This document shows, in pieces, positions 1-64,000 of a stretch of 64,000 nucleotides of DNA. Below the pieces are notes generated by a model. The model searched no databases and was not told the origin of the DNA. It saw only the letters and a list, made by a program, of their open reading frames with translations. The position numbers were made by a program, and so were the translations under genes. The stretch's first letter is position 1, and each line of letters starts with the position of its first letter. The DNA comes from Oscillospiraceae bacterium. Its GTDB lineage: Bacteria > Bacillota > Clostridia > UBA1381 > UBA9506. The stretch spans positions 62,001 through 126,000 of the forward strand of contig SVJS01000003.1 in the NCBI GenBank assembly GCA_015068855.1, read 5' to 3'.

Positions 1-1
1 T

Positions 2-3000
2 CTGATTAATCATATCTATGATTTTGCCATGAGCCTCCCAAACCCTGAGGCATGGCTGAAAATGTCAACAGAACATTTTTTGGCTGTTGATGATTTTGAC
101 GAAACTATTTTTGCCAAGACCCTTGTTTTGAATGCAAAAAAGCAGGTCGAAGCGATTTTAAGGCAATATGATGCTATGCTGTATCTTGCAGACCGTGATG
201 ATGGCGGCGAGGTTTTGATTCCTTTTTTACATAACGAGAAAGAAGCTTTTGCAAAACTGCTTACAGCCGAGAATTACACAATGTTCAGGGACTACCTTTG
301 CAGTATGAAGTTGGAAACCATACCCCGTGCCCCGAAACATTCACAACCGCGGTATCGGGAGATTATTCGTGACATACGAACAGAGATCAAAGGGATGGAG
401 TTCAAAAGCCTGCGAGAAGACATTTTTGTGCTGAGCTCTCAGGAACAACAGGAGATTATGCGGAAACTGTATCCTCTGATGAACTGTCTTTCCGAGCTTG
501 TGCGCCGCCTCATGGCGTGTTTTGCCGAGAAAAAAGAAAAGAAAAATGTGCTGGATTATAATGATTTGGAGCAGGGATGCTACCGCTTGTTCGTGGATAA
601 AAACGGTCAGCCGACCGCGCTTGCCAAGGCAGAGAAGGACCGTTTTGACGAAATTCTGATTGATGAATATCAGGACACCAGCGCCCTGCAAGAAGCAATC
701 TTTGCTGTTATCAAAAAAGAAAAGGGCTTGTTTTTGGTGGGAGACTTAAAGCAGAGTATTTACCGCTTCCGTAACACCAATCCCAAGCTGTTTCGTGATA
801 AAAAAGAACGGTACAGCCTGCATCCTGATGCCGCGGAGCGTAAAATCATTCTGTCAAAGAATTTCCGTAGCCGTGCCTCTGTTTTAGATGGCATTAATTA
901 CATATTTAGTCAGCTTATGTCAGACGAGGTGGGCGATGTCTCTTATAATGCAGAGGAAATGCTGTATCCCGGCCTTGACTATCCGCCTGCGGAACATCCC
1001 TTATCCGCTGAAATAGAATTATATATGGCGGAACTGGATAGTGATGGGGAAGCTCTTGAAGCAACGGAGGCTGAAGCCATTATGGCGGCCAAGCGTATTA
1101 CGGAGTTAATGGAAGGCCAGTATCAGGTTTTAGGGAAGCAGGGCATGCGAAAGCTTCGCTATGGCGATATCTGCATTCTAATGCGCTCAACGAAAAACAC
1201 AGCGCCGATTTTTTGTAAAACTCTGGCCGATTGTGGCATTCCCTGTTTTAGTGATGCCGGCAGTTCGTTTTTGCAGAGCCGTGAAATCACGGTTATGATG
1301 TCGCTTCTTAAAATTATCGACAACCCGCATCAGGATATTCCGCTTCTTGCGGTTTTGCATTCTGAGCTTTACGGGCTCACGCCGGATGAATTAGCAGAAA
1401 TCCGTCTTGCAGACAGAAAGAGCGATATTTTTGATGCTGTCTGTGCCCGCGCGACGCAACAGGATGGGCTGGGGGCTCGCCTCAAAGACTTTTTAGACCG
1501 GCTTTCGCTCTATCGTGAAAAGAGCAGGGAGCTTGACACAGCGGAGCTTGTCTGGTATTTATACGCGCAAACAGGCTTGTATGACATGCAGGCGGTTATG
1601 CGCGGTGGCACACTTCGGCGTATGAATTTGCGGCTGTTATATCTTCGTGCGGCAGAATTTGAAAAAACGGGCCTGAAAGGGCTTTACAGCTTTATTCGCT
1701 TTATCGATGAATATGAGTCCATCGGTGGCGATTATGATGCCGCCCGTGCCGTTGGGGAAGAGCAGGACGTTGTCCGTGTGATGAGCATTCATAAAAGTAA
1801 AGGTCTTGAATTTCCCGTGGTTATTGTAAGTGGCTTGGACCGTCGGTTTAACATGCGGGATACGTATGAAAAAGTACTGATACACGATGAATTTGGATAT
1901 GGACCGAAATATATTGATACCGACCTGGGCATTTCCTATGAAAACGCTGCCAGTCAGGCGGTCAAGCAGGCCATGAAAGCAGAAACAATATCTGAGGAAA
2001 TGCGTATTTTGTATGTTGCCTTAACCCGTGCCCGCGAAAAACTGATTCTGACAGGAGCAGGGAAGGATATTGCTTTCGTTGTGCAAGAATGTGCTTTGGG
2101 CGTGTATAACGGCAAAGTTTCTGCCGGCTTTGCGCAAACAGCATCTTCCTATTTGGATTGGATTTTGATGGCACTATTTTCCCATCCTGACGGGGCAGCC
2201 CTGCGTGATAGAGTAGACATGGAGTTTGGTAATCTGGCAGAACGACTGGGTCGTTTTCGTATTGAATTGTATCAGGAAGAGGAGCTAATCCCTGAAACGG
2301 TGCAACGGCTCGAGGAGGAAAAAAATCCGCAAAAGGACCTGTCTGAGCAACTTATGTCGCAGATAGACTATCAATATGCTTTTGCTGATTCTCTTGCTTT
2401 TCCTGCCAAAATAACGGTTACAGAGCTCAAAAGAAAAATGCAGGAGCAGGAAGAGGATGCGGTGTACCTGTATCCGAGACCTCTGTTTTTAATGAAGCAT
2501 AAAGGCGGCCTGAAAGCGACGGAGATAGGAACAGCCGTCCACAGCTTCATGGAGCGTTTAGACTACCGTCGATGTCAAAGCGAGGCAGAGCTTTTAGAGC
2601 AGCTTAATGAGCTTGAAAGCCAGAACATCTTGTCCCGGGAAGAGGCGGCAGCTATACCCATTTTGAAAATCAAGCGCTTTGTAGACTCTCCTATCGGAAA
2701 ACGCCTGCAAGCGGCAGAAAAAGTCCGTCGGGAGGTTTCTTTCAGTTTTTACATGGATGCAGAGCCGTTTTTTGGTGCTAAGGGCCAGGTTATGCTGCAA
2801 GGTATGATTGATTGCGTTCTGTTTGAAGAGGACGGTATCAGCATCATCGACTATAAAACAGACCGTGGCGAAAGCCCTGCGGAGCTTGTAGAGAGATATA
2901 AGCTGCAGCTTGACTGTTATGCTAAGGCGGCAGAAATCATGTATGGCAAGCCTGTCATTCATCGCTATTTATATTTGTTCCATTTTGATGACTATATTGA

Positions 3001-3007
3001 GGTATAA
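2..3007 (+). CDS. addA: ATP-dependent helicase/nuclease subunit A (AddA), 5'-truncated by the window edge
   Basis: Reading frame is open to the window start (LINHIYDFAMSLPNPEAWL...). UvrD-like motifs ILIDEYQDTS, LVGDLKQSIYRFR, VMSIHKSKGLEFPVV, YVALTRAREKL, and C-terminal nuclease motif GMIDCVLFEEDGISIIDYKTD. Confidence 0.95.
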   Translation: MINHIYDFAMSLPNPEAWLKMSTEHFLAVDDFDETIFAKTLVLNAKKQVEAILRQYDAMLYLADRDDGGEVLIPFLHNEKEAFAKLLTAENYTMFRDYLCSMKLETIPRAPKHSQPRYREIIRDIRTEIKGMEFKSLREDIFVLSSQEQQEIMRKLYPLMNCLSELVRRLMACFAEKKEKKNVLDYNDLEQGCYRLFVDKNGQPTALAKAEKDRFDEILIDEYQDTSALQEAIFAVIKKEKGLFLVGDLKQSIYRFRNTNPKLFRDKKERYSLHPDAAERKIILSKNFRSRASVLDGINYIFSQLMSDEVGDVSYNAEEMLYPGLDYPPAEHPLSAEIELYMAELDSDGEALEATEAEAIMAAKRITELMEGQYQVLGKQGMRKLRYGDICILMRSTKNTAPIFCKTLADCGIPCFSDAGSSFLQSREITVMMSLLKIIDNPHQDIPLLAVLHSELYGLTPDELAEIRLADRKSDIFDAVCARATQQDGLGARLKDFLDRLSLYREKSRELDTAELVWYLYAQTGLYDMQAVMRGGTLRRMNLRLLYLRAAEFEKTGLKGLYSFIRFIDEYESIGGDYDAARAVGEEQDVVRVMSIHKSKGLEFPVVIVSGLDRRFNMRDTYEKVLIHDEFGYGPKYIDTDLGISYENAASQAVKQAMKAETISEEMRILYVALTRAREKLILTGAGKDIAFVVQECALGVYNGKVSAGFAQTASSYLDWILMALFSHPDGAALRDRVDMEFGNLAERLGRFRIELYQEEELIPETVQRLEEEKNPQKDLSEQLMSQIDYQYAFADSLAFPAKITVTELKRKMQEQEEDAVYLYPRPLFLMKHKGGLKATEIGTAVHSFMERLDYRRCQSEAELLEQLNELESQNILSREEAAAIPILKIKRFVDSPIGKRLQAAEKVRREVSFSFYMDAEPFFGAKGQVMLQGMIDCVLFEEDGISIIDYKTDRGESPAELVERYKLQLDCYAKAAEIMYGKPVIHRYLYLFHFDDYIEV

Positions 3008-3045
3008 AAAAAGGACCGTATTCAACAGAATACGGTCTTTTTATG
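3008..3045 (+). terminator. Rho-independent terminator after addA
   Basis: Hairpin gaccgtattcaacagaatacggtc followed by a T-run. Confidence 0.8.
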
Positions 3046-3055
3046 TCTGATTAAG

Positions 3056-4252
3056 TTACACAATAATGGCTGTGCCTTGTTTTTCCTTTACAGCTGCAAT
3101 TAAAGCGGACAGGGGCTTTTTAGCCACTAACATGTCGTAGTATGCCATGATGCGGGCATAGGTCTCATCCGTTTCGGCAAAGCCGGCAACCTCTGTCAGG
3201 ATTGTCTTCGGCTCCATGGGTTCTTCGCCGCCACGACGGAACAGCAGGGAAGCGGCAATGGCAATTTCTATGTAGTCAGCCGGAACGTTTTGCTCCTGAC
3301 ACAGACGAAGAGCACCAATCATACGGTCGTTGGGCGAAAGCTTGCGCTTAATGTCGCCGCCAACACGGGCATTTGTATCGCCAAGCTGCTTGTTTGAGAA
3401 ACGGTAAACAAGGTTCTCAACGTGGTTGTTAAGCCCGATGAAAGGAACATCATATTTCATGCTCATGGCAAGGGCAGAAGCCTGCATGGCCCGCAGAACG
3501 ATTAATTCAACATCTGCATGGCCGATGCTTTCCCAAATGGCATCGCAGCCAACGTATTGACCAAGGTAAGCCGTGGAAGCGTGACCCATGTTGTGAACAA
3601 ACAGCTTACGCTCGATGTAATAAGAAAACGGAGAGAAAGGAACTAAATTTTCGATAGCGGGTAATTCCCCGCGAAAAGCTGCTTTGTCAACGGGCAGTCT
3701 GTCATAACGTTCAACGCAAACGCGAAGCGGATTACCGTCCTTCATGGCATCGGTCTGGATGGGAACCATGCGGCCGATGGAGGCTTCAACAAAACCGACC
3801 TTGTCTAAAAAAGAACGTTCTTCCTCGGTCATTAAATCGGAAATCATGCCTTTTAAGAATTCGTCTGCTCCAATCAGATTTTCACAAATGATAATATCAA
3901 GAGGCTTTTTGTTGCCCTCTGTGAAACGACGGACAATACCTTCTTTAACAGGCTTAACAATGAATTTAAGAACATTAACGCCAACAGCGGTTGCACAGAT
4001 ATCGGCTTCAGCGATAGCGCGGCTTACGGCGTCAATATCGTTACCGTCAATGCCGCTTACGTTTTTCACCATAATCTCATCATAGCTGTCGCCCTTCAAA
4101 ATACGAACAGGGTACTGTTTTTCTGTGTTCAGTGTTTCGAGCAAGTCTTTGTTAACATCCACAAAGCTCACGCTGTAACCGGCCTGAAACAGGAGCTGAC
4201 CGATAAACCCACGGCCGATGTTACCGCCGCCATACATAACTGCTTTTTTCAT
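3056..4252 (-). CDS. mtlD: Mannitol-1-phosphate 5-dehydrogenase family protein
   Basis: N-terminal MKKAVMYGGGNIGRGFIGQLLFQAGYSVSFVDVN Rossmann motif and overall similarity to the mannitol dehydrogenase family; 398 aa. Confidence 0.8.
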   Translation of the reverse strand: MKKAVMYGGGNIGRGFIGQLLFQAGYSVSFVDVNKDLLETLNTEKQYPVRILKGDSYDEIMVKNVSGIDGNDIDAVSRAIAEADICATAVGVNVLKFIVKPVKEGIVRRFTEGNKKPLDIIICENLIGADEFLKGMISDLMTEEERSFLDKVGFVEASIGRMVPIQTDAMKDGNPLRVCVERYDRLPVDKAAFRGELPAIENLVPFSPFSYYIERKLFVHNMGHASTAYLGQYVGCDAIWESIGHADVELIVLRAMQASALAMSMKYDVPFIGLNNHVENLVYRFSNKQLGDTNARVGGDIKRKLSPNDRMIGALRLCQEQNVPADYIEIAIAASLLFRRGGEEPMEPKTILTEVAGFAETDETYARIMAYYDMLVAKKPLSALIAAVKEKQGTAIIV

Positions 4253-4394
4253 CTTCGTATCCTTTCTGCATCTATATGTCGTAAAAAGTATGATTGTGTA
4301 TCACTCAGGTTATTATATCAATTTTAGCAAACAGAGTCAAGGCGCTTGAGGAAAATTTTTGCATAAGCAAAGAGCGAGTTTCGTTACATAAAAA

Positions 4395-4427
4395 AGAAAC
4401 CAAGCCCTGACGGACTTGGTTTCTTTT
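4395..4427 (-). terminator. Terminator of tRNA-Thr
   Basis: Minus-strand hairpin AAAGAAACCAAGTCCGTCAGGGCTTGGTTTCTTTT directly after the CCA end. Confidence 0.8.
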
Positions 4428-4502
4428 GGAGCTGGTAATGGGACTCGAACCCGCGACCTGCTCATTACGAATGAGCTGCTCTACCAACTGAGCTACACCA
4501 GC
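4427..4502 (-). tRNA. tRNA-Thr (CGT)
   Basis: Minus strand GCTGGTGTAGCTCAGTTGGTAGAGCAGCTCATTCGTAATGAGCAGGTCGCGGGTTCGAGTCCCATTACCAGCTCCA; cloverleaf, anticodon CGT, encoded CCA. Confidence 0.95.
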
Positions 4503-4796
4503 CTATGAGTGATCCAAACTACAGTACAGTATACCATTAAAGTCCTTTGTTGTCAAGTCTTTTGTGACTTTATTTCCTGCCATAATTTTCTCTCCGTGGT
4601 CACATGGAAACTTTTATAAAAGAGCAGAGGCGTTTATCATTTGGACTCTTTGTATTTTCTTGAATTTTTTAAGAAAAAATTGTTTTTTCCTCTTCCCTTT
4701 TGCATTGTTTTGTGATACAATACGTATAGTAAAATGTATAAGGGTAATGATGTGCCCAAATACAGAGCGTTAACCTTAGTTAAGGAGGTGTAACAC

Positions 4797-4967
4797 ATGG
4801 CATACGTAATCACAGATGAGTGCATCGGTTGTGGTGCTTGCGAGGATCAGTGCCCCGTTAGCTGCATCAGCGCCGGTGATCCGATTTATGTAATTGATGC
4901 TGATAGCTGTATCGACTGCGGTAACTGCGCAGGCACATGCCCCGTAGGTGCGCCTCAGGCTGAATAA
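4797..4967 (+). CDS. 2[4Fe-4S] ferredoxin, 56 aa (not in supplied ORF list)
   Basis: ATG after aaggaggtg; translation MAYVITDECIGCGACEDQCPVSCISAGDPIYVIDADSCIDCGNCAGTCPVGAPQAE with two CxxCxxCxxxCP motifs. Confidence 0.96.
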   Translation: MAYVITDECIGCGACEDQCPVSCISAGDPIYVIDADSCIDCGNCAGTCPVGAPQAE

Positions 4968-4982
4968 GGTCATTACATACGA

Positions 4983-5020
4983 AAAAACTGTTGCAAGGAA
5001 CTTGCAACAGTTTTTTTTAT
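4983..5020 (+). terminator. Terminator after ferredoxin gene
   Basis: aaaactgttgcaaggaacttgcaacagtttttttt. Confidence 0.85.
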
Positions 5021-5104
5021 TGCCAATTCTGTCAGATATTACAGCTTGAAAAGGGCGTTTTTTCCCTGTATAATAAAAAAGTAGATAGAACGGGGGAGAG
5101 TGCC

Positions 5105-5326
5105 ATGAAACAGAAGAAGAAAATCAGAATGCATTGGATGGCGCGTCTTGTCATCAGCCTTGGCTGCAAGCTCGCGCTCGGTCTTTTATGTTTAGGCTTT
5201 CTGGCAGAGCGGGGCTCCTATTTAGCCGTTTCCATGTGCCAGACAGCCGTTACCATGTTTGCCATTTCCGTGGTCGGGGGGCTCTTATCCGATGTTGTCG
5301 CCTACCGCGTAGGCATGCGGGAATAA
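5105..5326 (+). CDS. Small putative membrane protein (73 aa)
   Basis: ATG after cgggggagagtgcc; MKQKKKIRMHWMARLVISLGCKLALGLLCLGFLAERGSYLAVSMCQTAVTMFAISVVGGLLSDVVAYRVGMRE, two hydrophobic segments. The listed upstream start (4991) lies in the preceding terminator. Confidence 0.65.
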   Translation: MKQKKKIRMHWMARLVISLGCKLALGLLCLGFLAERGSYLAVSMCQTAVTMFAISVVGGLLSDVVAYRVGMRE

Positions 5327-5338
5327 AGATAGAAAACG

Positions 5339-5375
5339 TAAGGGTGTTGTTTCAAAAGAAACAACACCCTTATTA
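5339..5375. terminator. Bidirectional terminator
   Basis: aagggtgttgtttcaaaagaaacaacaccctt between convergent genes. Confidence 0.8.
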
Positions 5376-5386
5376 CATAAACACCC

Positions 5387-6505
5387 TTATTCTAAAACGT
5401 AAACACGTGCCGGACGGCGTCCAAACTGAAAACATTCAGCGGTTGTGTTATAAAAGAGGTCAATTCTGTTTCCGCGGATTGCACCACCGGTGTCGCCGGC
5501 AATGGCATACCCGTATGTCCAGGAGCCATCAACAGCTTCAATGTAGAGCTTGCTTCCCAGAGGAATCACGCGGGGGTCAACGGCGATAACGCCATATGCT
5601 GCGGGACGGCCGGAGGCGGTCACGCTGCCCACGTTAAAGCTGTATGCCGTGGCTTTAACGTCAATAATCTGCTTCACTTTCAGCTCGCTAGCGGAGGCGG
5701 CAACAACCTTGTTCCCCTGAACGCCTTTTTCTACAATATGGTCAACAGAGGGAATAATGGGCTCAACATGGAGCACCTCGCGGGAGATTTCCTCGCCGTC
5801 GCGGGTAATCACCTTGTAGCTTGTGTTTTGTGTACCGTCTTTACCTTCCTGCAACACAACAGAGTGATTTTTGCCTTCGTTGTAGTTCGGGCGGATGATG
5901 GTTTTGCAAACAGCTGCTTCATGAACGGTTTCTTCATAAACCTTAACACGGCAAATTTGCACGCTCATTCCCTCTGTAACGGGAGTTTCCAGGCAGGGGG
6001 TAATTTCATCATAGACATCTAATGTGATGTCACAGGATTTCAAAAAGGCGGATAAAATGTCGCCGTGGCCGTAAACTTCCCTGGTTTCGCCGTCAGATGT
6101 CAACACAATTTTGGTGGCACGTTCAATCGTGATTGTGCTGTTGTGACGTAAAAAAGAATTTAAGGGAGAGGAGATGCGGTCGCCGGGACGTAATGTAATT
6201 CCTTGCTCTGTCAGAAATTCATCGACATAGATGCGGCTGCTGGTTGCCTGCATCGTCTGGCCGTCATCCACAACGGTTACCTGCTTGGTTACAACGAAAC
6301 CGAACAGAAACATGGTAACGGCAAACAGAGCAACCAATGTGCAAACGGTTGTGAACACATTATGTCTCGGAAGAGCCTTAATTGCCATCCATTTATTCTT
6401 TAACATTTTTACACTTCCTTTCCTTTTCGCATAAAAAAGGACGATGTTTTGAGCGAAAATTATAACGCATTTGTTACAAAATTGTTTCATTTTTGCAAAG
6501 TGCAC
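5387..6505 (-). CDS. YabE-like cell-wall protein: DUF348 repeats, G5-like domain and C-terminal 3D domain
   Basis: Single TM near the N-terminus; VTVVDDGQTMQATSS DUF348 pattern; C-terminal DVKATAYSFNVGSVTASGRPAAYGVIAVDPRVIPLGSKLYIEAVDGSWTYGYAIAGDTGGAIRGNRIDLF 3D domain. The true start is probably an internal Met (MLKNKW). Confidence 0.88.
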   Translation of the reverse strand: MHFAKMKQFCNKCVIIFAQNIVLFYAKRKGSVKMLKNKWMAIKALPRHNVFTTVCTLVALFAVTMFLFGFVVTKQVTVVDDGQTMQATSSRIYVDEFLTEQGITLRPGDRISSPLNSFLRHNSTITIERATKIVLTSDGETREVYGHGDILSAFLKSCDITLDVYDEITPCLETPVTEGMSVQICRVKVYEETVHEAAVCKTIIRPNYNEGKNHSVVLQEGKDGTQNTSYKVITRDGEEISREVLHVEPIIPSVDHIVEKGVQGNKVVAASASELKVKQIIDVKATAYSFNVGSVTASGRPAAYGVIAVDPRVIPLGSKLYIEAVDGSWTYGYAIAGDTGGAIRGNRIDLFYNTTAECFQFGRRPARVYVLE

Positions 6506-6781
6506 GGACTATTATAAAACTTTTTTGGCGAAATGTCAAACAATTATTCAAAATTAAGCAGAAAACGTGTGGCCTTAAATTTATTTTTTGACTGTAAAAC
6601 CTTGGACAAATCCCTTTATTGCTTACTATACGGCAATAAAAGTAAAATTATTCCAATTTTATGCGTTTTTTCCGTTTTTGGCTTTAATTTTATTGACTCA
6701 AAGCAGAAATTATGATAAAATTTAAGTAAATTTGGAGCGAAAAACAGGATAAAAACGGGCTTTCGGGGAGGTGCATGTGAC

Positions 6782-9700
6782 ATGGCTTTAACGATACTTT
6801 ACGGCGAGGCAGGAACGGGTAAAAGTGAATATTGTCTGGATGCTATGTGCGCACTTCATAAACAGGGAACGAGCACCCTTTTGTTGGTGCCGGAGCAGTT
6901 TTCCCATATGGCCGAGATGGCTCTTGTTCGTAAAAACGGATATATTTCAGACGATATTAAGGTCAGCTCCTTTAAGCGCCTGGCTCATAAGCTTATGGAA
7001 AAAAAGGGATTGCTGCGGCAGAACATCAGCGCAATCGGCAAAAGCATGTTGCTGGCGAAAGCTATTTTAAGCGTTTCCTCTGATTTGACCATGTATCGTC
7101 GTGCAGCGGAGAAGCCCGGTTTTATATCTTCCATGTTAGAGTTCATTGCAGATTGCAAGCGCTCTGCTGTTTTGCCCGAAAATTTAGCCTCGGTTACGGT
7201 TTCGAACAATGCTTATTTCTCACTTAAAATAAAAGAATTATCCTTATTATATGAAGCATATCATCGTGCCGTTGATGCTTCCTATACAGACAGCGAGGAT
7301 GCGCTGATGCATCTTTCCAAATTGGCGATAGAAGATGACTATTTCCGCGGCATGGTTATTTTTATTGATGAGTTCTTTCGCTTCACACAAGCGGAAATGG
7401 ACTGTATTTGCGCTTTTTGTCTTGCCGGAGCGGAGGTTTATATCAGCTTGGGAACAAAAAATGCCCAAATCACAGGCGTTTTTGAGCCTGTTAAGAAAAC
7501 CGCCGAGCAGCTTTTGTCTATGGCCAGACAAAATGGAATCGAAGTGGCCAGTCCCGTTTATCTGTCTGAAAAACATCGTTTTGCTGCCTCTTGTGAGCTT
7601 GCACATTTTGAAGCGGAGTATCATCAGCATCCGCCCCGTGTATATGAAGATGCAACAAAAGATATTTCCTTATTTATTGCACCTGATTTATATACAGAGG
7701 TGCAGGCGCTTGCTGCCGCCATCTGCCGTGAGGTTGCAAAAGGCAATTTGCACTATCGGGATGTTGCCGTGGTTGCGGGCAACCAGGAGCTTTACCGGGA
7801 TTTGATCAAGACAGTTTTTCCCATTTATAATATCCCTGTTTTTATTGATGAGAAAAAGTCCCTGCTTTCTCATCCCATTATTGTCATGCTGTTTTCCTTG
7901 CTCGACCTTATGGCAAACGGGTTTGAAACAGAGACAATTCTTGCCTATTGTAAAACAGGGTATAGTGGTCTTACACAGTCTGAAACTGATACCCTTGAGA
8001 ATTTTGCTCTGGCAGGACGCCTGCGTCGTGATGATTGGTTAGACGAAACCCGTTTTCTGCAAAGAGCGGATTCTATCTTTAATAAAACAGAGGATTATGA
8101 AGCCTCCCATGCGGAGGATGCGGCTTATGTGCTGGGACTCAGGACCAAGCTTATCACGCCGCTGCTTGCCTTGCGGTCGGCCCTGCGCGAAAGTCAACGT
8201 GTGACAGACCGTGTTGCCGCATTTGTAGACTTTTTTGAAGAAATTTCCTTATATCAGGTAGTGCAGGCAGAGGTCGACGGGATGCAAAATCGTGGCGACC
8301 ACCAAAAAGCTCGGATGTTAGGGGAGGTTTATAACCTTTTAATCCAGTTATTTGATGAACTTGTTTTATGTTTAGGTGAAGAAAAAATCGGCATGGAGAG
8401 GTTAACAACCATTATTTCTGCCGGACTGTCCCAATGCGAAATATCAACCATTCCGCCCGGGTATGACCAGGTCTTCTTTGGCGATGTTAACCGCTCTGTT
8501 ATCAAAAACGTCAAGGCCTTGTTTGTGATTGGCGTGAATGACACGGCCTTTCCCGCGCCACCACCGCAGGACGGGATTTTACATGATGAGGAACGCCGGC
8601 TACTGGCGGAAAAGGGCTTACGTCTCGGTCCGGACGGACAAACGATTGCATTGCATAATCAATATGTAGTCTATAATGCACTGACGATTAGCAGCGGCAG
8701 CTTATATATCAGCTATGCCATAGCCGACCATGAAGGAAAAGCCCTGCGACCGGCAAGCCTCATTGGGCGACTTAACAAAATTTTCCCGCGTCTTGCGGTT
8801 TCAGACCATATTCAGGAGGAGCCCGAGGCAGAGCAGATGGTTGCAGGCAAAGCTTCGGCGTGGCAATATCTGCTGGAACATTTTCACAGCGATACGCCCG
8901 CAGTTTCTGCCCTAAAAAGGTTCTTTTCGCAGGATGCGGCCTACCAGAACCAGTATCACGCTCTCGTGCGTCTTGCAGACAATCGTGAGCCGAAAAGCAG
9001 CATTTCAGAAAAACTGGCCCGCGCCCTTTATGGTCAGGGATTGCGGGGGAGTGTCAGTCAACTGGAAAAATACAGCAACTGTCCTTTTTCCTATTTTATG
9101 CATTACGGGTTACGTGCCAAAGAGCGTAAAATTCTGAAAATTGATGCGCCGGATATTGGGACATTGCTTCATAATCTGATTGAAATCGCTTCCCGCCGTA
9201 TTGAAACAATCGAGGGCGGCTATAAGGCGCTGGATGATGCGCAGGCGACGCAAATAGCCCGAGAGGTTGTTACAGAGTATTTTTCAGAAGCCTTTATTGC
9301 AAGACTCTATTCCGAAAAACGCCTGGCGGCCTTAATCCGTCGCTTGCAGAATCAGGTTGCCAAGATGCTTATGGTTATTGCAAGGCATGTGGCACAAGGG
9401 GAGTTTGAACCTTGCGCCTTTGAGGTTGCATTCAGCGAAACAGGGGAGTTGCCTCCCGTTACCATTCAACTTCCCACGGGAGAAACAATTACCTTAACGG
9501 GCCGCATTGATCGCATTGATATGATGAAACGGGATGCTTCTGTCTATATCAAAATTATTGACTATAAAACAGGGAACAAGAGCTTTAAGCTCAGCGATGT
9601 CTATAACGGTTTATCCTTGCAGCTGGCTGTATACCTCATATCCGTCGTGGAGGGCGGAGCGGCTTTGACAGATGCCAAGGTGATGCCTGCGGGCATGTTT

Positions 9701-10159
9701 TATTTCCGTCTGGCAGACCGCGTTGTTGATAGCCAGCATCAGACAGAAAATGCCTTACTTAAACAATTCAAAATGAGCGGTTTGCTCCTTAAAGATGTGG
9801 ACATTGTCAAAGCAATGGACCGTGGCATCAGCGGGCATTCCTCCATTTTGCCTGCCTATATGAAGCAGGACGGCTCTTTGTCTGACAGCAGTGGCAGCTA
9901 TGCGACCTTAGAGGAATTCAAAAAGCTTTCTGCCCATGTTAAGAGAACGGCAGGGGCCATCGGCCGTGAAATTCTGCACGGGGGCGCCTCAGTTTCGCCC
10001 TGTAAAAACGGCGGACGCTTACCTTGCACATACTGCCCGTATCATGCGGTTTGCGCCTTCGACCCGGAACATGATCGGTATCGTGTCATGCCGCCGCTTA
10101 GGGATGACGCCGTTTGGGAGATGTTAAATGAAACAGAAAAAAAAGACTGTAACGAGTGA
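6782..10159 (+). CDS. addB: ATP-dependent helicase/nuclease subunit B (AddB)
   Basis: N-terminal LTILYGEAGTGKSEYCLDAM Walker A, C-terminal Fe-S/nuclease motifs KIIDYKTG and C...CTYCPYHAVC; 1125 aa. Confidence 0.95.
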   Translation: MALTILYGEAGTGKSEYCLDAMCALHKQGTSTLLLVPEQFSHMAEMALVRKNGYISDDIKVSSFKRLAHKLMEKKGLLRQNISAIGKSMLLAKAILSVSSDLTMYRRAAEKPGFISSMLEFIADCKRSAVLPENLASVTVSNNAYFSLKIKELSLLYEAYHRAVDASYTDSEDALMHLSKLAIEDDYFRGMVIFIDEFFRFTQAEMDCICAFCLAGAEVYISLGTKNAQITGVFEPVKKTAEQLLSMARQNGIEVASPVYLSEKHRFAASCELAHFEAEYHQHPPRVYEDATKDISLFIAPDLYTEVQALAAAICREVAKGNLHYRDVAVVAGNQELYRDLIKTVFPIYNIPVFIDEKKSLLSHPIIVMLFSLLDLMANGFETETILAYCKTGYSGLTQSETDTLENFALAGRLRRDDWLDETRFLQRADSIFNKTEDYEASHAEDAAYVLGLRTKLITPLLALRSALRESQRVTDRVAAFVDFFEEISLYQVVQAEVDGMQNRGDHQKARMLGEVYNLLIQLFDELVLCLGEEKIGMERLTTIISAGLSQCEISTIPPGYDQVFFGDVNRSVIKNVKALFVIGVNDTAFPAPPPQDGILHDEERRLLAEKGLRLGPDGQTIALHNQYVVYNALTISSGSLYISYAIADHEGKALRPASLIGRLNKIFPRLAVSDHIQEEPEAEQMVAGKASAWQYLLEHFHSDTPAVSALKRFFSQDAAYQNQYHALVRLADNREPKSSISEKLARALYGQGLRGSVSQLEKYSNCPFSYFMHYGLRAKERKILKIDAPDIGTLLHNLIEIASRRIETIEGGYKALDDAQATQIAREVVTEYFSEAFIARLYSEKRLAALIRRLQNQVAKMLMVIARHVAQGEFEPCAFEVAFSETGELPPVTIQLPTGETITLTGRIDRIDMMKRDASVYIKIIDYKTGNKSFKLSDVYNGLSLQLAVYLISVVEGGAALTDAKVMPAGMFYFRLADRVVDSQHQTENALLKQFKMSGLLLKDVDIVKAMDRGISGHSSILPAYMKQDGSLSDSSGSYATLEEFKKLSAHVKRTAGAIGREILHGGASVSPCKNGGRLPCTYCPYHAVCAFDPEHDRYRVMPPLRDDAVWEMLNETEKKDCNE

Positions 10160-10180
10160 GTCGTTACAGTCTTTTTAACT
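10141..10180. terminator. Bidirectional terminator overlapping the addB stop codon
   Basis: aaaaaagactgtaacgagTGAgtcgttacagtcttttt; the stem contains the last addB codons and stop. Confidence 0.8.
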
Positions 10181-10798
10181 TTATATTTCCTTGTTCCTGA
10201 TACGTAATAACCTGACAACCATCGGGCTTAACAGGAGATTTAGTCCCACTTCAAACAGGAAATTGGCGCCCACAAGGACGAAAATCATATAAGAACCTGT
10301 CTGTGTGCCGAAACCCGCCTCCTGCGCCCAACCGGTGATGGTTTCCATAAAGAAAAGAAGACAGCCCAGCAAAAACACGCCTGTGTTGGTCAGGGGGCAA
10401 ACAAGAGCCGCTGCCAAAACAGCGACGTATCGATTGATTTTTCGGTATCCGCTTCGGTTTAACAAGCGCAGTGTGCCGGTGTAGGCAAGGCCTGCAAGCA
10501 GACCGCAAAGCGTTCCCTTTGCTAAAACTGTTACAATAGTGCCAAGCGCATCAACTGCTAAAAAAGCCGCGGCATCTCCGCTTGCGAGCACAATGACACC
10601 GAACAGAAAGCCCAGCCATGTGCTGATTTTAACCCCGCAGGTTGCTGCCCCGATGACAATCGGAATCAACACCAAAGAAACGGAGAAGGGACCAAGCTTG
10701 ATGAAAGAGCCAAGCATTTGCAGAATCACCACTAATGCACTCAGGACAGCTCCCAAGACTAAGGCCTTTGTTGACGCTTTTGTTTTTGTTGTTTCCAT
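10181..10798 (-). CDS. ECF transporter S component, candidate pantothenate-specific (PanT-like)
   Basis: 205-aa protein with about 6 TM helices; N-terminal TKALVLGAVLSALVVILQML typical of ECF S components; immediately downstream of coaX on the same strand. Confidence 0.75.
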   Translation of the reverse strand: METTKTKASTKALVLGAVLSALVVILQMLGSFIKLGPFSVSLVLIPIVIGAATCGVKISTWLGFLFGVIVLASGDAAAFLAVDALGTIVTVLAKGTLCGLLAGLAYTGTLRLLNRSGYRKINRYVAVLAAALVCPLTNTGVFLLGCLLFFMETITGWAQEAGFGTQTGSYMIFVLVGANFLFEVGLNLLLSPMVVRLLRIRNKEI

Positions 10799-10885
10799 TT
10801 AGGTTCCTCCTTGCTGTCGCCCGCAAATGCGGTACAACGCAAAATTTATTTTGTAAAAGCGCAATCACGCCATACAACAAAAGAA

Positions 10886-11653
10886 TCAAATATTTTTCTT
10901 ATATAAAATAGCAAGTCCTTTTAAGACAAGGTTTGCATCCAGCGTTATGTCGTGCTTACAATGAGGCAAAATGGCCTGCGCAAGGCCGCCGGTTGCATAC
11001 ACTTTCAGTTCCTTTCCTGTCTCTTCGTTATAACGGTCTATCATGCCGTCAATCATGGCAGCATTTCCAAAGACAACACCGGAACGCATGCAGTCAATGG
11101 TGTTTTTGCCAATGACAGACTTCGGCGCTTCCAGGCTGATTTGCGGAAGCTGCGCCGTGCCCGCGGCTAAGGCTTTTAAGCCGATGTTGACGCCGGGGAT
11201 GATGGATGCACCCGTAAAGGTGCCGCTCTCATCCATCAGCATAATCTTTGTTGCCGTCCCCATGTCAATAATGAGGGAGGGGCTGCCGTAGTGATAATGC
11301 GTAGCAACGCAGGCGCAAATCAAATCCGCACCGACAGAGGCGGGATTATCACAATGCATGTTGATGCCGGTTTTGATACCGGGACCGACTAAGAGCGCAT
11401 CAATATGATAAGCAAGCTTGATAGCCCGTTTCATAACGGTATTTAAGGGCGGCACAACCGAGGCGATGATAACACCCGAAACAGCACGGTCATCAAAGCC
11501 GTAAAGCTTTAAGACGCTACGGATTTTGGTTGCATATTCATCTTCTGTTTTGTTGGGGTTGGTTGCGATGCGAGCCGTAAACAGAAGAGCGTCATCCTCA
11601 AAACCACCAAGGACAATGTTTGTATTACCGATATCAATCGCAAGTATCATCAT
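10886..11653 (-). CDS. coaX: Type III pantothenate kinase
   Basis: MMILAIDIGNTNIVLGGFEDD, LIIDMGTATKIMLMDESGTFTGASIIPGVNIGLKAL. Confidence 0.95.
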   Translation of the reverse strand: MMILAIDIGNTNIVLGGFEDDALLFTARIATNPNKTEDEYATKIRSVLKLYGFDDRAVSGVIIASVVPPLNTVMKRAIKLAYHIDALLVGPGIKTGINMHCDNPASVGADLICACVATHYHYGSPSLIIDMGTATKIMLMDESGTFTGASIIPGVNIGLKALAAGTAQLPQISLEAPKSVIGKNTIDCMRSGVVFGNAAMIDGMIDRYNEETGKELKVYATGGLAQAILPHCKHDITLDANLVLKGLAILYKKNI

Positions 11654-11821
11654 GCCGCATCCTTCCTATGTGTAAGTACCTGACAATTATAGCATGAATC
11701 GAGGCTTTTGTCAATAAAAGCATAATGGCAGGTGTGAGACAAAAAGCCAATAAATTTGACTTGCGTTTGCAGGGCATTTGTTGTATAATAAACATATATA
11801 ACCATTTTAGGAGGAGATTTC

Positions 11822-12772
11822 ATGTATGATGTAGCATGTATCGGTATCTTTGTTGCCGATTGTATTGCTAAAACCGTTGATAAAATTCCGGACCGTGGTA
11901 AGCTGGGCCTGATTGACAGCCTGAGCCTGTATACGGGCGGTTGCGCGATGAACGCCGGCGCCGATATGAAAAAACTGGGTGCCGATATTGCCCTTTTGGG
12001 TATGGTGGGTAATGATGGCTTTGGCTCCTTTTTGTTAGGAGAGGTCAGCAAGCTTGGCATGACCACAGAGGGCATCAAAGTCAGCGACGCTGATTCAACC
12101 TCTGCTTCTGTTGTTTTGGTTGACGGTGGCGGAGAACGCACGTTCCTGCATTGTTTGGGTGCTAACGGCACATTCACAGAAACCGATATCAATTACGACA
12201 TCATCAAAGACTCCAAGGTTGTTTTTGTGGCAGGCACAATGCTTATGCCTAATTTTGATGGTGAGCCTTGTGCACGTTTCTTGAAAAAATGTAAAGAAAT
12301 GGGCAAAATAACCGTTTTGGACAGCGCATGGGATGACACGGGCCGTTGGATGGATATCTTGCGTCCCTGCATGCCTTACATTGATTATTTCATTCCCAGT
12401 ATCGATGAAGCCAGAATGTTTGCAGAGGGTAGAGAAGATGTTAAAGACATCGCGGATTATTTCTTTGATTTAGGTGTTAAACATGTGGCTATCAAGGTTG
12501 GCAAGGATGGCTGTTATGTCCGTGAAAGCAAGGATGCTGAGGGCGTCACAATGCCGACGTACTTGGGCATTAAACCGGTCGACACAACTGGCGCCGGTGA
12601 TTCCTTCTGCGCCGGTTTCCTGTATGGTTTAACTCACGGCATGAGCATGACGGAGAGCGCGCAGTTTGCCAATGCTGTTGCAACCCATTGTGTTATGGCA
12701 GTTGGTGCTTCCACAGGCATTCGTCCTTATGAGGAAATTTGCCGGTTTATGAAGGAAAATCAGCCCGGTTGA
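11822..12772 (+). CDS. PfkB-family carbohydrate/nucleoside kinase
   Basis: C-terminal signature PVDTTGAGDSFCAGFLYGL; RBS aggaggagatttc. Confidence 0.92.
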   Translation: MYDVACIGIFVADCIAKTVDKIPDRGKLGLIDSLSLYTGGCAMNAGADMKKLGADIALLGMVGNDGFGSFLLGEVSKLGMTTEGIKVSDADSTSASVVLVDGGGERTFLHCLGANGTFTETDINYDIIKDSKVVFVAGTMLMPNFDGEPCARFLKKCKEMGKITVLDSAWDDTGRWMDILRPCMPYIDYFIPSIDEARMFAEGREDVKDIADYFFDLGVKHVAIKVGKDGCYVRESKDAEGVTMPTYLGIKPVDTTGAGDSFCAGFLYGLTHGMSMTESAQFANAVATHCVMAVGASTGIRPYEEICRFMKENQPG

Positions 12773-12794
12773 TGAAAAGAAGATAATATTACAT

Positions 12795-12836
12795 ATAAAA
12801 AAAGAAACATCGTGATTCGATGTTTCTTTTTTTCTT
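12795..12836. terminator. Bidirectional terminator between pfkB-like gene and spoIVA
   Basis: aaaaagaaacatcgtgattcgatgtttctttttt. Confidence 0.8.
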
Positions 12837-14314
12837 TATAAGATAATACAAATGAGACCGCCGGAGCCCTCGTTGATGATTTTTTGCAATGTTTCCTGAA
12901 GCTTGATTTGTGCTTCGTCCGGCATGCGGGATAGCTTGTTATGTAAGCCTTCATTGACGAGCTCGTGGAGGGATTTTCCAAAAATGTCAGATTCCCAGAT
13001 TTTCTTCGGGTCTGCCTCGAATTCCTTCAAAAGATAATGGACAAGCTCTTCGGATTGCTTTTCCGTTCCAACAATAGGGGAAACCTCCGTTTCAATGTTT
13101 GCACAAATCATATGAATGGAGGGCGCAGAGGCCTTTAAGCGAACGCCAAAACGACCGCCCTGTTTCACAATTTCAGGTTCCTCTAAATGGAGTTCGTCAA
13201 TGGTCGGTGTTACGATGCCATAACCCTTTCGCTGCACCTCATGCAGGGCATAGGAAATTTTATCATATTCTTTCTTGATTTTAGACATGTCGGTTAGTAA
13301 GGTCAGCAGCTTATCCTCGCCATCAATGTCAAAGCCGGAGAGCTCTTGGGCGATGCGGTAAAACAGGGTTTCGGGCATGGAGAGGCAAAGCTCGGCATAG
13401 CCCCTGCCCAGGTCAATTTCCTTGATTTGAGCAGAGTGAACATATTCGCAGCAGTCGGGCAGTGCGCTCAGGGTTTTTATGCTCTCAATGGTGTCCAGAC
13501 GGTCCACAACGGAGGCGATCTGGCTATAGAGCTCCTCCTTTAACCAATGGTCAACAGGCAGCACATCCACCCATTTAGGCATAGTAACAGTGATTTCCTG
13601 AATGGGGAATTGATATAAAATGCGGCGCATGATTCCGTTGATTTCATCCTTTGTCATGCTGCCGCAGTTTACAGCCATAACCGGAACGCCATGGTGGTTT
13701 TCCAAATAAGCGCGTAGTTCTTCGGTTTCCGGTTTATCCGGATACATTGTATTCAAAACAATCACAAAGGGCTTGTTGATGGCTTTTAATTCGTTGGCCA
13801 CACGTTCTTCGGCATCCACATAGTCTTCACGGGGAATGTCAGTAATGCTGCCATCGGTTGTGATTAAAAGACCAATGGTGGAATGCTCCGTGATAACCTT
13901 CTTGGTACCGATTTCGGCAGCCTCGCCAAAAGGAATCGGTTCTTTTGCCCATGGAGTTGAGACCATGCGGGGTGCATCGTTTTCCAGATGGCCCTGTGCG
14001 CCCTCCACAATATAGCCCACGCAGTCAATCATTCTGACCTTCATTTTTGACTCTTCATCAAGACAGATTTCAACCGCCTCGTTCGGGATGAACTTTGGCT
14101 CGGTGGTCATGATTGTTTTGCCGGCAGCACTTTGCGGTAATTCGTCCTTGGCTCGTTCCTGGCTGTATGTGTTTTCAATGTTGGGGATGACAAGCAAATC
14201 CATGAAATTCTTGATAAAGGTAGATTTACCTGTCCGGACAGGGCCGACAACGCCAACATAAATATCGCCGCCTGTTCGAGCTGCTATGTCTTTGTATATG
14301 TTATAACTTTCCAT
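12836..14314 (-). CDS. spoIVA: Stage IV sporulation protein A (spore coat morphogenetic ATPase)
   Basis: MESYNIYKDIAARTGGDIYVGVVGPVRTGKSTFIKNFMDLLVIPNI... diagnostic of SpoIVA; 492 aa. Confidence 0.97.
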   Translation of the reverse strand: MESYNIYKDIAARTGGDIYVGVVGPVRTGKSTFIKNFMDLLVIPNIENTYSQERAKDELPQSAAGKTIMTTEPKFIPNEAVEICLDEESKMKVRMIDCVGYIVEGAQGHLENDAPRMVSTPWAKEPIPFGEAAEIGTKKVITEHSTIGLLITTDGSITDIPREDYVDAEERVANELKAINKPFVIVLNTMYPDKPETEELRAYLENHHGVPVMAVNCGSMTKDEINGIMRRILYQFPIQEITVTMPKWVDVLPVDHWLKEELYSQIASVVDRLDTIESIKTLSALPDCCEYVHSAQIKEIDLGRGYAELCLSMPETLFYRIAQELSGFDIDGEDKLLTLLTDMSKIKKEYDKISYALHEVQRKGYGIVTPTIDELHLEEPEIVKQGGRFGVRLKASAPSIHMICANIETEVSPIVGTEKQSEELVHYLLKEFEADPKKIWESDIFGKSLHELVNEGLHNKLSRMPDEAQIKLQETLQKIINEGSGGLICIIL

Positions 14315-14430
14315 GGGTTTTCCTCCTTTAAGACAAATCGTACATGTTACTACATGTATATGGACATATTCCGGATTTTATTACAAAGAGAAATGCTTAA
14401 TTAAAAATTTTGGTATTTTATCATTTCCTA

Positions 14431-14459
14431 TTGATAATTTGTAAGGATTGTGCTACAAT
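14431..14459 (+). promoter_or_regulatory. Sigma-A promoter of the probable 6S RNA
   Basis: TTGATA (14431-14436), 17-bp spacer, TACAAT (14454-14459). Confidence 0.75.
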
Positions 14460-14465
14460 AAGGAT

Positions 14466-14728
14466 ACAGACTTTTACTTGGTTTTATCCCTGCGATGTGC
14501 GTGATTAGTGATTTTTATTTTACCAACACTTTTATAAAGGGAATCCGGCTCCATGCGTGGCGTATACGCCCCCCGACTTTGTCGGCCAGGGGACATATAA
14601 AACGTGTGGGAGGTTACCCACCTGCTCAGGCAGGTAAAAATTAATCCTATACACGGCATGGCGGGGCTACAAAAGATAAAGAAGAGCTGTTATCCAACGA
14701 CTTTTGTCTAAGGATAACAGCTCTTTTC
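14466..14728 (+). ncRNA. ssrS: Probable 6S RNA (including terminator)
   Basis: No coding content. Long-range rod: CCCTGCGATGTGCGTG (from 14488) with CACGGCATGGCGGGG (14652-14666); TTTTTATTTTACC with GGTAAAAATTAAT; ACACTTTTATA with TATAAAACGTGT. ACCTGC-tcag-GCAGGT hairpin on the 3' side of the central region. Own promoter and terminator. Confidence 0.68.
14681..14728. terminator. Terminator (bidirectional)
   Basis: gaagagctgttatcc...ggataacagctctttt. Confidence 0.85.
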
Positions 14729-14740
14729 ATTTTTATTGGT

Positions 14741-16075
14741 TTAGAGACAGACGTGAATGTCAGCATAATCTCGAATGATGGAGGAGAGGCTATCGCCACG
14801 GGATAAACGCATTTTTGTATGTTGTGCCGGGCACATCATTGTCTTGGCACGTTCATACAGGGGCGTAAGCAACGTTTCTTCTCCAAGACCGCGGGAGACG
14901 AGGCCATTTGCGGCAAGCTCTGTCAGGGAAAGCAGGAACGCTTGTACGTCTTCATTTTTTACCGGTAGCGGCGTGCCCATACAAACCATCCGGCGGAGAA
15001 TTTTATTACGCTCAGGGTCAGACGAGATATCAGTGGGCAGTTTGTTAAGAAAATTCTCTAAAAGCGCTTCTGCCTTTTCAAGATTTTTGAAAAGTCCCAA
15101 ATGAAAAGCGGGAGGCGCAAAGGCAGCACCAACAGGTTGGGCACAATCGCTGCGAACCTCCAAGGTACCGCGACGGGTGATTTCAATATTCTTAAAGGAT
15201 AAATAACCGTCCAGGTCAGAAAGAGAGTTGCAGCTATCACAAAAATCTTTAATCGGCAGGGTGTCAATCACCTGATAGCTTTTCCCTTGTTTTGTAAGAA
15301 AAATGGATTTTTGCAGGAATAAATCAATAATATCATCTGCTGTTTCAAATGTGCCGCAAACGGGTCCTGTGTTATCGGAAAGGCTTCCAAAACCACTGTG
15401 TTCCCAAAGATAATCACGGAAGCAAACGGCATCGGGAAAATCAGTCACATCAGAAAAGGGTAGTGAGTTTGAAAATAAGAGGCCGTGAGCAAAGTCTAAG
15501 GCTGAAAACAGAGTGAGCATGCGGGGAAGTTCATCAATAGGAACGTCCAAATGGGTCTGCACGGAGGAAAGCCAGGCGGGAAAGTCGGCAAAGCGATGAT
15601 AGCCCTCGCCGCTAAATTCAGGTAAAAATTCACGCAATGTTTGGTAAATCGGATAGCTGACCGGCATGGCTTTTGAACTGTGATGGTGAGGGTTTGTCCC
15701 CATGCCCGTCAAACTGTGACCATGGGGCAGAAGATAGGTCTGCACAAGCTCAAAAAGCACATAAAAACGATTTGCAATCACGAGGAGGTTTTCGTTTTTC
15801 TCCATGGCAAATTCAAAATTATTATAATCATTATCAAAGGAAAGACAATCCCCGTCGTCGTTAACTAAAAAGGCGGCATTGCCGTTTGCATCGGTTTCTT
15901 CTGTGGTAAAGCCGTTTTCCAGAAGATGCTGCAAAAGTCCGTCGATTACAGTTTTTTCAGGTGCGGTGCCACAGAGATTTAATAGTGGAAATTCCAGCTC
16001 GACGCCGATGTTTTTCCGTTCTTTGTTACAAAAGGGCGCAATGAATAGGGATGCTATCATGTCTCTTGCGTTCAT
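14741..16075 (-). CDS. Glutamate-cysteine ligase-like (GCS2/GshA-type) ATP-grasp-like carboxylate-amine ligase
   Basis: NIGVELEFPLLN..., central FEFAMEKNENL...LPHGHSLTGMGTNPHHH, ITRRGTLEVRSDCAQPV motifs typical of the glutamate-cysteine ligase fold; 444 aa. Confidence 0.7.
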   Translation of the reverse strand: MNARDMIASLFIAPFCNKERKNIGVELEFPLLNLCGTAPEKTVIDGLLQHLLENGFTTEETDANGNAAFLVNDDGDCLSFDNDYNNFEFAMEKNENLLVIANRFYVLFELVQTYLLPHGHSLTGMGTNPHHHSSKAMPVSYPIYQTLREFLPEFSGEGYHRFADFPAWLSSVQTHLDVPIDELPRMLTLFSALDFAHGLLFSNSLPFSDVTDFPDAVCFRDYLWEHSGFGSLSDNTGPVCGTFETADDIIDLFLQKSIFLTKQGKSYQVIDTLPIKDFCDSCNSLSDLDGYLSFKNIEITRRGTLEVRSDCAQPVGAAFAPPAFHLGLFKNLEKAEALLENFLNKLPTDISSDPERNKILRRMVCMGTPLPVKNEDVQAFLLSLTELAANGLVSRGLGEETLLTPLYERAKTMMCPAQHTKMRLSRGDSLSSIIRDYADIHVCL

Positions 16076-16165
16076 CTGTTTCCTCCTTGGTTAGAGATTC
16101 GATTCAAAAAAATAAATGCAACTGTCACACATGCAGCTGCATTTATCGTCATTTTGAAAATACGG

Positions 16166-16606
16166 TTAGCGCTTTAAGTCTTTTCTGTTTTCGCGAATGG
16201 TTTCAACAGCACCGATTAAGCTTTCTTCAATAGAATGAAGCACGCCATCGGCATACTGGTTAGCACCCAAACGAATTTCGCGGGCATGCTCCTGCGCGTT
16301 CTCAACAATCTGATTAGCGTTATCATAAGCCTGCTTGGTAATCTCATGCTCATTGATCATGCCGACAATTTTTTCTTCTGCGCCCTTAACAATGGCAGCA
16401 GCTTCTTTCTGTGCGTCAGCAATGATGCGTTGACGCTCATCTTTCACCCATTTTGCCTGTTTCATTTCATCGGGGAATTTAATTCTTGCTTCCTGTAACA
16501 GGTCAAGCAGAACATCTTTGTCAATGATGCCACGACCAACAAAAGGAATTGTGAAGCTATGTTCAATTTTATCTTCCAAAGCTTCGATGATTTCTAAAAT
16601 TTCCAT
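16166..16606 (-). CDS. Conserved coiled-coil protein (ATP-synthase subunit b/H-like), part of the coaD-rsmD operon
   Basis: Heptad-like Ala/Glu-rich helix WVKDERQRIIADAQKEAAAIVKGAEEKIVGMINEHEITKQAYDNANQIVENAQEHAREI. Confidence 0.6.
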   Translation of the reverse strand: MEILEIIEALEDKIEHSFTIPFVGRGIIDKDVLLDLLQEARIKFPDEMKQAKWVKDERQRIIADAQKEAAAIVKGAEEKIVGMINEHEITKQAYDNANQIVENAQEHAREIRLGANQYADGVLHSIEESLIGAVETIRENRKDLKR

Positions 16607-17094
16607 TATAACCGCCCCTTCTTAATCTTTTCTTTAACATCGTTATAAATTTCTTTGGGCAAAAGGTCTGAAAAATCGCCGCCCAAATGAGCGATTTCCT
16701 TTACAATACTGGAACTGATGTAAGAGTAATTTGCATTGGTTACCATAAAAAAGGTTTCAATTTCAGGATTCAGTTTTTTGTTTAACTGAGCCATTTGAAA
16801 TTCATATTCAAAATCAGAAATGGCGCGCAAGCCCTTGATGATGACACGGGCGTTAAGAGCCTTCACACAATCCACAAGCAGGCCGTCAAAGTGAATGACA
16901 CGGCAGTTGGGAATGTCACTAACTGATTTTTCAATCAGTCTGACCCGTTCCTCTGCTGAAAACAAGGGTTTCTTAGCGGAGTTCTTCAAAACAGCCACAA
17001 CAACTTCATCAAATAATGCGGCGCTGCGGCGAATGATATCTAAATGACCACAGGTAATCGGGTCAAAACTACCGGGGTATACTGCAATGCTCAT
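16606..17094 (-). CDS. coaD: Pantetheine-phosphate adenylyltransferase
   Basis: MSIAVYPGSFDPITCGHLDIIRRSAALFDEVVVAV. Confidence 0.97.
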   Translation of the reverse strand: MSIAVYPGSFDPITCGHLDIIRRSAALFDEVVVAVLKNSAKKPLFSAEERVRLIEKSVSDIPNCRVIHFDGLLVDCVKALNARVIIKGLRAISDFEYEFQMAQLNKKLNPEIETFFMVTNANYSYISSSIVKEIAHLGGDFSDLLPKEIYNDVKEKIKKGRL

Positions 17095-17636
17095 AGCGAC
17101 ATCTCACTTAAAAGCAGAACTCTTGCTCTGCCATATTTTTTATCACGAATGACGGAAAAGGGAGCCGAAAACGGGGTGTTCCAGCTGGCGTCCGTCTCAC
17201 AGTAAATCAATCCATCTTCACGGAGCAACTTCCGCTCGGCAATGATTTGCAATGCAGGAAGCAAAAATCCCTCAAAATAGGGCGGGTCCATAAAAATTAT
17301 ATCGAAACGATCCTCTGTGTTTTCTAAAAAGTGAACGTAATCTGTTTGAAAGAAGCTTGCCCGATTGCTAAGGTGGGCCTTTTCAGCATTAGCACGAGCG
17401 GCCGACAGGGAAGAGGCGGCAACATCCACAAAAACAGCATGCTCTGCGCCTCGACTCAGCGCTTCAAGCCCCAATGCGCCGCTGCCTGCGAACAAATCCA
17501 AAACATGGGCGCCAACGGGTTTTGTGTTTAACATGCTGAACAATGCCTCTTTAACACGGTCGTGCGTAGGCCGGACAGAAAGACCTTCGGGGCAAACAAG
17601 CTTTGTTCCGCGGGCAGAACCGGAAACAATCCTCAA
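17091..17636 (-). CDS. rsmD: 16S rRNA (guanine(966)-N2)-methyltransferase
   Basis: MRIVSGSARGTKLVCPEGLSVRPTHDRVKEALFSML, FAGSGALGLEALSRGA, FMDPPY. Confidence 0.95.
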   Translation of the reverse strand: MRIVSGSARGTKLVCPEGLSVRPTHDRVKEALFSMLNTKPVGAHVLDLFAGSGALGLEALSRGAEHAVFVDVAASSLSAARANAEKAHLSNRASFFQTDYVHFLENTEDRFDIIFMDPPYFEGFLLPALQIIAERKLLREDGLIYCETDASWNTPFSAPFSVIRDKKYGRARVLLLSEMSL

Positions 17637-17717
17637 AATGAATCATCCTCAAATGTAGAAATGTATAGCATTATCCACTTATTATTTTACACGATTTATA
17701 CTGATTGTCAATATTTT

Positions 17718-19763
17718 TTAGTTAATTGTAACATGATTGTTAAATAAGGCATGTATTTTGTCAGAAATAGTTCTTTTTTCTTCGGCTGATGTCAGTATTT
17801 TTCCGTTTATGTAATCTTGTGCCGCTTTGGTTGTTTGGGCGAGTAAAGGCATGTCGCTGTATAGATTAGCCAGCTTAAACGGCGGCAGGCCGTGCTGACG
17901 TGTTCCAAAAAATTCACCCGGGCCACGTTGTTTTAAGTCCTCTTCGGCAATGGTAAAGCCGTTTTGATGGGCTTTCATGACCTGCATGCGCTTTGTGGCT
18001 GTTTCTCCTTTGCCTTGCGTGAGCAAAATGCAGTAGGATTTTGAGGAACCACGCCCGACGCGTCCCCGCAGCTGATGCAACTGGGAAAGACCAAATCGTT
18101 CTGCATTTTCAATCAGCATAATGGTGGCATTGGGGACATCAACACCGACCTCAACAACGCTGGTTGCAACCAAAACGGAAATGGCCCCTTGTTTGAATGC
18201 GTTCATGATGCTGTCCTTTTCAGCGGGCTTCATCTTCCCATGCAAAATGCCGACAGTAGCGCTTGCCAGCTCTGTTTTTTGCAGGGATTCGGCATACTCC
18301 GTAACAGAGCGCAGGCTTTCGTTTTCTGAGTCCTCAACAAGAGGGCAGACGATATAAGCTTGATGTCCTGCATCAATTTCTTTTTTAATAAAGGCATAAA
18401 TGCGGCTGCGATAGTCCTCGCTGACCGGGAAGGTGTCAATAGCTTGCCGTCCCGGTGGTAGTTCATCAATAATGGAAACATCTAAATCGCCATACATGAT
18501 TAAGGCGAGCGTTCGGGGAATGGGTGTGGCGCTCATAACCAGGACATGGGTATTCTTTCCCTTTTCCGAGAAAAGACGTCTTTGGTTGACCCCAAATCGG
18601 TGTTGCTCATCTGTAATCGCTAAGGCAAGATTCTTAAAAGTAACGTCGTCACTAAGGAGTGCGTGCGTCCCAACAACAACATCAATGTCGCCCTTTTCTA
18701 AGGCTGAAAGGACGGTTTTGCGCGCCCCTTTTGACATGGAGCCCGAAAGCAGCGCAACCCTAATTCCATGGGGCGCAAACAACTTTTCAAGGCTATTAGC
18801 ATGCTGCGTGGCCAGAATTTCCGTAGGCGCCATAAAGGCAGATTGGTAGCCACTCTTGACTGCCATATACATAGCTGCGGCAGCAACAACGGTTTTACCC
18901 GAACCTACATCGCCGCATACCAAACGGTTCATGACGGTGCCGTCTGCCATATCACGGGCAATTTCGTCTATTACCTTAGCCTGAGCTTTCGTGGGCGTAA
19001 AGGGCAGCGAGGCAATAAAGGGTGCGGCTGAACCAGACAGGACAGGTGCCGTGAAGGAGCGGATGCGACGCTGCTTCATGGCAAAGAGAGCCGATTGAAA
19101 CGTAAATAACTCGTCAAACACTAAGCGATGGCGGGCTGTTTCGCAAGCCGCAGCTGTTTCGGGAAAATGGATAGCGCGGATTGCTGTTTCGTAATCACAA
19201 AGGCCGTACGCTTTGCGAAGTGATAGGGGCAAGGGGTCAGGAAGCTCTGTGCAAAGAGCCAGTGCCTTACGGACACAATCAGCCACAAAATTTTCAGTCA
19301 GACCCTCTGTTAAGGGATATAAAGGGATGATGGCTCCGGTTTGTTTTTGTTTGTCAGCCTGTTCAAAAATGGGTGTCATCATTTGCTTTTTGGGTTGCAT
19401 GCGAACTTTGCCGTAAAAGATATAACTTTCTCCTTTTTTGAAACGGGTTTCCAAAAAACGATTGTTAAACCAAACGAGCTCTAAAAATCCCGTTCCATCC
19501 GATACGCGTAAGGTATGTATACGCATGTTTTTGCGAAGCAGTTTGCTTTGGAGTTCTCCGGTCACAACAGCCTTAATGCAGACTGTTTCATCATGCTTTA
19601 AGGCAATAATTTTCTTAATGAGCTGCCTGTTTTCGTAGCCTCTGGGGTAGTGGGCAAGCAGGTCATTAAGCGTAAAAATACCCAACCTGGCAAAAGCGCC
19701 GGCACGTTTCGGGCCGACGCCTGCAAGTTGGGTAATGCTCATTTGTAAAGGGTTCTGTGACAT
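17718..19763 (-). CDS. recG: ATP-dependent DNA helicase RecG
   Basis: LAGVGPKRAGAFARLGI N-terminal wedge domain, GDVGSGKTVVAAAAMY, TDEQHRFGVNQR, QLRGRVGRGSSKSYC. Confidence 0.97.
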   Translation of the reverse strand: MSQNPLQMSITQLAGVGPKRAGAFARLGIFTLNDLLAHYPRGYENRQLIKKIIALKHDETVCIKAVVTGELQSKLLRKNMRIHTLRVSDGTGFLELVWFNNRFLETRFKKGESYIFYGKVRMQPKKQMMTPIFEQADKQKQTGAIIPLYPLTEGLTENFVADCVRKALALCTELPDPLPLSLRKAYGLCDYETAIRAIHFPETAAACETARHRLVFDELFTFQSALFAMKQRRIRSFTAPVLSGSAAPFIASLPFTPTKAQAKVIDEIARDMADGTVMNRLVCGDVGSGKTVVAAAAMYMAVKSGYQSAFMAPTEILATQHANSLEKLFAPHGIRVALLSGSMSKGARKTVLSALEKGDIDVVVGTHALLSDDVTFKNLALAITDEQHRFGVNQRRLFSEKGKNTHVLVMSATPIPRTLALIMYGDLDVSIIDELPPGRQAIDTFPVSEDYRSRIYAFIKKEIDAGHQAYIVCPLVEDSENESLRSVTEYAESLQKTELASATVGILHGKMKPAEKDSIMNAFKQGAISVLVATSVVEVGVDVPNATIMLIENAERFGLSQLHQLRGRVGRGSSKSYCILLTQGKGETATKRMQVMKAHQNGFTIAEEDLKQRGPGEFFGTRQHGLPPFKLANLYSDMPLLAQTTKAAQDYINGKILTSAEEKRTISDKIHALFNNHVTIN

Positions 19764-19797
19764 AAGAACAAGCCCTTTCGGGGTGGTTTAATCAGGA

Positions 19798-21426
19798 TTA
19801 TTCAACGGAGATGATGTAATAATAGAGAGGTTGTTTGCCGCTGTGAATCACAACATCGCAATCAGCATAGGTTTCCTCGCAATAAGCGCGGAGAGCGTCA
19901 GCATCTTCCTCAGCAACATCTTCACCGTAGAAAACATTGATAATGGCACTATCTTCATCAACCATTTCAGATAAAAGCGCCTTGGCGACTTCGGCGGGTT
20001 CATCGCCGGCTGCCACAATGCGCTTATCGGCCAAACCGATAATTTTGCCCTCGGGCATGGTTTCGTCACCAAACTGAAATTCACGGACAGAATAGGTGAC
20101 ATTGCCTGTTTTCACCATGGAGGCAGCTTCCTTCATGGCCTCAGCATTGTCCTCAGCGGAGCTATCCGGATCAAACACAAGCATGGCGCTGATGCCTTCC
20201 GGAATGGAGCGGGTGGGGATGACAACAATTTTCTTATCCGTTAAATCACAAACCTGCTCAGCAGCCATGATAATGTTTTTATTGTTGGGGAAAATGAACA
20301 CGGTTTCGGCGTTAATCTGGTTAACGGCTTCTAAAATATCTTCCGTGCTGGGATTCATGGTTTGTCCGCCTAAGATAATGCGGTCAACCCCGATATCGCG
20401 AAGCAAAGATTCCATACCCTCGCCGGCAGCAACCGCAGCAAAACCATAGGGAGCAGCGGGTTCTGACGGGGCAGGGGCAGCATCAGAAACGATGCTGTTA
20501 TGCTGGTATTTCATATTGTCAATTTTAATATTGATTAAGGCACCCAATTTAAGGGCTTCTTCAATTACATAGCCGGGATTATTGGTGTGAATATGCACTT
20601 TGATGATTTCGTCATCATCAACCACAACCATAGAATCGCCTTTTTTCTGGATGTTTGATGCAAAGAGCTTGCTGGATGCAGCTGGACTGTTTTTCTCAAT
20701 GATAAACTCTGTGCAATAGGCAAATTTAATGTCAGCATCGGCAGGCTGAGCTGCACTGCTTTTGGGAGACGCTTTCGGAAGAATCTCGCCATCGGCACGC
20801 TCAATGACTTTGCCTGTTTCTAAGTAAGAAAGAGCACCCTCTAAGAGGTATAAGATCCCCTGACCGCCGGAATCCACAACACCGGCTGCTTTTAACTGCG
20901 GCAAAATTTCCGGAGTCATGTCAAGGCTTTTCTGTGCGGCCGATACAACGGCTGTTAACAGAGCGACAAGCTCGTTGTTGTCAGCAATGCATTCTGTACC
21001 GCCGGCAGCACCGTCACGGGAAACGGAGAGCATGGTTCCTTCAACCGGCTTCATAACAGCACGATAAGCCGTGGCAACGCCCTCTGTGAAAGCCTCAGCG
21101 ATATCGGTGGCATCAGCCAGTTCGCATTCTTTCAGGCGCTTTGCCATGCCACGGAAAAGCTGAGACAAAATGACACCTGAATTACCACGTGCACCACGCA
21201 GGGACGCGCCTGCTACAACGTTCATCACTTCGCCGACTGTGGCAAAGCTGCGACCGCTGAGCTCCGCGGCAGCGGCGCTGACGGTCATGGACATGTTAGA
21301 ACCAGTATCGCCGTCAGGAACGGGGAACACATTCAGGTCGTTCAGAATATTCTTATTGTTAATCAACTTATTTGCCGCTGATAAAAACGCATTGGAAAGA
21401 CTGGCGGCATCAATGGTATAAATCAA
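19798..21426 (-). CDS. fakA: DAK2 domain-containing fatty acid kinase A-like protein
   Basis: VFPVPDGDTGSNMSMT, ASLRGARGNSGVILSQLFRGMAK, DSGGQGILYLLEGA. A TTG start at 21426 fits the RBS ggaggtg better than the listed start. Confidence 0.9.
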   Translation of the reverse strand: MIYTIDAASLSNAFLSAANKLINNKNILNDLNVFPVPDGDTGSNMSMTVSAAAAELSGRSFATVGEVMNVVAGASLRGARGNSGVILSQLFRGMAKRLKECELADATDIAEAFTEGVATAYRAVMKPVEGTMLSVSRDGAAGGTECIADNNELVALLTAVVSAAQKSLDMTPEILPQLKAAGVVDSGGQGILYLLEGALSYLETGKVIERADGEILPKASPKSSAAQPADADIKFAYCTEFIIEKNSPAASSKLFASNIQKKGDSMVVVDDDEIIKVHIHTNNPGYVIEEALKLGALINIKIDNMKYQHNSIVSDAAPAPSEPAAPYGFAAVAAGEGMESLLRDIGVDRIILGGQTMNPSTEDILEAVNQINAETVFIFPNNKNIIMAAEQVCDLTDKKIVVIPTRSIPEGISAMLVFDPDSSAEDNAEAMKEAASMVKTGNVTYSVREFQFGDETMPEGKIIGLADKRIVAAGDEPAEVAKALLSEMVDEDSAIINVFYGEDVAEEDADALRAYCEETYADCDVVIHSGKQPLYYYIISVE

Positions 21427-21495
21427 AATGTACACCTCCGAAAAGTAAGGCAAGGAAGCCGAATGGAACTTGCCGTTTTTACATAATATGAAACC

Positions 21496-21849
21496 TTAAT
21501 CCACGCGGATTCCTTCTACGTTAACGGTTATGTTGTCAACATGGAAGCCTGTCATATCTTCAACAGTATAGCGGACGTTGCTGATGATGCTGTCAGAAAC
21601 AACCTTAATGTTAACACCATATTCTACGATGATGTGCAAATCAATACTGATTTTGTCATCCTCTGTGGAAACCTTAATTCCTTTTGTGATGGTATCCCAT
21701 TTTAACAGGCTTGCAAAAGTGTCGCCTGCGTTTTTATAGGCCATGCCGACTACACCGTAACATCCGGTTGCAACCATACCGGCGATGTGGGCGATGACAG
21801 TATTGCTCATAATGATAGAACCTTGTTGGGTTTCAGTTTTAATTGCCAT
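21496..21849 (-). CDS. Asp23/Gls24 family envelope stress protein
   Basis: MAIKTETQQGSIIMSNTVIAHIAGMVATGCYGVVGMA...; ATG at 21849 follows an RBS. Confidence 0.9.
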   Translation of the reverse strand: MAIKTETQQGSIIMSNTVIAHIAGMVATGCYGVVGMAYKNAGDTFASLLKWDTITKGIKVSTEDDKISIDLHIIVEYGVNIKVVSDSIISNVRYTVEDMTGFHVDNITVNVEGIRVD

Positions 21850-22093
21850 GGTAAAACCTCCTTGTAAAAACAATTTTTTACGATTATAGTATAACATACC
21901 TGCAAAGAAAATACTATACTTATTTTTTATTCCCACATTAATTACAATCAAACGGTTGTTAAACAAGATTTTTGCTGTACATGACATCCATTAAATAGTA
22001 AATATTTTGTTAAGTAAGAGAGAAAACCTTGTGATTTTAGAAAAAATATGATATACTGTACATTGGAGTATCATTATTAAAGGAGGGGTGACG

Positions 22094-23158
22094 TTGAAAT
22101 TTATACATTGTGGTGATTTTCATTTGGATACAGCTTTTTCCGGCCTGAGTGATGCAAAGCGTGCAGCCATTCGTCAGGCAGAACTGCGTCGCTCCTTTTT
22201 AGCGGTCATAGAGCTTGCCAAAGATGTGGATGCTCTTTTGATTGCCGGCGATTTATTTGACCAGGATTGCGTGGAGCCGGAAACGATTCGGCTGCTTTGT
22301 GATGGCTTTGCCTCACTTGGTGACACGAAGGTTTTAATTGCCGCAGGCAACCATGACCCGTTGACGGAAAACTCCTATTATAATCTGGCAGCCTTTCCCC
22401 AACAGGTACATGTTTTTGGTACAACCGTAAGCCATGTAACAGTTGCTGACTGTGATGTTTACGGGATTTCGTTTGGAAAAGCTGTTTGTGATGAACCGCT
22501 TTTGGAGGTTTTGCCTAAAAGCGGGGGACGCCCGTCTGTTATGCTTATGCATGGCGATTTGGGCGGTCATGCCTATAACCCGGTTAAGCGCGAAGCCATC
22601 ATGCAGTCCGGCATCGACTATCTCGCTCTCGGGCATGTGCACAGCTTCATGCAGGAAACCGTTGGAAAGACGTTGTGTGCCTATCCCGGTTGCCCTGAGG
22701 GACGCGGGTTTGATGAATTGGGTCCTAAGGGCGTGATTTGCGGCGAAATTACGGATGGCGGTGTAAACATTCAGTTTGTGCCGATTTGCAGTCGTGAATA
22801 TTGTGAGCTTTCTGTGGATGTCAGCGGTCTTGGAACGCATGAGGCCATGTTAGCGGCCATTCGTGCATGTGGCATGGATGAGAAAAATTTGTATAAAGTC
22901 ATTCTGACGGGAGAAACAGAACTTGTGCCCGACACGGCCGTTCTGACGGAGGGTCTTTCGGATTGTTTCTTTGCTAAAATATATGATAAAACGGTGCGTC
23001 CTTTGGATGTGGATGCCATGATGGCAGAGCAGGGCATTCGCTCGATGCTTGCCGGCAAGCTGGCACCCGGTCTTTCAGGCGAGGAAGCCGCCCTGCATCG
23101 CAAGGCTTTGGAATACGGCTTATCAGCCTTAGAGGGAAGGCGGGTGAAGGCCTTATGA
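22094..23158 (+). CDS. SbcD/YhaO-like metallophosphoesterase (DNA repair exonuclease)
   Basis: KFIHCGDFHLDTAFSG, LLIAGDLFDQDC, AAGNHDPL, LGHVH. TTG start at 22094 after aggagggg. Confidence 0.9.
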   Translation: MKFIHCGDFHLDTAFSGLSDAKRAAIRQAELRRSFLAVIELAKDVDALLIAGDLFDQDCVEPETIRLLCDGFASLGDTKVLIAAGNHDPLTENSYYNLAAFPQQVHVFGTTVSHVTVADCDVYGISFGKAVCDEPLLEVLPKSGGRPSVMLMHGDLGGHAYNPVKREAIMQSGIDYLALGHVHSFMQETVGKTLCAYPGCPEGRGFDELGPKGVICGEITDGGVNIQFVPICSREYCELSVDVSGLGTHEAMLAAIRACGMDEKNLYKVILTGETELVPDTAVLTEGLSDCFFAKIYDKTVRPLDVDAMMAEQGIRSMLAGKLAPGLSGEEAALHRKALEYGLSALEGRRVKAL

Positions 23159-25272
23159 TTATCCGGAAAATTGAGATAGAGCAGTTTGGCGGTCTTCGTC
23201 ATTACAGCCTGAACCTCTCCGGCGGATTTCAATATTTATACGGCGAAAATGAAGCAGGAAAAAGTACGCTTTGTGCATTTTTGTCAGCTATGTTTTATGG
23301 CTTGCCCGGTAAACAACGGGGCGGCGGACTGCGTGGCGATGCCCGCAATTTCTATATGCCCTGGGGCGAAACCTATATGGCGGGCATGGTGCAGTTTTCT
23401 GCGGGCGATAAGGAGTATGTCTTAAAACGTCGTTTCGGCAGGACCGGCCGCAGTGATCAATGCATGCTCATGTCGGCGGATGACTGGACAGAAATTCCCA
23501 TTGAGCCGGAGCAGATTGGCCCGAAGTTTTTAGGCATGGGTCCGGAGGCTTTTCATAAAACCATCTGTATTAAACAATCCGGAGCCGCCTTTTCCAAGGA
23601 TAAAGAGGATGAGCTGATGGACCGTCTTTCGAACCTTGAACAAAGCGGCGACGAAGATGCTTCCGTGCAGAAAGCGCTGGCAGAACTTTCTGCGGCCAGC
23701 TGCGAATTAATCAGTAAAACCGGTCGCGGTGGCGCCATCAGGCAATTGGAGGCAGAGATTGAAGCCTTAGAGGCAGAAGCCGAACGAGTCCGCGGGAAAC
23801 ATCTTGCGTTTCAGGATATGCTGGAAGAAAATAAGCATTTGATTACCCAAAATCAGGAAGCGGAAGCCCAACTTTCAAATCTGGAAGCGCAGTATAAAGA
23901 GGCCTTGGCCTATGAGCAATATTGTCAACGCATGGAGCAGCAAAAAAGCAGAGACGAGTTGATAGAAAGGTGCGAGGCAGAAAAAAGTCTGCTGGCTGAA
24001 ACGGAGAAGGAGCATGGCCTGATTCTCTCTGAACTGGAAGCGCTTGAAGCCGAAACGATGCCTGCACAGGAAACGATTCTTTTGCTTGCGGAAAAGGAAG
24101 CTTTGTGCAGCGTTCTTGCAGAAAAAGAACAGGCACGACAGGCGCTTGTAGCTGAACTGCAAACCTTACAGGACGCTTTATCGGCTACCGATACCGGTCA
24201 AAGCCAAAAGCACAGCACAGTGTGGTATATTCTTGCAGGGTTACTTGCTGGCGCATCCGTTTTGTGTGCACTTTTGGTTTCGCCTGCGTTCTATTTTATG
24301 TTGCTGCCTGCCCTTGTTTTTGTGTTTCTTCCTCATTTGTCTGGACGAAAGAAAGAAACAAAGCAAAAAGAGGCTTTACATCAGGCTCTTTATGCCGAGA
24401 AAAAGCAACAGCTTGACATACTGAACGAAGAAGACTTTGCCGGTCAAATGAAAACTTTGACGGAAGAGATACAAACTGTGTATCAGAAGGCCAAGGTTGA
24501 CAGTTTGGCAGCTCTCTCCCAAAAAGCGGAGCAGGTGCGTTTGGCACGGGAACGTTTAATTGTCGTGGAACAGGAGAGGGAAAGAAGAAAAGAGAGCCTT
24601 GCAGGGCTTAGCGCAGCGTTTTCGCACATGACGGTGTCCGAGGAGGAAAATCCCGTTACCTATGACGGGCCCACCACCCGGGAACTTACAGCCATGCTCA
24701 GCCTGGCCCGCGAAACACAGGTAGAACGGGAGCGAAAGCAGGCACAGTTGCAAGCGACGCTTGACAGCGGGTTTGCGGATAGTCGCAGCATCAGCGTGAT
24801 AGAAACGGAAATTAAGCATGCAAGAGAGCATCATGCGGAGCTGCTCGACCGTCATCGAGCCATTGAACTGGCAAGAAAGGCCCTGGAGGATTGTCACGAA
24901 GAACTCAAACAGGTTTTTGCACCGGCCTTAAATGAAAAATCGAGCGCTTTGATAGAGCGCCTGACGGGCGGACGGTATCGTGAAATTAAGGTGACGGATG
25001 ACTATGCCATGATGCTGAAAACACCTGACGGCAGCGAAATCGTTGAGTCAGACTATGTCAGCGCCGGCACTTGTGATTTGCTTTACTTTGCACTTCGTAT
25101 AGCGGTTTTGCAGACTCTGTATGAGAAAATTCCGCTTTTGATTTTAGATGATACATTTATTCAGATGGATGAAAAGCGGCAAAAGGAAGCCTTTTCGCTG
25201 CTTTCTGAACCGATTGCAGACCAAATTCTGTATTTTTCCTGCCACAAGGCAGAGAACATGACAGAGATTTAA
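23155..25272 (+). CDS. SbcC/YhaN-like AAA ATPase
   Basis: YLYGENEAGKSTLCAFLSAMFYG Walker A, coiled coils, C-terminal LLILDDTFIQMD; ATGA overlap with the SbcD-like gene. Confidence 0.9.
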   Translation: MIIRKIEIEQFGGLRHYSLNLSGGFQYLYGENEAGKSTLCAFLSAMFYGLPGKQRGGGLRGDARNFYMPWGETYMAGMVQFSAGDKEYVLKRRFGRTGRSDQCMLMSADDWTEIPIEPEQIGPKFLGMGPEAFHKTICIKQSGAAFSKDKEDELMDRLSNLEQSGDEDASVQKALAELSAASCELISKTGRGGAIRQLEAEIEALEAEAERVRGKHLAFQDMLEENKHLITQNQEAEAQLSNLEAQYKEALAYEQYCQRMEQQKSRDELIERCEAEKSLLAETEKEHGLILSELEALEAETMPAQETILLLAEKEALCSVLAEKEQARQALVAELQTLQDALSATDTGQSQKHSTVWYILAGLLAGASVLCALLVSPAFYFMLLPALVFVFLPHLSGRKKETKQKEALHQALYAEKKQQLDILNEEDFAGQMKTLTEEIQTVYQKAKVDSLAALSQKAEQVRLARERLIVVEQERERRKESLAGLSAAFSHMTVSEEENPVTYDGPTTRELTAMLSLARETQVERERKQAQLQATLDSGFADSRSISVIETEIKHAREHHAELLDRHRAIELARKALEDCHEELKQVFAPALNEKSSALIERLTGGRYREIKVTDDYAMMLKTPDGSEIVESDYVSAGTCDLLYFALRIAVLQTLYEKIPLLILDDTFIQMDEKRQKEAFSLLSEPIADQILYFSCHKAENMTEI

Positions 25273-25309
25273 TACAAAAGACGAAACTACATAGTGGTAA
25301 AGGAGAATT

Positions 25310-26575
25310 ATGATGAAAGACGAAACGAAATGCCTGCATGCAGGGTATACCCCGAAAAATACAGAACCCCGCGTTGTCCCCATCGTACAGAGCACAACCT
25401 ATGTGTATGATTCAACAGAAGAGGTTGCCTCTGTTTTCGATGAACCGACTAAATCCCTGATTTACTCACGGTTTGCCAATCCGACCGTTATGGCCGTTGA
25501 ACAAAAGATTGCAGAGCTTGAAGGCGGTGTTGGGGCTATGTGCACCTCCTCGGGTCAGGCGGCAACATTGCTGTCCATCCTGAATATTTGTCAGGCAGGT
25601 GACAGCATTATCAGCCTGGGTGAAATCTACGGCGGAACTGTAAACCTTTTTGCCTTTACATTTAAGAAGATGGGCATCGAGTGCATTTTTGTTGATAAAA
25701 CGGCAAGCGATGAAGAAATTTCCGCAGCCTTTAAACCCAATACCAAAGCTGTCTTTGGTGAAACCATTGCAAACCCTGCCTTATCGGTTTTGGATATTGA
25801 ACGTTTTGCACGGCTTGCTCATGCTCATAACGTGCCTTTAATTGTTGACAACACGTTTGCAACCCCGATTTTCTGCAAACCCTTTGATTTTGGTGCAGAC
25901 ATTGTCATTCATTCCACCACCAAGTATATGGACGGTCATGCCGTGCAGGTTGGCGGTGTTATCGTTGACAGCGGTAATTTTGACTGGACAAACGGTAACT
26001 TCCCCGAGTTAGTGGAGCCGGATGCGTCCTATCATGGTATTTCCTACACAAAGACCTACGGTAAAGCGGCATACATCATTAAGGCCAGAATGCAGCTTAT
26101 GCGTGATTTTGGCGTGTATCCTGCCGCACATTCTGCGTTCCTTTTGAACTTAGGACTCGAAACCCTGTCTGTTCGCATGCAGCAGTATTATAAAAACGGC
26201 ATGACAGTTGCAAACTACTTAAAGGACCATGAGAAGGTTGAAAGTATTACCTATCCCGGTCTTGAAACAGATGCAAACTATGCTTTGGCTCAGAAATACT
26301 TAAAGGGTTGTAATGGTGTTATTTCTTTTGAAGTTAAAGGCGGCAGAGAGGGCGCTATGCGCTTTATGGATGCCTTACAGCTTGCTTCCAACGAGGTGCA
26401 TGTTGCGGATATCCGTACCTGTGTTTTGCATCCTGCCAGCGAAACCCATCGTCAACTGACGGATGAGCAGCTTGTGGCGGCCGGCATTAAAAGTGGCATG
26501 GTTCGCTTGTCTGTGGGCCTTGAAAGTGTTGAGGATATTGTAGCTGACCTGGCTCAGGCGCTCGAACAGGTATAA
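25310..26575 (+). CDS. O-acetylhomoserine sulfhydrylase / Cys-Met metabolism PLP enzyme
   Basis: Cys/Met metabolism PLP family: YSRFANPTVMAVEQKIAELEGG, DIVIHSTTKYMDGH (PLP lysine), 421 aa. Confidence 0.88.
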   Translation: MMKDETKCLHAGYTPKNTEPRVVPIVQSTTYVYDSTEEVASVFDEPTKSLIYSRFANPTVMAVEQKIAELEGGVGAMCTSSGQAATLLSILNICQAGDSIISLGEIYGGTVNLFAFTFKKMGIECIFVDKTASDEEISAAFKPNTKAVFGETIANPALSVLDIERFARLAHAHNVPLIVDNTFATPIFCKPFDFGADIVIHSTTKYMDGHAVQVGGVIVDSGNFDWTNGNFPELVEPDASYHGISYTKTYGKAAYIIKARMQLMRDFGVYPAAHSAFLLNLGLETLSVRMQQYYKNGMTVANYLKDHEKVESITYPGLETDANYALAQKYLKGCNGVISFEVKGGREGAMRFMDALQLASNEVHVADIRTCVLHPASETHRQLTDEQLVAAGIKSGMVRLSVGLESVEDIVADLAQALEQV

Positions 26576-26611
26576 TCCACAGCCTTTGTTTTTGAAAAGA
26601 ATTGAATTTTT

Positions 26612-26629
26612 TTGTATCGGTTGATACAA
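26612..26629. promoter_or_regulatory. 18-bp perfect inverted repeat (candidate operator) in the lon promoter
   Basis: TTGTATC-ggtt-GATACAA; overlaps the spacer and -10 of TTGAAT-N17-TACAAT upstream of lon. Confidence 0.5.
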
Positions 26630-26697
26630 TACTAAATGATAAGTAAACGAGAAGAATCATAGAGTCAACAGTAAGACTCTCCTGTCCGGAGGAATCT

Positions 26698-29034
26698 ATG
26701 AACCAAGTAACAATTAAAAGAACCAGCAGCCTGCCAATGATTGTAACCCGCGGGCTTGTGGTTTTTCCCAAAACCTTAATGCACTTTGATTTGGTGCGAA
26801 AAAAATCAATCTCTGCTTTGGAACAAGCCATGATAGAAAATCAACTGGCTTTTCTTTCCGTGCAGCAGGATATTATGACAGAGGAGCCCAATCCCTCCGA
26901 AATTGAGACCGTTGGAACGGTTTGCCGTATTAAGCAGGTTGTTAAAATGCCCGGCGAAATGGTTCGCGTTTTGGTGGAGGGGTTGTATCGTGCCCGTATC
27001 TGCGACTATATCAGCGAAGAACCGCACATGTCCGTTTTGGTGGAGGAACTGCTTTTGGACGATGATGAAGCAGCAACACCTCTTCATTATGAAGCGCTGA
27101 GACGCCGCATTTTAGAAGAATTTGAGCGGTACTGCGCCAGCAATCACAAAGTCAATCCCGAAACCATGGCATCCTTAGAGCAAAATGAAAATCCGGCGGA
27201 ACTTTGTGATAGCGTTGCCGCCAATGTACAGCTGAAATTTGCAGATAAACAGAAGCTTCTGGCAACAACATCCTTAGAAAAGCGCATGGAAATGCTGATT
27301 ACCATTTTGATTCGCGAAACGGCGATTGTGAACATCGATAATGACATCAGCCGTAAGGTTAAACAGCAGATGGACCAGAACCAGAAGGAATATTTCCTGC
27401 GTGAGCAAATGAAAGCCATTCAGGAGGAGCTTGGCGATAAAGACGGTATTGGTCTTGAAATTAAGGAGTATCGCGAAAAGCTTGTAAAACTCAACGTTCC
27501 CGATAGCGTGATGGAAAAATGTGACGCTGAGCTGGATAAACTGTCTAAAATGCAGTTTGGCAATCCCGAAGCCGGTGTGATTCGTAATTACATCAGCTGG
27601 GTTTGTGACCTGCCCTGGAATAAGAAAACAGAGGAAACGCTTTGTCTTGACAAGGCGGAAAAGATATTAAACCGTGACCATTATGGTCTGAAAGAGGTTA
27701 AGGAACGCATTTTGGAATACCTGGCCGTTAAGAAAATGACAGGTAGTCTGGCCGGTCCGATTTTGTGCCTGGTGGGTCCGCCGGGGGTAGGTAAAACCTC
27801 CATTGCCCGCAGTGTTGCGGAAAGCTTAGGTCGCAATTATGTGCGGATATCCTTAGGCGGCATTCGTGACGAAGCAGACATCCGCGGTCATCGCAGAACC
27901 TATATCGGTTCCATGCCCGGTCGTATCATTCAGGCGATGAAGCAGGCAGGTTCCTTAAATCCCCTGATGCTGTTTGATGAAATTGATAAAATGGGCAGCG
28001 ATTACCGTGGCGACCCGTCAGCAGCGCTTCTCGAGGTGTTAGACAGTGAACAGAACAACAAATTCCGTGACCATTATATGGAAACAGAGTTTGACCTTTC
28101 CGATGTTCTCTTTATTGCAACGGCAAACACCTTAGAAACTGTTCCGCGTCCGCTCTTAGACCGTATGGAAATCATTGAAATCGGCGGCTACACTTCTGCT
28201 GAAAAACAGGAAATTGCCGTGCGTCATCTTTTGCCGAAGCAAAGGAAAAAGCATGGTTTAACCGCCAAAAATTTTGTGGTTACACCCGGTGCTGTCCGCG
28301 ATGTGATTGAGTATTACACTAAAGAATCTGGCGTTCGCGGTCTGGAAAAGAAGCTGGCAACCCTTTGCCGTAAAGCAGATTTTGCCATGGAAAAAGAGGG
28401 CAAAGAGCTGGTTCGCATCACGGCGAAAAACCTGGCGGATTATTTGGGTAAACGCCGATTCACCCTCGAAACCGTGGGCAAGGAAAACGAAATTGGTGTT
28501 GCAACAGGCCTGGCCTGGACGCAGGTTGGCGGCGATACCTTATCCATTGAAGTCAATGTTATGCCGGGTAGCGGGAAAACAGAATTGACAGGTCAGCTGG
28601 GCGATGTTATGAAAGAATCTGCCCGTGCAGCCGTCAGCTATGTTCGTGCCAACACGGATAAACTGGGTATCGCAGAGGATTTTTACGAAAATAAAGACAT
28701 CCACATTCATGTTCCGGAGGGCGCAACGCCCAAGGATGGTCCGTCAGCGGGCATCACCATTGCCACAGCGCTGACCTCGGCACTGTCTTCCTGCCCGGTC
28801 AACCGCGAAGTTGCCATGACGGGAGAGATTACCTTGCGCGGTCGCGTGCTTCCCATTGGCGGCTTAAAAGAAAAAACCCTTGCCGCCTACCGTGCCGGCA
28901 TTAAAACCGTTTTAATTCCGGCGGATAATACAAAGGATATCGATGAACTGGAAACCGTGGTTAAGGAAAAGCTTACGATTGTTCCTGTGCATCATATGGA
29001 TGAAGTGCTTTCCATTGCACTTTGCAAACAGTAA
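26698..29034 (+). CDS. lon: ATP-dependent Lon protease (LonA)
   Basis: [46 protein letters not shown], catalytic [15 protein letters not shown]. Confidence 0.98.
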
Positions 29035-29048
29035 AGCGAGGCTTTTGT

Positions 29049-29663
29049 ATGAAGGTAAATACAAATCGTGTTAAACTCTTGATTTCGGCCGTTCACAAAA
29101 CGCAGTATCCCAACACAAGCATGCCGGAAATCGCTCTCGTGGGTCGTTCGAACGTGGGAAAATCTTCTATGATTAACAAGGTGTTAAATCGAAAAAGCCT
29201 GGCCCGCGTCAGCGGAACGCCCGGAAAGACGGTTACCATCAATTTTTATGATGTGGACAATCAACTGATGCTTGTTGACCTGCCCGGATATGGATATGCA
29301 GCCCGTTCTAAGGGCGAGGTTGAATCCTGGGGCAAGATGATTAATGATTATTTGGAGGGGCGTCCCCAGTTGTGCCAGGTTGTGCAACTGGTGGATTCCC
29401 GCCATAAGCCCAGCAAAGAAGATGTTGCCATGCAGGAATGGATTCAAGAGTATTGTGCATATTCGGTTGTGTTTGCCACAAAATCGGATAAACTCAGTAA
29501 AAAGCAGTTGGCAGAAAGCCTGGATTTAATTGCAGACACCCTTTCCCTGCGGGATGGAGACGTTTTAATTCCGTTTTCTGTTAAGGACAATGAGAGTGTC
29601 ACAAATTTTTGGGATTATGTTGAGGGCTGTGTGCTTGATGATGAGGAAGAGCCGGAGGTATAA
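29049..29663 (+). CDS. engB: Ribosome biogenesis GTP-binding protein EngB/YsxC
   Basis: EIALVGRSNVGKSSMINKVLNRKSLARVSGTPGKTVTINFY, DLPGYGYA. Confidence 0.96.
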   Translation: MKVNTNRVKLLISAVHKTQYPNTSMPEIALVGRSNVGKSSMINKVLNRKSLARVSGTPGKTVTINFYDVDNQLMLVDLPGYGYAARSKGEVESWGKMINDYLEGRPQLCQVVQLVDSRHKPSKEDVAMQEWIQEYCAYSVVFATKSDKLSKKQLAESLDLIADTLSLRDGDVLIPFSVKDNESVTNFWDYVEGCVLDDEEEPEV

Positions 29664-29710
29664 AAGCCGGCAGCCGACAACAATGCTTACACGTTCTACG
29701 AAAAAAGGGG

Positions 29711-30211
29711 ATGAAAAACGTGGCTATGAATATTGTTCTGGTGGAACCGGAAATTCCGCAAAACACCGGAAACATCGCCCGTACCTGTCGGGCAACAGGC
29801 AGCGTGTTACATATTGTAAAGCCAATGGGCTTTACAATTGATGATAAAAAATTAAAACGTGCCGGTCTGGATTACTGGCATGAGCTTGATATTCGTTACT
29901 ACGAAAATCTGGACGATTTTTTCTCCAAATGTCAGGGAAATTTTTATTTTTGCTCAACAAAAGCGCAAAAAAGGCATTCCGAGGCACAATATCAGGATGG
30001 GGATTACCTTGTGTTCGGTAAAGAAACCAAGGGGCTTCCGGAAGAACTTTTGCATGAACGTTATGAGGATTGTGTGCGCATCCCGATGCTGCCGGACATT
30101 CGTTCGCTCAACCTGTCTAACGCAGTTGCCATTGTCCTTTATGAAGCGCTCAGACAATTAGAGTATAATCATTTGGAGAGCATAGGACACCTAACACAGT
30201 ATGACGATTAA
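29711..30211 (+). CDS. trmL: tRNA (cytidine(34)-2'-O)-methyltransferase
   Basis: NIVLVEPEIPQNTGNIARTCRATGSVLHIVKPMGF; SPOUT C-terminus IPMLPDIRSLNLSNAVAIVLYEALRQ. Confidence 0.95.
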   Translation: MKNVAMNIVLVEPEIPQNTGNIARTCRATGSVLHIVKPMGFTIDDKKLKRAGLDYWHELDIRYYENLDDFFSKCQGNFYFCSTKAQKRHSEAQYQDGDYLVFGKETKGLPEELLHERYEDCVRIPMLPDIRSLNLSNAVAIVLYEALRQLEYNHLESIGHLTQYDD

Positions 30212-30243
30212 ATGATAATAAAAAACGGGGCAGGTGAACTTAA

Positions 30244-30465
30244 ATGGCAGAAAAGAAGACATTTGAAAAAACAATGCAGGAGCTTGAAGAAGTTGTTCTG
30301 GCGTTAGAAGCCGGACAAATTGAATTGGAGCAGGCACTTGTTTTATATGAAAAGGGCATTAAACTCTCTAAGACATGCCAGAAAATCCTGGACCAGGCTG
30401 AGCAAAAAGTTGTTCGCCTGACAGAAAATGAAGATGGGACCATGACAGAGGAGGCCTTTGTCTGA
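30244..30465 (+). CDS. xseB: Exodeoxyribonuclease VII small subunit
   Basis: KTFEKTMQELEEVVLALEAGQIELEQALVLYEKGIKLSKTCQKILDQAEQKV. Confidence 0.94.
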   Translation: MAEKKTFEKTMQELEEVVLALEAGQIELEQALVLYEKGIKLSKTCQKILDQAEQKVVRLTENEDGTMTEEAFV

Positions 30466-30495
30466 AAATATACGTCCTGAGGAGGATGAGATACG

Positions 30496-31374
30496 ATGGA
30501 TTTTTTAACAGAATTTGAAGCCAAAATCAATGTAGCAAATCAGTCCTTACAAAAATATTTTGCCAAGAAGGAAAACCACCAGATGTCAATCTATGACGCC
30601 ATGGAATATAGTTTGTTTTCCGGGGGCAAACGAATCAGACCTGTTTTGTGTGCAGCTTGTGCCGAACTCTTTGGAAATGCCGAAGATGTTATGCCCTTTG
30701 CCTGCGCCATTGAGATGATTCATACCTACTCACTGATTCATGATGATTTACCCTGCATGGACGATGATGATTTGCGTCGCGGTAAGCCCACCAATCACAT
30801 TGTTTATGGCGAAGCCATGGCAGTTTTAGCAGGCGATGGACTTCTGAATTTAGCCTTCGAAACAGTCTTAAATCACTCCAAGGCATCTCCTGCGCTTACC
30901 TTAGAAGCACTCCGCATTATCGGTGAAGCAGCCGGTGCTGAGGGCATGATAGGCGGGCAGGTAATTGATTTGGAATCCGAGGGAAAAGCAATTGATGCCG
31001 TGACCTTGATGGCGATGCATGTACATAAGACGGGTGCTTTGATTATGGCTGCTGCCAAGGTTGGTGCCTTAATCGGTGGCGGAACCAAGGAAGATATTTT
31101 GAACATGGAAAAATTTGCCCGTTATTTGGGTGTTGCTTTCCAGATTAAAGATGATATCTTAGATGTTGAAAGCTCAGTTGAAGTTCTTGGCAAGCCTATC
31201 GGCAGCGACCAATCCAACGAAAAAACAACCATTGTAACGCTGTATGGCCTCGAGCAGTCACGCAAAATGCTCGAAGATTACACAAACAATGCTATTGAAA
31301 CCTTAGAAGAATATGGGGACCGTGCAGCTTTCTTAAAGGAGCTTGCTTTGTTCCTGCTTCGTCGTGACAGATAG
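30496..31374 (+). CDS. ispA: Polyprenyl synthetase (farnesyl/geranyl diphosphate synthase)
   Basis: SLFSGGKRIRPVL, first Asp-rich motif DDLPCMDDDDLRRGKPTNH, second motif QIKDDILD. Confidence 0.95.
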   Translation: MDFLTEFEAKINVANQSLQKYFAKKENHQMSIYDAMEYSLFSGGKRIRPVLCAACAELFGNAEDVMPFACAIEMIHTYSLIHDDLPCMDDDDLRRGKPTNHIVYGEAMAVLAGDGLLNLAFETVLNHSKASPALTLEALRIIGEAAGAEGMIGGQVIDLESEGKAIDAVTLMAMHVHKTGALIMAAAKVGALIGGGTKEDILNMEKFARYLGVAFQIKDDILDVESSVEVLGKPIGSDQSNEKTTIVTLYGLEQSRKMLEDYTNNAIETLEEYGDRAAFLKELALFLLRRDR

Positions 31375-31471
31375 GAAAGAATGACGTTTTATATCTGTTG
31401 AGATGGGGATTTTATGAAGTATCTTGCAGAGCTCTTTCTGACAAAATATTGATAACGGTCCTTTTTTGTGA

Positions 31472-31500
31472 TTTACAAGCGTGTTTAATTGTGTTACAAT
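31472..31500 (+). promoter_or_regulatory. Sigma-A-like promoter of the OLE-like RNA
   Basis: TTTACA (31472-31477), 17-bp spacer, TACAAT (31495-31500); predicted start is 7-9 nt downstream, at the 5' strand of the closing stem. Confidence 0.7.
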
Positions 31501-31508
31501 ATGTAATT

Positions 31509-32136
31509 AGAGTGGTGCAGTATTCTAGTCAGTTCTACTCATTCCCAGGACGGGCCTAAAAATCCGTTGAAGGGCACATCGATGAAGTTCCTGGTGCTTG
31601 CTTTCGACGCCCAGTCGGGGGTTGGTGCTGGGAGTTAAGGCTTAGGGGCGACCTGCAATGGCATGTGGGATCCGACCCCTTTGCCGTGGAGACCTGTTCT
31701 TGTGTTCCAATGTGCGTCCGTGGTTTTACCATGACCGCAACGGGATACGAAGCAGGATTAAACCTGCCAGGCGGTGTGAATTTGCCTTTTGGCAAAGGAA
31801 TGCTGTGGGCAGTGTAGCCTGCCTTGAGTGGCATTGGCGGATAGCGGATCAGATCTAAAATCTTCGGCCAAAGGTTTTGGATTATTGCTGCTTGAAACTT
31901 CTGTTGCAAAAGAGGCTAAGAATGTGTGTGACTGTTTGGGAAATCCTCTAGACTGTTCCTTTTGGAGATACACTGAGGATTGCAGTGCGGAATTAAGTGG
32001 TGATTCGGTTTTGCGATGGGTGACCACGCAGATTGAGCATGAAAGGGAAACCGCTGATTTGGCGACATTTCAGCTGCTCTTTGGGAAAGCCTACCGAACC
32101 TAAACCGTAAAATTAACTCAGTTGTATTACCACTCT
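31509..32136 (+). ncRNA. OLE (ornate large extremophilic) RNA candidate, about 628 nt
   Basis: About 800-nt protein-coding gap between ispA and a multi-TM gene. AGAGTGGT (31509-31516) is perfectly complementary to ACCACTCT (32129-32136). Internal hairpins CCAGGA/TCCTGG (31545-31550/31589-31594), GCAGG-attaaa-CCTGC (31752-31767), TTTGCC-tttt-GGCAAA (31781-31796). xseB-ispA-RNA-OapA-like order and length match the OLE locus. Confidence 0.85.
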
Positions 32137-32178
32137 TTTTATTTAATATCATGTCAAACATACAGTAAGGTGGTTACA

Positions 32179-32790
32179 TTGACAGAAGACAGTAAACAAA
32201 AAAAGAAAATTAAAATTGCAGGTAATCGTGCAACGGGCAGAAAGATAAACTACAAATGGGTTGTTACCATTTTAGTTTGGACTTTTTTTATTTCATCGGG
32301 CATGCAAATGATTCAATCGGGCCTTATGAGTCGGGTGACGCTTGCGCTTGCCTTTTTAATTTTGTTTTCCTTTATTTTAATCGGTATTATTTTTGATATT
32401 GTCGGCGTTTCGGTAACGGCGGCCAGTGAGGTGCCCTTTCATTCTCTGGCATCCCGTCGCGTTCGTGGTGCAAAAGAGGCGGTCTGGCTGATACGTAATG
32501 CAGATAAGGTCGGTAGCTTTTGTAATGATGTTATCGGCGACATTGCGGGCATTATAACGGGTAGTGCCTCGGCCACGATTGTGGGGATGCTTGTTGTGTA
32601 TTTTGAAAACAGCAATTCCTTTTTGCTCACGATTGTTTTGGCCGGTCTTGTAGCCGCAATGACAGTTGGCGGTAAGGCAGCAGGCAAAGGTATTGCCATT
32701 ATGAACTGCAACCGCGTCGTTTTTTTTGTTGGTAAACTCATTAGTTTTTTTATACCAAGCAAAAAGAAAAGAAAGACAAAAGCGAAGTAA
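32179..32790 (+). CDS. OLE-associated protein A (OapA)-like membrane protein
   Basis: TTG start after aaggtgg; 203 aa with about four hydrophobic segments (WVVTILVWTFFISSG, VTLALAFLILFSFILIGIIFDIVGV, FCNDVIGDIAGIITGSASATIVGMLVV, SFLLTIVLAGLVAAMTVGG) and basic N- and C-termini; immediately downstream of the OLE-like RNA. Confidence 0.8.
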   Translation: MTEDSKQKKKIKIAGNRATGRKINYKWVVTILVWTFFISSGMQMIQSGLMSRVTLALAFLILFSFILIGIIFDIVGVSVTAASEVPFHSLASRRVRGAKEAVWLIRNADKVGSFCNDVIGDIAGIITGSASATIVGMLVVYFENSNSFLLTIVLAGLVAAMTVGGKAAGKGIAIMNCNRVVFFVGKLISFFIPSKKKRKTKAK

Positions 32791-32871
32791 TGTAATAACA
32801 TTTGGCGGTTTCTTAAAACGGAAACAGGCCTGTGAAGCAAGAAGGACAGTTTTTGAGATGGAGCAGAACAA

Positions 32872-33759
32872 ATGATTGAGAGAAAAGAAATCGATTTAGC
32901 ATCACAGTCGGTGTTTGGTCAGTATATCCATAACCTTGATAACTCCACCTATAACTTTACCAACATGTATATGTGGGCAGGTGATGGCGACATCACTTAC
33001 GGCGAAACAGACGGCTGTCTGGCTATTTTCTTTCAAGGCAAGCGCCGCCCCCTTTCGGTTTCCTATCCCGTCGGAGACGGGGACAGGAAAAATGCTATTC
33101 TCCATCTTTCAAACTATATTCGTGAGCTTGATTTACGGCCGGTTTTTCGCAATCTTTCCCGAGAGATGGTTGCAGAATTGGAAAGCCTTTATCCCGGCGC
33201 TTTTGAATTTGTTGAGGACAGAGCAGCGGCGGATTACATTTATGAAACGGAAAAAATGATTACACTTTCCGGAAAAAAGTTACATGCTAAGCGCAATCAT
33301 TATAATTTTTTTAAGAATAATTATGCTTATGTATATCGTCAGCTTACGGCGGAGGATATGCCGGATTGCATGGCTCTTTTTGAGCGTTGGCTTGATGAAA
33401 AAGAAAATAAAAAATGGATTGGTACATCCCGTGAAGCAACGGCAAAATTGTTGGGAAGCTTTGCTGCCTTACCGGTTCGCGCAGGCGGTTTATACGTGGA
33501 GGATGAATTGATTGCCTTTTCTGTGGGTGAACCTGTGACAGAGGACACGGTTTTGGTTCATCTTGAATTTGCGGCAGATATCAGGGGCGCGTTTAACGTG
33601 ATAAACAGTGAATTTTGTGCCCATGAATGGCCGGGATATACCTACGTTAACAGAGAAGAGGATATGGGCTTAGATGGTCTTAGGCAAACCAAGCTTGCCT
33701 ATCGTCCTGTCAGATTGTTGGAAAAGTTTAATGCTGTGCAGATAGCACCCTTACAGTAG
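32872..33759 (+). CDS. DUF2156 (phosphatidylglycerol lysyltransferase C-terminal-like) protein
   Basis: FTNMYMWAGDGDITYGETDGCLAIFFQGKRRPLSVSYPVGDGD, KKLHAKRNHYNFFKNNY, YVNREEDMGLDGLRQTKLAYRPVRLLEKF. Confidence 0.85.
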   Translation: MIERKEIDLASQSVFGQYIHNLDNSTYNFTNMYMWAGDGDITYGETDGCLAIFFQGKRRPLSVSYPVGDGDRKNAILHLSNYIRELDLRPVFRNLSREMVAELESLYPGAFEFVEDRAAADYIYETEKMITLSGKKLHAKRNHYNFFKNNYAYVYRQLTAEDMPDCMALFERWLDEKENKKWIGTSREATAKLLGSFAALPVRAGGLYVEDELIAFSVGEPVTEDTVLVHLEFAADIRGAFNVINSEFCAHEWPGYTYVNREEDMGLDGLRQTKLAYRPVRLLEKFNAVQIAPLQ

Positions 33760-33761
33760 AC

Positions 33762-33803
33762 GAAAAAAGACCCGTCAACCAAATGGTTGACGGGTCTTTT
33801 TTT
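33762..33803. terminator. Bidirectional terminator
   Basis: aaaaaagacccgtcaaccaaatggttgacgggtcttttttt. Confidence 0.85.
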
Positions 33804-33813
33804 ATGTAACAGA

Positions 33814-35082
33814 TTAACTGAGAATAGCGTCCATAGCGCAAAGCAAGGAAACCTTGGCACTTTCGTAGGTAAGTCCGCCTTGCAGATAAACCGCATAGGG
33901 CTTGCGAATGGGGGCATCAGCTGAAATTTCAATGCTGGCACCGGAAACAAAGGTGCCGGCAGCCATAATAACAGGGCTTTCATAACCGGGCATATCCCAG
34001 GGCTCGGGGCGAACCTGACTGTCAATGGGAGAGCCTTTTTGGATGCCGCGACAAAAAGCGCAAACTTTTTCTGCATCGCCAAGTCGCGCAGCCTGAATGA
34101 TGTCCGTCCGTTCTGCATCGGAAGCAGGGGAGACATCAAAGCCCGAAAGTTCCAGCATGCGGGCGGCCAAGGCAGCTGCTTTAAGACTTTGTGAAACGGT
34201 GTGGGGCGCTAAAAACAAACCCTGAAAAAAGAGCCTGTTCACGTTTAAGCTGGCGCCAACCTCGCTTCCGATGCCGGGCGCCGTCAGACGGGCGGCTACC
34301 TTTTCGACCAGGTCTTTTCGCCCTGCGATATATCCACCGGTGGGCGCAAGACCGCCACCCGGATTTTTGATTAAAGAACCTGCCATTAAATCAGCACCTA
34401 CCGCTGTTGGTTCTCTATCTTCAACAAACTCTCCGTAACAGTTATCCACCATGCAGATAACATCCGGTTTTTTGGCTTTGATATGGGAAATTAAATCACC
34501 AATTTCGGAAACGGAAAGAGATTTCCGCCATGCATAGCCTTTCGAACGTTGAATAGCGACCATTTTGACTGTGTTATCCAGCGCTGCGTCCAAAGCGGCA
34601 TAGTCAGGCGAGCCGTCAGGCAGAAGCGGAACGACGCGGCTTTTAACACCCCATTCAGCTAATGAGCCGTCGCCTTGGTTACCACGGAGACCAACGGCTT
34701 CTTCCAGGGTGTCATACGGCGTGTCTGTTGCAAATAAAAGAGTATCGCCCGGCCTTAAAACGCCGAATAAGCACGCAGCCAGAGCGTGTGTTCCCGATAC
34801 AATCTGCTGCCGCACCAGGGCGCACTCTGCTCCGAAAACCGAAGCATAGATTCTATCTAAGGCATCGCGACCGGCGTCATCATAGCCGTAGCCTGTGGTT
34901 CCCAGAAGATGCCGCTCACTAATGCCTTCGGCATGGAAAGCGGCTAATACTTTTGCCTGGTTATTTTCGGCTTGTGCTTCAAAACGACGGAAAGAAGCAG
35001 AAAGGTCTTCCTCAGCCCGGCGCATCAGGTCAAATGTTTGTGTGCGGATGCCGTAAACATCCTTCATAATTTGTTTCATCAA
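33814..35082 (-). CDS. PLP-dependent methionine gamma-lyase/aluminium-resistance (YnbB) family protein
   Basis: LLGTTGYGYDDAGRDALDRIYASVFGAECALVRQQIVSGTHALAACLFGVLRPGD, AGSLIKNPGGGLAPTGGYIAGR. Confidence 0.88.
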   Translation of the reverse strand: MMKQIMKDVYGIRTQTFDLMRRAEEDLSASFRRFEAQAENNQAKVLAAFHAEGISERHLLGTTGYGYDDAGRDALDRIYASVFGAECALVRQQIVSGTHALAACLFGVLRPGDTLLFATDTPYDTLEEAVGLRGNQGDGSLAEWGVKSRVVPLLPDGSPDYAALDAALDNTVKMVAIQRSKGYAWRKSLSVSEIGDLISHIKAKKPDVICMVDNCYGEFVEDREPTAVGADLMAGSLIKNPGGGLAPTGGYIAGRKDLVEKVAARLTAPGIGSEVGASLNVNRLFFQGLFLAPHTVSQSLKAAALAARMLELSGFDVSPASDAERTDIIQAARLGDAEKVCAFCRGIQKGSPIDSQVRPEPWDMPGYESPVIMAAGTFVSGASIEISADAPIRKPYAVYLQGGLTYESAKVSLLCAMDAILS

Positions 35083-35501
35083 CGTGCATATACTTCCTTT
35101 GCAGACAGAACTCTGATGCCACCGGTTGTCAAAACACGAACGGCCAGTTCTGCATTATTTGTTTTCAGGATGAGACTTGTTTTTTCGTTAAGTGCATAAA
35201 GGTATTCCACAGAGATACCGTTATCACGCAGAAGACAAAGGGCTTTGTTCAAATTGCCAACCTCATCGTCAAGCTCAATACCGATGACCTCGGATGTCTT
35301 TACCATAATATCATGCTGTGTTAAAATTTCGTAGGCTTTATCGGGATCCGGCACAATGATACGGAGGATACCATAGTTTGTTGTGTCAGCTAAGGACATA
35401 GCGCGGAGATTGATTCCGCCCTCTGCTAAAATGGAGGTAATGGATGCAAGTTTGCCCCCTGTGTTCTCTACAAAAATAGAAATTTGTTTGACCATTTCCA
35501 T
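35079..35501 (-). CDS. Tandem ACT-domain protein
   Basis: KQISIFVENTGGKLASITSILAEGGINLRAMSLADTTNYGILRIIV and a second ACT half. Confidence 0.9.
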   Translation of the reverse strand: MEMVKQISIFVENTGGKLASITSILAEGGINLRAMSLADTTNYGILRIIVPDPDKAYEILTQHDIMVKTSEVIGIELDDEVGNLNKALCLLRDNGISVEYLYALNEKTSLILKTNNAELAVRVLTTGGIRVLSAKEVYAR

Positions 35502-35544
35502 GTAAACACGTCCTCTCTAATTTTTTTGCCAAAATGTATTGAGA

Positions 35545-36123
35545 TTATTTATAATCATAGCCTAAGGCAAAGGCTTTTTGGTTAAGCTCTAAAAACTTTG
35601 CGGGAACGGCATCGGTCAGCGCCTCCTCCCAGATTTCGCGGGGAAGGGCAGAGTTTTTTGCCATAACACCAATCAGCGCAACGTTGACGGCCTTGATGTT
35701 TCCGGCCTTGCGAGCCAACTCTAAGGCATCACAGCTGATATAGCTGACACCTTTTTGAGCAAGTGTTTCCAAAATGTTTTTTGGATATTCCATAGCGCCT
35801 GTAATGACGGGCATGGGTTTTGTCTGCTGTGTGTTAATGATTAAAATACCGTCTTTCTTTAAGAAGGGAAGGGCGCGGTAAGCTTCCAGCTCTTCAAAGG
35901 CAATGATCATGTCTGCCTCGCCTTTTTCAATGACAGGGGAAGCAACGCTCTCACCGTATTTAACATAGGTCACAACACTGCCGCCGCGCTGGCTCATGCC
36001 GTGCACCTCAGAAAGTTTAACCTGTTTACCGGCCCGCATGGCAGCGGCCCCAACAATACGGCTGGCAAGCAGAGTTCCCTGACCGCCAACGCCGACAATC
36101 ATAATATTCATATTGACCTCCAT
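35545..36123 (-). CDS. iorB: Indolepyruvate:ferredoxin oxidoreductase beta subunit
   Basis: MNIMIVGVGGQGTLLASRIVGAAAMRAGKQVKLSEVHGMSQRGGSVVTYVKYG. Confidence 0.93.
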   Translation of the reverse strand: MEVNMNIMIVGVGGQGTLLASRIVGAAAMRAGKQVKLSEVHGMSQRGGSVVTYVKYGESVASPVIEKGEADMIIAFEELEAYRALPFLKKDGILIINTQQTKPMPVITGAMEYPKNILETLAQKGVSYISCDALELARKAGNIKAVNVALIGVMAKNSALPREIWEEALTDAVPAKFLELNQKAFALGYDYK

Positions 36124-36150
36124 CTGTCCTAACGGACTAAGCTTTTTGTT

Positions 36151-37908
36151 TTATCGGGTTACATCAACAATGCTACCAAACTTACAAATGTTTTTGCACA
36201 ATCCGCAGCCATTACAAAGCGTGCTGTCAATCACAGGACCGTTTTCTGTCATGGAAATGGCAGGACATCCGAGCTTCATGCACATTTTGCAATTTTTGCA
36301 GGCGTCTGTAATGGTGCAACAACCTGTGTAGCCTGCTTTTTTCAGCAGCGCACAAGGACGCTGTGCAATGATAACAGAGGGTTCCTCTGCGGCCAGGTGT
36401 TCACGGAGAACCTTTTCAAATGTGGTTACATCAAAGGGGTCAGCAACGGTGACCAAATCAACACCAATGGCGTGGCAAAGCTTTTCTAAGTCAACCTGTT
36501 TGGCAGGCTCGCCCTTGATGGTTTTTCCGGTTGCAGGATTATCCTGATGGCCTGTCATACCGGTGATGGAGTTATCCAGGATGATAACGGTGGAAGTACC
36601 TTTGTTATAGACCATATCCATCAACCCGGTAACACCGGAGTGGAGGAAGGTTGAGTCGCCTAAAACAGCAACAGATTTTTTAGCAAATTCACGACCACGG
36701 GCCTTTTCCATGCCGTGCAAGCCGGAGATGCTGGCGCCCATACAAATAATGCTGTCAATGCTGTCTAAGGGTTTGGCGCAGCCTAAGGAATAGCAACCAA
36801 TGTCGCCGCTGACAGCAAGCTTTAACTTATTCAGAACGTAAAAGACACCACGATGAGAGCAGCCGGGGCACATAACCGGCGGGCGAACGGGAATGTCCTC
36901 ATCAACGCTGTAGCTGACGGGAGTCGTGTCTCCGCCCAGTTTTTCACGGAGCATGCCGGCGGAATATTCACCGATTTCAGTTAACAGTTCCTTGCCCTTG
37001 ACGTCAAGGCCCATGGCTCTGATTTGGCGTTCAATCACGGGGTCAAGCTCTTCAATCACATAGCAAACATCAACGGCCTTGACAAAGTCCTCAATTAACT
37101 TTGTGGGCAGGGGATGAATCATACCAAGCTTCAAAATCGAGGCATCAGGAAACGCCTCGCGGGTGTATTGATACGCAATGCCGGCAGCAATGAAACCGAT
37201 TTTTTTATCTTTCATTTCCACACGGTTGACAGATGCAGTGTTATTGTATTCTGCCAGGTCAGCCATGCGTTTTTCAACAATCACATGCTTGGGACGGGCG
37301 TTGGCAGGCACCATAACATGCTTAGCCGCATCTTTTTGATAGTCACGAACGGGAACCGCTTCGCGGGGGAAAAGTTCAACCTCACTTTGTGAGTGCGCAA
37401 CACGTGTCGTTAAGCGGACCATAACGGGTGTATCAAAGGCTTCGCTGATTTTGTAGGCTTCTTTTACAAAGTCGCGGCAATCACTGCTGTCGGCAGGCTC
37501 TAACATGGGGATTTTAGCAGCAACAGCATAATTGCGGCTATCCTGCTCATTTTGCGAGCTGTGCATGCCCGGGTCATCCGCCACACAGATAACAAGACCT
37601 GCGTTAACGCCGATGTAGCTCATGGTAAAAAGCGGGTCGGCTGCAACGTTAACACCAACGTGTTTCATGGCAGAAAGTGCACGTCCGCCGGCAATAGCGG
37701 CGCCGGAAGCAACCTCGACGGCAACCTTTTCATTCGGTGCCCATTCGGCATAAATTTCATCATATTTTGCAATAAATTCTGTAATCTCTGTGCTGGGGGT
37801 ACCAGGGTAGGAAGATGCAACATGTACGCCTGCCTCGTATGCACCACGGGCAATGGCCTCGTTGCCTAACATTAGTTTTTTCATGCTATCGATAACCTTT
37901 CTGCCCAC
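36151..37908 (-). CDS. iorA: Indolepyruvate:ferredoxin oxidoreductase alpha subunit
   Basis: GNEAIARGAYEAGVHVASSYPGTPSTEITE, CPGCSHRGVFYVLNKL, TPP-binding GDSTFLHSG, C-terminal CKNCKMCMKLGCPAI and CNGCGLCKNICKF clusters. Confidence 0.96.
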   Translation of the reverse strand: MGRKVIDSMKKLMLGNEAIARGAYEAGVHVASSYPGTPSTEITEFIAKYDEIYAEWAPNEKVAVEVASGAAIAGGRALSAMKHVGVNVAADPLFTMSYIGVNAGLVICVADDPGMHSSQNEQDSRNYAVAAKIPMLEPADSSDCRDFVKEAYKISEAFDTPVMVRLTTRVAHSQSEVELFPREAVPVRDYQKDAAKHVMVPANARPKHVIVEKRMADLAEYNNTASVNRVEMKDKKIGFIAAGIAYQYTREAFPDASILKLGMIHPLPTKLIEDFVKAVDVCYVIEELDPVIERQIRAMGLDVKGKELLTEIGEYSAGMLREKLGGDTTPVSYSVDEDIPVRPPVMCPGCSHRGVFYVLNKLKLAVSGDIGCYSLGCAKPLDSIDSIICMGASISGLHGMEKARGREFAKKSVAVLGDSTFLHSGVTGLMDMVYNKGTSTVIILDNSITGMTGHQDNPATGKTIKGEPAKQVDLEKLCHAIGVDLVTVADPFDVTTFEKVLREHLAAEEPSVIIAQRPCALLKKAGYTGCCTITDACKNCKMCMKLGCPAISMTENGPVIDSTLCNGCGLCKNICKFGSIVDVTR

Positions 37909-37959
37909 AGTCTGTCACATTGGCTGCCTGTTGTGGGCAAAACAAGCAGTGCATAATGG

Positions 37960-39267
37960 TTAGCGCAGGTCAATCACGTGTTTGGCCTTTCCTGTGGTAC
38001 GCGGAATGCTCTTGGGCGCCATGAGTTTAATCTTGGCAGTTAACCCTAAAACAACCTGTAACTTATGTTGAATATGTTTTTCAACGGCCTCAAGCTGTGC
38101 AAAACTGTCCAAAAGTTCTGCGTTATCCAGTTCGACCTGAACCTCGAGCTGGTCAGTATATCCTTTTTTTGTAACGATTAACTGATAGTACGGTGCAATG
38201 TGTTCAAGACCAACCAGAACGCTTTCAATTTGCGAGGGGAATACATTAACCCCGCGGATAATCAGCATGTCGTCGGTGCGTCCCTGAATCTTTGCCATGC
38301 GTCGATTGGTACGGCCGCATTTACATTCTTCATCAATCAAGTAAGAGATGTCCTTTGTGCGATAGCGCAGCACCGGAATGCCTTCTTTATTGATGGTTGT
38401 GATAACTACCTCGCCAACCTCGCCATCAGGCAACACCTCTCCCGTTTTCGGGTCAATGATTTCGTAAATGAAGCAGTCCTCAGCAATGTGCTGACCGCAT
38501 TTATGAATACATTCGCCTGCAACACCGGGTCCCATGACCTCAGAAAGGCCATAGTTTTCTGTTGCCAGGACGCCTAATTTATCTTCTAAAACGGCACGCA
38601 TTTCTTCCGTGTGACCCTCTGAGCCAAGCATGGCAAGACGGAGTTTGAAATCGTCTCTTTTATAGCCAAGTTCCTCCATCATTTCGGAAATGTGCAGGGC
38701 ATAGGAGGGCGTTGCCACAAACAGAGTGGTGCCGAAATCCTTCATCAGCATAATTTGCTTTTCGGTGTTGCCGCTGGATGTGGGAACAATGGTGGCGCCC
38801 AAGCGTTCCAAACCATAGTGCAGACCAAAAGCACCGGTGAACAGACCGTAACCGAAAGCAATCTGCGCAATATCTTCATCGCTGCCGCCTGCCTGAACAA
38901 CCAGACGGGCAATTAAATCAGCCCAGACATCCAGGTCGTTTTTCGTGTAACCAACCACGGTAGGTTTGCCGGTTGTACCGCTGGAAGCATGCACACGAAC
39001 GATTTTTTTCATGGGTGCAGCAAAAAGACCAAAGGGGTAGTTATCCCGCAGGTCATCCTTAACCGTGAACGGAATTTTTTGTAAATCATTAAGAGTTTGA
39101 ATGTCAGAGGGTTTTAAGCCAATGGCATCAAACTTCTGTTTGTACATGGGAACGTTTTCGTATGTATAGGCAACGATAGCCTTTAAGCGTTCCAATTGAA
39201 GAGCGTTCATTTTGTTTCTGGACATACACTCAATGTCTTTTTGATAGTACTGCATGGTACGTAACAC
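37960..39267 (-). CDS. paaK: Phenylacetate-CoA ligase (aryl-CoA ligase)
   Basis: VRVHASSGTTGKPTVVGYTKNDLDVWADLIAR, RTDDMLIIRGVNVFPSQIE; 435 aa. Confidence 0.95.
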   Translation of the reverse strand: MLRTMQYYQKDIECMSRNKMNALQLERLKAIVAYTYENVPMYKQKFDAIGLKPSDIQTLNDLQKIPFTVKDDLRDNYPFGLFAAPMKKIVRVHASSGTTGKPTVVGYTKNDLDVWADLIARLVVQAGGSDEDIAQIAFGYGLFTGAFGLHYGLERLGATIVPTSSGNTEKQIMLMKDFGTTLFVATPSYALHISEMMEELGYKRDDFKLRLAMLGSEGHTEEMRAVLEDKLGVLATENYGLSEVMGPGVAGECIHKCGQHIAEDCFIYEIIDPKTGEVLPDGEVGEVVITTINKEGIPVLRYRTKDISYLIDEECKCGRTNRRMAKIQGRTDDMLIIRGVNVFPSQIESVLVGLEHIAPYYQLIVTKKGYTDQLEVQVELDNAELLDSFAQLEAVEKHIQHKLQVVLGLTAKIKLMAPKSIPRTTGKAKHVIDLR

Positions 39268-39297
39268 CTCACAATGTATTTCTATATGATATGCTGA

Positions 39298-40809
39298 TTA
39301 TATACCCTCAAAAGCGGAAGAGGCCTCTTTTGGGCAACTTTTTTGTGTAAACAGGCTGACAAGCGGCGTTACAATAATGGAAATGGCCATGGCTGCAACG
39401 CCAAAGTTCTGTGAAAGATTGCTGGCTGCTGCAAAACTGTCTGTCAGGCTGACATATAAAGTACAACCGCCAACGACCAAAAGGCCGGAAAGCAGACCGC
39501 ACCACACACCGGCACGGCTGATTTTTTTCGAATACAGTCCCCAGATATAAGGACCGATAAAGCATCCGGCCACAACACCCCAGGAAAAAGACATGAGCTG
39601 CATAATGAAAGCAACCTTAAAGCTTGCAAAGATAAAGGATGCGGCAATAAATACGAAACACAGGGCGCGCATTAAAATCATTTGCCCTTTTTTGTTGTAA
39701 TCCGGAACAACAACAGGCAACAGGTCCACCGCAATAGCTGAGCTGGACGTCAGCACGATAGAGGAGAGGGTGGACATGGAAGCCGATAAAACAAGCAGCA
39801 AAATAACGCTTAAAATTATGTTCGTCCAGACATTGCCGGAGAGCGCATTCATCAGCATGCAAGGGATGACGGCATCAAAGTTGCCACCGTCAGGCAATGT
39901 GTTATTCAGATACAGTCGTCCAAAGGTTCCCACAGTATAGGCGCCAACGCCGATTACGAGAGCAAACACCGTGGAAACAACGGCGGCTTTTGGAATCTGC
40001 TTTTCATCGCCGATAGCATAATACTTATGTATCATCTGGGGAAGGCCTAAGGTGCCGAAGCTGGTAAGCAGAATATTCATCAGAAGAAACCGCCACTGGG
40101 AGCCGCCGGTTATGCTGATGAGTGAGGGGTCAATGGTTTTTAATTTGGCAAAACCATCGGAAAATCCGCCAACGACAGGGTTTGACACAACAACAATTAC
40201 CATAACGGTAACACCGAATAACATAATAATGCCCTGAATAAAGTCTGTAATAGTTGTGGCAAAGTAGCCACCGAGCACTAAGTAAATTGCAGTTAAAACA
40301 GCAATGATAAACATGCAGACGATATCGCCGTGAGTGCCGAAAATCGGGAATATCTGTGAAAAAAGATAACCAAGACCTTTATACACGGTGGCGCAATACG
40401 GAACAAGAAAAATGAAGATGATGAGCGCGGCATAAAGTTTCATGTTTTTGGAACCAAACCGTTTTTCAAAGAATTCCGGCATGGTGGAGGCGTGCAGGTT
40501 ATGGGTCATGTGTCTTGTCCGACGTGCCAGCAGCAGCCAGGCAAGCAGACAACCAAGCAGAGCATTGCCAATACCAATCCAGATGCCGCCGACGCCAACC
40601 GTCCAACCGGTTCGGCCGGCATAACCGATAAAAATAACGGCTGAAAAATAAGCCGTTCCATAGGAAAAGGCACTAATCCAGGGGCCAATTTTACGGCCAC
40701 CCAGTAAAAAACCATCTATCGTTTTGGCTTTTTGTGCAGTTTTTAAGCCAATGACTATCATTAAAACTGTGAAAAGAACTAAAAAGGAAAATGCAACAAG
40801 CTGTGTCAT
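39298..40809 (-). CDS. Sodium:solute symporter family transporter
   Basis: SSS-family features: FLLGGRKIGPWISAFSYGTAYFSAVIFIGYAGRTGWTVGVGGIWIGIG, about 12-13 TM helices. Confidence 0.9.
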   Translation of the reverse strand: MTQLVAFSFLVLFTVLMIVIGLKTAQKAKTIDGFLLGGRKIGPWISAFSYGTAYFSAVIFIGYAGRTGWTVGVGGIWIGIGNALLGCLLAWLLLARRTRHMTHNLHASTMPEFFEKRFGSKNMKLYAALIIFIFLVPYCATVYKGLGYLFSQIFPIFGTHGDIVCMFIIAVLTAIYLVLGGYFATTITDFIQGIIMLFGVTVMVIVVVSNPVVGGFSDGFAKLKTIDPSLISITGGSQWRFLLMNILLTSFGTLGLPQMIHKYYAIGDEKQIPKAAVVSTVFALVIGVGAYTVGTFGRLYLNNTLPDGGNFDAVIPCMLMNALSGNVWTNIILSVILLLVLSASMSTLSSIVLTSSSAIAVDLLPVVVPDYNKKGQMILMRALCFVFIAASFIFASFKVAFIMQLMSFSWGVVAGCFIGPYIWGLYSKKISRAGVWCGLLSGLLVVGGCTLYVSLTDSFAAASNLSQNFGVAAMAISIIVTPLVSLFTQKSCPKEASSAFEGI

Positions 40810-41061
40810 GAGAAACTCCGTTCCGTTAAAATGTTATCGACAAATTTTGCCATTTTTATGTTTGTTATTGTATTCGCTATTGTATAGTGAAATAAATATA
40901 CACATCTAATAATTATATAAATGTTACCGTAAAAAGTCAAGTCGTGAAACGGGATTAATCGCCTTTTTTCATGATTTTTCTGGTCGTATTTATATTTTAT
41001 GTATAATCTTCAAAAATTTGGAAGAGACTAAGAGTAAATTTAATGAAGGAGTGTGTGAATT

Positions 41062-41595
41062 ATGCAGTTAGCAGGAACAAAAACTGAGCAAAATCTGATG
41101 ACGGCTTTTGCAGGAGAATCGCAGGCGCGAAATAAATATACTTACTTTGCGTCGGTAGCTGCCAAAGAAGGGTACGAGCAGATAGCGGACATTTTTCGAA
41201 AAACAGCGGATAACGAATGTGCTCATGCTAAAATCTGGTTAAAACTGTTAGGCGGCATCAGTGATACCAAGAGTAATCTGGAAAACAGTGCTGCGGCAGA
41301 AAACAGTGAGTGGACGGAGATGTATAGCGAATTCGCCCAAACTGCAAAAGAGGAAGGGTTTGACTCTATATCACGGCTATTTACCATGGTGGCAGCCATC
41401 GAAAAAGAGCATGAGGAACGGTATCGTGCTTTGATTGAAAACGTCAAGAATAAGCAGGTTTTTGAAAAGGCGGAAGAGGAAACATGGATTTGTCGAAACT
41501 GCGGACATATTCATCGGGGTAAAAAAGCCCCCAATGTTTGCCCTGTTTGCAGTCATCCGCAAAGCTATTTTGAACTGCGGGAAACAAATTACTAA
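41062..41595 (+). CDS. Rubrerythrin
   Basis: Ferritin-like [47 protein letters not shown] and C-terminal rubredoxin [29 protein letters not shown]. Confidence 0.97.
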
Positions 41596-41663
41596 GACTT
41601 TTGTCGCCTTGTATCGGGTTTTGACATACGATATAGTAAGGACACAAGGTATGAGGTGATGAA

Positions 41664-41837
41664 ATGTGCAGGTCAGAGCTGATTCATAGGCTGCTTTGTG
41701 CCATAGACCAGATGGAGGATGAATGCAGACGACTATGTTGCAGAAAAACGGCGAGCAGGCAGAAAGAAAAAAAGTGTTCTTCATGCCATGCATCTTCCAC
41801 TTCTGACTGTGAATGCAGGCAGCACGAAAGGCATTAA
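41664..41837 (+). CDS. Small Cys-rich ORF (57 aa, 9 Cys) downstream of rubrerythrin (not in supplied ORF list)
   Basis: gaggtgatgaaATG; MCRSELIHRLLCAIDQMEDECRRLCCRKTASRQKEKKCSSCHASSTSDCECRQHERH*; ends at a strong terminator. Confidence 0.55.
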   Translation: MCRSELIHRLLCAIDQMEDECRRLCCRKTASRQKEKKCSSCHASSTSDCECRQHERH

Positions 41838-41874
41838 AAAAGAGCTGTTCAATTTTGAACAGCTCTTTTTTAAC
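41838..41874. terminator. Bidirectional terminator
   Basis: aaaagagctgttcaattttgaacagctctttttt. Confidence 0.85.
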
Positions 41875-41876
41875 AT

Positions 41877-43067
41877 TTAACGACCAAAATCTAAAGCAAA
41901 ACGACAGAAGCTTAGCATGCCATAGAGCATGCCGCGCTCGTCAATGGTAAAGTTCGAGCGATGCAGGGGCATGGTTGCGCCAAGGGCCGGATTGCCTGTG
42001 CCCAAGTCGATATATGTCGCCGGCACTTCCTTTGCAAAATAGGCAAAATCTTCGCCGCCCATGTTGGGAACGGTGTTAATGATCACATTGTCCTCGCCTA
42101 AAATGTCACTTGCCGATTGATGCACAGCATCGGTAATGGCAGTGTCATTAATCAGCGGCGGATAGCGGAACCCAAAATCAAAGTCGCAAGTTGCCCCGAA
42201 GGCTGCGGCGTATTGATGTGCAATCTCTTCCATTCTCTTTGCAATCTCACGACGAACCGTTTCGTTAAAGGTGCGGACGGTTCCGCCAATGTAGGCATCA
42301 TCGGGAATGACATTAAAACTGGTGCCTGCATGGAATTTGTTAACGGAAATCAGGTGCTTTTCCAGAGGCGTTGTGTATCGCGCGGAAAGAGTATACCATG
42401 CGTTTACAATTTGCGTACCGATGACAATGGGGTCAATGCAATTATGAGGCCATGCACCATGGCCGCCGCGACCGTGAATGGTTAGATTAAAGTCATCAGG
42501 AGAGGCCATGAGTTCCCCGTATTTGAGAGAAATTTTGCCAACAGGAACGTCATTGGTCACATGAGCAGCAATAGCGGCATCCACTTTGGGATTTTCCAAA
42601 ACACCGGCAGCAATCATTGGCTCGGCGCCGCCCTCAAATTCCTCATTAGGCTGGAAAACAAGCTTGACGTTGCAGAGGAGTTTGTCGCGGAACTGCATTA
42701 ACAGGGCAGCGGTTCCCAGTAGCATCGCAACATGGGCATCGTGACCGCAGGCATGCATCATGCCATCAATTTCCGAGGCAAAGGGGCAGTCAGGATTTTC
42801 CTGCATGGGAAGAGCGTCCATGTCGGCACGTATCAGCAGAGTTTTTGCATTTTTATCGGTTTCAATCAAAGCAACAACACCGGTCGTGGCAATGCCTCGC
42901 TGATAGGGGATGCCCAAACGGTCTAATTGTGCGCATATAAAATCCGAGGTTTTGAATTCAGAAAAGCCAATTTCAGGCGTTTTATGAATATGACGGCGGT
43001 AGCTGATGACATCATCCAAAATGGCTTCGGCCGCCTGATGCAGAACTTGATTTTGAACTGTTTCCAT
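41877..43067 (-). CDS. M20-family amidohydrolase (hippurate hydrolase/N-acyl amino acid amidohydrolase-like)
   Basis: RADMDALPMQE, MHACGHDAHVAMLLGTA, NTVPNMGGEDFAYFA; start METVQNQ at 43067 with an RBS. Confidence 0.92.
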   Translation of the reverse strand: METVQNQVLHQAAEAILDDVISYRRHIHKTPEIGFSEFKTSDFICAQLDRLGIPYQRGIATTGVVALIETDKNAKTLLIRADMDALPMQENPDCPFASEIDGMMHACGHDAHVAMLLGTAALLMQFRDKLLCNVKLVFQPNEEFEGGAEPMIAAGVLENPKVDAAIAAHVTNDVPVGKISLKYGELMASPDDFNLTIHGRGGHGAWPHNCIDPIVIGTQIVNAWYTLSARYTTPLEKHLISVNKFHAGTSFNVIPDDAYIGGTVRTFNETVRREIAKRMEEIAHQYAAAFGATCDFDFGFRYPPLINDTAITDAVHQSASDILGEDNVIINTVPNMGGEDFAYFAKEVPATYIDLGTGNPALGATMPLHRSNFTIDERGMLYGMLSFCRFALDFGR

Positions 43068-43077
43068 AAAGAACCTC

Positions 43078-43695
43078 CTAATAAACACGGAATACGCCGG
43101 AAACGACGCCTAAAATTTTCACATCACGAACTAAAATGGGGGATAAAGCATCATTTTCCGGTTGCAGACGGATATGATCCTTTTCCTTATAAAAAGTCTT
43201 CACGGTTGCAGAATCATCAAGTAAGGCAACAACAATGTCGCCGTCACGGGCGGTGTTCTGCTGCGTCACAATGACATAGTCACCATGGAGAATGCCGGCA
43301 TTAATCATGCTATCGCCCTTAACTTTTAACATAAAGACATTTTTGTTGTGGGCAAACACCATAGGCAGGGGGAAGGTATCTGTGACATTTTCCTCTGCTA
43401 AAATCGGCGCACCGGCAGCAACGCTACCGATAACGGGGACGGAAAGATATTCAGCGATGGGCTCGGCCATGCGCTCGGTTTCGGTTCCTGTTAAACGGAT
43501 AGAACGGTTTTTGGAGCCATCCTTAACCAGAAGACCTTTTGATTCTAAATTTTTCAGATAATTATGTACTGTTGAAGGGGATTTCAGACCAATGGCAGAA
43601 CAAATTTCACGAATGGAGGGGGGATAGCCCTTGTCGCGCACCTGCTCATTAATAAACTCTAAAATCTCATTTTCACGATTAATGCGTTTAGCCAT
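43078..43695 (-). CDS. lexA: LexA repressor
   Basis: Winged helix GYPPSIREICSAIGLKSPSTVHNYLKNLESKGLL, Ala-Gly cleavage site SVAAGAP, Ser-Lys dyad GDSMINAGI ... DGDIVVALLDDSATVKTFYKE. Confidence 0.97.
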   Translation of the reverse strand: MAKRINRENEILEFINEQVRDKGYPPSIREICSAIGLKSPSTVHNYLKNLESKGLLVKDGSKNRSIRLTGTETERMAEPIAEYLSVPVIGSVAAGAPILAEENVTDTFPLPMVFAHNKNVFMLKVKGDSMINAGILHGDYVIVTQQNTARDGDIVVALLDDSATVKTFYKEKDHIRLQPENDALSPILVRDVKILGVVSGVFRVY

Positions 43696-43774
43696 AATTG
43701 CACCCTTTCTATATAGCAATAGGTAAGTGAATCACTCATATACATTCATTATATCACACTTTATATCAAAATGC

Positions 43775-43786
43775 AAACTTTTGTTC
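43775..43786 (-). promoter_or_regulatory. Candidate LexA (SOS) box in the lexA promoter
   Basis: Plus-strand AAAC-tttt-GTTC (minus GAAC-aaaa-GTTT), 7 of 8 matches to GAACN4GTTC; overlaps the -35 of minus-strand TTTGCA-N18-TATAAT. Confidence 0.6.
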
Positions 43787-43839
43787 TATTTTTGAGAAAA
43801 AATGTTGATGGACTTTCTTTTCTGCCTGGGGTTTCTATG

Positions 43840-44730
43840 TTATATGCTTGCACTTTCAAGCCGTTGTTTGATGGATTTAATATACTCACGGGGGGACATA
43901 CCGGTCACGGTTTTGAATTGCTTGGAAAAGTGATGTACGTTATTATAGCCTAATTTTTGGGAAATTTCTGTTATATTCATTTCTCCCTGACGGAGCAATT
44001 GCTTTGCGTGATTGATTTTAAGATTGCGGAAGTAGGTGATCACGCCCATACCGGTGCTTTTATGAAATGCACGTTTTAAGTCGCTGGTGCTCTTCATGAT
44101 AGCTGCTGCAATGTCAGAAACAAGAAGGTTTTTGTGCAGATTCAGATTCATATATTCAATGGCTTCGGAAGTGGTGGAACGGTTGCTTTTGTTTTCTGTG
44201 CGGGGGAAGGTTTTTTTACTTAATCTGGTGTACAACAGCAAAATCAATTCCTCAAGGTAGACTTTAATCAGCTGCTCTGAGGCATCATCTCCGCTTTTTG
44301 TCAGGCATGTTGTGTAGGGGTCATCAAGAGGGTTGGTGAACGCTTTTTTGGCAAGCTCAATTATTTTTGCGATAAGCAAGGTCTCGTTTTCGTGAAGTGG
44401 TGTTATCAGGTTATCAAACAACTCCATAGCCAAAGAATGGCATTTGAAAGTGATGACGGCAGCATTGGGCGGAAAGTTGCCGTTTGCCTTTAAGTTATGA
44501 TGTTGCATAGGTCTGTGAAAGACGATGTTGCCACATTTTACATCTTTCCATTGACCGTCTGAAAAGATTCCCACTTCGCCTTTGTCTACGTATACAAGCT
44601 CCCAGAAATCGTGTTGCTCGCCTGTAAAAATATAGTTTTTAACGTATTCAAAATAATGAACAGTTATAATGCCCTCGATATCAAAAACATTGTTGAGCTT
44701 TGTTACAGTAAATTCACTCATGCGTTTCAC
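43840..44730 (-). CDS. AraC-family transcriptional regulator
   Basis: C-terminal double HTH: VSDIAAAIMKSTSDLKRAFHKSTGMGVITYFRNLKINHAKQLLRQGEMNITEISQKLGYNNVHHFSKQFKTVTGMSPREY. Confidence 0.95.
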   Translation of the reverse strand: MKRMSEFTVTKLNNVFDIEGIITVHYFEYVKNYIFTGEQHDFWELVYVDKGEVGIFSDGQWKDVKCGNIVFHRPMQHHNLKANGNFPPNAAVITFKCHSLAMELFDNLITPLHENETLLIAKIIELAKKAFTNPLDDPYTTCLTKSGDDASEQLIKVYLEELILLLYTRLSKKTFPRTENKSNRSTTSEAIEYMNLNLHKNLLVSDIAAAIMKSTSDLKRAFHKSTGMGVITYFRNLKINHAKQLLRQGEMNITEISQKLGYNNVHHFSKQFKTVTGMSPREYIKSIKQRLESASI

Positions 44731-44751
44731 CTCGCTAAATTTATATTATTG

Positions 44752-44844
44752 TATCAAAAATTGTATAAAAATGCAACCAAATATATAAATTTAGGATACA
44801 TTTGGATAAAGACACAAGCTTAAAAGTGTGATACAATTTTTGAT
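44752..44844. promoter_or_regulatory. Divergent promoter region with a 15-bp inverted repeat pair
   Basis: TATCAAAAATTGTAT (44752-44766) and its exact reverse complement ATACAATTTTTGATA (44830-44844). Confidence 0.5.
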
Positions 44845-44871
44845 AATAAGAACAAGAAGGGGAGGGCCGGA

Positions 44872-45960
44872 ATGGATCCAAAAGAACAATACAGACAGGC
44901 GTGCAAGGCATTCTTTGGTAATGAACCCATAGCGGATATTACCCCATACGGAGAGGGACACATCAATACCACCATGCTTGTCTGCATAAACAGTACAAGA
45001 TACATATTGCAGCGTATGAATACAACTGTTTTTCCGTCACCGGATGATGTAATGCATAACATTTACGGCGTGACAAGTCATTTAAGGGCTAAGGGAAAGG
45101 AAACATTGGAGGTTGTTCCCACCATCAACGGCGAGTTATATTGTAAGCATGAGACCGGTTGTTACCGCCTGTATAGATTTATAGAAAATACTGTGACGTA
45201 TCAGAGCTGTCCGGATGCAAAGACCTTGTATTATGCGGGAAAAGCATTTGGTGAATTTCAAAATGATCTTTGTGATTTTGAAGTGTCAAGCTTAAAAGAA
45301 ATTATTCCTGATTTTCATAACACTCCGAAACGGTTTGAAGCTTTTGAAAAAGCTGTGCAGGATGACGCTTGCAAAAGACTGGCCGGCTGTGTGGGCGAGG
45401 TTCAGTTTGTCATGCAACGAAAGAACACATATTCAGGGATTGTTGATGCGCTTGCTTGCGGTGCAATTCCGGTGCGTATTACCCATAACGATACAAAACT
45501 CAATAACATCCTTATGGATAGGGATACAAATAAAGCACGGGCGATCATCGACCTTGATACTGTCATGCCGGGGTCCCTGCTTTATGATTTTGGGGATGCC
45601 ATTCGTTTTGGAGCCTCAACAGGTGCAGAGGATGAAAAGGAACTTGCGTTAATCCGCTTTGATATTGAGGCTTTTAAGGCCTATGCCGACGGATATCTTG
45701 AAGCGTTGCGGGGTAGCATAACCGAGCAGGAAACGGAGCTTATGCCATATAGTGCGTACCTTATGACAATGGAATGCGGCATGCGGTTTTTAACGGATTA
45801 TCTGGCGGGAGACGTGTATTTTTCAACTCGTTATCCTGACCACAATCTGGTACGTTGCAGGACACAATTTAAGCTTGCTTCGGAAATGGAGAAGCAGTTT
45901 GACACTATGAAGCATATATGCTATGCGGCAGTCCGCAAGCAGAACAAACCGGAGGTGTAA
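44872..45960 (+). CDS. Aminoglycoside-phosphotransferase-fold kinase, N-acetylhexosamine 1-kinase (NahK)-like
   Basis: YGEGHINTTMLV..., catalytic RITHNDTKLNNILMDRDTNKARAIIDLDTVMPGSLLYDFGDAIRFG. Confidence 0.8.
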   Translation: MDPKEQYRQACKAFFGNEPIADITPYGEGHINTTMLVCINSTRYILQRMNTTVFPSPDDVMHNIYGVTSHLRAKGKETLEVVPTINGELYCKHETGCYRLYRFIENTVTYQSCPDAKTLYYAGKAFGEFQNDLCDFEVSSLKEIIPDFHNTPKRFEAFEKAVQDDACKRLAGCVGEVQFVMQRKNTYSGIVDALACGAIPVRITHNDTKLNNILMDRDTNKARAIIDLDTVMPGSLLYDFGDAIRFGASTGAEDEKELALIRFDIEAFKAYADGYLEALRGSITEQETELMPYSAYLMTMECGMRFLTDYLAGDVYFSTRYPDHNLVRCRTQFKLASEMEKQFDTMKHICYAAVRKQNKPEV

Positions 45961-45963
45961 TGT

Positions 45964-47028
45964 ATGGGCACAACAACAGTTCTTAAAAATCTCAGCATTA
46001 GCGGAGAGATTGCAGATGTTATATGTGAAAACGGCGTCATTACCTCTGTGGGTAAAACGAGCCTTGCAGGCATTGACTTTGGAGGCAAACGGGCATATCC
46101 CGGCCTTGTTGATATTCATACCCACGGAATGGGTGGCATGGACACGATGGATGCAGAGATTGTGTCTCTTGCAAAACTGTATGCCAAAAGCGGAACAACA
46201 TCTTTCATGCCGACAACGATGACGGCAGACAAACATTCCATACAAAAGGTTCTGGAAGCGGAATCGGTTTGTGCTGATGGTGCAGAGGTGATAGGCTTTC
46301 ATCTGGAAGGACCCTACATAAACGCAGAATTAATTGGTGCACAAAACCCCGACCATGTACGCCTTCCCGATTACAGCGAGATAGAAGCTTATAAAAACAT
46401 AGGTATGATAACAATAGCTCCTGAGCTTGATGGGGCAATGGAATGTATTAAAAAGGCAAATGCTGTCATTTCCCTTGGACACACAGCAGCAGACTATGAA
46501 ACCGGGTTACAAGCAGCAAAGATGGGTGCAAAATGCCTGACGCACACTTTTAATGCCATGCTTCCGATTCATCACAGAATGCCCGGCCTGGTGGGCGCGG
46601 CGTTGGATGCGGATATGTATGTGCAGGTAATCTGCGACGGAATCCACATCCATCCGGCTGTTATAAGGATGTTGTATAAGCTTTTTGGTGCAGATAAAAT
46701 GGTGCTTATAAGCGACTCGATGCGTGCAACAGGATTAGACGATGGAAACTATGATTTGGGTGGACAGATCATGACGGTGCAGGGTGGTGTTGCAAGAACA
46801 GCTGACGGGGCACTTGCAGGCAGCACATCAACATTATTTGAGTGTGTAAAAAATGCTATCCGCTTTGGTATTCCGTCAGAGGATGCTTTTAAGATGGCAT
46901 CAGAAACACCGGCTAAGTTAATGGGCATAAACAAGGGGAAGCTTGCGGTGGGATTTGATTGCGATATAATTGTTTTAGATGATAAGGACGAGCTTGACAG
47001 CGTAATCGTTAGAGGAACAGTGATATAG
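45964..47028 (+). CDS. nagA: N-acetylglucosamine-6-phosphate deacetylase
   Basis: AYPGLVDIHTHGMGGMDTMD, GFHLEGPYIN, ISLGHTAADYETG, THTFNAMLPIHHRMPGLVGAAL. Confidence 0.95.
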   Translation: MGTTTVLKNLSISGEIADVICENGVITSVGKTSLAGIDFGGKRAYPGLVDIHTHGMGGMDTMDAEIVSLAKLYAKSGTTSFMPTTMTADKHSIQKVLEAESVCADGAEVIGFHLEGPYINAELIGAQNPDHVRLPDYSEIEAYKNIGMITIAPELDGAMECIKKANAVISLGHTAADYETGLQAAKMGAKCLTHTFNAMLPIHHRMPGLVGAALDADMYVQVICDGIHIHPAVIRMLYKLFGADKMVLISDSMRATGLDDGNYDLGGQIMTVQGGVARTADGALAGSTSTLFECVKNAIRFGIPSEDAFKMASETPAKLMGINKGKLAVGFDCDIIVLDDKDELDSVIVRGTVI

Positions 47029-47040
47029 CGGAGGTTAAGT

Positions 47041-47997
47041 ATGGGTACTGTTATAGCGTATGCAAAAGATCATGCAATGAGAGAAACTGACGCAAGTGAC
47101 AGAAATACGCGTTCTGCTATGTCAATAGGGATTGATATCGGCGGGATGAGTGTAAAGCTTGGCGTTGTCGATCACGATACGATTATCGATAAGAGGGTCG
47201 TGAAAGTAGATAAAACATCTACGGCGGAGGAAATCGTTCATAATCTCGTCAATGTGTGCAAGGAATTCATGGAGACATATTCCATCTGCAAAATCGGCGT
47301 AGGCACGCCCGGTATCATTTCAAACGGAAAGGTCAGTGCGGCAAATCTGCCGTTTAAGGAGTTTAATCTTGCTGAGGCACTTGAAAACAGGCTTAACCTT
47401 CCTGTAAAAATTGAAAATGATGCCAATTGTGCAGCGCTGGGCGAATCAAAAGCAGGGGGCTCTAAGGGAGCTAAAAATTCAATGCTGATCACGTTGGGAA
47501 CCGGTATAGGTGGCGGCATAATCATTAATAATGCAATATACAGAGGCAGAGGAAATGCAGGGGAGATAGGCCATTTGTGCCTTGAACCCGGTGGCAAACA
47601 ATGTCATTGCGGAAAACAAGGATGCTGGGAACAGTTTGCATCGGTTACGGCCCTGATTAACATGACCAATGATGCCATCAAAGAAAATCCGGGCAGCATT
47701 CTTGCCGGAATCGCCCTTACAAGCGGAGAAGTAAGCGGCGAGACGGTGTTTTTAGGAGTGGAACAGGATTGTGAGGTTGCAAAAAAGGTTCTTGATAGTT
47801 ATGTGATCTATTTGGCTGAGGGGATTAATAGCCTTATCAGTATCTTTGATCCGGAAATGATTTTGCTGTCCGGTGGTTTGTCAAACGCAGGCGATCAGCT
47901 GCTTGCGCCACTTAAAGAAAAAATCAATTCTGATACAGTTGTATCTGTTTCCGTGCTGAAAAACGACGCCGGCCTGATCGGGGCGGCAAATTTATAG
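47041..47997 (+). CDS. ROK-family sugar kinase
   Basis: MSIGIDIGGMSVKLGVV, ITLGTGIGGGIIIN, GEIGHLCLEPGGKQCHCGKQGCWEQFAS. Confidence 0.95.
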   Translation: MGTVIAYAKDHAMRETDASDRNTRSAMSIGIDIGGMSVKLGVVDHDTIIDKRVVKVDKTSTAEEIVHNLVNVCKEFMETYSICKIGVGTPGIISNGKVSAANLPFKEFNLAEALENRLNLPVKIENDANCAALGESKAGGSKGAKNSMLITLGTGIGGGIIINNAIYRGRGNAGEIGHLCLEPGGKQCHCGKQGCWEQFASVTALINMTNDAIKENPGSILAGIALTSGEVSGETVFLGVEQDCEVAKKVLDSYVIYLAEGINSLISIFDPEMILLSGGLSNAGDQLLAPLKEKINSDTVVSVSVLKNDAGLIGAANL

Positions 47998-48002
47998 ACA
48001 TA

Positions 48003-48042
48003 AAAACCCGTCTTAAACAGAATGTTTAGGACGGGTTTTTAT
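48003..48042. terminator. Bidirectional terminator
   Basis: aaaacccgtcttaaacagaatgtttaggacgggttttt. Confidence 0.85.
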
Positions 48043-48066
48043 GAGACAACGGTCGCGATATATACT

Positions 48067-49818
48067 TTATTTGTTTAGCCAATTACGGAGAACGGCGGAC
48101 ATTTCAGCTCTTGTAACGTTGCCGGTAGGGTTAAAGCTTCCATCGGAATTTCCCTTGAAGATACCGCATGCTACAGCCCAACTTACGGCTTCTTTATGTT
48201 CAGGTGAAATGTGGGCTGTATCAGTAAATGTTTCGATGTTGGCTCTTTTTGACATATCAAGCTTCAAAAAGACACCACAATTATACATTGCCTGTGCAAG
48301 CGCTTCGCGGCTGATGGGATCATCGGGTCTGAATGTCTTATCCTCAGAAGCGGAAAGGATACCGGACTCATTTGCCCATTGAGCGGACTTAAACCACCAT
48401 TCAGCGCCGCTAGCATCAATGAATGTGCCGCCTGATTTTGCTGTCGGATTTCCGGTGAGTCTGTTTAGAAGGGTTACCGCCATCGCTCTGCTTATGTTGG
48501 TGTTTGGTGCAAATTCGTTGCCTGAAACGCCCCTCATTAAGCCGTTTAGATAGGAGTAATACACACTTCCTGCAAACCAGCTTTCTGTATAAACATCATC
48601 AAAAAGCTGGTAATCCCTTGCGATTTCATCCGTATTTTTAGCGTAGATAAAATCAATTTGTTTATTAACGCCGTTCTTGCTGTCTTTTGAAATGATTCTT
48701 TCAAGATAATGACCAATGGGAGAGCCATCCATTCTGCATGGTCTGCTCATGAGTCTATCCTGGCTTTCTATGTCACAACCCTTTATAAAGTAATTTCCGG
48801 CGGTGCCTCTTGCGTTTTCCCCTGCCATAAGAATTTTATAGCCGGTGTTTTCTAAAACAAGTGCATCTCCCTGAGGACTTCTTTTTGAATAAGGGTATGC
48901 AACGGTTTCGGGAGCCTTGCCCGTCCATCCTTCAATACACTTTACGGCCAGGGTATAGTCTCTTTTAACAGCCGAGACAAAATCCTCTGCGGATTCGCCC
49001 TCCATCATACTCATTCCGACACGGTTTTTCTTATCATAAACATGTAAGCCATATGTGTGCGAACAGAGATTGATTTCGCCGCTTTTTTTCATTTCGATAA
49101 GCTCTTCCCATGTACAATAAGGAGCGGCCTCGCCATTTCTCGTTTTCCCGGAATCCAATGCCTCCCAGGTAGCGTCAATCTGCGCACCGATTATATTAAA
49201 ATCGGCTTTCATGTTATATTTTTTTAATAACGGCCAGGCATTCTTATACACACCCCATGAGCCATCATCAATAGATAAAATAACAGCCTTTTGCGGAATC
49301 GTTTTTTTGCCTTCTAGGTGCCGTAACAAATCGTCAGATGTTATGGTCATATAGCCATTATCTCTAAGCCAAATCAGATCCTCTTCAAAAGCCTCGGGAG
49401 ATATGGAATACTCTTCAAATTCAATGCCGTTTTTTATATCCTCGTCGGACACGAAATTGTGGTACATAATGACGCTGACGGCAGAGATTTCCTCCGGTGA
49501 AACAACTGCCTGAAAAGGCTCGGACAGGGTTGCTTTTTGTGCTGTTGTATCAGTTTTTTCGATTTTATAATAATATGTGTTCGGATGGCTTACCATATCA
49601 TCACGATAGGAGCCGTTTTCCGTGCTGCCGATAAAGGTGTAATTTCCGTCTTTTGTAGTGCATCTGAAAATTTTATAAACGCTGTCATCCTCTTCGTCCC
49701 AAAGAAGCATAACCGTATTAGGGTCTTGCCACAACGCCTTTTCGTTTGCAAAAACACTAATGTTAAGCGAAAAGATTAATGTTGATAAAGCGAACAACAA
49801 TGATAAAAACTTTTTCAT
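48067..49818 (-). CDS. Secreted polysaccharide deacetylase with C-terminal SLH domains
   Basis: Signal peptide MKKFLSLLFALSTLIFSLNISVFA; NodB-like VILSIDDGSWGVYKNAWPLLKKYNMKADFN; three SLH repeats (YSYLNGLMRGVSGNEFAPNTNISRAM...). Confidence 0.92.
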   Translation of the reverse strand: MKKFLSLLFALSTLIFSLNISVFANEKALWQDPNTVMLLWDEEDDSVYKIFRCTTKDGNYTFIGSTENGSYRDDMVSHPNTYYYKIEKTDTTAQKATLSEPFQAVVSPEEISAVSVIMYHNFVSDEDIKNGIEFEEYSISPEAFEEDLIWLRDNGYMTITSDDLLRHLEGKKTIPQKAVILSIDDGSWGVYKNAWPLLKKYNMKADFNIIGAQIDATWEALDSGKTRNGEAAPYCTWEELIEMKKSGEINLCSHTYGLHVYDKKNRVGMSMMEGESAEDFVSAVKRDYTLAVKCIEGWTGKAPETVAYPYSKRSPQGDALVLENTGYKILMAGENARGTAGNYFIKGCDIESQDRLMSRPCRMDGSPIGHYLERIISKDSKNGVNKQIDFIYAKNTDEIARDYQLFDDVYTESWFAGSVYYSYLNGLMRGVSGNEFAPNTNISRAMAVTLLNRLTGNPTAKSGGTFIDASGAEWWFKSAQWANESGILSASEDKTFRPDDPISREALAQAMYNCGVFLKLDMSKRANIETFTDTAHISPEHKEAVSWAVACGIFKGNSDGSFNPTGNVTRAEMSAVLRNWLNK

Positions 49819-49901
49819 CCTATTAACCTCCACTAATGTATAGCTTAATTATACAATATGTTTTAACATTTTACAATGATGAAACGAAAAAAATCAGGCT
49901 G

Positions 49902-50007
49902 AAAAACAGTCCACCGGACTGTTTTCTTAACGCAAAAACCTCCTTGAGGTTCAAGTCCTCCCGAATAAAAAATGAGCAACACCTGACGGCATTGCTCATT
50001 TTTGGTG
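49902..50007. repeat. tRNA-Leu-flanking module, copy A (106 nt)
   Basis: Near-identical to 50288-50394 (one A insertion in a homopolymer). Confidence 0.9.
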
Positions 50008-50191
50008 TTGATGTTAATAACGTCTCAAAATAAAACTCGCAAAAAGTTGGTAGCGACAAAGTGGCGACGTGAGGGCGTTTACAACTGAACAGGCACGCCG
50101 AGCGAGACTTTTTGCGAAAAGGAGAAGCAAGGAAGCGGGCGGATGATTTTTTTACATAAAAAATCGAAGCAAAGCGGACTTTGCTTCGACG

Positions 50192-50208
50192 TGGTGCGGG
50201 CGACAGGA
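50192..50208. repeat. 17-nt duplicate of the tRNA-Leu 3' end (relic or att-like)
   Basis: tggtgcgggcgacagga is identical to 50390-50406; preceded on the plus strand by hairpin cgaagcaaagcggactttgcttcg. Confidence 0.8.
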
Positions 50209-50287
50209 TACATCCGCCTACGGCGTCTTGCCTGCTTGTCCACCCAAAGGCTTTGCCTTTTGGTACCGGACTTCGCACCTTTTTGCT

Positions 50288-50394
50288 AAAAACAGTCCAC
50301 CGGACTGTTTTCTTAACGCAAAAACCTCCTTGAGGTTCAAGTCCTCCCGAATAAAAAAATGAGCAACACCTGACGGCATTGCTCATTTTTGGTG
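50288..50394. repeat. tRNA-Leu-flanking module, copy B (107 nt)
   Basis: Near-identical to copy A; contains the tRNA-Leu terminator hairpin (aaaaatgagcaa...ttgctcattttt). Confidence 0.9.
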
Positions 50395-50473
50395 CGGGCG
50401 ACAGGACTTGAACCTGCACGGGGTTGCCACCAGAACCTAAATCTGGCGCGTCTGCCAATTCCGCCACGCCCGC
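50390..50473 (-). tRNA. tRNA-Leu (TAG)
   Basis: Minus strand GCGGGCGTGGCGGAATTGGCAGACGCGCCAGATTTAGGTTCTGGTGGCAACCCCGTGCAGGTTCAAGTCCTGTCGCCCGCACCA; anticodon TAG, class II variable arm, encoded CCA. Confidence 0.96.
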
Positions 50474-50582
50474 CTGCATGATACAAACGAAATTGTAACA
50501 CACAAGACGGAAAAAGTCAACAAAAATACGATTTTTTTGGGTAATCGAAAAAAAGAAACAACAACCAAAAGAATAAGGCATC

Positions 50583-50611
50583 TTGACAATTTGGTGTCAG
50601 TATGGTAGGAT
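50583..50611 (+). promoter_or_regulatory. rnpB promoter
   Basis: TTGACA-N17-TAGGAT. Confidence 0.75.
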
Positions 50612-50616
50612 AAATT

Positions 50617-50966
50617 GCAAGTAATCCAGATGGTCGCGGGGGTGTTTGTAACACTCATGAGGAAAGTCCGAGCTTCATAGGGCAGGGTGCCGGGTAACTC
50701 CCGGTGGAGGCGACTCTAAGGAAAGTGCAACAGAAATAGACTGCCGATGGCTTTCATCGGCGATGGTGGAAAGGTGAGGTAAGAGCTCACCAGCGCGGCG
50801 GAGACGTCGTGGCTCTGTAAACCCCATCCGAAGCAACACCGTATTGGCTCGCATAGGCTAAGTCGGCCCGGCGTGCTTATGCTTGGCGGTGGCTTGAACC
50901 GTATAGTAATATGCGGTCTAGATAGATGATCATCGAATACAAAACTCGGCTTACAGGATTGCTTGC
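50617..50966 (+). ncRNA. rnpB: RNase P RNA, bacterial class A
   Basis: GAGGAAAGTCCGAGCTTCATAGGGCAGGGTGCC, CAGAAATAGACTGCCG, GGTAAGAGCTCACCAGC, AAAACTCGGCTTACA; P1 pairing gcaagtaatcc/ggattgcttgc. Confidence 0.96.
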
Positions 50967-50968
50967 AA

Positions 50969-51005
50969 ACATAACATCGCAGCTTTGCGGTGTTATGTTT
51001 TTTAT
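50969..51005 (+). terminator. rnpB terminator
   Basis: aacataacatcgcagctttgcggtgttatgtttttt. Confidence 0.85.
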
Positions 51006-51121
51006 GTTTGGAAAAACAAGAAAGTTTTTATGTGAAATACTTGACAAATTGCTGTCAAACAGGTAATATATTGTAATAGGTATTTATAATAATTTTATGA
51101 TACATAATACGGAGGGAATCC

Positions 51122-52513
51122 ATGAAGAACACAGAAAAGACAATGGAAAAATTAGTTGCGCTTTGTAAGGGCCGCGGTTTTGTTTATCCCGGTTCTGAAA
51201 TTTACGGCGGCTTGGCAAACTCCTGGGACTATGGCCCGCTGGGTGTTGAACTGAAAAACAACGTTAAAAGAGCCTGGTGGAAAAAGTTTGTCCAGGAATC
51301 TCCCTACAATGTAGGTTTGGACGCTGCTATTTTAATGAATTCTCAGACATGGGTTGCATCCGGTCATGTTGGCGGCTTTTCTGACCCCTTGATGGATTGC
51401 CGCGAATGTAAAGCTCGTCACAGAGCAGACCATCTGATTGAAGAATACTTAAAAGAAAAAGGCGAGTTGGTGGCTGTCGATGGTTGGAGCAACGAACAGA
51501 TGCTTGCATACATCAACGAACATGACATTGTTTGTCCCAAATGCGGCAAAAAGAACTTCACCGATATCCGTAAGTTTAACCTGATGTTCAAGACCTTCCA
51601 GGGTGTTACCGAAGACAGCACCTCAGAATTATATCTTCGTCCTGAAACAGCACAGGGTATTTTTGTTAACTTTAAGAATGTGCAGAGAACAACCCGTAAA
51701 AAGATTCCGTTCGGTATCGGTCAGGTTGGTAAATCTTTCCGTAACGAAATCACACCGGGAAACTTCATTTTCCGTATTCGTGAATTTGAGCAGATGGAGC
51801 TTGAATTTTTCTGTGCACCCGGTGAGGACTTACAGTGGTTTGCATATTGGAAAGATTACTGCAAAAACTGGTTGTTATCTCTGGGCATTTCTCTTGAAAA
51901 TCTGAAGTTCCGTGACCATTCTCCCGAGGAATTGTCCCATTACAGCAATGCAACAACGGATATTGAATTCATGTTCCCCTTTGGCTGGGGCGAGCTGTGG
52001 GGTATTGCAGACCGTACAGATTATGACTTAAAGCAGCATGCAACGCATTCCGGCGAAAACTTTGAATATACAGATCCTATCACAGGCGATAAGTACATTC
52101 CGTACTGCGTAGAACCCTCTCTGGGTGCTGACCGTATCACGCTTGCATTTTTAACAGAAGCTTATGATGAGGAGCAGATTGGCGAAGGAGACAGCCGTGT
52201 TGTTATGCGCTTCCATCCGGCTTTGGCCCCCGTTAAAGCAGCTATTTTGCCGCTTTCCAAAAAGCTCTCCGAGGGCGCTATGGAATTGTATCAGGATCTG
52301 GCATCCCGTTTTGTATGTGAATTTGATGATGCGGGCAGTATCGGTAAGCGTTATCGTCGTCAGGACGAAATCGGTACACCGTTCTGCATTACCTATGATT
52401 TTGACAGTCCGGAAAAGGGCACCGTTACCGTTCGTGACCGTGACACGATGGAACAGGTAACTCTCAAAATTGAGGATGTTGCAGCTTATATTGAAGACAA
52501 AATTAAATTCTAA
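51122..52513 (+). CDS. glyS: Glycyl-tRNA synthetase (alpha2 type)
   Basis: [69 protein letters not shown]. Confidence 0.97.
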
Positions 52514-52665
52514 GATAATTAATGCTCTTAGTCAGTACAAATGCATGGCACATTTTGCGAATTAATTTTGACTTTTGTATTGACAGATTACGAAAAATTT
52601 AGTATTCTATTATAAAGAGTGATTATTTAATTTGCGGTAGTTATGCAGAGAAGGAGCGGTTTTTG

Positions 52666-52932
52666 ATGTTATCAAAAGAGGTTGTTGTGCAGAATCAAGT
52701 GGGTCTTCATGCCAGACCGGCTACGTTTTTTATTCAAAAATGTAATGAGTTCAAATCCAGCGTCTGGGTAGAGAAGAATGACCGCAGAGTGAATGCAAAA
52801 AGCCTTTTGGGCGTTCTTTCTTTGGGTATTTCCAAGGGTAGCAAAATTACCGTAATTACAGATGGTGTCGATGAAGAGGAAGCTTTAGAAGCCTTGGCTG
52901 GCTTAATCGGAACCGGCATGGAAGAGGAATAA
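52666..52932 (+). CDS. HPr-family phosphocarrier protein
   Basis: NQVGLHARPATFFIQKC (His15 motif) and NAKSLLGVLSLGISKGS (Ser46 motif); promoter TTGACA-N17-TATTCT upstream. Confidence 0.92.
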   Translation: MLSKEVVVQNQVGLHARPATFFIQKCNEFKSSVWVEKNDRRVNAKSLLGVLSLGISKGSKITVITDGVDEEEALEALAGLIGTGMEEE

Positions 52933-53038
52933 TTCTTCTTCTTGATGAATACAAATTGAGGCTGCAATCGCTTGATTTACATAATTGAGCTATGCAGCCT
53001 TTTGTTTTATGATTTTGTTTTGCGAGGAGGTGTGCAAT

Positions 53039-54892
53039 ATGAAACCGCAGGAGCTTTATAATTTGCCGGAAGAACCGGGTGTTTATCTGATGAAGGATAA
53101 ACATGATACGATTATCTATGTTGGCAAAGCAAAAATTCTTAAAAACCGTTTGAAACAGTATTTTACTGCCCGGGATAAACACACACCCAAAGTGAAAGCC
53201 ATGGTTTCCAATGTTGCCTCCTTTGAATATATTATTACCGACAGCGAAATTGAGGCATTGATTTTGGAGTGCAACCTGATTAAAAAGCACAAGCCATATT
53301 ACAACATTTTGCTGAAAGACGATAAGCATTATCCTTACATTAAAGTCACCATTCGCGAGGATTTTCCCCGCATTATGCTGGCACGCAAAATGGTCAAGGA
53401 CGGTTCTAAATATTATGGACCGTATACCAGCAGCGCGGCCGTCCGCGAGGTGATTGCGATGGTATCCAAGCTGTATAAGCTTCCCGTCTGCAATCTGAAA
53501 ATGCCGTCTGATATCGGCAAACGGAGAGAGTGCCTGCATGCCCATATTGAGCAATGCATCGCGCCCTGTATCAATCCGATAACACGGGAGGCCTATCGTA
53601 AACAAATTGCGCATGCCTGCGATTTTTTAGAGGGAAAACATGAAGAACTGCTGGCTGAATTAGAACAGCAAATGATAGCGGCGTCAGAGGCTTTGGAGTT
53701 TGAACGTGCCGCGTTTTTACGTGACAAAATTAACGCCGTTAAGCGATTGGATGAACGCCAAAAGGTTATTTCTGATAAACAAACGGATGAAGATGTTGTT
53801 GGATTTTTTCGTCAGGATAATAAGGTTTACACAGAGGTGTTTTTTATTCGTCGTGGCCGCTTGATTGGACGGCGCAGTTCGGTGCTCAATCAGGTATCCG
53901 AAACGGAAGACAGTGTGGTTTGCAGTGAGTTTATCAAGCAGTTTTATGCTGAAAACAGCGATATTCCACGTTTCATTTATACAGCCTATGAAAGTGATGA
54001 GGAAGCGCTTTTGTCTGCGTGGCTCAGTGAAAAATCAGGCAGAAAGACAAAAATTTCGTGCCCCAAGCGGGGAGAAAATAAAAAACTGACAGAGATGGCC
54101 TGCAAAAATGCCCGACAGAGTGCGGTTGATCATTTGCTTAAAGGAAGCCGTCAACGCGTGCCGGCAAGGGTTGTTGAGTTAAAAGAAAAACTGAATTTGC
54201 CTGCGCTGCCAAAACGCATAGAGTCCTATGATATTTCTCACACGGCGGGGGTTGACCCTGTTGCGTCCATGGTTGTTTTTACAGACGGAAAGCCCGCGCG
54301 CAGCTTATATCGTCGGTTTAAGATTGAGACTGCCAAAGGTGGGGACGATTGCGCTTCCTTAACAGAAACGCTTTATCGTCGCTTTCGCCATGCGAAAGAG
54401 GAAGAAGAGCAGCTTGCGCAAGGCGAAGAGTTTCAGCCGAAGTTCCTGCCAAGACCGGACTTGATTTTGTTAGATGGCGGAAAACAGCAGGTTCATGCCA
54501 TCTCAGAACTTTTGCAGCTTTTAGACCTTGATATTCCCTTATTCGGCATGGTTAAAGATGACCGTCACAGAACCCGTGGTGTGATTTCACCGCAAGATGA
54601 AGAAATCGACTTCAAGGGTTCTTCTGCGTCTTTTCAATTGCTGAGTGAGATACAGGAAGAGGTCCATCGTTTCGCGATTGATTACCATAAAAAATTGCGT
54701 AGCAAACGGGTTACCGGCTCCGTTTTGGAAGACATCGAAGGCGTTGGCGAGCAGACGAGAAAGAAATTAATTCGGACGTTCAAGAGTGTTGCTGCCATCC
54801 GCGAAGCGGAGCTTGATGAGCTAAAGGCGGTTTCCGGTTTGTCCGGCAGGACGGCGGAAAATATTTATAATTTCTTTCACAAAACATCTTGA
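53039..54892 (+). CDS. uvrC: Excinuclease ABC subunit C
   Basis: GIY-YIG LPEEPGVYLMKDKHDTIIYVGKAKILKNRLKQYF; SYDISHTAGVDPVASMVVF; C-terminal HhH. Start at 53039 after gcgaggaggtg. Confidence 0.97.
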   Translation: MKPQELYNLPEEPGVYLMKDKHDTIIYVGKAKILKNRLKQYFTARDKHTPKVKAMVSNVASFEYIITDSEIEALILECNLIKKHKPYYNILLKDDKHYPYIKVTIREDFPRIMLARKMVKDGSKYYGPYTSSAAVREVIAMVSKLYKLPVCNLKMPSDIGKRRECLHAHIEQCIAPCINPITREAYRKQIAHACDFLEGKHEELLAELEQQMIAASEALEFERAAFLRDKINAVKRLDERQKVISDKQTDEDVVGFFRQDNKVYTEVFFIRRGRLIGRRSSVLNQVSETEDSVVCSEFIKQFYAENSDIPRFIYTAYESDEEALLSAWLSEKSGRKTKISCPKRGENKKLTEMACKNARQSAVDHLLKGSRQRVPARVVELKEKLNLPALPKRIESYDISHTAGVDPVASMVVFTDGKPARSLYRRFKIETAKGGDDCASLTETLYRRFRHAKEEEEQLAQGEEFQPKFLPRPDLILLDGGKQQVHAISELLQLLDLDIPLFGMVKDDRHRTRGVISPQDEEIDFKGSSASFQLLSEIQEEVHRFAIDYHKKLRSKRVTGSVLEDIEGVGEQTRKKLIRTFKSVAAIREAELDELKAVSGLSGRTAENIYNFFHKTS

Positions 54893-54945
54893 AATTTTGT
54901 TAGATTTATAATATACTTTTTATATAGTAAAGGTTGGTGAACGGC

Positions 54946-55977
54946 ATGAAAATCGCAGTCGATGCATTTGGTGGAGATAATGCACCATTAGAAATTGTTC
55001 GTGGCGCTGTTTTAGCCATTTCCGAGATGCCTGAGGATGACATTGTTTTGGTAGGAAACGAGCAAAAATTGCAAGAAATCCTGCAGGCTGAATCGGCACA
55101 AACAGAACGAATTTCCATCTGTCATGCAGAGGAAGTTATTGGCACTGGGGAGTCTCCCGTCGAGGCAATTCGTGCCAAGAAAAATTCTTCGTTAATGGTG
55201 GCACTGTCCCTTGTGAAGAACAACGAGGCGGATGCTGTTGTTTCGGCCGGAAACACAGGGGCCTACTTAGCCGGTGCGTTTCGCGTTTTAGGCCGCATTA
55301 AAGGAATTAAACGCCCTGCCCTGACAACGGCTATGCCGACCATGGTGGACCGTCCCAGCGTGATTTTAGACGTGGGCGCGAATGCAGATTGCCGACCCGA
55401 GCATTTGGTTCAGTTTGCTGAAATGGGTTCGATTTATGCAAGCCATGTGTTACATATTGATAATCCCCGTGTTGGTCTTTTGAATATCGGCGCAGAAGAA
55501 GCAAAGGGAAATGCGCTGACAAAAGAGGTGCATGGTCTCTTAAAAGAAAATGAGGAAATTAATTTCGTGGGCAACATTGAGCCGCGTGATGTTCTTTGCG
55601 GTGATGTTGACGTTATTGTTTGTGACGGTTTTACCGGCAATGTTGTTATTAAACTGATTGAAGGAACAGCCTCTTCCTTGTTTTCCATGCTGAAAAAAGT
55701 CTTTTATAAGAGCCTGAAAACAAAGCTCGCTGCGGCCGTGTTAAAGCCCGGCCTTAAAGAGATAAAAGGCAAAATGGATTACACGGAATACGGCGGCGTT
55801 CCGCTTTTGGGTATTGACGGCGTTGTCTTTAAGGCTCATGGCAGTTCAAATGCCATCGCCATGAAACATGCTATTTTAGCGGCAAGACAGTATGCTGCGG
55901 CCGGCATCAACGAAAAAATCAAAGATATTGTGATGGCAGCTAAGGCAGAAGACGAGGCGGCAGAACAGACAGAATGA
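54946..55977 (+). CDS. plsX: Phosphate acyltransferase PlsX
   Basis: MKIAVDAFGGDNAPLEIVRGAVLA, VSAGNTGAYLAGAFRVLGRIKGIKRPAL. Confidence 0.97.
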   Translation: MKIAVDAFGGDNAPLEIVRGAVLAISEMPEDDIVLVGNEQKLQEILQAESAQTERISICHAEEVIGTGESPVEAIRAKKNSSLMVALSLVKNNEADAVVSAGNTGAYLAGAFRVLGRIKGIKRPALTTAMPTMVDRPSVILDVGANADCRPEHLVQFAEMGSIYASHVLHIDNPRVGLLNIGAEEAKGNALTKEVHGLLKENEEINFVGNIEPRDVLCGDVDVIVCDGFTGNVVIKLIEGTASSLFSMLKKVFYKSLKTKLAAAVLKPGLKEIKGKMDYTEYGGVPLLGIDGVVFKAHGSSNAIAMKHAILAARQYAAAGINEKIKDIVMAAKAEDEAAEQTE

Positions 55978-56086
55978 TTATTTAGAAATTTGTCATTAAT
56001 TTCTTGATAATAATAGAAACCGAAAACACTCGTGCTGAGGGGGTTCGGTTGACGTTGAGAGCTTTATTTTCTTGGAGGTGAAAATT

Positions 56087-56314
56087 ATGGAATTTGAAAA
56101 AATTAAAGACATTATTTCCGGTCAGTTAGGAACAGAAGCGGGTTCAATTTCAATGGAAACATCTTTTGTGGATGATTTGGGTGCAGATTCTTTGGACCTT
56201 GTGGAGCTGATTATGGCTTTGGAAGAAGAATTTGATATGGAAATTGAAGACGGAGAAGTTGAAAATATTAAAACCGTGGGGGATGTTGTTGAGTACATCA
56301 AAGCACATTCCTGA
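56087..56314 (+). CDS. acpP: Acyl carrier protein
   Basis: [43 protein letters not shown]. Confidence 0.97.
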
Positions 56315-56317
56315 TGA

Positions 56318-56350
56318 TAAGCCCCGCAAATGCGGGGCTTATCATCTATT
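56318..56350 (+). terminator. Terminator/attenuator after acpP
   Basis: gataagccccgcaaatgcggggcttatc. Confidence 0.6.
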
Positions 56351-56435
56351 TGTGCAGTGAATAAACGTTGATTTGCCATGAAAAGCCGGAAGCTATTTCC
56401 GGCCTTCCATGACGGATTGGCAGGAAGGAAAAAAG

Positions 56436-57134
56436 ATGAATACATTAAAAGCTTTTGAAGAAATCATCGGGTATCGTTTTACTAATAAGGATTTATTGAA
56501 AACAGCTTTAACGCACAGTTCGTATGCCAACGAAAACAGACATGCGCATGCGGTTTACAATGAACGTTTGGAATTTTTAGGCGACTCGGTTTTGAGCCTG
56601 GTTGTGAGCAATTACATTTTTGAAAATTATCCCAACTTACCGGAAGGCGATTTAACAAAAACAAGAGCAGCCATTGTTTGTGAGCGCTCCTTGTGGGCAT
56701 GCGCCGTTAATATTGAGTTGGGAAATTATTTGATTTTAGGTCGCGGTGAAGAACAAACCGGCGGCAGAACAAGAGTCTCCATTTTAGCGGATGCTTATGA
56801 AGCCCTAATTGCTGCGATTTACCTAGATGGCGGCTTTCAGGTGGTGCGGGAATGGCTTTTGGGTCAGCTCTATGACACCATTGTTGACTCTGTAAAAGGA
56901 AAAACCTTTACAGACTATAAAACCGCCTTGCAGGAACGTGTGCAGACAGCCGGCAGTATTTCCATTCGCTATGATGTTGTGGATGAATTCGGCCCTGACC
57001 ATTGTAAAACATTTTTGGTTCATGTGTTCGTCAATGACGAACTGATGGGCATGGGTGAGGGCAGCAGCAAGAAAAATGCTGAGCAGGCGGCAGCGCAGAA
57101 TGCACTGTCAAAATTAGGTGTCGGCGGTGCGTGA
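56436..57134 (+). CDS. rnc: Ribonuclease III
   Basis: NERLEFLGDSVLSLVVSNYIF, LADAYEALIAAIYLDGGF, dsRBD GEGSSKKNAEQAAAQNALSKL. Confidence 0.97.
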   Translation: MNTLKAFEEIIGYRFTNKDLLKTALTHSSYANENRHAHAVYNERLEFLGDSVLSLVVSNYIFENYPNLPEGDLTKTRAAIVCERSLWACAVNIELGNYLILGRGEEQTGGRTRVSILADAYEALIAAIYLDGGFQVVREWLLGQLYDTIVDSVKGKTFTDYKTALQERVQTAGSISIRYDVVDEFGPDHCKTFLVHVFVNDELMGMGEGSSKKNAEQAAAQNALSKLGVGGA

Positions 57135-58164
57135 GGTTTGCTGTGTCTGGCAGCACAAACAACAAGAAGAAAAGCATAAGACAATTCCGGTTTTTGTGCC
57201 TCATTGGGGTTGCCCGCAAAGTTGTCTGTTTTGTAATCAAAAGAAGATAACAGGGCAGAAAGAGGAGATGACAACCGAGCGCGCGCGGGAGATTATTCGT
57301 CAGGGAATTGCGAAAAAGAAGCCGGACGATGTGCTTGAAATTGGTTTTTTTGGCGGTAGCTTTACAGGCATTCCTGCCGGACAACAGGAGGCTTTGCTGG
57401 GGCTTGCCAAGGAAGCGCTGGACGCGGGGCATGTGCAGGGCATTCGTTTGTCCACCCGCCCTGATTATATCAATGAAACGGTCATCCATCGCCTGTTGCG
57501 CTTTGATGTAACCTGTGTTGAATTGGGTGCGCAATCCATGCAGGACGAGGTGCTTTTGCTGAATAAGCGGGGGCACACAGCCCATCAAACACGACAAGCT
57601 GCCAAGATGATTAAAGATAGCGGCATGAAGCTTGGTTTGCAAATGATGGTGGGTTTGCCCGGCGATACAGAGGCAATGGCGATGGATACAGCCGAACAAT
57701 TTGCGAACATGAACGCAGATTGCGTTCGGATTTACCCAACCTTGGTCATTTGCGATACAGAACTGCAAGCCTGGTACAAAAGCGGGCAATATCATCCTCT
57801 TAGCGTGGATGAGGCTGTCAGCGTGTGCAGCCGTCTGTATCAATATTTTACGGAAAAAGACATACAGGTCATTCGTGTAGGGCTCTTAGAAACCGAGGAA
57901 GGGTCTTTGGTTGCAGGCCCGTATCATCACGCTTTTGGGGAGCTTGTGCGGAGTCATTTATTTTATGAAACAATATTGAAAGCCTTAAAAAAGCATCTGA
58001 AAAAGGAATGGACTGTTTTTGTTCATCCTCAGGATGTTTCGGCAGTTATGGGACAAAAAAGAGAGAATCTCATTCGCTTAAAGGAGGCCTTGTCCTTAGA
58101 GGCTCTGCATATTGTGCAAGATAGTGAGGTCACTCGCGGCACCGTCATAACAGAGGCGAAATAG
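57118..58164 (+). CDS. Radical SAM protein (Elp3/coproporphyrinogen-oxidase-like)
   Basis: VFVPHWGCPQSCLFCNQKKITG (CxxxCxxC), IGFFGGSFTGIP, LSTRPDYI, GLQMMVGLPGDT. Confidence 0.93.
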   Translation: MSAVREVCCVWQHKQQEEKHKTIPVFVPHWGCPQSCLFCNQKKITGQKEEMTTERAREIIRQGIAKKKPDDVLEIGFFGGSFTGIPAGQQEALLGLAKEALDAGHVQGIRLSTRPDYINETVIHRLLRFDVTCVELGAQSMQDEVLLLNKRGHTAHQTRQAAKMIKDSGMKLGLQMMVGLPGDTEAMAMDTAEQFANMNADCVRIYPTLVICDTELQAWYKSGQYHPLSVDEAVSVCSRLYQYFTEKDIQVIRVGLLETEEGSLVAGPYHHAFGELVRSHLFYETILKALKKHLKKEWTVFVHPQDVSAVMGQKRENLIRLKEALSLEALHIVQDSEVTRGTVITEAK

Positions 58165-58199
58165 ATAGAGAAGTACATGTCAGAAAGGTTTTGATATAC

Positions 58200-61100
58200 A
58201 TGCGCTTAAAAGGTTTGAAAATGCAAGGCTTTAAGTCCTTTGCAGACAATATTGAACTGAGTTTTAGTGATGGCATCACCGCCATTGTAGGCCCTAATGG
58301 CAGCGGCAAGAGCAACATTTCCGATGCTGTTCGTTGGGTTTTGGGTGAGCAGAGCGCTAAAACGCTGCGTGGCAGCAAAATGGAGGACGTTATTTTTAAC
58401 GGAACACAAACCAGAAAACGCCTTGGCTTTGCTGAGGTTTCCCTGCGCCTGGATAATCATGACCGCCACTTTAACATGGATTTTGATGAGCTTGTTGTGA
58501 CCCGCAAGGTCTTTGCCTCAGGGGAGGGACAGTATTTTATCAATGACACCCCCTGCCGCTTAAAGGATATTCATGAAATCTTTATGGATACGGGCCTTGG
58601 TCGTGACGGTTATTCCATGGTTGGACAAGGTAAGATTGATGAAATTTTGTCCACAAAATCAGAGGATAGACGTCAGATTTTCGAAGAGGCTGCGGGTATT
58701 TCCAAATATCGTTATCGCAAAGAAGAAGCAGAACGGAAACTGGGACACACAGACGATAATCTGGCACGTGTTTCCGATATTATTGTGGAGCTTGAAACAC
58801 AGCTTGAGCCCTTGAAAATTCAAGCGGAAAAAGCGAAGAAATATTTGAATTTGCGAGACCAGTTAAAAACCTATGAGGTCAATCTGGCTTTGTTAGCTGT
58901 GGAACGGAGTCGTAGCCAGGGCGCTGGCTTGATGGAGAAGCTCTCAGCGGCAAAAGAGCAGCTTGAAATGGCGCAAAAGGCGCTGTCTGAGGCTGATTCA
59001 GAGCAGGAACAATGTTATCATCGTTTTGAAGAGTTGGATGCTGCCATAACAGAAGAAAACGACAGCCTCAAAAAAACAGAAGAGGATGTTGTTATCTGTC
59101 AGCGTGAAACAGATGTGCTGAAAAATACCATTGAGGGCAATTTGCGCCTTTTAGAGCGTATTGAAAAAGAGTTAGCTGATTTTGTTTCCGGACAGGAGGC
59201 GGCCCGTCAGGCAATTGAGGCAGAAAAGAATGTAATCTCCGACAAGGAAAAGGAACTCGTTTTAATTCGTCAGGAACAGGAGAAGATGACCGCAGAACTT
59301 GCGGGCATGGGCGAAGGAGCCGATGTTCATAGTGAAACCATTGAAAAGCTGCAAGGGGAGATTGCAGAGGCTTTTGAGCGCCTGTCAAACAGTAAAATCA
59401 AGCTATCGAACCTGGATTTAACGGAAAATAATCTGAAAACACGCATCCGTGGGCTGCGGGAGGACCTGAAAAATCAGGAGGCAGAACTCCAAAAACAAAA
59501 GAACCGCAGCGGAGAATTGGATGCTGAACACGAGCATAAACGGGCGTTTATAGAAAGTCTTGAAAAGCAACTGGCTGAGAAGCGGGAAGAAGAACAAAAA
59601 CTGCAAGAGAAATTGCAGGAAAAACAAAGGGAAATCGGTGCGGTCAAGCTTTCGGCAGAACAAACCCAAACCCGCATGCATTTGCTTTCTGAAATGGAGC
59701 AAAATTATGAGGGCTATGGCAAAAGCGTGAAAGAAATTATGAAGCAGCATGATAGCGGTATGCTGAAAAAAGCCGCCATTTTTGGTCCTGTTTCTAAATT
59801 GATTCAAGTCGAAAAAACCTATGCCGCGGCTGTGAGTGCTGCCGTTGGCGGTGCCTTGCAAAACATTGTTGTGGGCACGGAGGAAGATGCTAAGGAAGCG
59901 ATTTCCTGCCTGAAAAAGTTACATGCCGGACGCGCTACCTTTATGCCGATTTCGGCCGTAACGGGCAGCCGTTTGGACGATAGTCGTCTGGAAAAGGAAG
60001 AGGGTTATATCGGTCTTGCTTGCGATTTGGTTACCTTCGAAAAACGATATGACGGTGTTGTTCAAAACCTTTTGGGCAAAACAGCCGTGTTTGACGGCAT
60101 TGATAACGCCATTCGTGTATCCAGAAAATATAAGCAGACAATCCGCCTTGTGACCTTAGAGGGCGAAAGCTTTTATCCGGGCGGGTCAATGGCCGGCGGT
60201 TCCCAGCAAAAGGGAAGCCAGCTTTTAGGCCGCGAACAGGAAATCAAGGAGCTGTCGCACCGCTTAGACGAACTGAAAAAACAGGAGGCAACCTTGCGTC
60301 GCGAGCAGGAGGCTATTGAAAAAGAAGTGCTGGATGCGGCGCAGGAGCAGGAAAAGGTTCTGGATGTATACCGTGAAAACAAAGAGGTTATTCTGCTTTT
60401 AGCTCGTGATAAAGAGCATTATGGCTTGCTGCTTTCCGGTTTGGAAAGTGCTATTGACAGCATACAAGTTTCCATTCAAGAGGCGGAAGCCGAGCTTTTG
60501 GGTCTTGATACAGAGCGTGAAAACGCGGCAAAACAAATGGCAGAGGTAGAGGCGGTTATTAATGAGCGCCGTGCCAAAGTGAATGAACTGGAAGAGGTGG
60601 CGGAGGCTTTTTCAAACCAGAAGCAAAAACTGAGCGATGCCCTTTTGGAAAAGGGATTTCATGAAAGCTCCATTCAAAAAGATATAGGACAATGCAACGA
60701 AAAAATCACGGCTCTGCTTGATGAAATCAGTCAGACGGAGACGTTTATCTCCTTGCGCAAAAAGGAATCAGAGGAAATCGTGGCGTCTAATAGAGGCTAT
60801 GAGCAGGATATCCACGACAAGGATGAACGTGTTGTTTTACTGAACAAGGCAATCGCCGACAAACAGACAAAAATTGCAGATTTGACTAAGGAAAGACAAG
60901 AAACGGAGCAATGGCTCCGTAAACGCCAAGGCGACGCCAAGGACAGCCAGAAAACAGTCTTTGATTTGAAAAGGGAATATGACCGATTAGAGGCGCAAAA
61001 GGAAAAATTGGAGGTTGAGGCAGACACTGCTTTGGCAAGAATCTGGGAGGAATATGAAATTACCTATTCCGAGGCCGAAACCCTCCGTCAGGAGTTAGGC

Positions 61101-61760
61101 ACGGATACGGCTATCAGCCGTCAGATTTCATCCTTGCGAGGGAAAATTCGTGACCTTGGCAATGTCAATGTTGATGCAATCAGTGAGCTTGAAACCGTGG
61201 GCGAACGATATCAATTTTTAACCACCCAGAGAGATGATTTGCAAAAAGCAAAACGCGATTTGCTGCGGATTATCGACGAAATGCAAAGCATTATGAAAAA
61301 GGAGTTCAAGGAAAAATTTGAACAGATTAACCGTCACTTTAAGAGCACGTTTACAGAGCTGTTTGGCGGCGGTAGTGCAGACCTTGAACTGACCGATGCA
61401 GAAGATGTTTTATCCTGTGGAATTAACATTAATGTCCAACCGCCGGGAAAGAAGCTGCAAAGCCTGTTGCTCTTATCCGGTGGCGAGCGTGCCCTTGCGG
61501 CCATTGCACTTTTGTTTGCAATACTCCAGTTAAAACCCACGCCGTTTTGCTTCTTAGATGAGATTGAGGCGGCGCTGGATGAAAATAACGTTTATCGCTA
61601 TGCTGAATTTATCAAGCGTTTCAGCCGCAGGACGCAATTTATTCTTGTGACGCACCGCCGCGGTACTATGGAGTCCGCTGACAGAATTTATGGTGTTACC
61701 ATGCAGGAAAAAGGTGTTTCCAAGCTCTTGGAACTGAATTTAGAAGAAATAGAGGCATAA
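58200..61760 (+). CDS. smc: Chromosome partition protein Smc
   Basis: MRLKGLKMQGFKSFADNIELSFSDGITAIVGPNGSGKSNISDAVRWVLGEQSAKTLRG; hinge; C-terminal LLSGGERALAAIALLFAILQLKPTPFCFLDEIEAALDENNV. Confidence 0.98.
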   Translation: MRLKGLKMQGFKSFADNIELSFSDGITAIVGPNGSGKSNISDAVRWVLGEQSAKTLRGSKMEDVIFNGTQTRKRLGFAEVSLRLDNHDRHFNMDFDELVVTRKVFASGEGQYFINDTPCRLKDIHEIFMDTGLGRDGYSMVGQGKIDEILSTKSEDRRQIFEEAAGISKYRYRKEEAERKLGHTDDNLARVSDIIVELETQLEPLKIQAEKAKKYLNLRDQLKTYEVNLALLAVERSRSQGAGLMEKLSAAKEQLEMAQKALSEADSEQEQCYHRFEELDAAITEENDSLKKTEEDVVICQRETDVLKNTIEGNLRLLERIEKELADFVSGQEAARQAIEAEKNVISDKEKELVLIRQEQEKMTAELAGMGEGADVHSETIEKLQGEIAEAFERLSNSKIKLSNLDLTENNLKTRIRGLREDLKNQEAELQKQKNRSGELDAEHEHKRAFIESLEKQLAEKREEEQKLQEKLQEKQREIGAVKLSAEQTQTRMHLLSEMEQNYEGYGKSVKEIMKQHDSGMLKKAAIFGPVSKLIQVEKTYAAAVSAAVGGALQNIVVGTEEDAKEAISCLKKLHAGRATFMPISAVTGSRLDDSRLEKEEGYIGLACDLVTFEKRYDGVVQNLLGKTAVFDGIDNAIRVSRKYKQTIRLVTLEGESFYPGGSMAGGSQQKGSQLLGREQEIKELSHRLDELKKQEATLRREQEAIEKEVLDAAQEQEKVLDVYRENKEVILLLARDKEHYGLLLSGLESAIDSIQVSIQEAEAELLGLDTERENAAKQMAEVEAVINERRAKVNELEEVAEAFSNQKQKLSDALLEKGFHESSIQKDIGQCNEKITALLDEISQTETFISLRKKESEEIVASNRGYEQDIHDKDERVVLLNKAIADKQTKIADLTKERQETEQWLRKRQGDAKDSQKTVFDLKREYDRLEAQKEKLEVEADTALARIWEEYEITYSEAETLRQELGTDTAISRQISSLRGKIRDLGNVNVDAISELETVGERYQFLTTQRDDLQKAKRDLLRIIDEMQSIMKKEFKEKFEQINRHFKSTFTELFGGGSADLELTDAEDVLSCGININVQPPGKKLQSLLLLSGGERALAAIALLFAILQLKPTPFCFLDEIEAALDENNVYRYAEFIKRFSRRTQFILVTHRRGTMESADRIYGVTMQEKGVSKLLELNLEEIEA

Positions 61761-61838
61761 GTTGTTTAGAAATGCTTGTTTATGGCATACTAATCACAAA
61801 CTCTGCTGTTATGTGCAGCAGGAACAGGATGTGATTAC

Positions 61839-62210
61839 TTGAAACAACATTTGCAACATAAACCATTTGTTTCCGCCGTCGGTGGCCTGATAGCCGGTTT
61901 TTTGAACGGGTTGTTTGGCTCCGGGGGCGGAACTGTTATTGTGGTCTTTTTGGAAGAATTTTTGGGTTTTAAGCCCCAACATGCCCACGCAACAGCCATT
62001 TTGATTATCTCTTGCTTTACCATTGTCAGTCTGTTTTTCTATGGTAGTCGGTCTCAGCTTAATTATTCTCTGGCGCTTTTGGTTTCTGCCGGTGGTGTCA
62101 TCGGGGGATGGGTTGGTGCTAAGTGGCTGAAAAAACTGTCGGGCAATACGCTTCACAAAATTTTCGGTGGCTTTATGATTGTGGCTGCTATCAGGATGGT
62201 GGCTGTATGA
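61839..62210 (+). CDS. TauE/SafE (TSUP) family half-size membrane protein 1
   Basis: SAVGGLIAGFLNGLFGSGGGTVIVVFLEEFLGFKPQHAHATAILIISCFTIVSLFFY; 123 aa, TTG start. Confidence 0.85.
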   Translation: MKQHLQHKPFVSAVGGLIAGFLNGLFGSGGGTVIVVFLEEFLGFKPQHAHATAILIISCFTIVSLFFYGSRSQLNYSLALLVSAGGVIGGWVGAKWLKKLSGNTLHKIFGGFMIVAAIRMVAV

Positions 62211-62575
62211 TTGTGGCGGTTTTAATCGGTCTGTTTTCGGGCGTTATCAGCGGCATGGGCATTGGAGGCGGTGCCATTTTAATTCCGGCCCTCAGCTTTT
62301 TTCTGCAAGTCAATCAGCATGATGCCCAAGGCATTAATCTGCTGTATTTTCTTCCCACAGCTGCCGTTTCGCTCTATGTACACATCCGAAACAGAAACGT
62401 GAAATATAAGGCGGTTATGCCGATTATTCTCTGGGGTTTAGTCGGTGCCGTTGGCGGCGCTTTTGTGGCCGGACTCATCAAGACGGAGGTGCTCAGACGC
62501 TGCTTTGGTGTCTTTTTGTTATGTATGGGCGTCTATGAGTTTTTCAAAAAAGAGAAAAAACAGAAAATAGAGTAA
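62207..62575 (+). CDS. TauE/SafE (TSUP) family half-size membrane protein 2
   Basis: MIVAVLIGLFSGVISGMGIGGGAILIPALSFFLQVNQHDAQGINLLYFLPTAAVSLYVHIRN; start overlaps the previous stop (ATGA). Confidence 0.87.
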   Translation: MIVAVLIGLFSGVISGMGIGGGAILIPALSFFLQVNQHDAQGINLLYFLPTAAVSLYVHIRNRNVKYKAVMPIILWGLVGAVGGAFVAGLIKTEVLRRCFGVFLLCMGVYEFFKKEKKQKIE

Positions 62576-62753
62576 AAAATAGCGATTTACTCTTTACCAA
62601 AAGCGAAATATATGGTACAATATTATTATGTATGGTTATATATAAAAAAGAAACATCTTTTTTGTTTGTAACCGACAGAAAACATATGATAACGAAAAAA
62701 CAGGCAGCCTGTGTCATGAGTTGCAACATGAACGAAAGCGCCGGTAAAGAGTG

Positions 62754-64000
62754 ATGAGTATGGAGACAAGTAACCAATATACAATTTTGGAAAGCCTGCA
62801 AAGTCCTCAGGATATTAAAACAATGAGTTTTCAACAGTTAGCTCAGCTTGCAGAGGAAATTCGTTCGTTTTTAATTCAGTCTGTTTCGCGCACGGGGGGA
62901 CACTTAGCGTCCAATCTCGGCGTTGTTGAATTGACCCTTGCGCTGTTTAAGGTTTTGTCACTTCCGGAGGATGGTATTATCTGGGATGTCGGACATCAGT
63001 CCTATGTGCACAAACTGTTAACGGGACGCATGCAGCAGTTTGCAACTCTGCGGCAGTTTGGCGGCATGAGTGGGTTTCCCAAAAGTTGCGAAAGTCCCTA
63101 TGATATTTTTAACACAGGTCATTCCTCCACATCCATTTCTGCGGCTCTGGGCATGACCCGCGGCGCTGAACTCGCCGGAGAAAAGAGCAGGACGGTTGCA
63201 GTTATCGGTGATGGTGCTTTAACAGGCGGCATGGCGTTTGAAGCTTTAGATGATGCCGGGACCTATAAAAAGAATTTCATTGTCATTCTGAACGATAATG
63301 AAATGTCGATTGCTGCTAATGTTGGCGGCATTTCACGTTATTTAACAAGAGTTCGTACACGTCCGCAGTATCACCGCTTCAAGTCAAATTTAGAGCATGC
63401 CTTTGGCATGATTCCTGTGATTGGACAGCCTACGGTTTTACTGCTCAAACGGATTAAGGATTCTGTTCGCAGATTGCTCATGACTTCAACTGTTTTTGAT
63501 GATTTTGGGTTTACATATTTTGGCCCCATTGACGGTCATGATTTGCCGTTTTTGTGTCAGGTTTTAGAACGTGCTAAGGCAATTAACGGCCCGGTTCTTT
63601 TGCATGTTAAAACCAAAAAAGGAAAAGGCTATAAGTTTGCCGAAGATAAGCCAACAGATTTTCACGGTGTCGGCGTGTTTGAAATTGACACGGGAGAGAG
63701 AAATGGCAGCAGCACATCCTATGCCTCCGTTTTTGGCGCAACAATGGCGGAGCTGGGCGGTCAGGATGAGCGCATTTGCGCCGTAACGGCAGCCATGCCT
63801 GACGGAACGGGCCTGGGAACATTTTCAAAGCTGTATCCCAAGCGTTTCTTTGATGTGGGCATAGCTGAGCAACATGCCGTAACCTTTTCGGCCGGTCTTG
63901 CCAAGCGAGGCCTGCGGCCCGTTGTGGCGGTTTATTCTTCTTTCTTGCAGAGGGCGTATGACCAGGTTCTTCATGATGTTTGCATGCAGAATTTACCCGT
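62754..64000 (+). CDS. dxs: 1-deoxy-D-xylulose-5-phosphate synthase, 3'-truncated by the window edge (not in supplied ORF list)
   Basis: SVSRTGGHLASNLGVVELTLALFKVL, DVGHQSYVHKLLTGR, GHSSTSISAALGM, VIGDGALTGGMAFEAL, FFDVGIAEQHAVTFSAGLA. Confidence 0.96.
   Translation, partial: MSMETSNQYTILESLQSPQDIKTMSFQQLAQLAEEIRSFLIQSVSRTGGHLASNLGVVELTLALFKVLSLPEDGIIWDVGHQSYVHKLLTGRMQQFATLRQFGGMSGFPKSCESPYDIFNTGHSSTSISAALGMTRGAELAGEKSRTVAVIGDGALTGGMAFEALDDAGTYKKNFIVILNDNEMSIAANVGGISRYLTRVRTRPQYHRFKSNLEHAFGMIPVIGQPTVLLLKRIKDSVRRLLMTSTVFDDFGFTYFGPIDGHDLPFLCQVLERAKAINGPVLLHVKTKKGKGYKFAEDKPTDFHGVGVFEIDTGERNGSSTSYASVFGATMAELGGQDERICAVTAAMPDGTGLGTFSKLYPKRFFDVGIAEQHAVTFSAGLAKRGLRPVVAVYSSFLQRAYDQVLHDVCMQNLP

Follow-up and report, generated by a model that had tools for sequence, protein, structure and literature searches.

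A predicted OLE ribonucleoprotein locus in a small-genome Oscillospiraceae bacterium and the alternation of OLE-oapA with mpfA in its genus

Among the RNAs conserved in bacteria, OLE is one of the largest for which no biochemical function is known. A survey published in 2024 found it in 2,822 Bacillota assemblies, gut lineages included, and had already described the anticorrelation between OLE and MpfA (PMC11332333). MpfA, which has the domain order CNNM-CBS-CorC_HlyC, resembles the OLE partner OapA, whose membrane domain is predicted to be CNNM-like; it differs from the OLE-OapA system in being made of protein only, in carrying CBS and CorC domains, and in having neither the DxxxD motif of OapA nor an RNA. 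Overlapping work of the two systems is suggested because their distribution is mutually exclusive.

We analysed a 64,000-nucleotide stretch of an Oscillospiraceae genome (contig SVJS01000003.1, here called the window), which almost certainly holds a complete OLE ribonucleoprotein locus. With the OLE ribonucleoprotein of Halalkalibacterium halodurans it shares a full-length RNA of the same family, oapA downstream, xseB-ispA upstream, and OapB, OapC and bS21 encoded in the genome; unlike H. halodurans, the host is an anaerobic gut-type bacterium with a genome of 1.25 Mb, and some loop lengths of the RNA differ, as in an extra hairpin near 31777-31799. The OLE of Clostridium acetobutylicum, described as a dimer by cryo-EM (PMC12286853), has in common with that of the window the GGCC palindrome in the dimer-bridging loop. 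Small-genome gut-type bacteria are also the hosts of the variant 1 and variant 2 OLE RNAs of the TANB77 and RF39 clades (PMC11332333); unlike these variants, the OLE of the window is full length and keeps the P13 loop region, and OapB and OapC are found in its genome. The earlier note on this DNA had presented an OLE beyond the classic extremophiles as new, which does not hold given the gut lineages of the 2024 survey (PMC11332333); a literature search on OLE RNA together with gut and Oscillospiraceae found no paper. Earlier work already covers the OLE class, the partners of the RNA, its occurrence in gut lineages and its anticorrelation with MpfA, so that the OLE of the window belongs to a known class, and the modest addition made here is the exchange of OLE and MpfA within one genus.

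The OLE RNA gene and its terminal helix

On the forward strand, xseB (exonuclease VII small subunit, 30244-30465; PF02609, 68.6 bits) and ispA (farnesyl diphosphate synthase, 30496-31374; NF045485, 348.6 bits) lie directly upstream, as expected of the xseB-ispA neighbourhood that had been proposed. Between the end of ispA at 31374 and the start of the next gene at 32179 there are 804 bp, in which only overlapping chance ORFs of at most 117 aa are found, in line with the earlier description of about 800 bp lacking a credible ORF. The covariance-model check proposed in the earlier note was run with cmscan and bears out its identification of the RNA in this gap as OLE: the Rfam OLE model RF01071 matches 31496-32149 (+) over its complete length (model positions 1-616) with 505.7 bits and an E-value of 2.1e-145, a score about ten times the gathering score of 50 bits. 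The RNA has a predicted fold of -242.4 kcal/mol, much more stable than that of shuffled sequences (z -8.7).

A likely promoter (31472-31500, +), recognised purely by its match to the consensus, consists of TTTACA and TACAAT separated by 17 nucleotides, with TG before the second hexamer. It agrees with the consensus at 10 of 12 positions and ranks first among the 6 sites of the region, where shuffles average 2.7; the OLE transcript would be expected to start just past it, near 31507-31509. Within the RNA, a GGCC palindrome (31866-31869, +) lies in a hairpin that aligns to the model loop uuGGCCaa, corresponding to L9.3, through which the OLE dimer is bridged in the cryo-EM structure (PMC12286853). 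The loops GGUGAC in the P12.2 region (32019-32024, +) and GGCGAC in the P13 region (32061-32066, +) align to conserved positions of RF01071, and both regions are contacted by OapB in H. halodurans (PMC9723947). The RF01071 alignment thus indicates that the dimer loop and the OapB-contact loop regions are kept in the OLE of the window.

The two ends of the RNA are joined by a helix that the structure of the Rfam model leaves unpaired. An exact 8-bp terminal complement had been noticed earlier, and AGAGTGGT is indeed found at 31509-31516 (+) and ACCACTCT, followed by TTTTT, at 32129-32136 (+); shuffling yields an exact complement of this length between the two terminal 40-mers in only 1.1% of cases. 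Covariation was measured on OLE RNAs of relatives and named Bacillota, of which 40 were aligned at both ends and used; the other 4 of the 44 were left out for want of a recognisable 3' partner. In this set 90.6% of the cells of the helix are paired, and 6 of the 8 pairs have changes in both partners. The covariation score of 0.405, compared to a shuffled mean of 0.20, is reached by none of 500 shuffles. When the partner is shifted by 1-3 columns, pairing falls to 31-68%. It should be noted that the 3' side was located by an ACCAC anchor, one mismatch at most being allowed, which partly selects for the inner five pairs; the outer three pairs are free of this selection and bear most of the double changes. 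The terminal complement is therefore a real, covarying helix. It is probably the published P1, since the published numbering of OLE stems begins at P1 and cryo-EM resolves P3-P9.3.

These paired ends bear on whether the region could instead belong to oapA, as a long 5' UTR or as an attenuator, and not be a separate RNA. Such a reading would fit the distance of about 40 nt between the end of OLE and the start of oapA, together with a terminator scan that detected no intrinsic terminator between them, but what is conserved is a delimited RNA whose ends pair, and the congener G009 has a full-length OLE without an adjoining oapA. We consider an oapA leader very unlikely, and retain the reading of a separate OLE RNA.

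OapA and the other partners of OLE

The gene that follows, oapA (32179-32790, +), is a real gene of 203 codons that starts with TTG, five nucleotides after the ribosome-binding site AAGGTGG (32167-32173, +). Its product is a membrane protein for which no Pfam or NCBIfam family was found above cut-off, and a sequence search of the PDB was also empty, so that its identity rests on adjacency to OLE, a motif and a predicted fold. It shares 38-71% identity with the OLE-adjacent proteins of 23 relatives, and a scan of the collection with the OapA alignment retrieved relatives across Bacillota. In all 20 named Bacillota isolates tested, OLE, scoring 497-542 bits, lies directly upstream of the OapA homologue. 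The motif DxxxD distinguishes OapA and is missing from CNNM domains (PMC11332333); all 24 OapA sequences compared have it in the form DVIGD, at residues 117-121 of the protein encoded in the window. By contrast, the N-terminal 190 residues lack it in two of three MpfA proteins of relatives examined, and in the third a single DGSVD lies past the membrane part, the transmembrane part being without DxxxD. The AlphaFold model (pLDDT 77) has MtCorB CNNM chains (7m1t/7m1u) as its top four PDB matches, with probabilities of 0.93-1.00 and weak E-values of 0.03-0.4; for H. halodurans OapA, the published top match is likewise CorB 7M1U (PMC11332333). From these sequence and model comparisons we identify the protein as OapA, as the earlier note had proposed for the multi-TM protein downstream. 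The outcome which that note had set against its own proposal, a protein of a family never tied to OLE, did not arise: the protein's family is the one found after OLE in the named loci. The order OLE then oapA, for its part, holds in the window and in the 20 named loci and fails in G009, where ole and oapA are on different contigs.

Relatives of the host are MAGs labelled Clostridia/Oscillospiraceae. In 41 related genomes, by co-occurrence counts in which genomes related to one another are included, OLE was found in 26, OapA in 25, and the two agree in 40. The sole mismatch is G016, in which OLE lies at a contig end and the downstream side is missing. None of the 15 OLE-negative genomes has OapA. 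This distribution speaks to another explanation, namely that the downstream gene encodes a short MpfA/CNNM transporter and is a chance neighbour of OLE. A weak match to the CNNM profile (16 bits, below cut-off) and the CNNM-like predicted fold would be compatible with it; however, the protein has DxxxD and lacks the CBS pair and CorC_HlyC, whereas the MpfA of a congener has CNNM, CBS and CorC_HlyC. It also adjoins OLE across Bacillota and is missing wherever OLE is missing. The candidate was rejected as MpfA, a chance neighbour being extremely improbable, and OapA is kept as the identity.

All known partners of OLE, namely OapA, OapB, OapC/YbxF and bS21, are encoded in the genome. Pfam KOW across the genome detected two proteins only, one of them in the ribosomal-protein operon region. 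Because neither was OapB, the latter was located by gene order and PDB similarity: it is a 91-aa protein encoded between map and infA (L036:15272-15547) that matches PDB 7k9b, 'OLE-associated protein B', over residues 6-89 with an E-value of 3.8e-9. OapC/YbxF, an L7Ae-type k-turn protein, is an 80-aa protein encoded between rpoC and rpsL (L037:9641-9883) and matches the YbxF structures 4lck/3v7e (E 1e-10). bS21 is encoded in the same genome. Neither OapB nor OapC is specific to OLE: both serve other roles and are also found where OLE is missing.

A decayed, non-functional relic might be suspected in a reduced genome, given its small size and the loss of the locus in relatives. Such decay is nevertheless highly unlikely: the full-length score falls within the range of the named free-living species, oapA, oapB and oapC are intact, the loops are conserved and the terminal helix covaries. 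We thus keep the interpretation of a complete locus.

Downstream of oapA, outside the OLE ribonucleoprotein, lies a gene of the LPG_synthase_C (DUF2156) type (32872-33759, +; PF09924, 166.3 bits). The window also contains dxs (62751-64000), about 30 kb from OLE; in H. halodurans dxs lies near OLE. A spore-forming, Clostridia-like host had been suggested, with which spoIVA (Stage IV sporulation protein A, 12836-14314, -) in the window and Spo0A in the genome agree. 6S RNA and RNase P RNA genes are present at gathering scores at 14484-14671 and 50618-50969, and a polysaccharide deacetylase with S-layer homology domains is encoded at 48067-49833 (-) beside a tRNA and rnpB.

Exchange of OLE-oapA and mpfA within the genus

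MpfA was not found in the source genome, where no CNNM match reaches the cut-off. A full CNNM above cut-off, taken as MpfA, was detected in 15 of 15 OLE-negative genomes compared to 4 of 26 OLE-positive ones (G011, G026, G027 and G030), an anticorrelation with a Fisher p of 6e-8 that is uncorrected for relatedness. One MpfA checked in full has CNNM, CBS and CorC_HlyC.

The loci of the congeners were then compared. In the OLE-positive G001, G004 and G007 the order is ispA-DUF212-OLE-oapA with LPG_synthase_C downstream, an aroE-like gene being inserted between oapA and LPG_synthase_C in G004 and G007. OLE-oapA is missing from the OLE-negative G002 and G006 and from G013 and G017, which are more distant; all four have the order ispA-DUF212-aroE-LPG_synthase_C. 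In G008 LPG_synthase_C directly follows ispA. In the OLE-negative G006 and G008, mpfA is located between a NUDIX gene and glyS (L160, L161, L162), a congeneric MpfA being encoded at L160:2938-4218; this NUDIX-glyS site holds no mpfA in the OLE-positive G001, G004, G007 and G009. The IspA tree places G002, G006 and G008 together in one supported clade nested within the OLE-positive genus, and for the subset of genomes used in it three changes of label are enough. Gene order thus indicates that OLE-oapA was lost in one clade, that the flanking genes were kept, and that mpfA is present elsewhere. These are few events, consistent with functional replacement without being proof of it. Infernal was also run on the loci that OLE has vacated in OLE-negative relatives and detected no remnant of it. 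A possible fossil at the vacant OLE site of G006 (L165:3295-3314), a P6-like stretch of 20 nt (GGGCG...TGCAATGGCATG) identical to the OLE of G004 at 18 of 20 positions (BLAST E 0.05), was too weak to count.

In G009, which is 97% complete, the full-length OLE follows ispA-DUF212 on contig C6 (L006/L159) with no oapA beside it, and the only oapA is on contig C21 (L158), followed by its usual neighbour LPG_synthase_C. This split is most simply explained by a rearrangement that broke the locus between ole and oapA, but it may also be an assembly error.

Proposed working of the OLE particle and its meaning

From work on H. halodurans and by cryo-EM, we propose that an RNA of about 630 nt would start near 31508 from its own promoter, that its two ends would pair, and that two OLE RNAs would dimerise through the GGCC loop. 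OapA would hold the dimer on the cell membrane, OapC, bS21 and OapB would bind and remodel the particle, and the particle would serve adaptation to stress and to divalent metal (Mg2+). The gene distribution further suggests that the OLE particle may do here the job of the all-protein Mg2+ exporter MpfA in relatives without OLE-oapA. Since OLE-oapA is lost as a unit and mpfA is found at another site, the OLE RNA would supply the work of the CBS and CorC domains; that the OLE-OapA particle and the MpfA exporter are interchangeable within one gut Clostridia genus, with the RNA in the CBS/CorC role, is a serious though tentative possibility.

The locus adds a full-length OLE that has all its known partners in a small genome. 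Near relatives in the genus keep either OLE-oapA without MpfA or MpfA without OLE-oapA, a fine-scale natural contrast that makes the published idea of replacement between OLE and MpfA, which rested mainly on broad phylogenetic profiling, easier to test.
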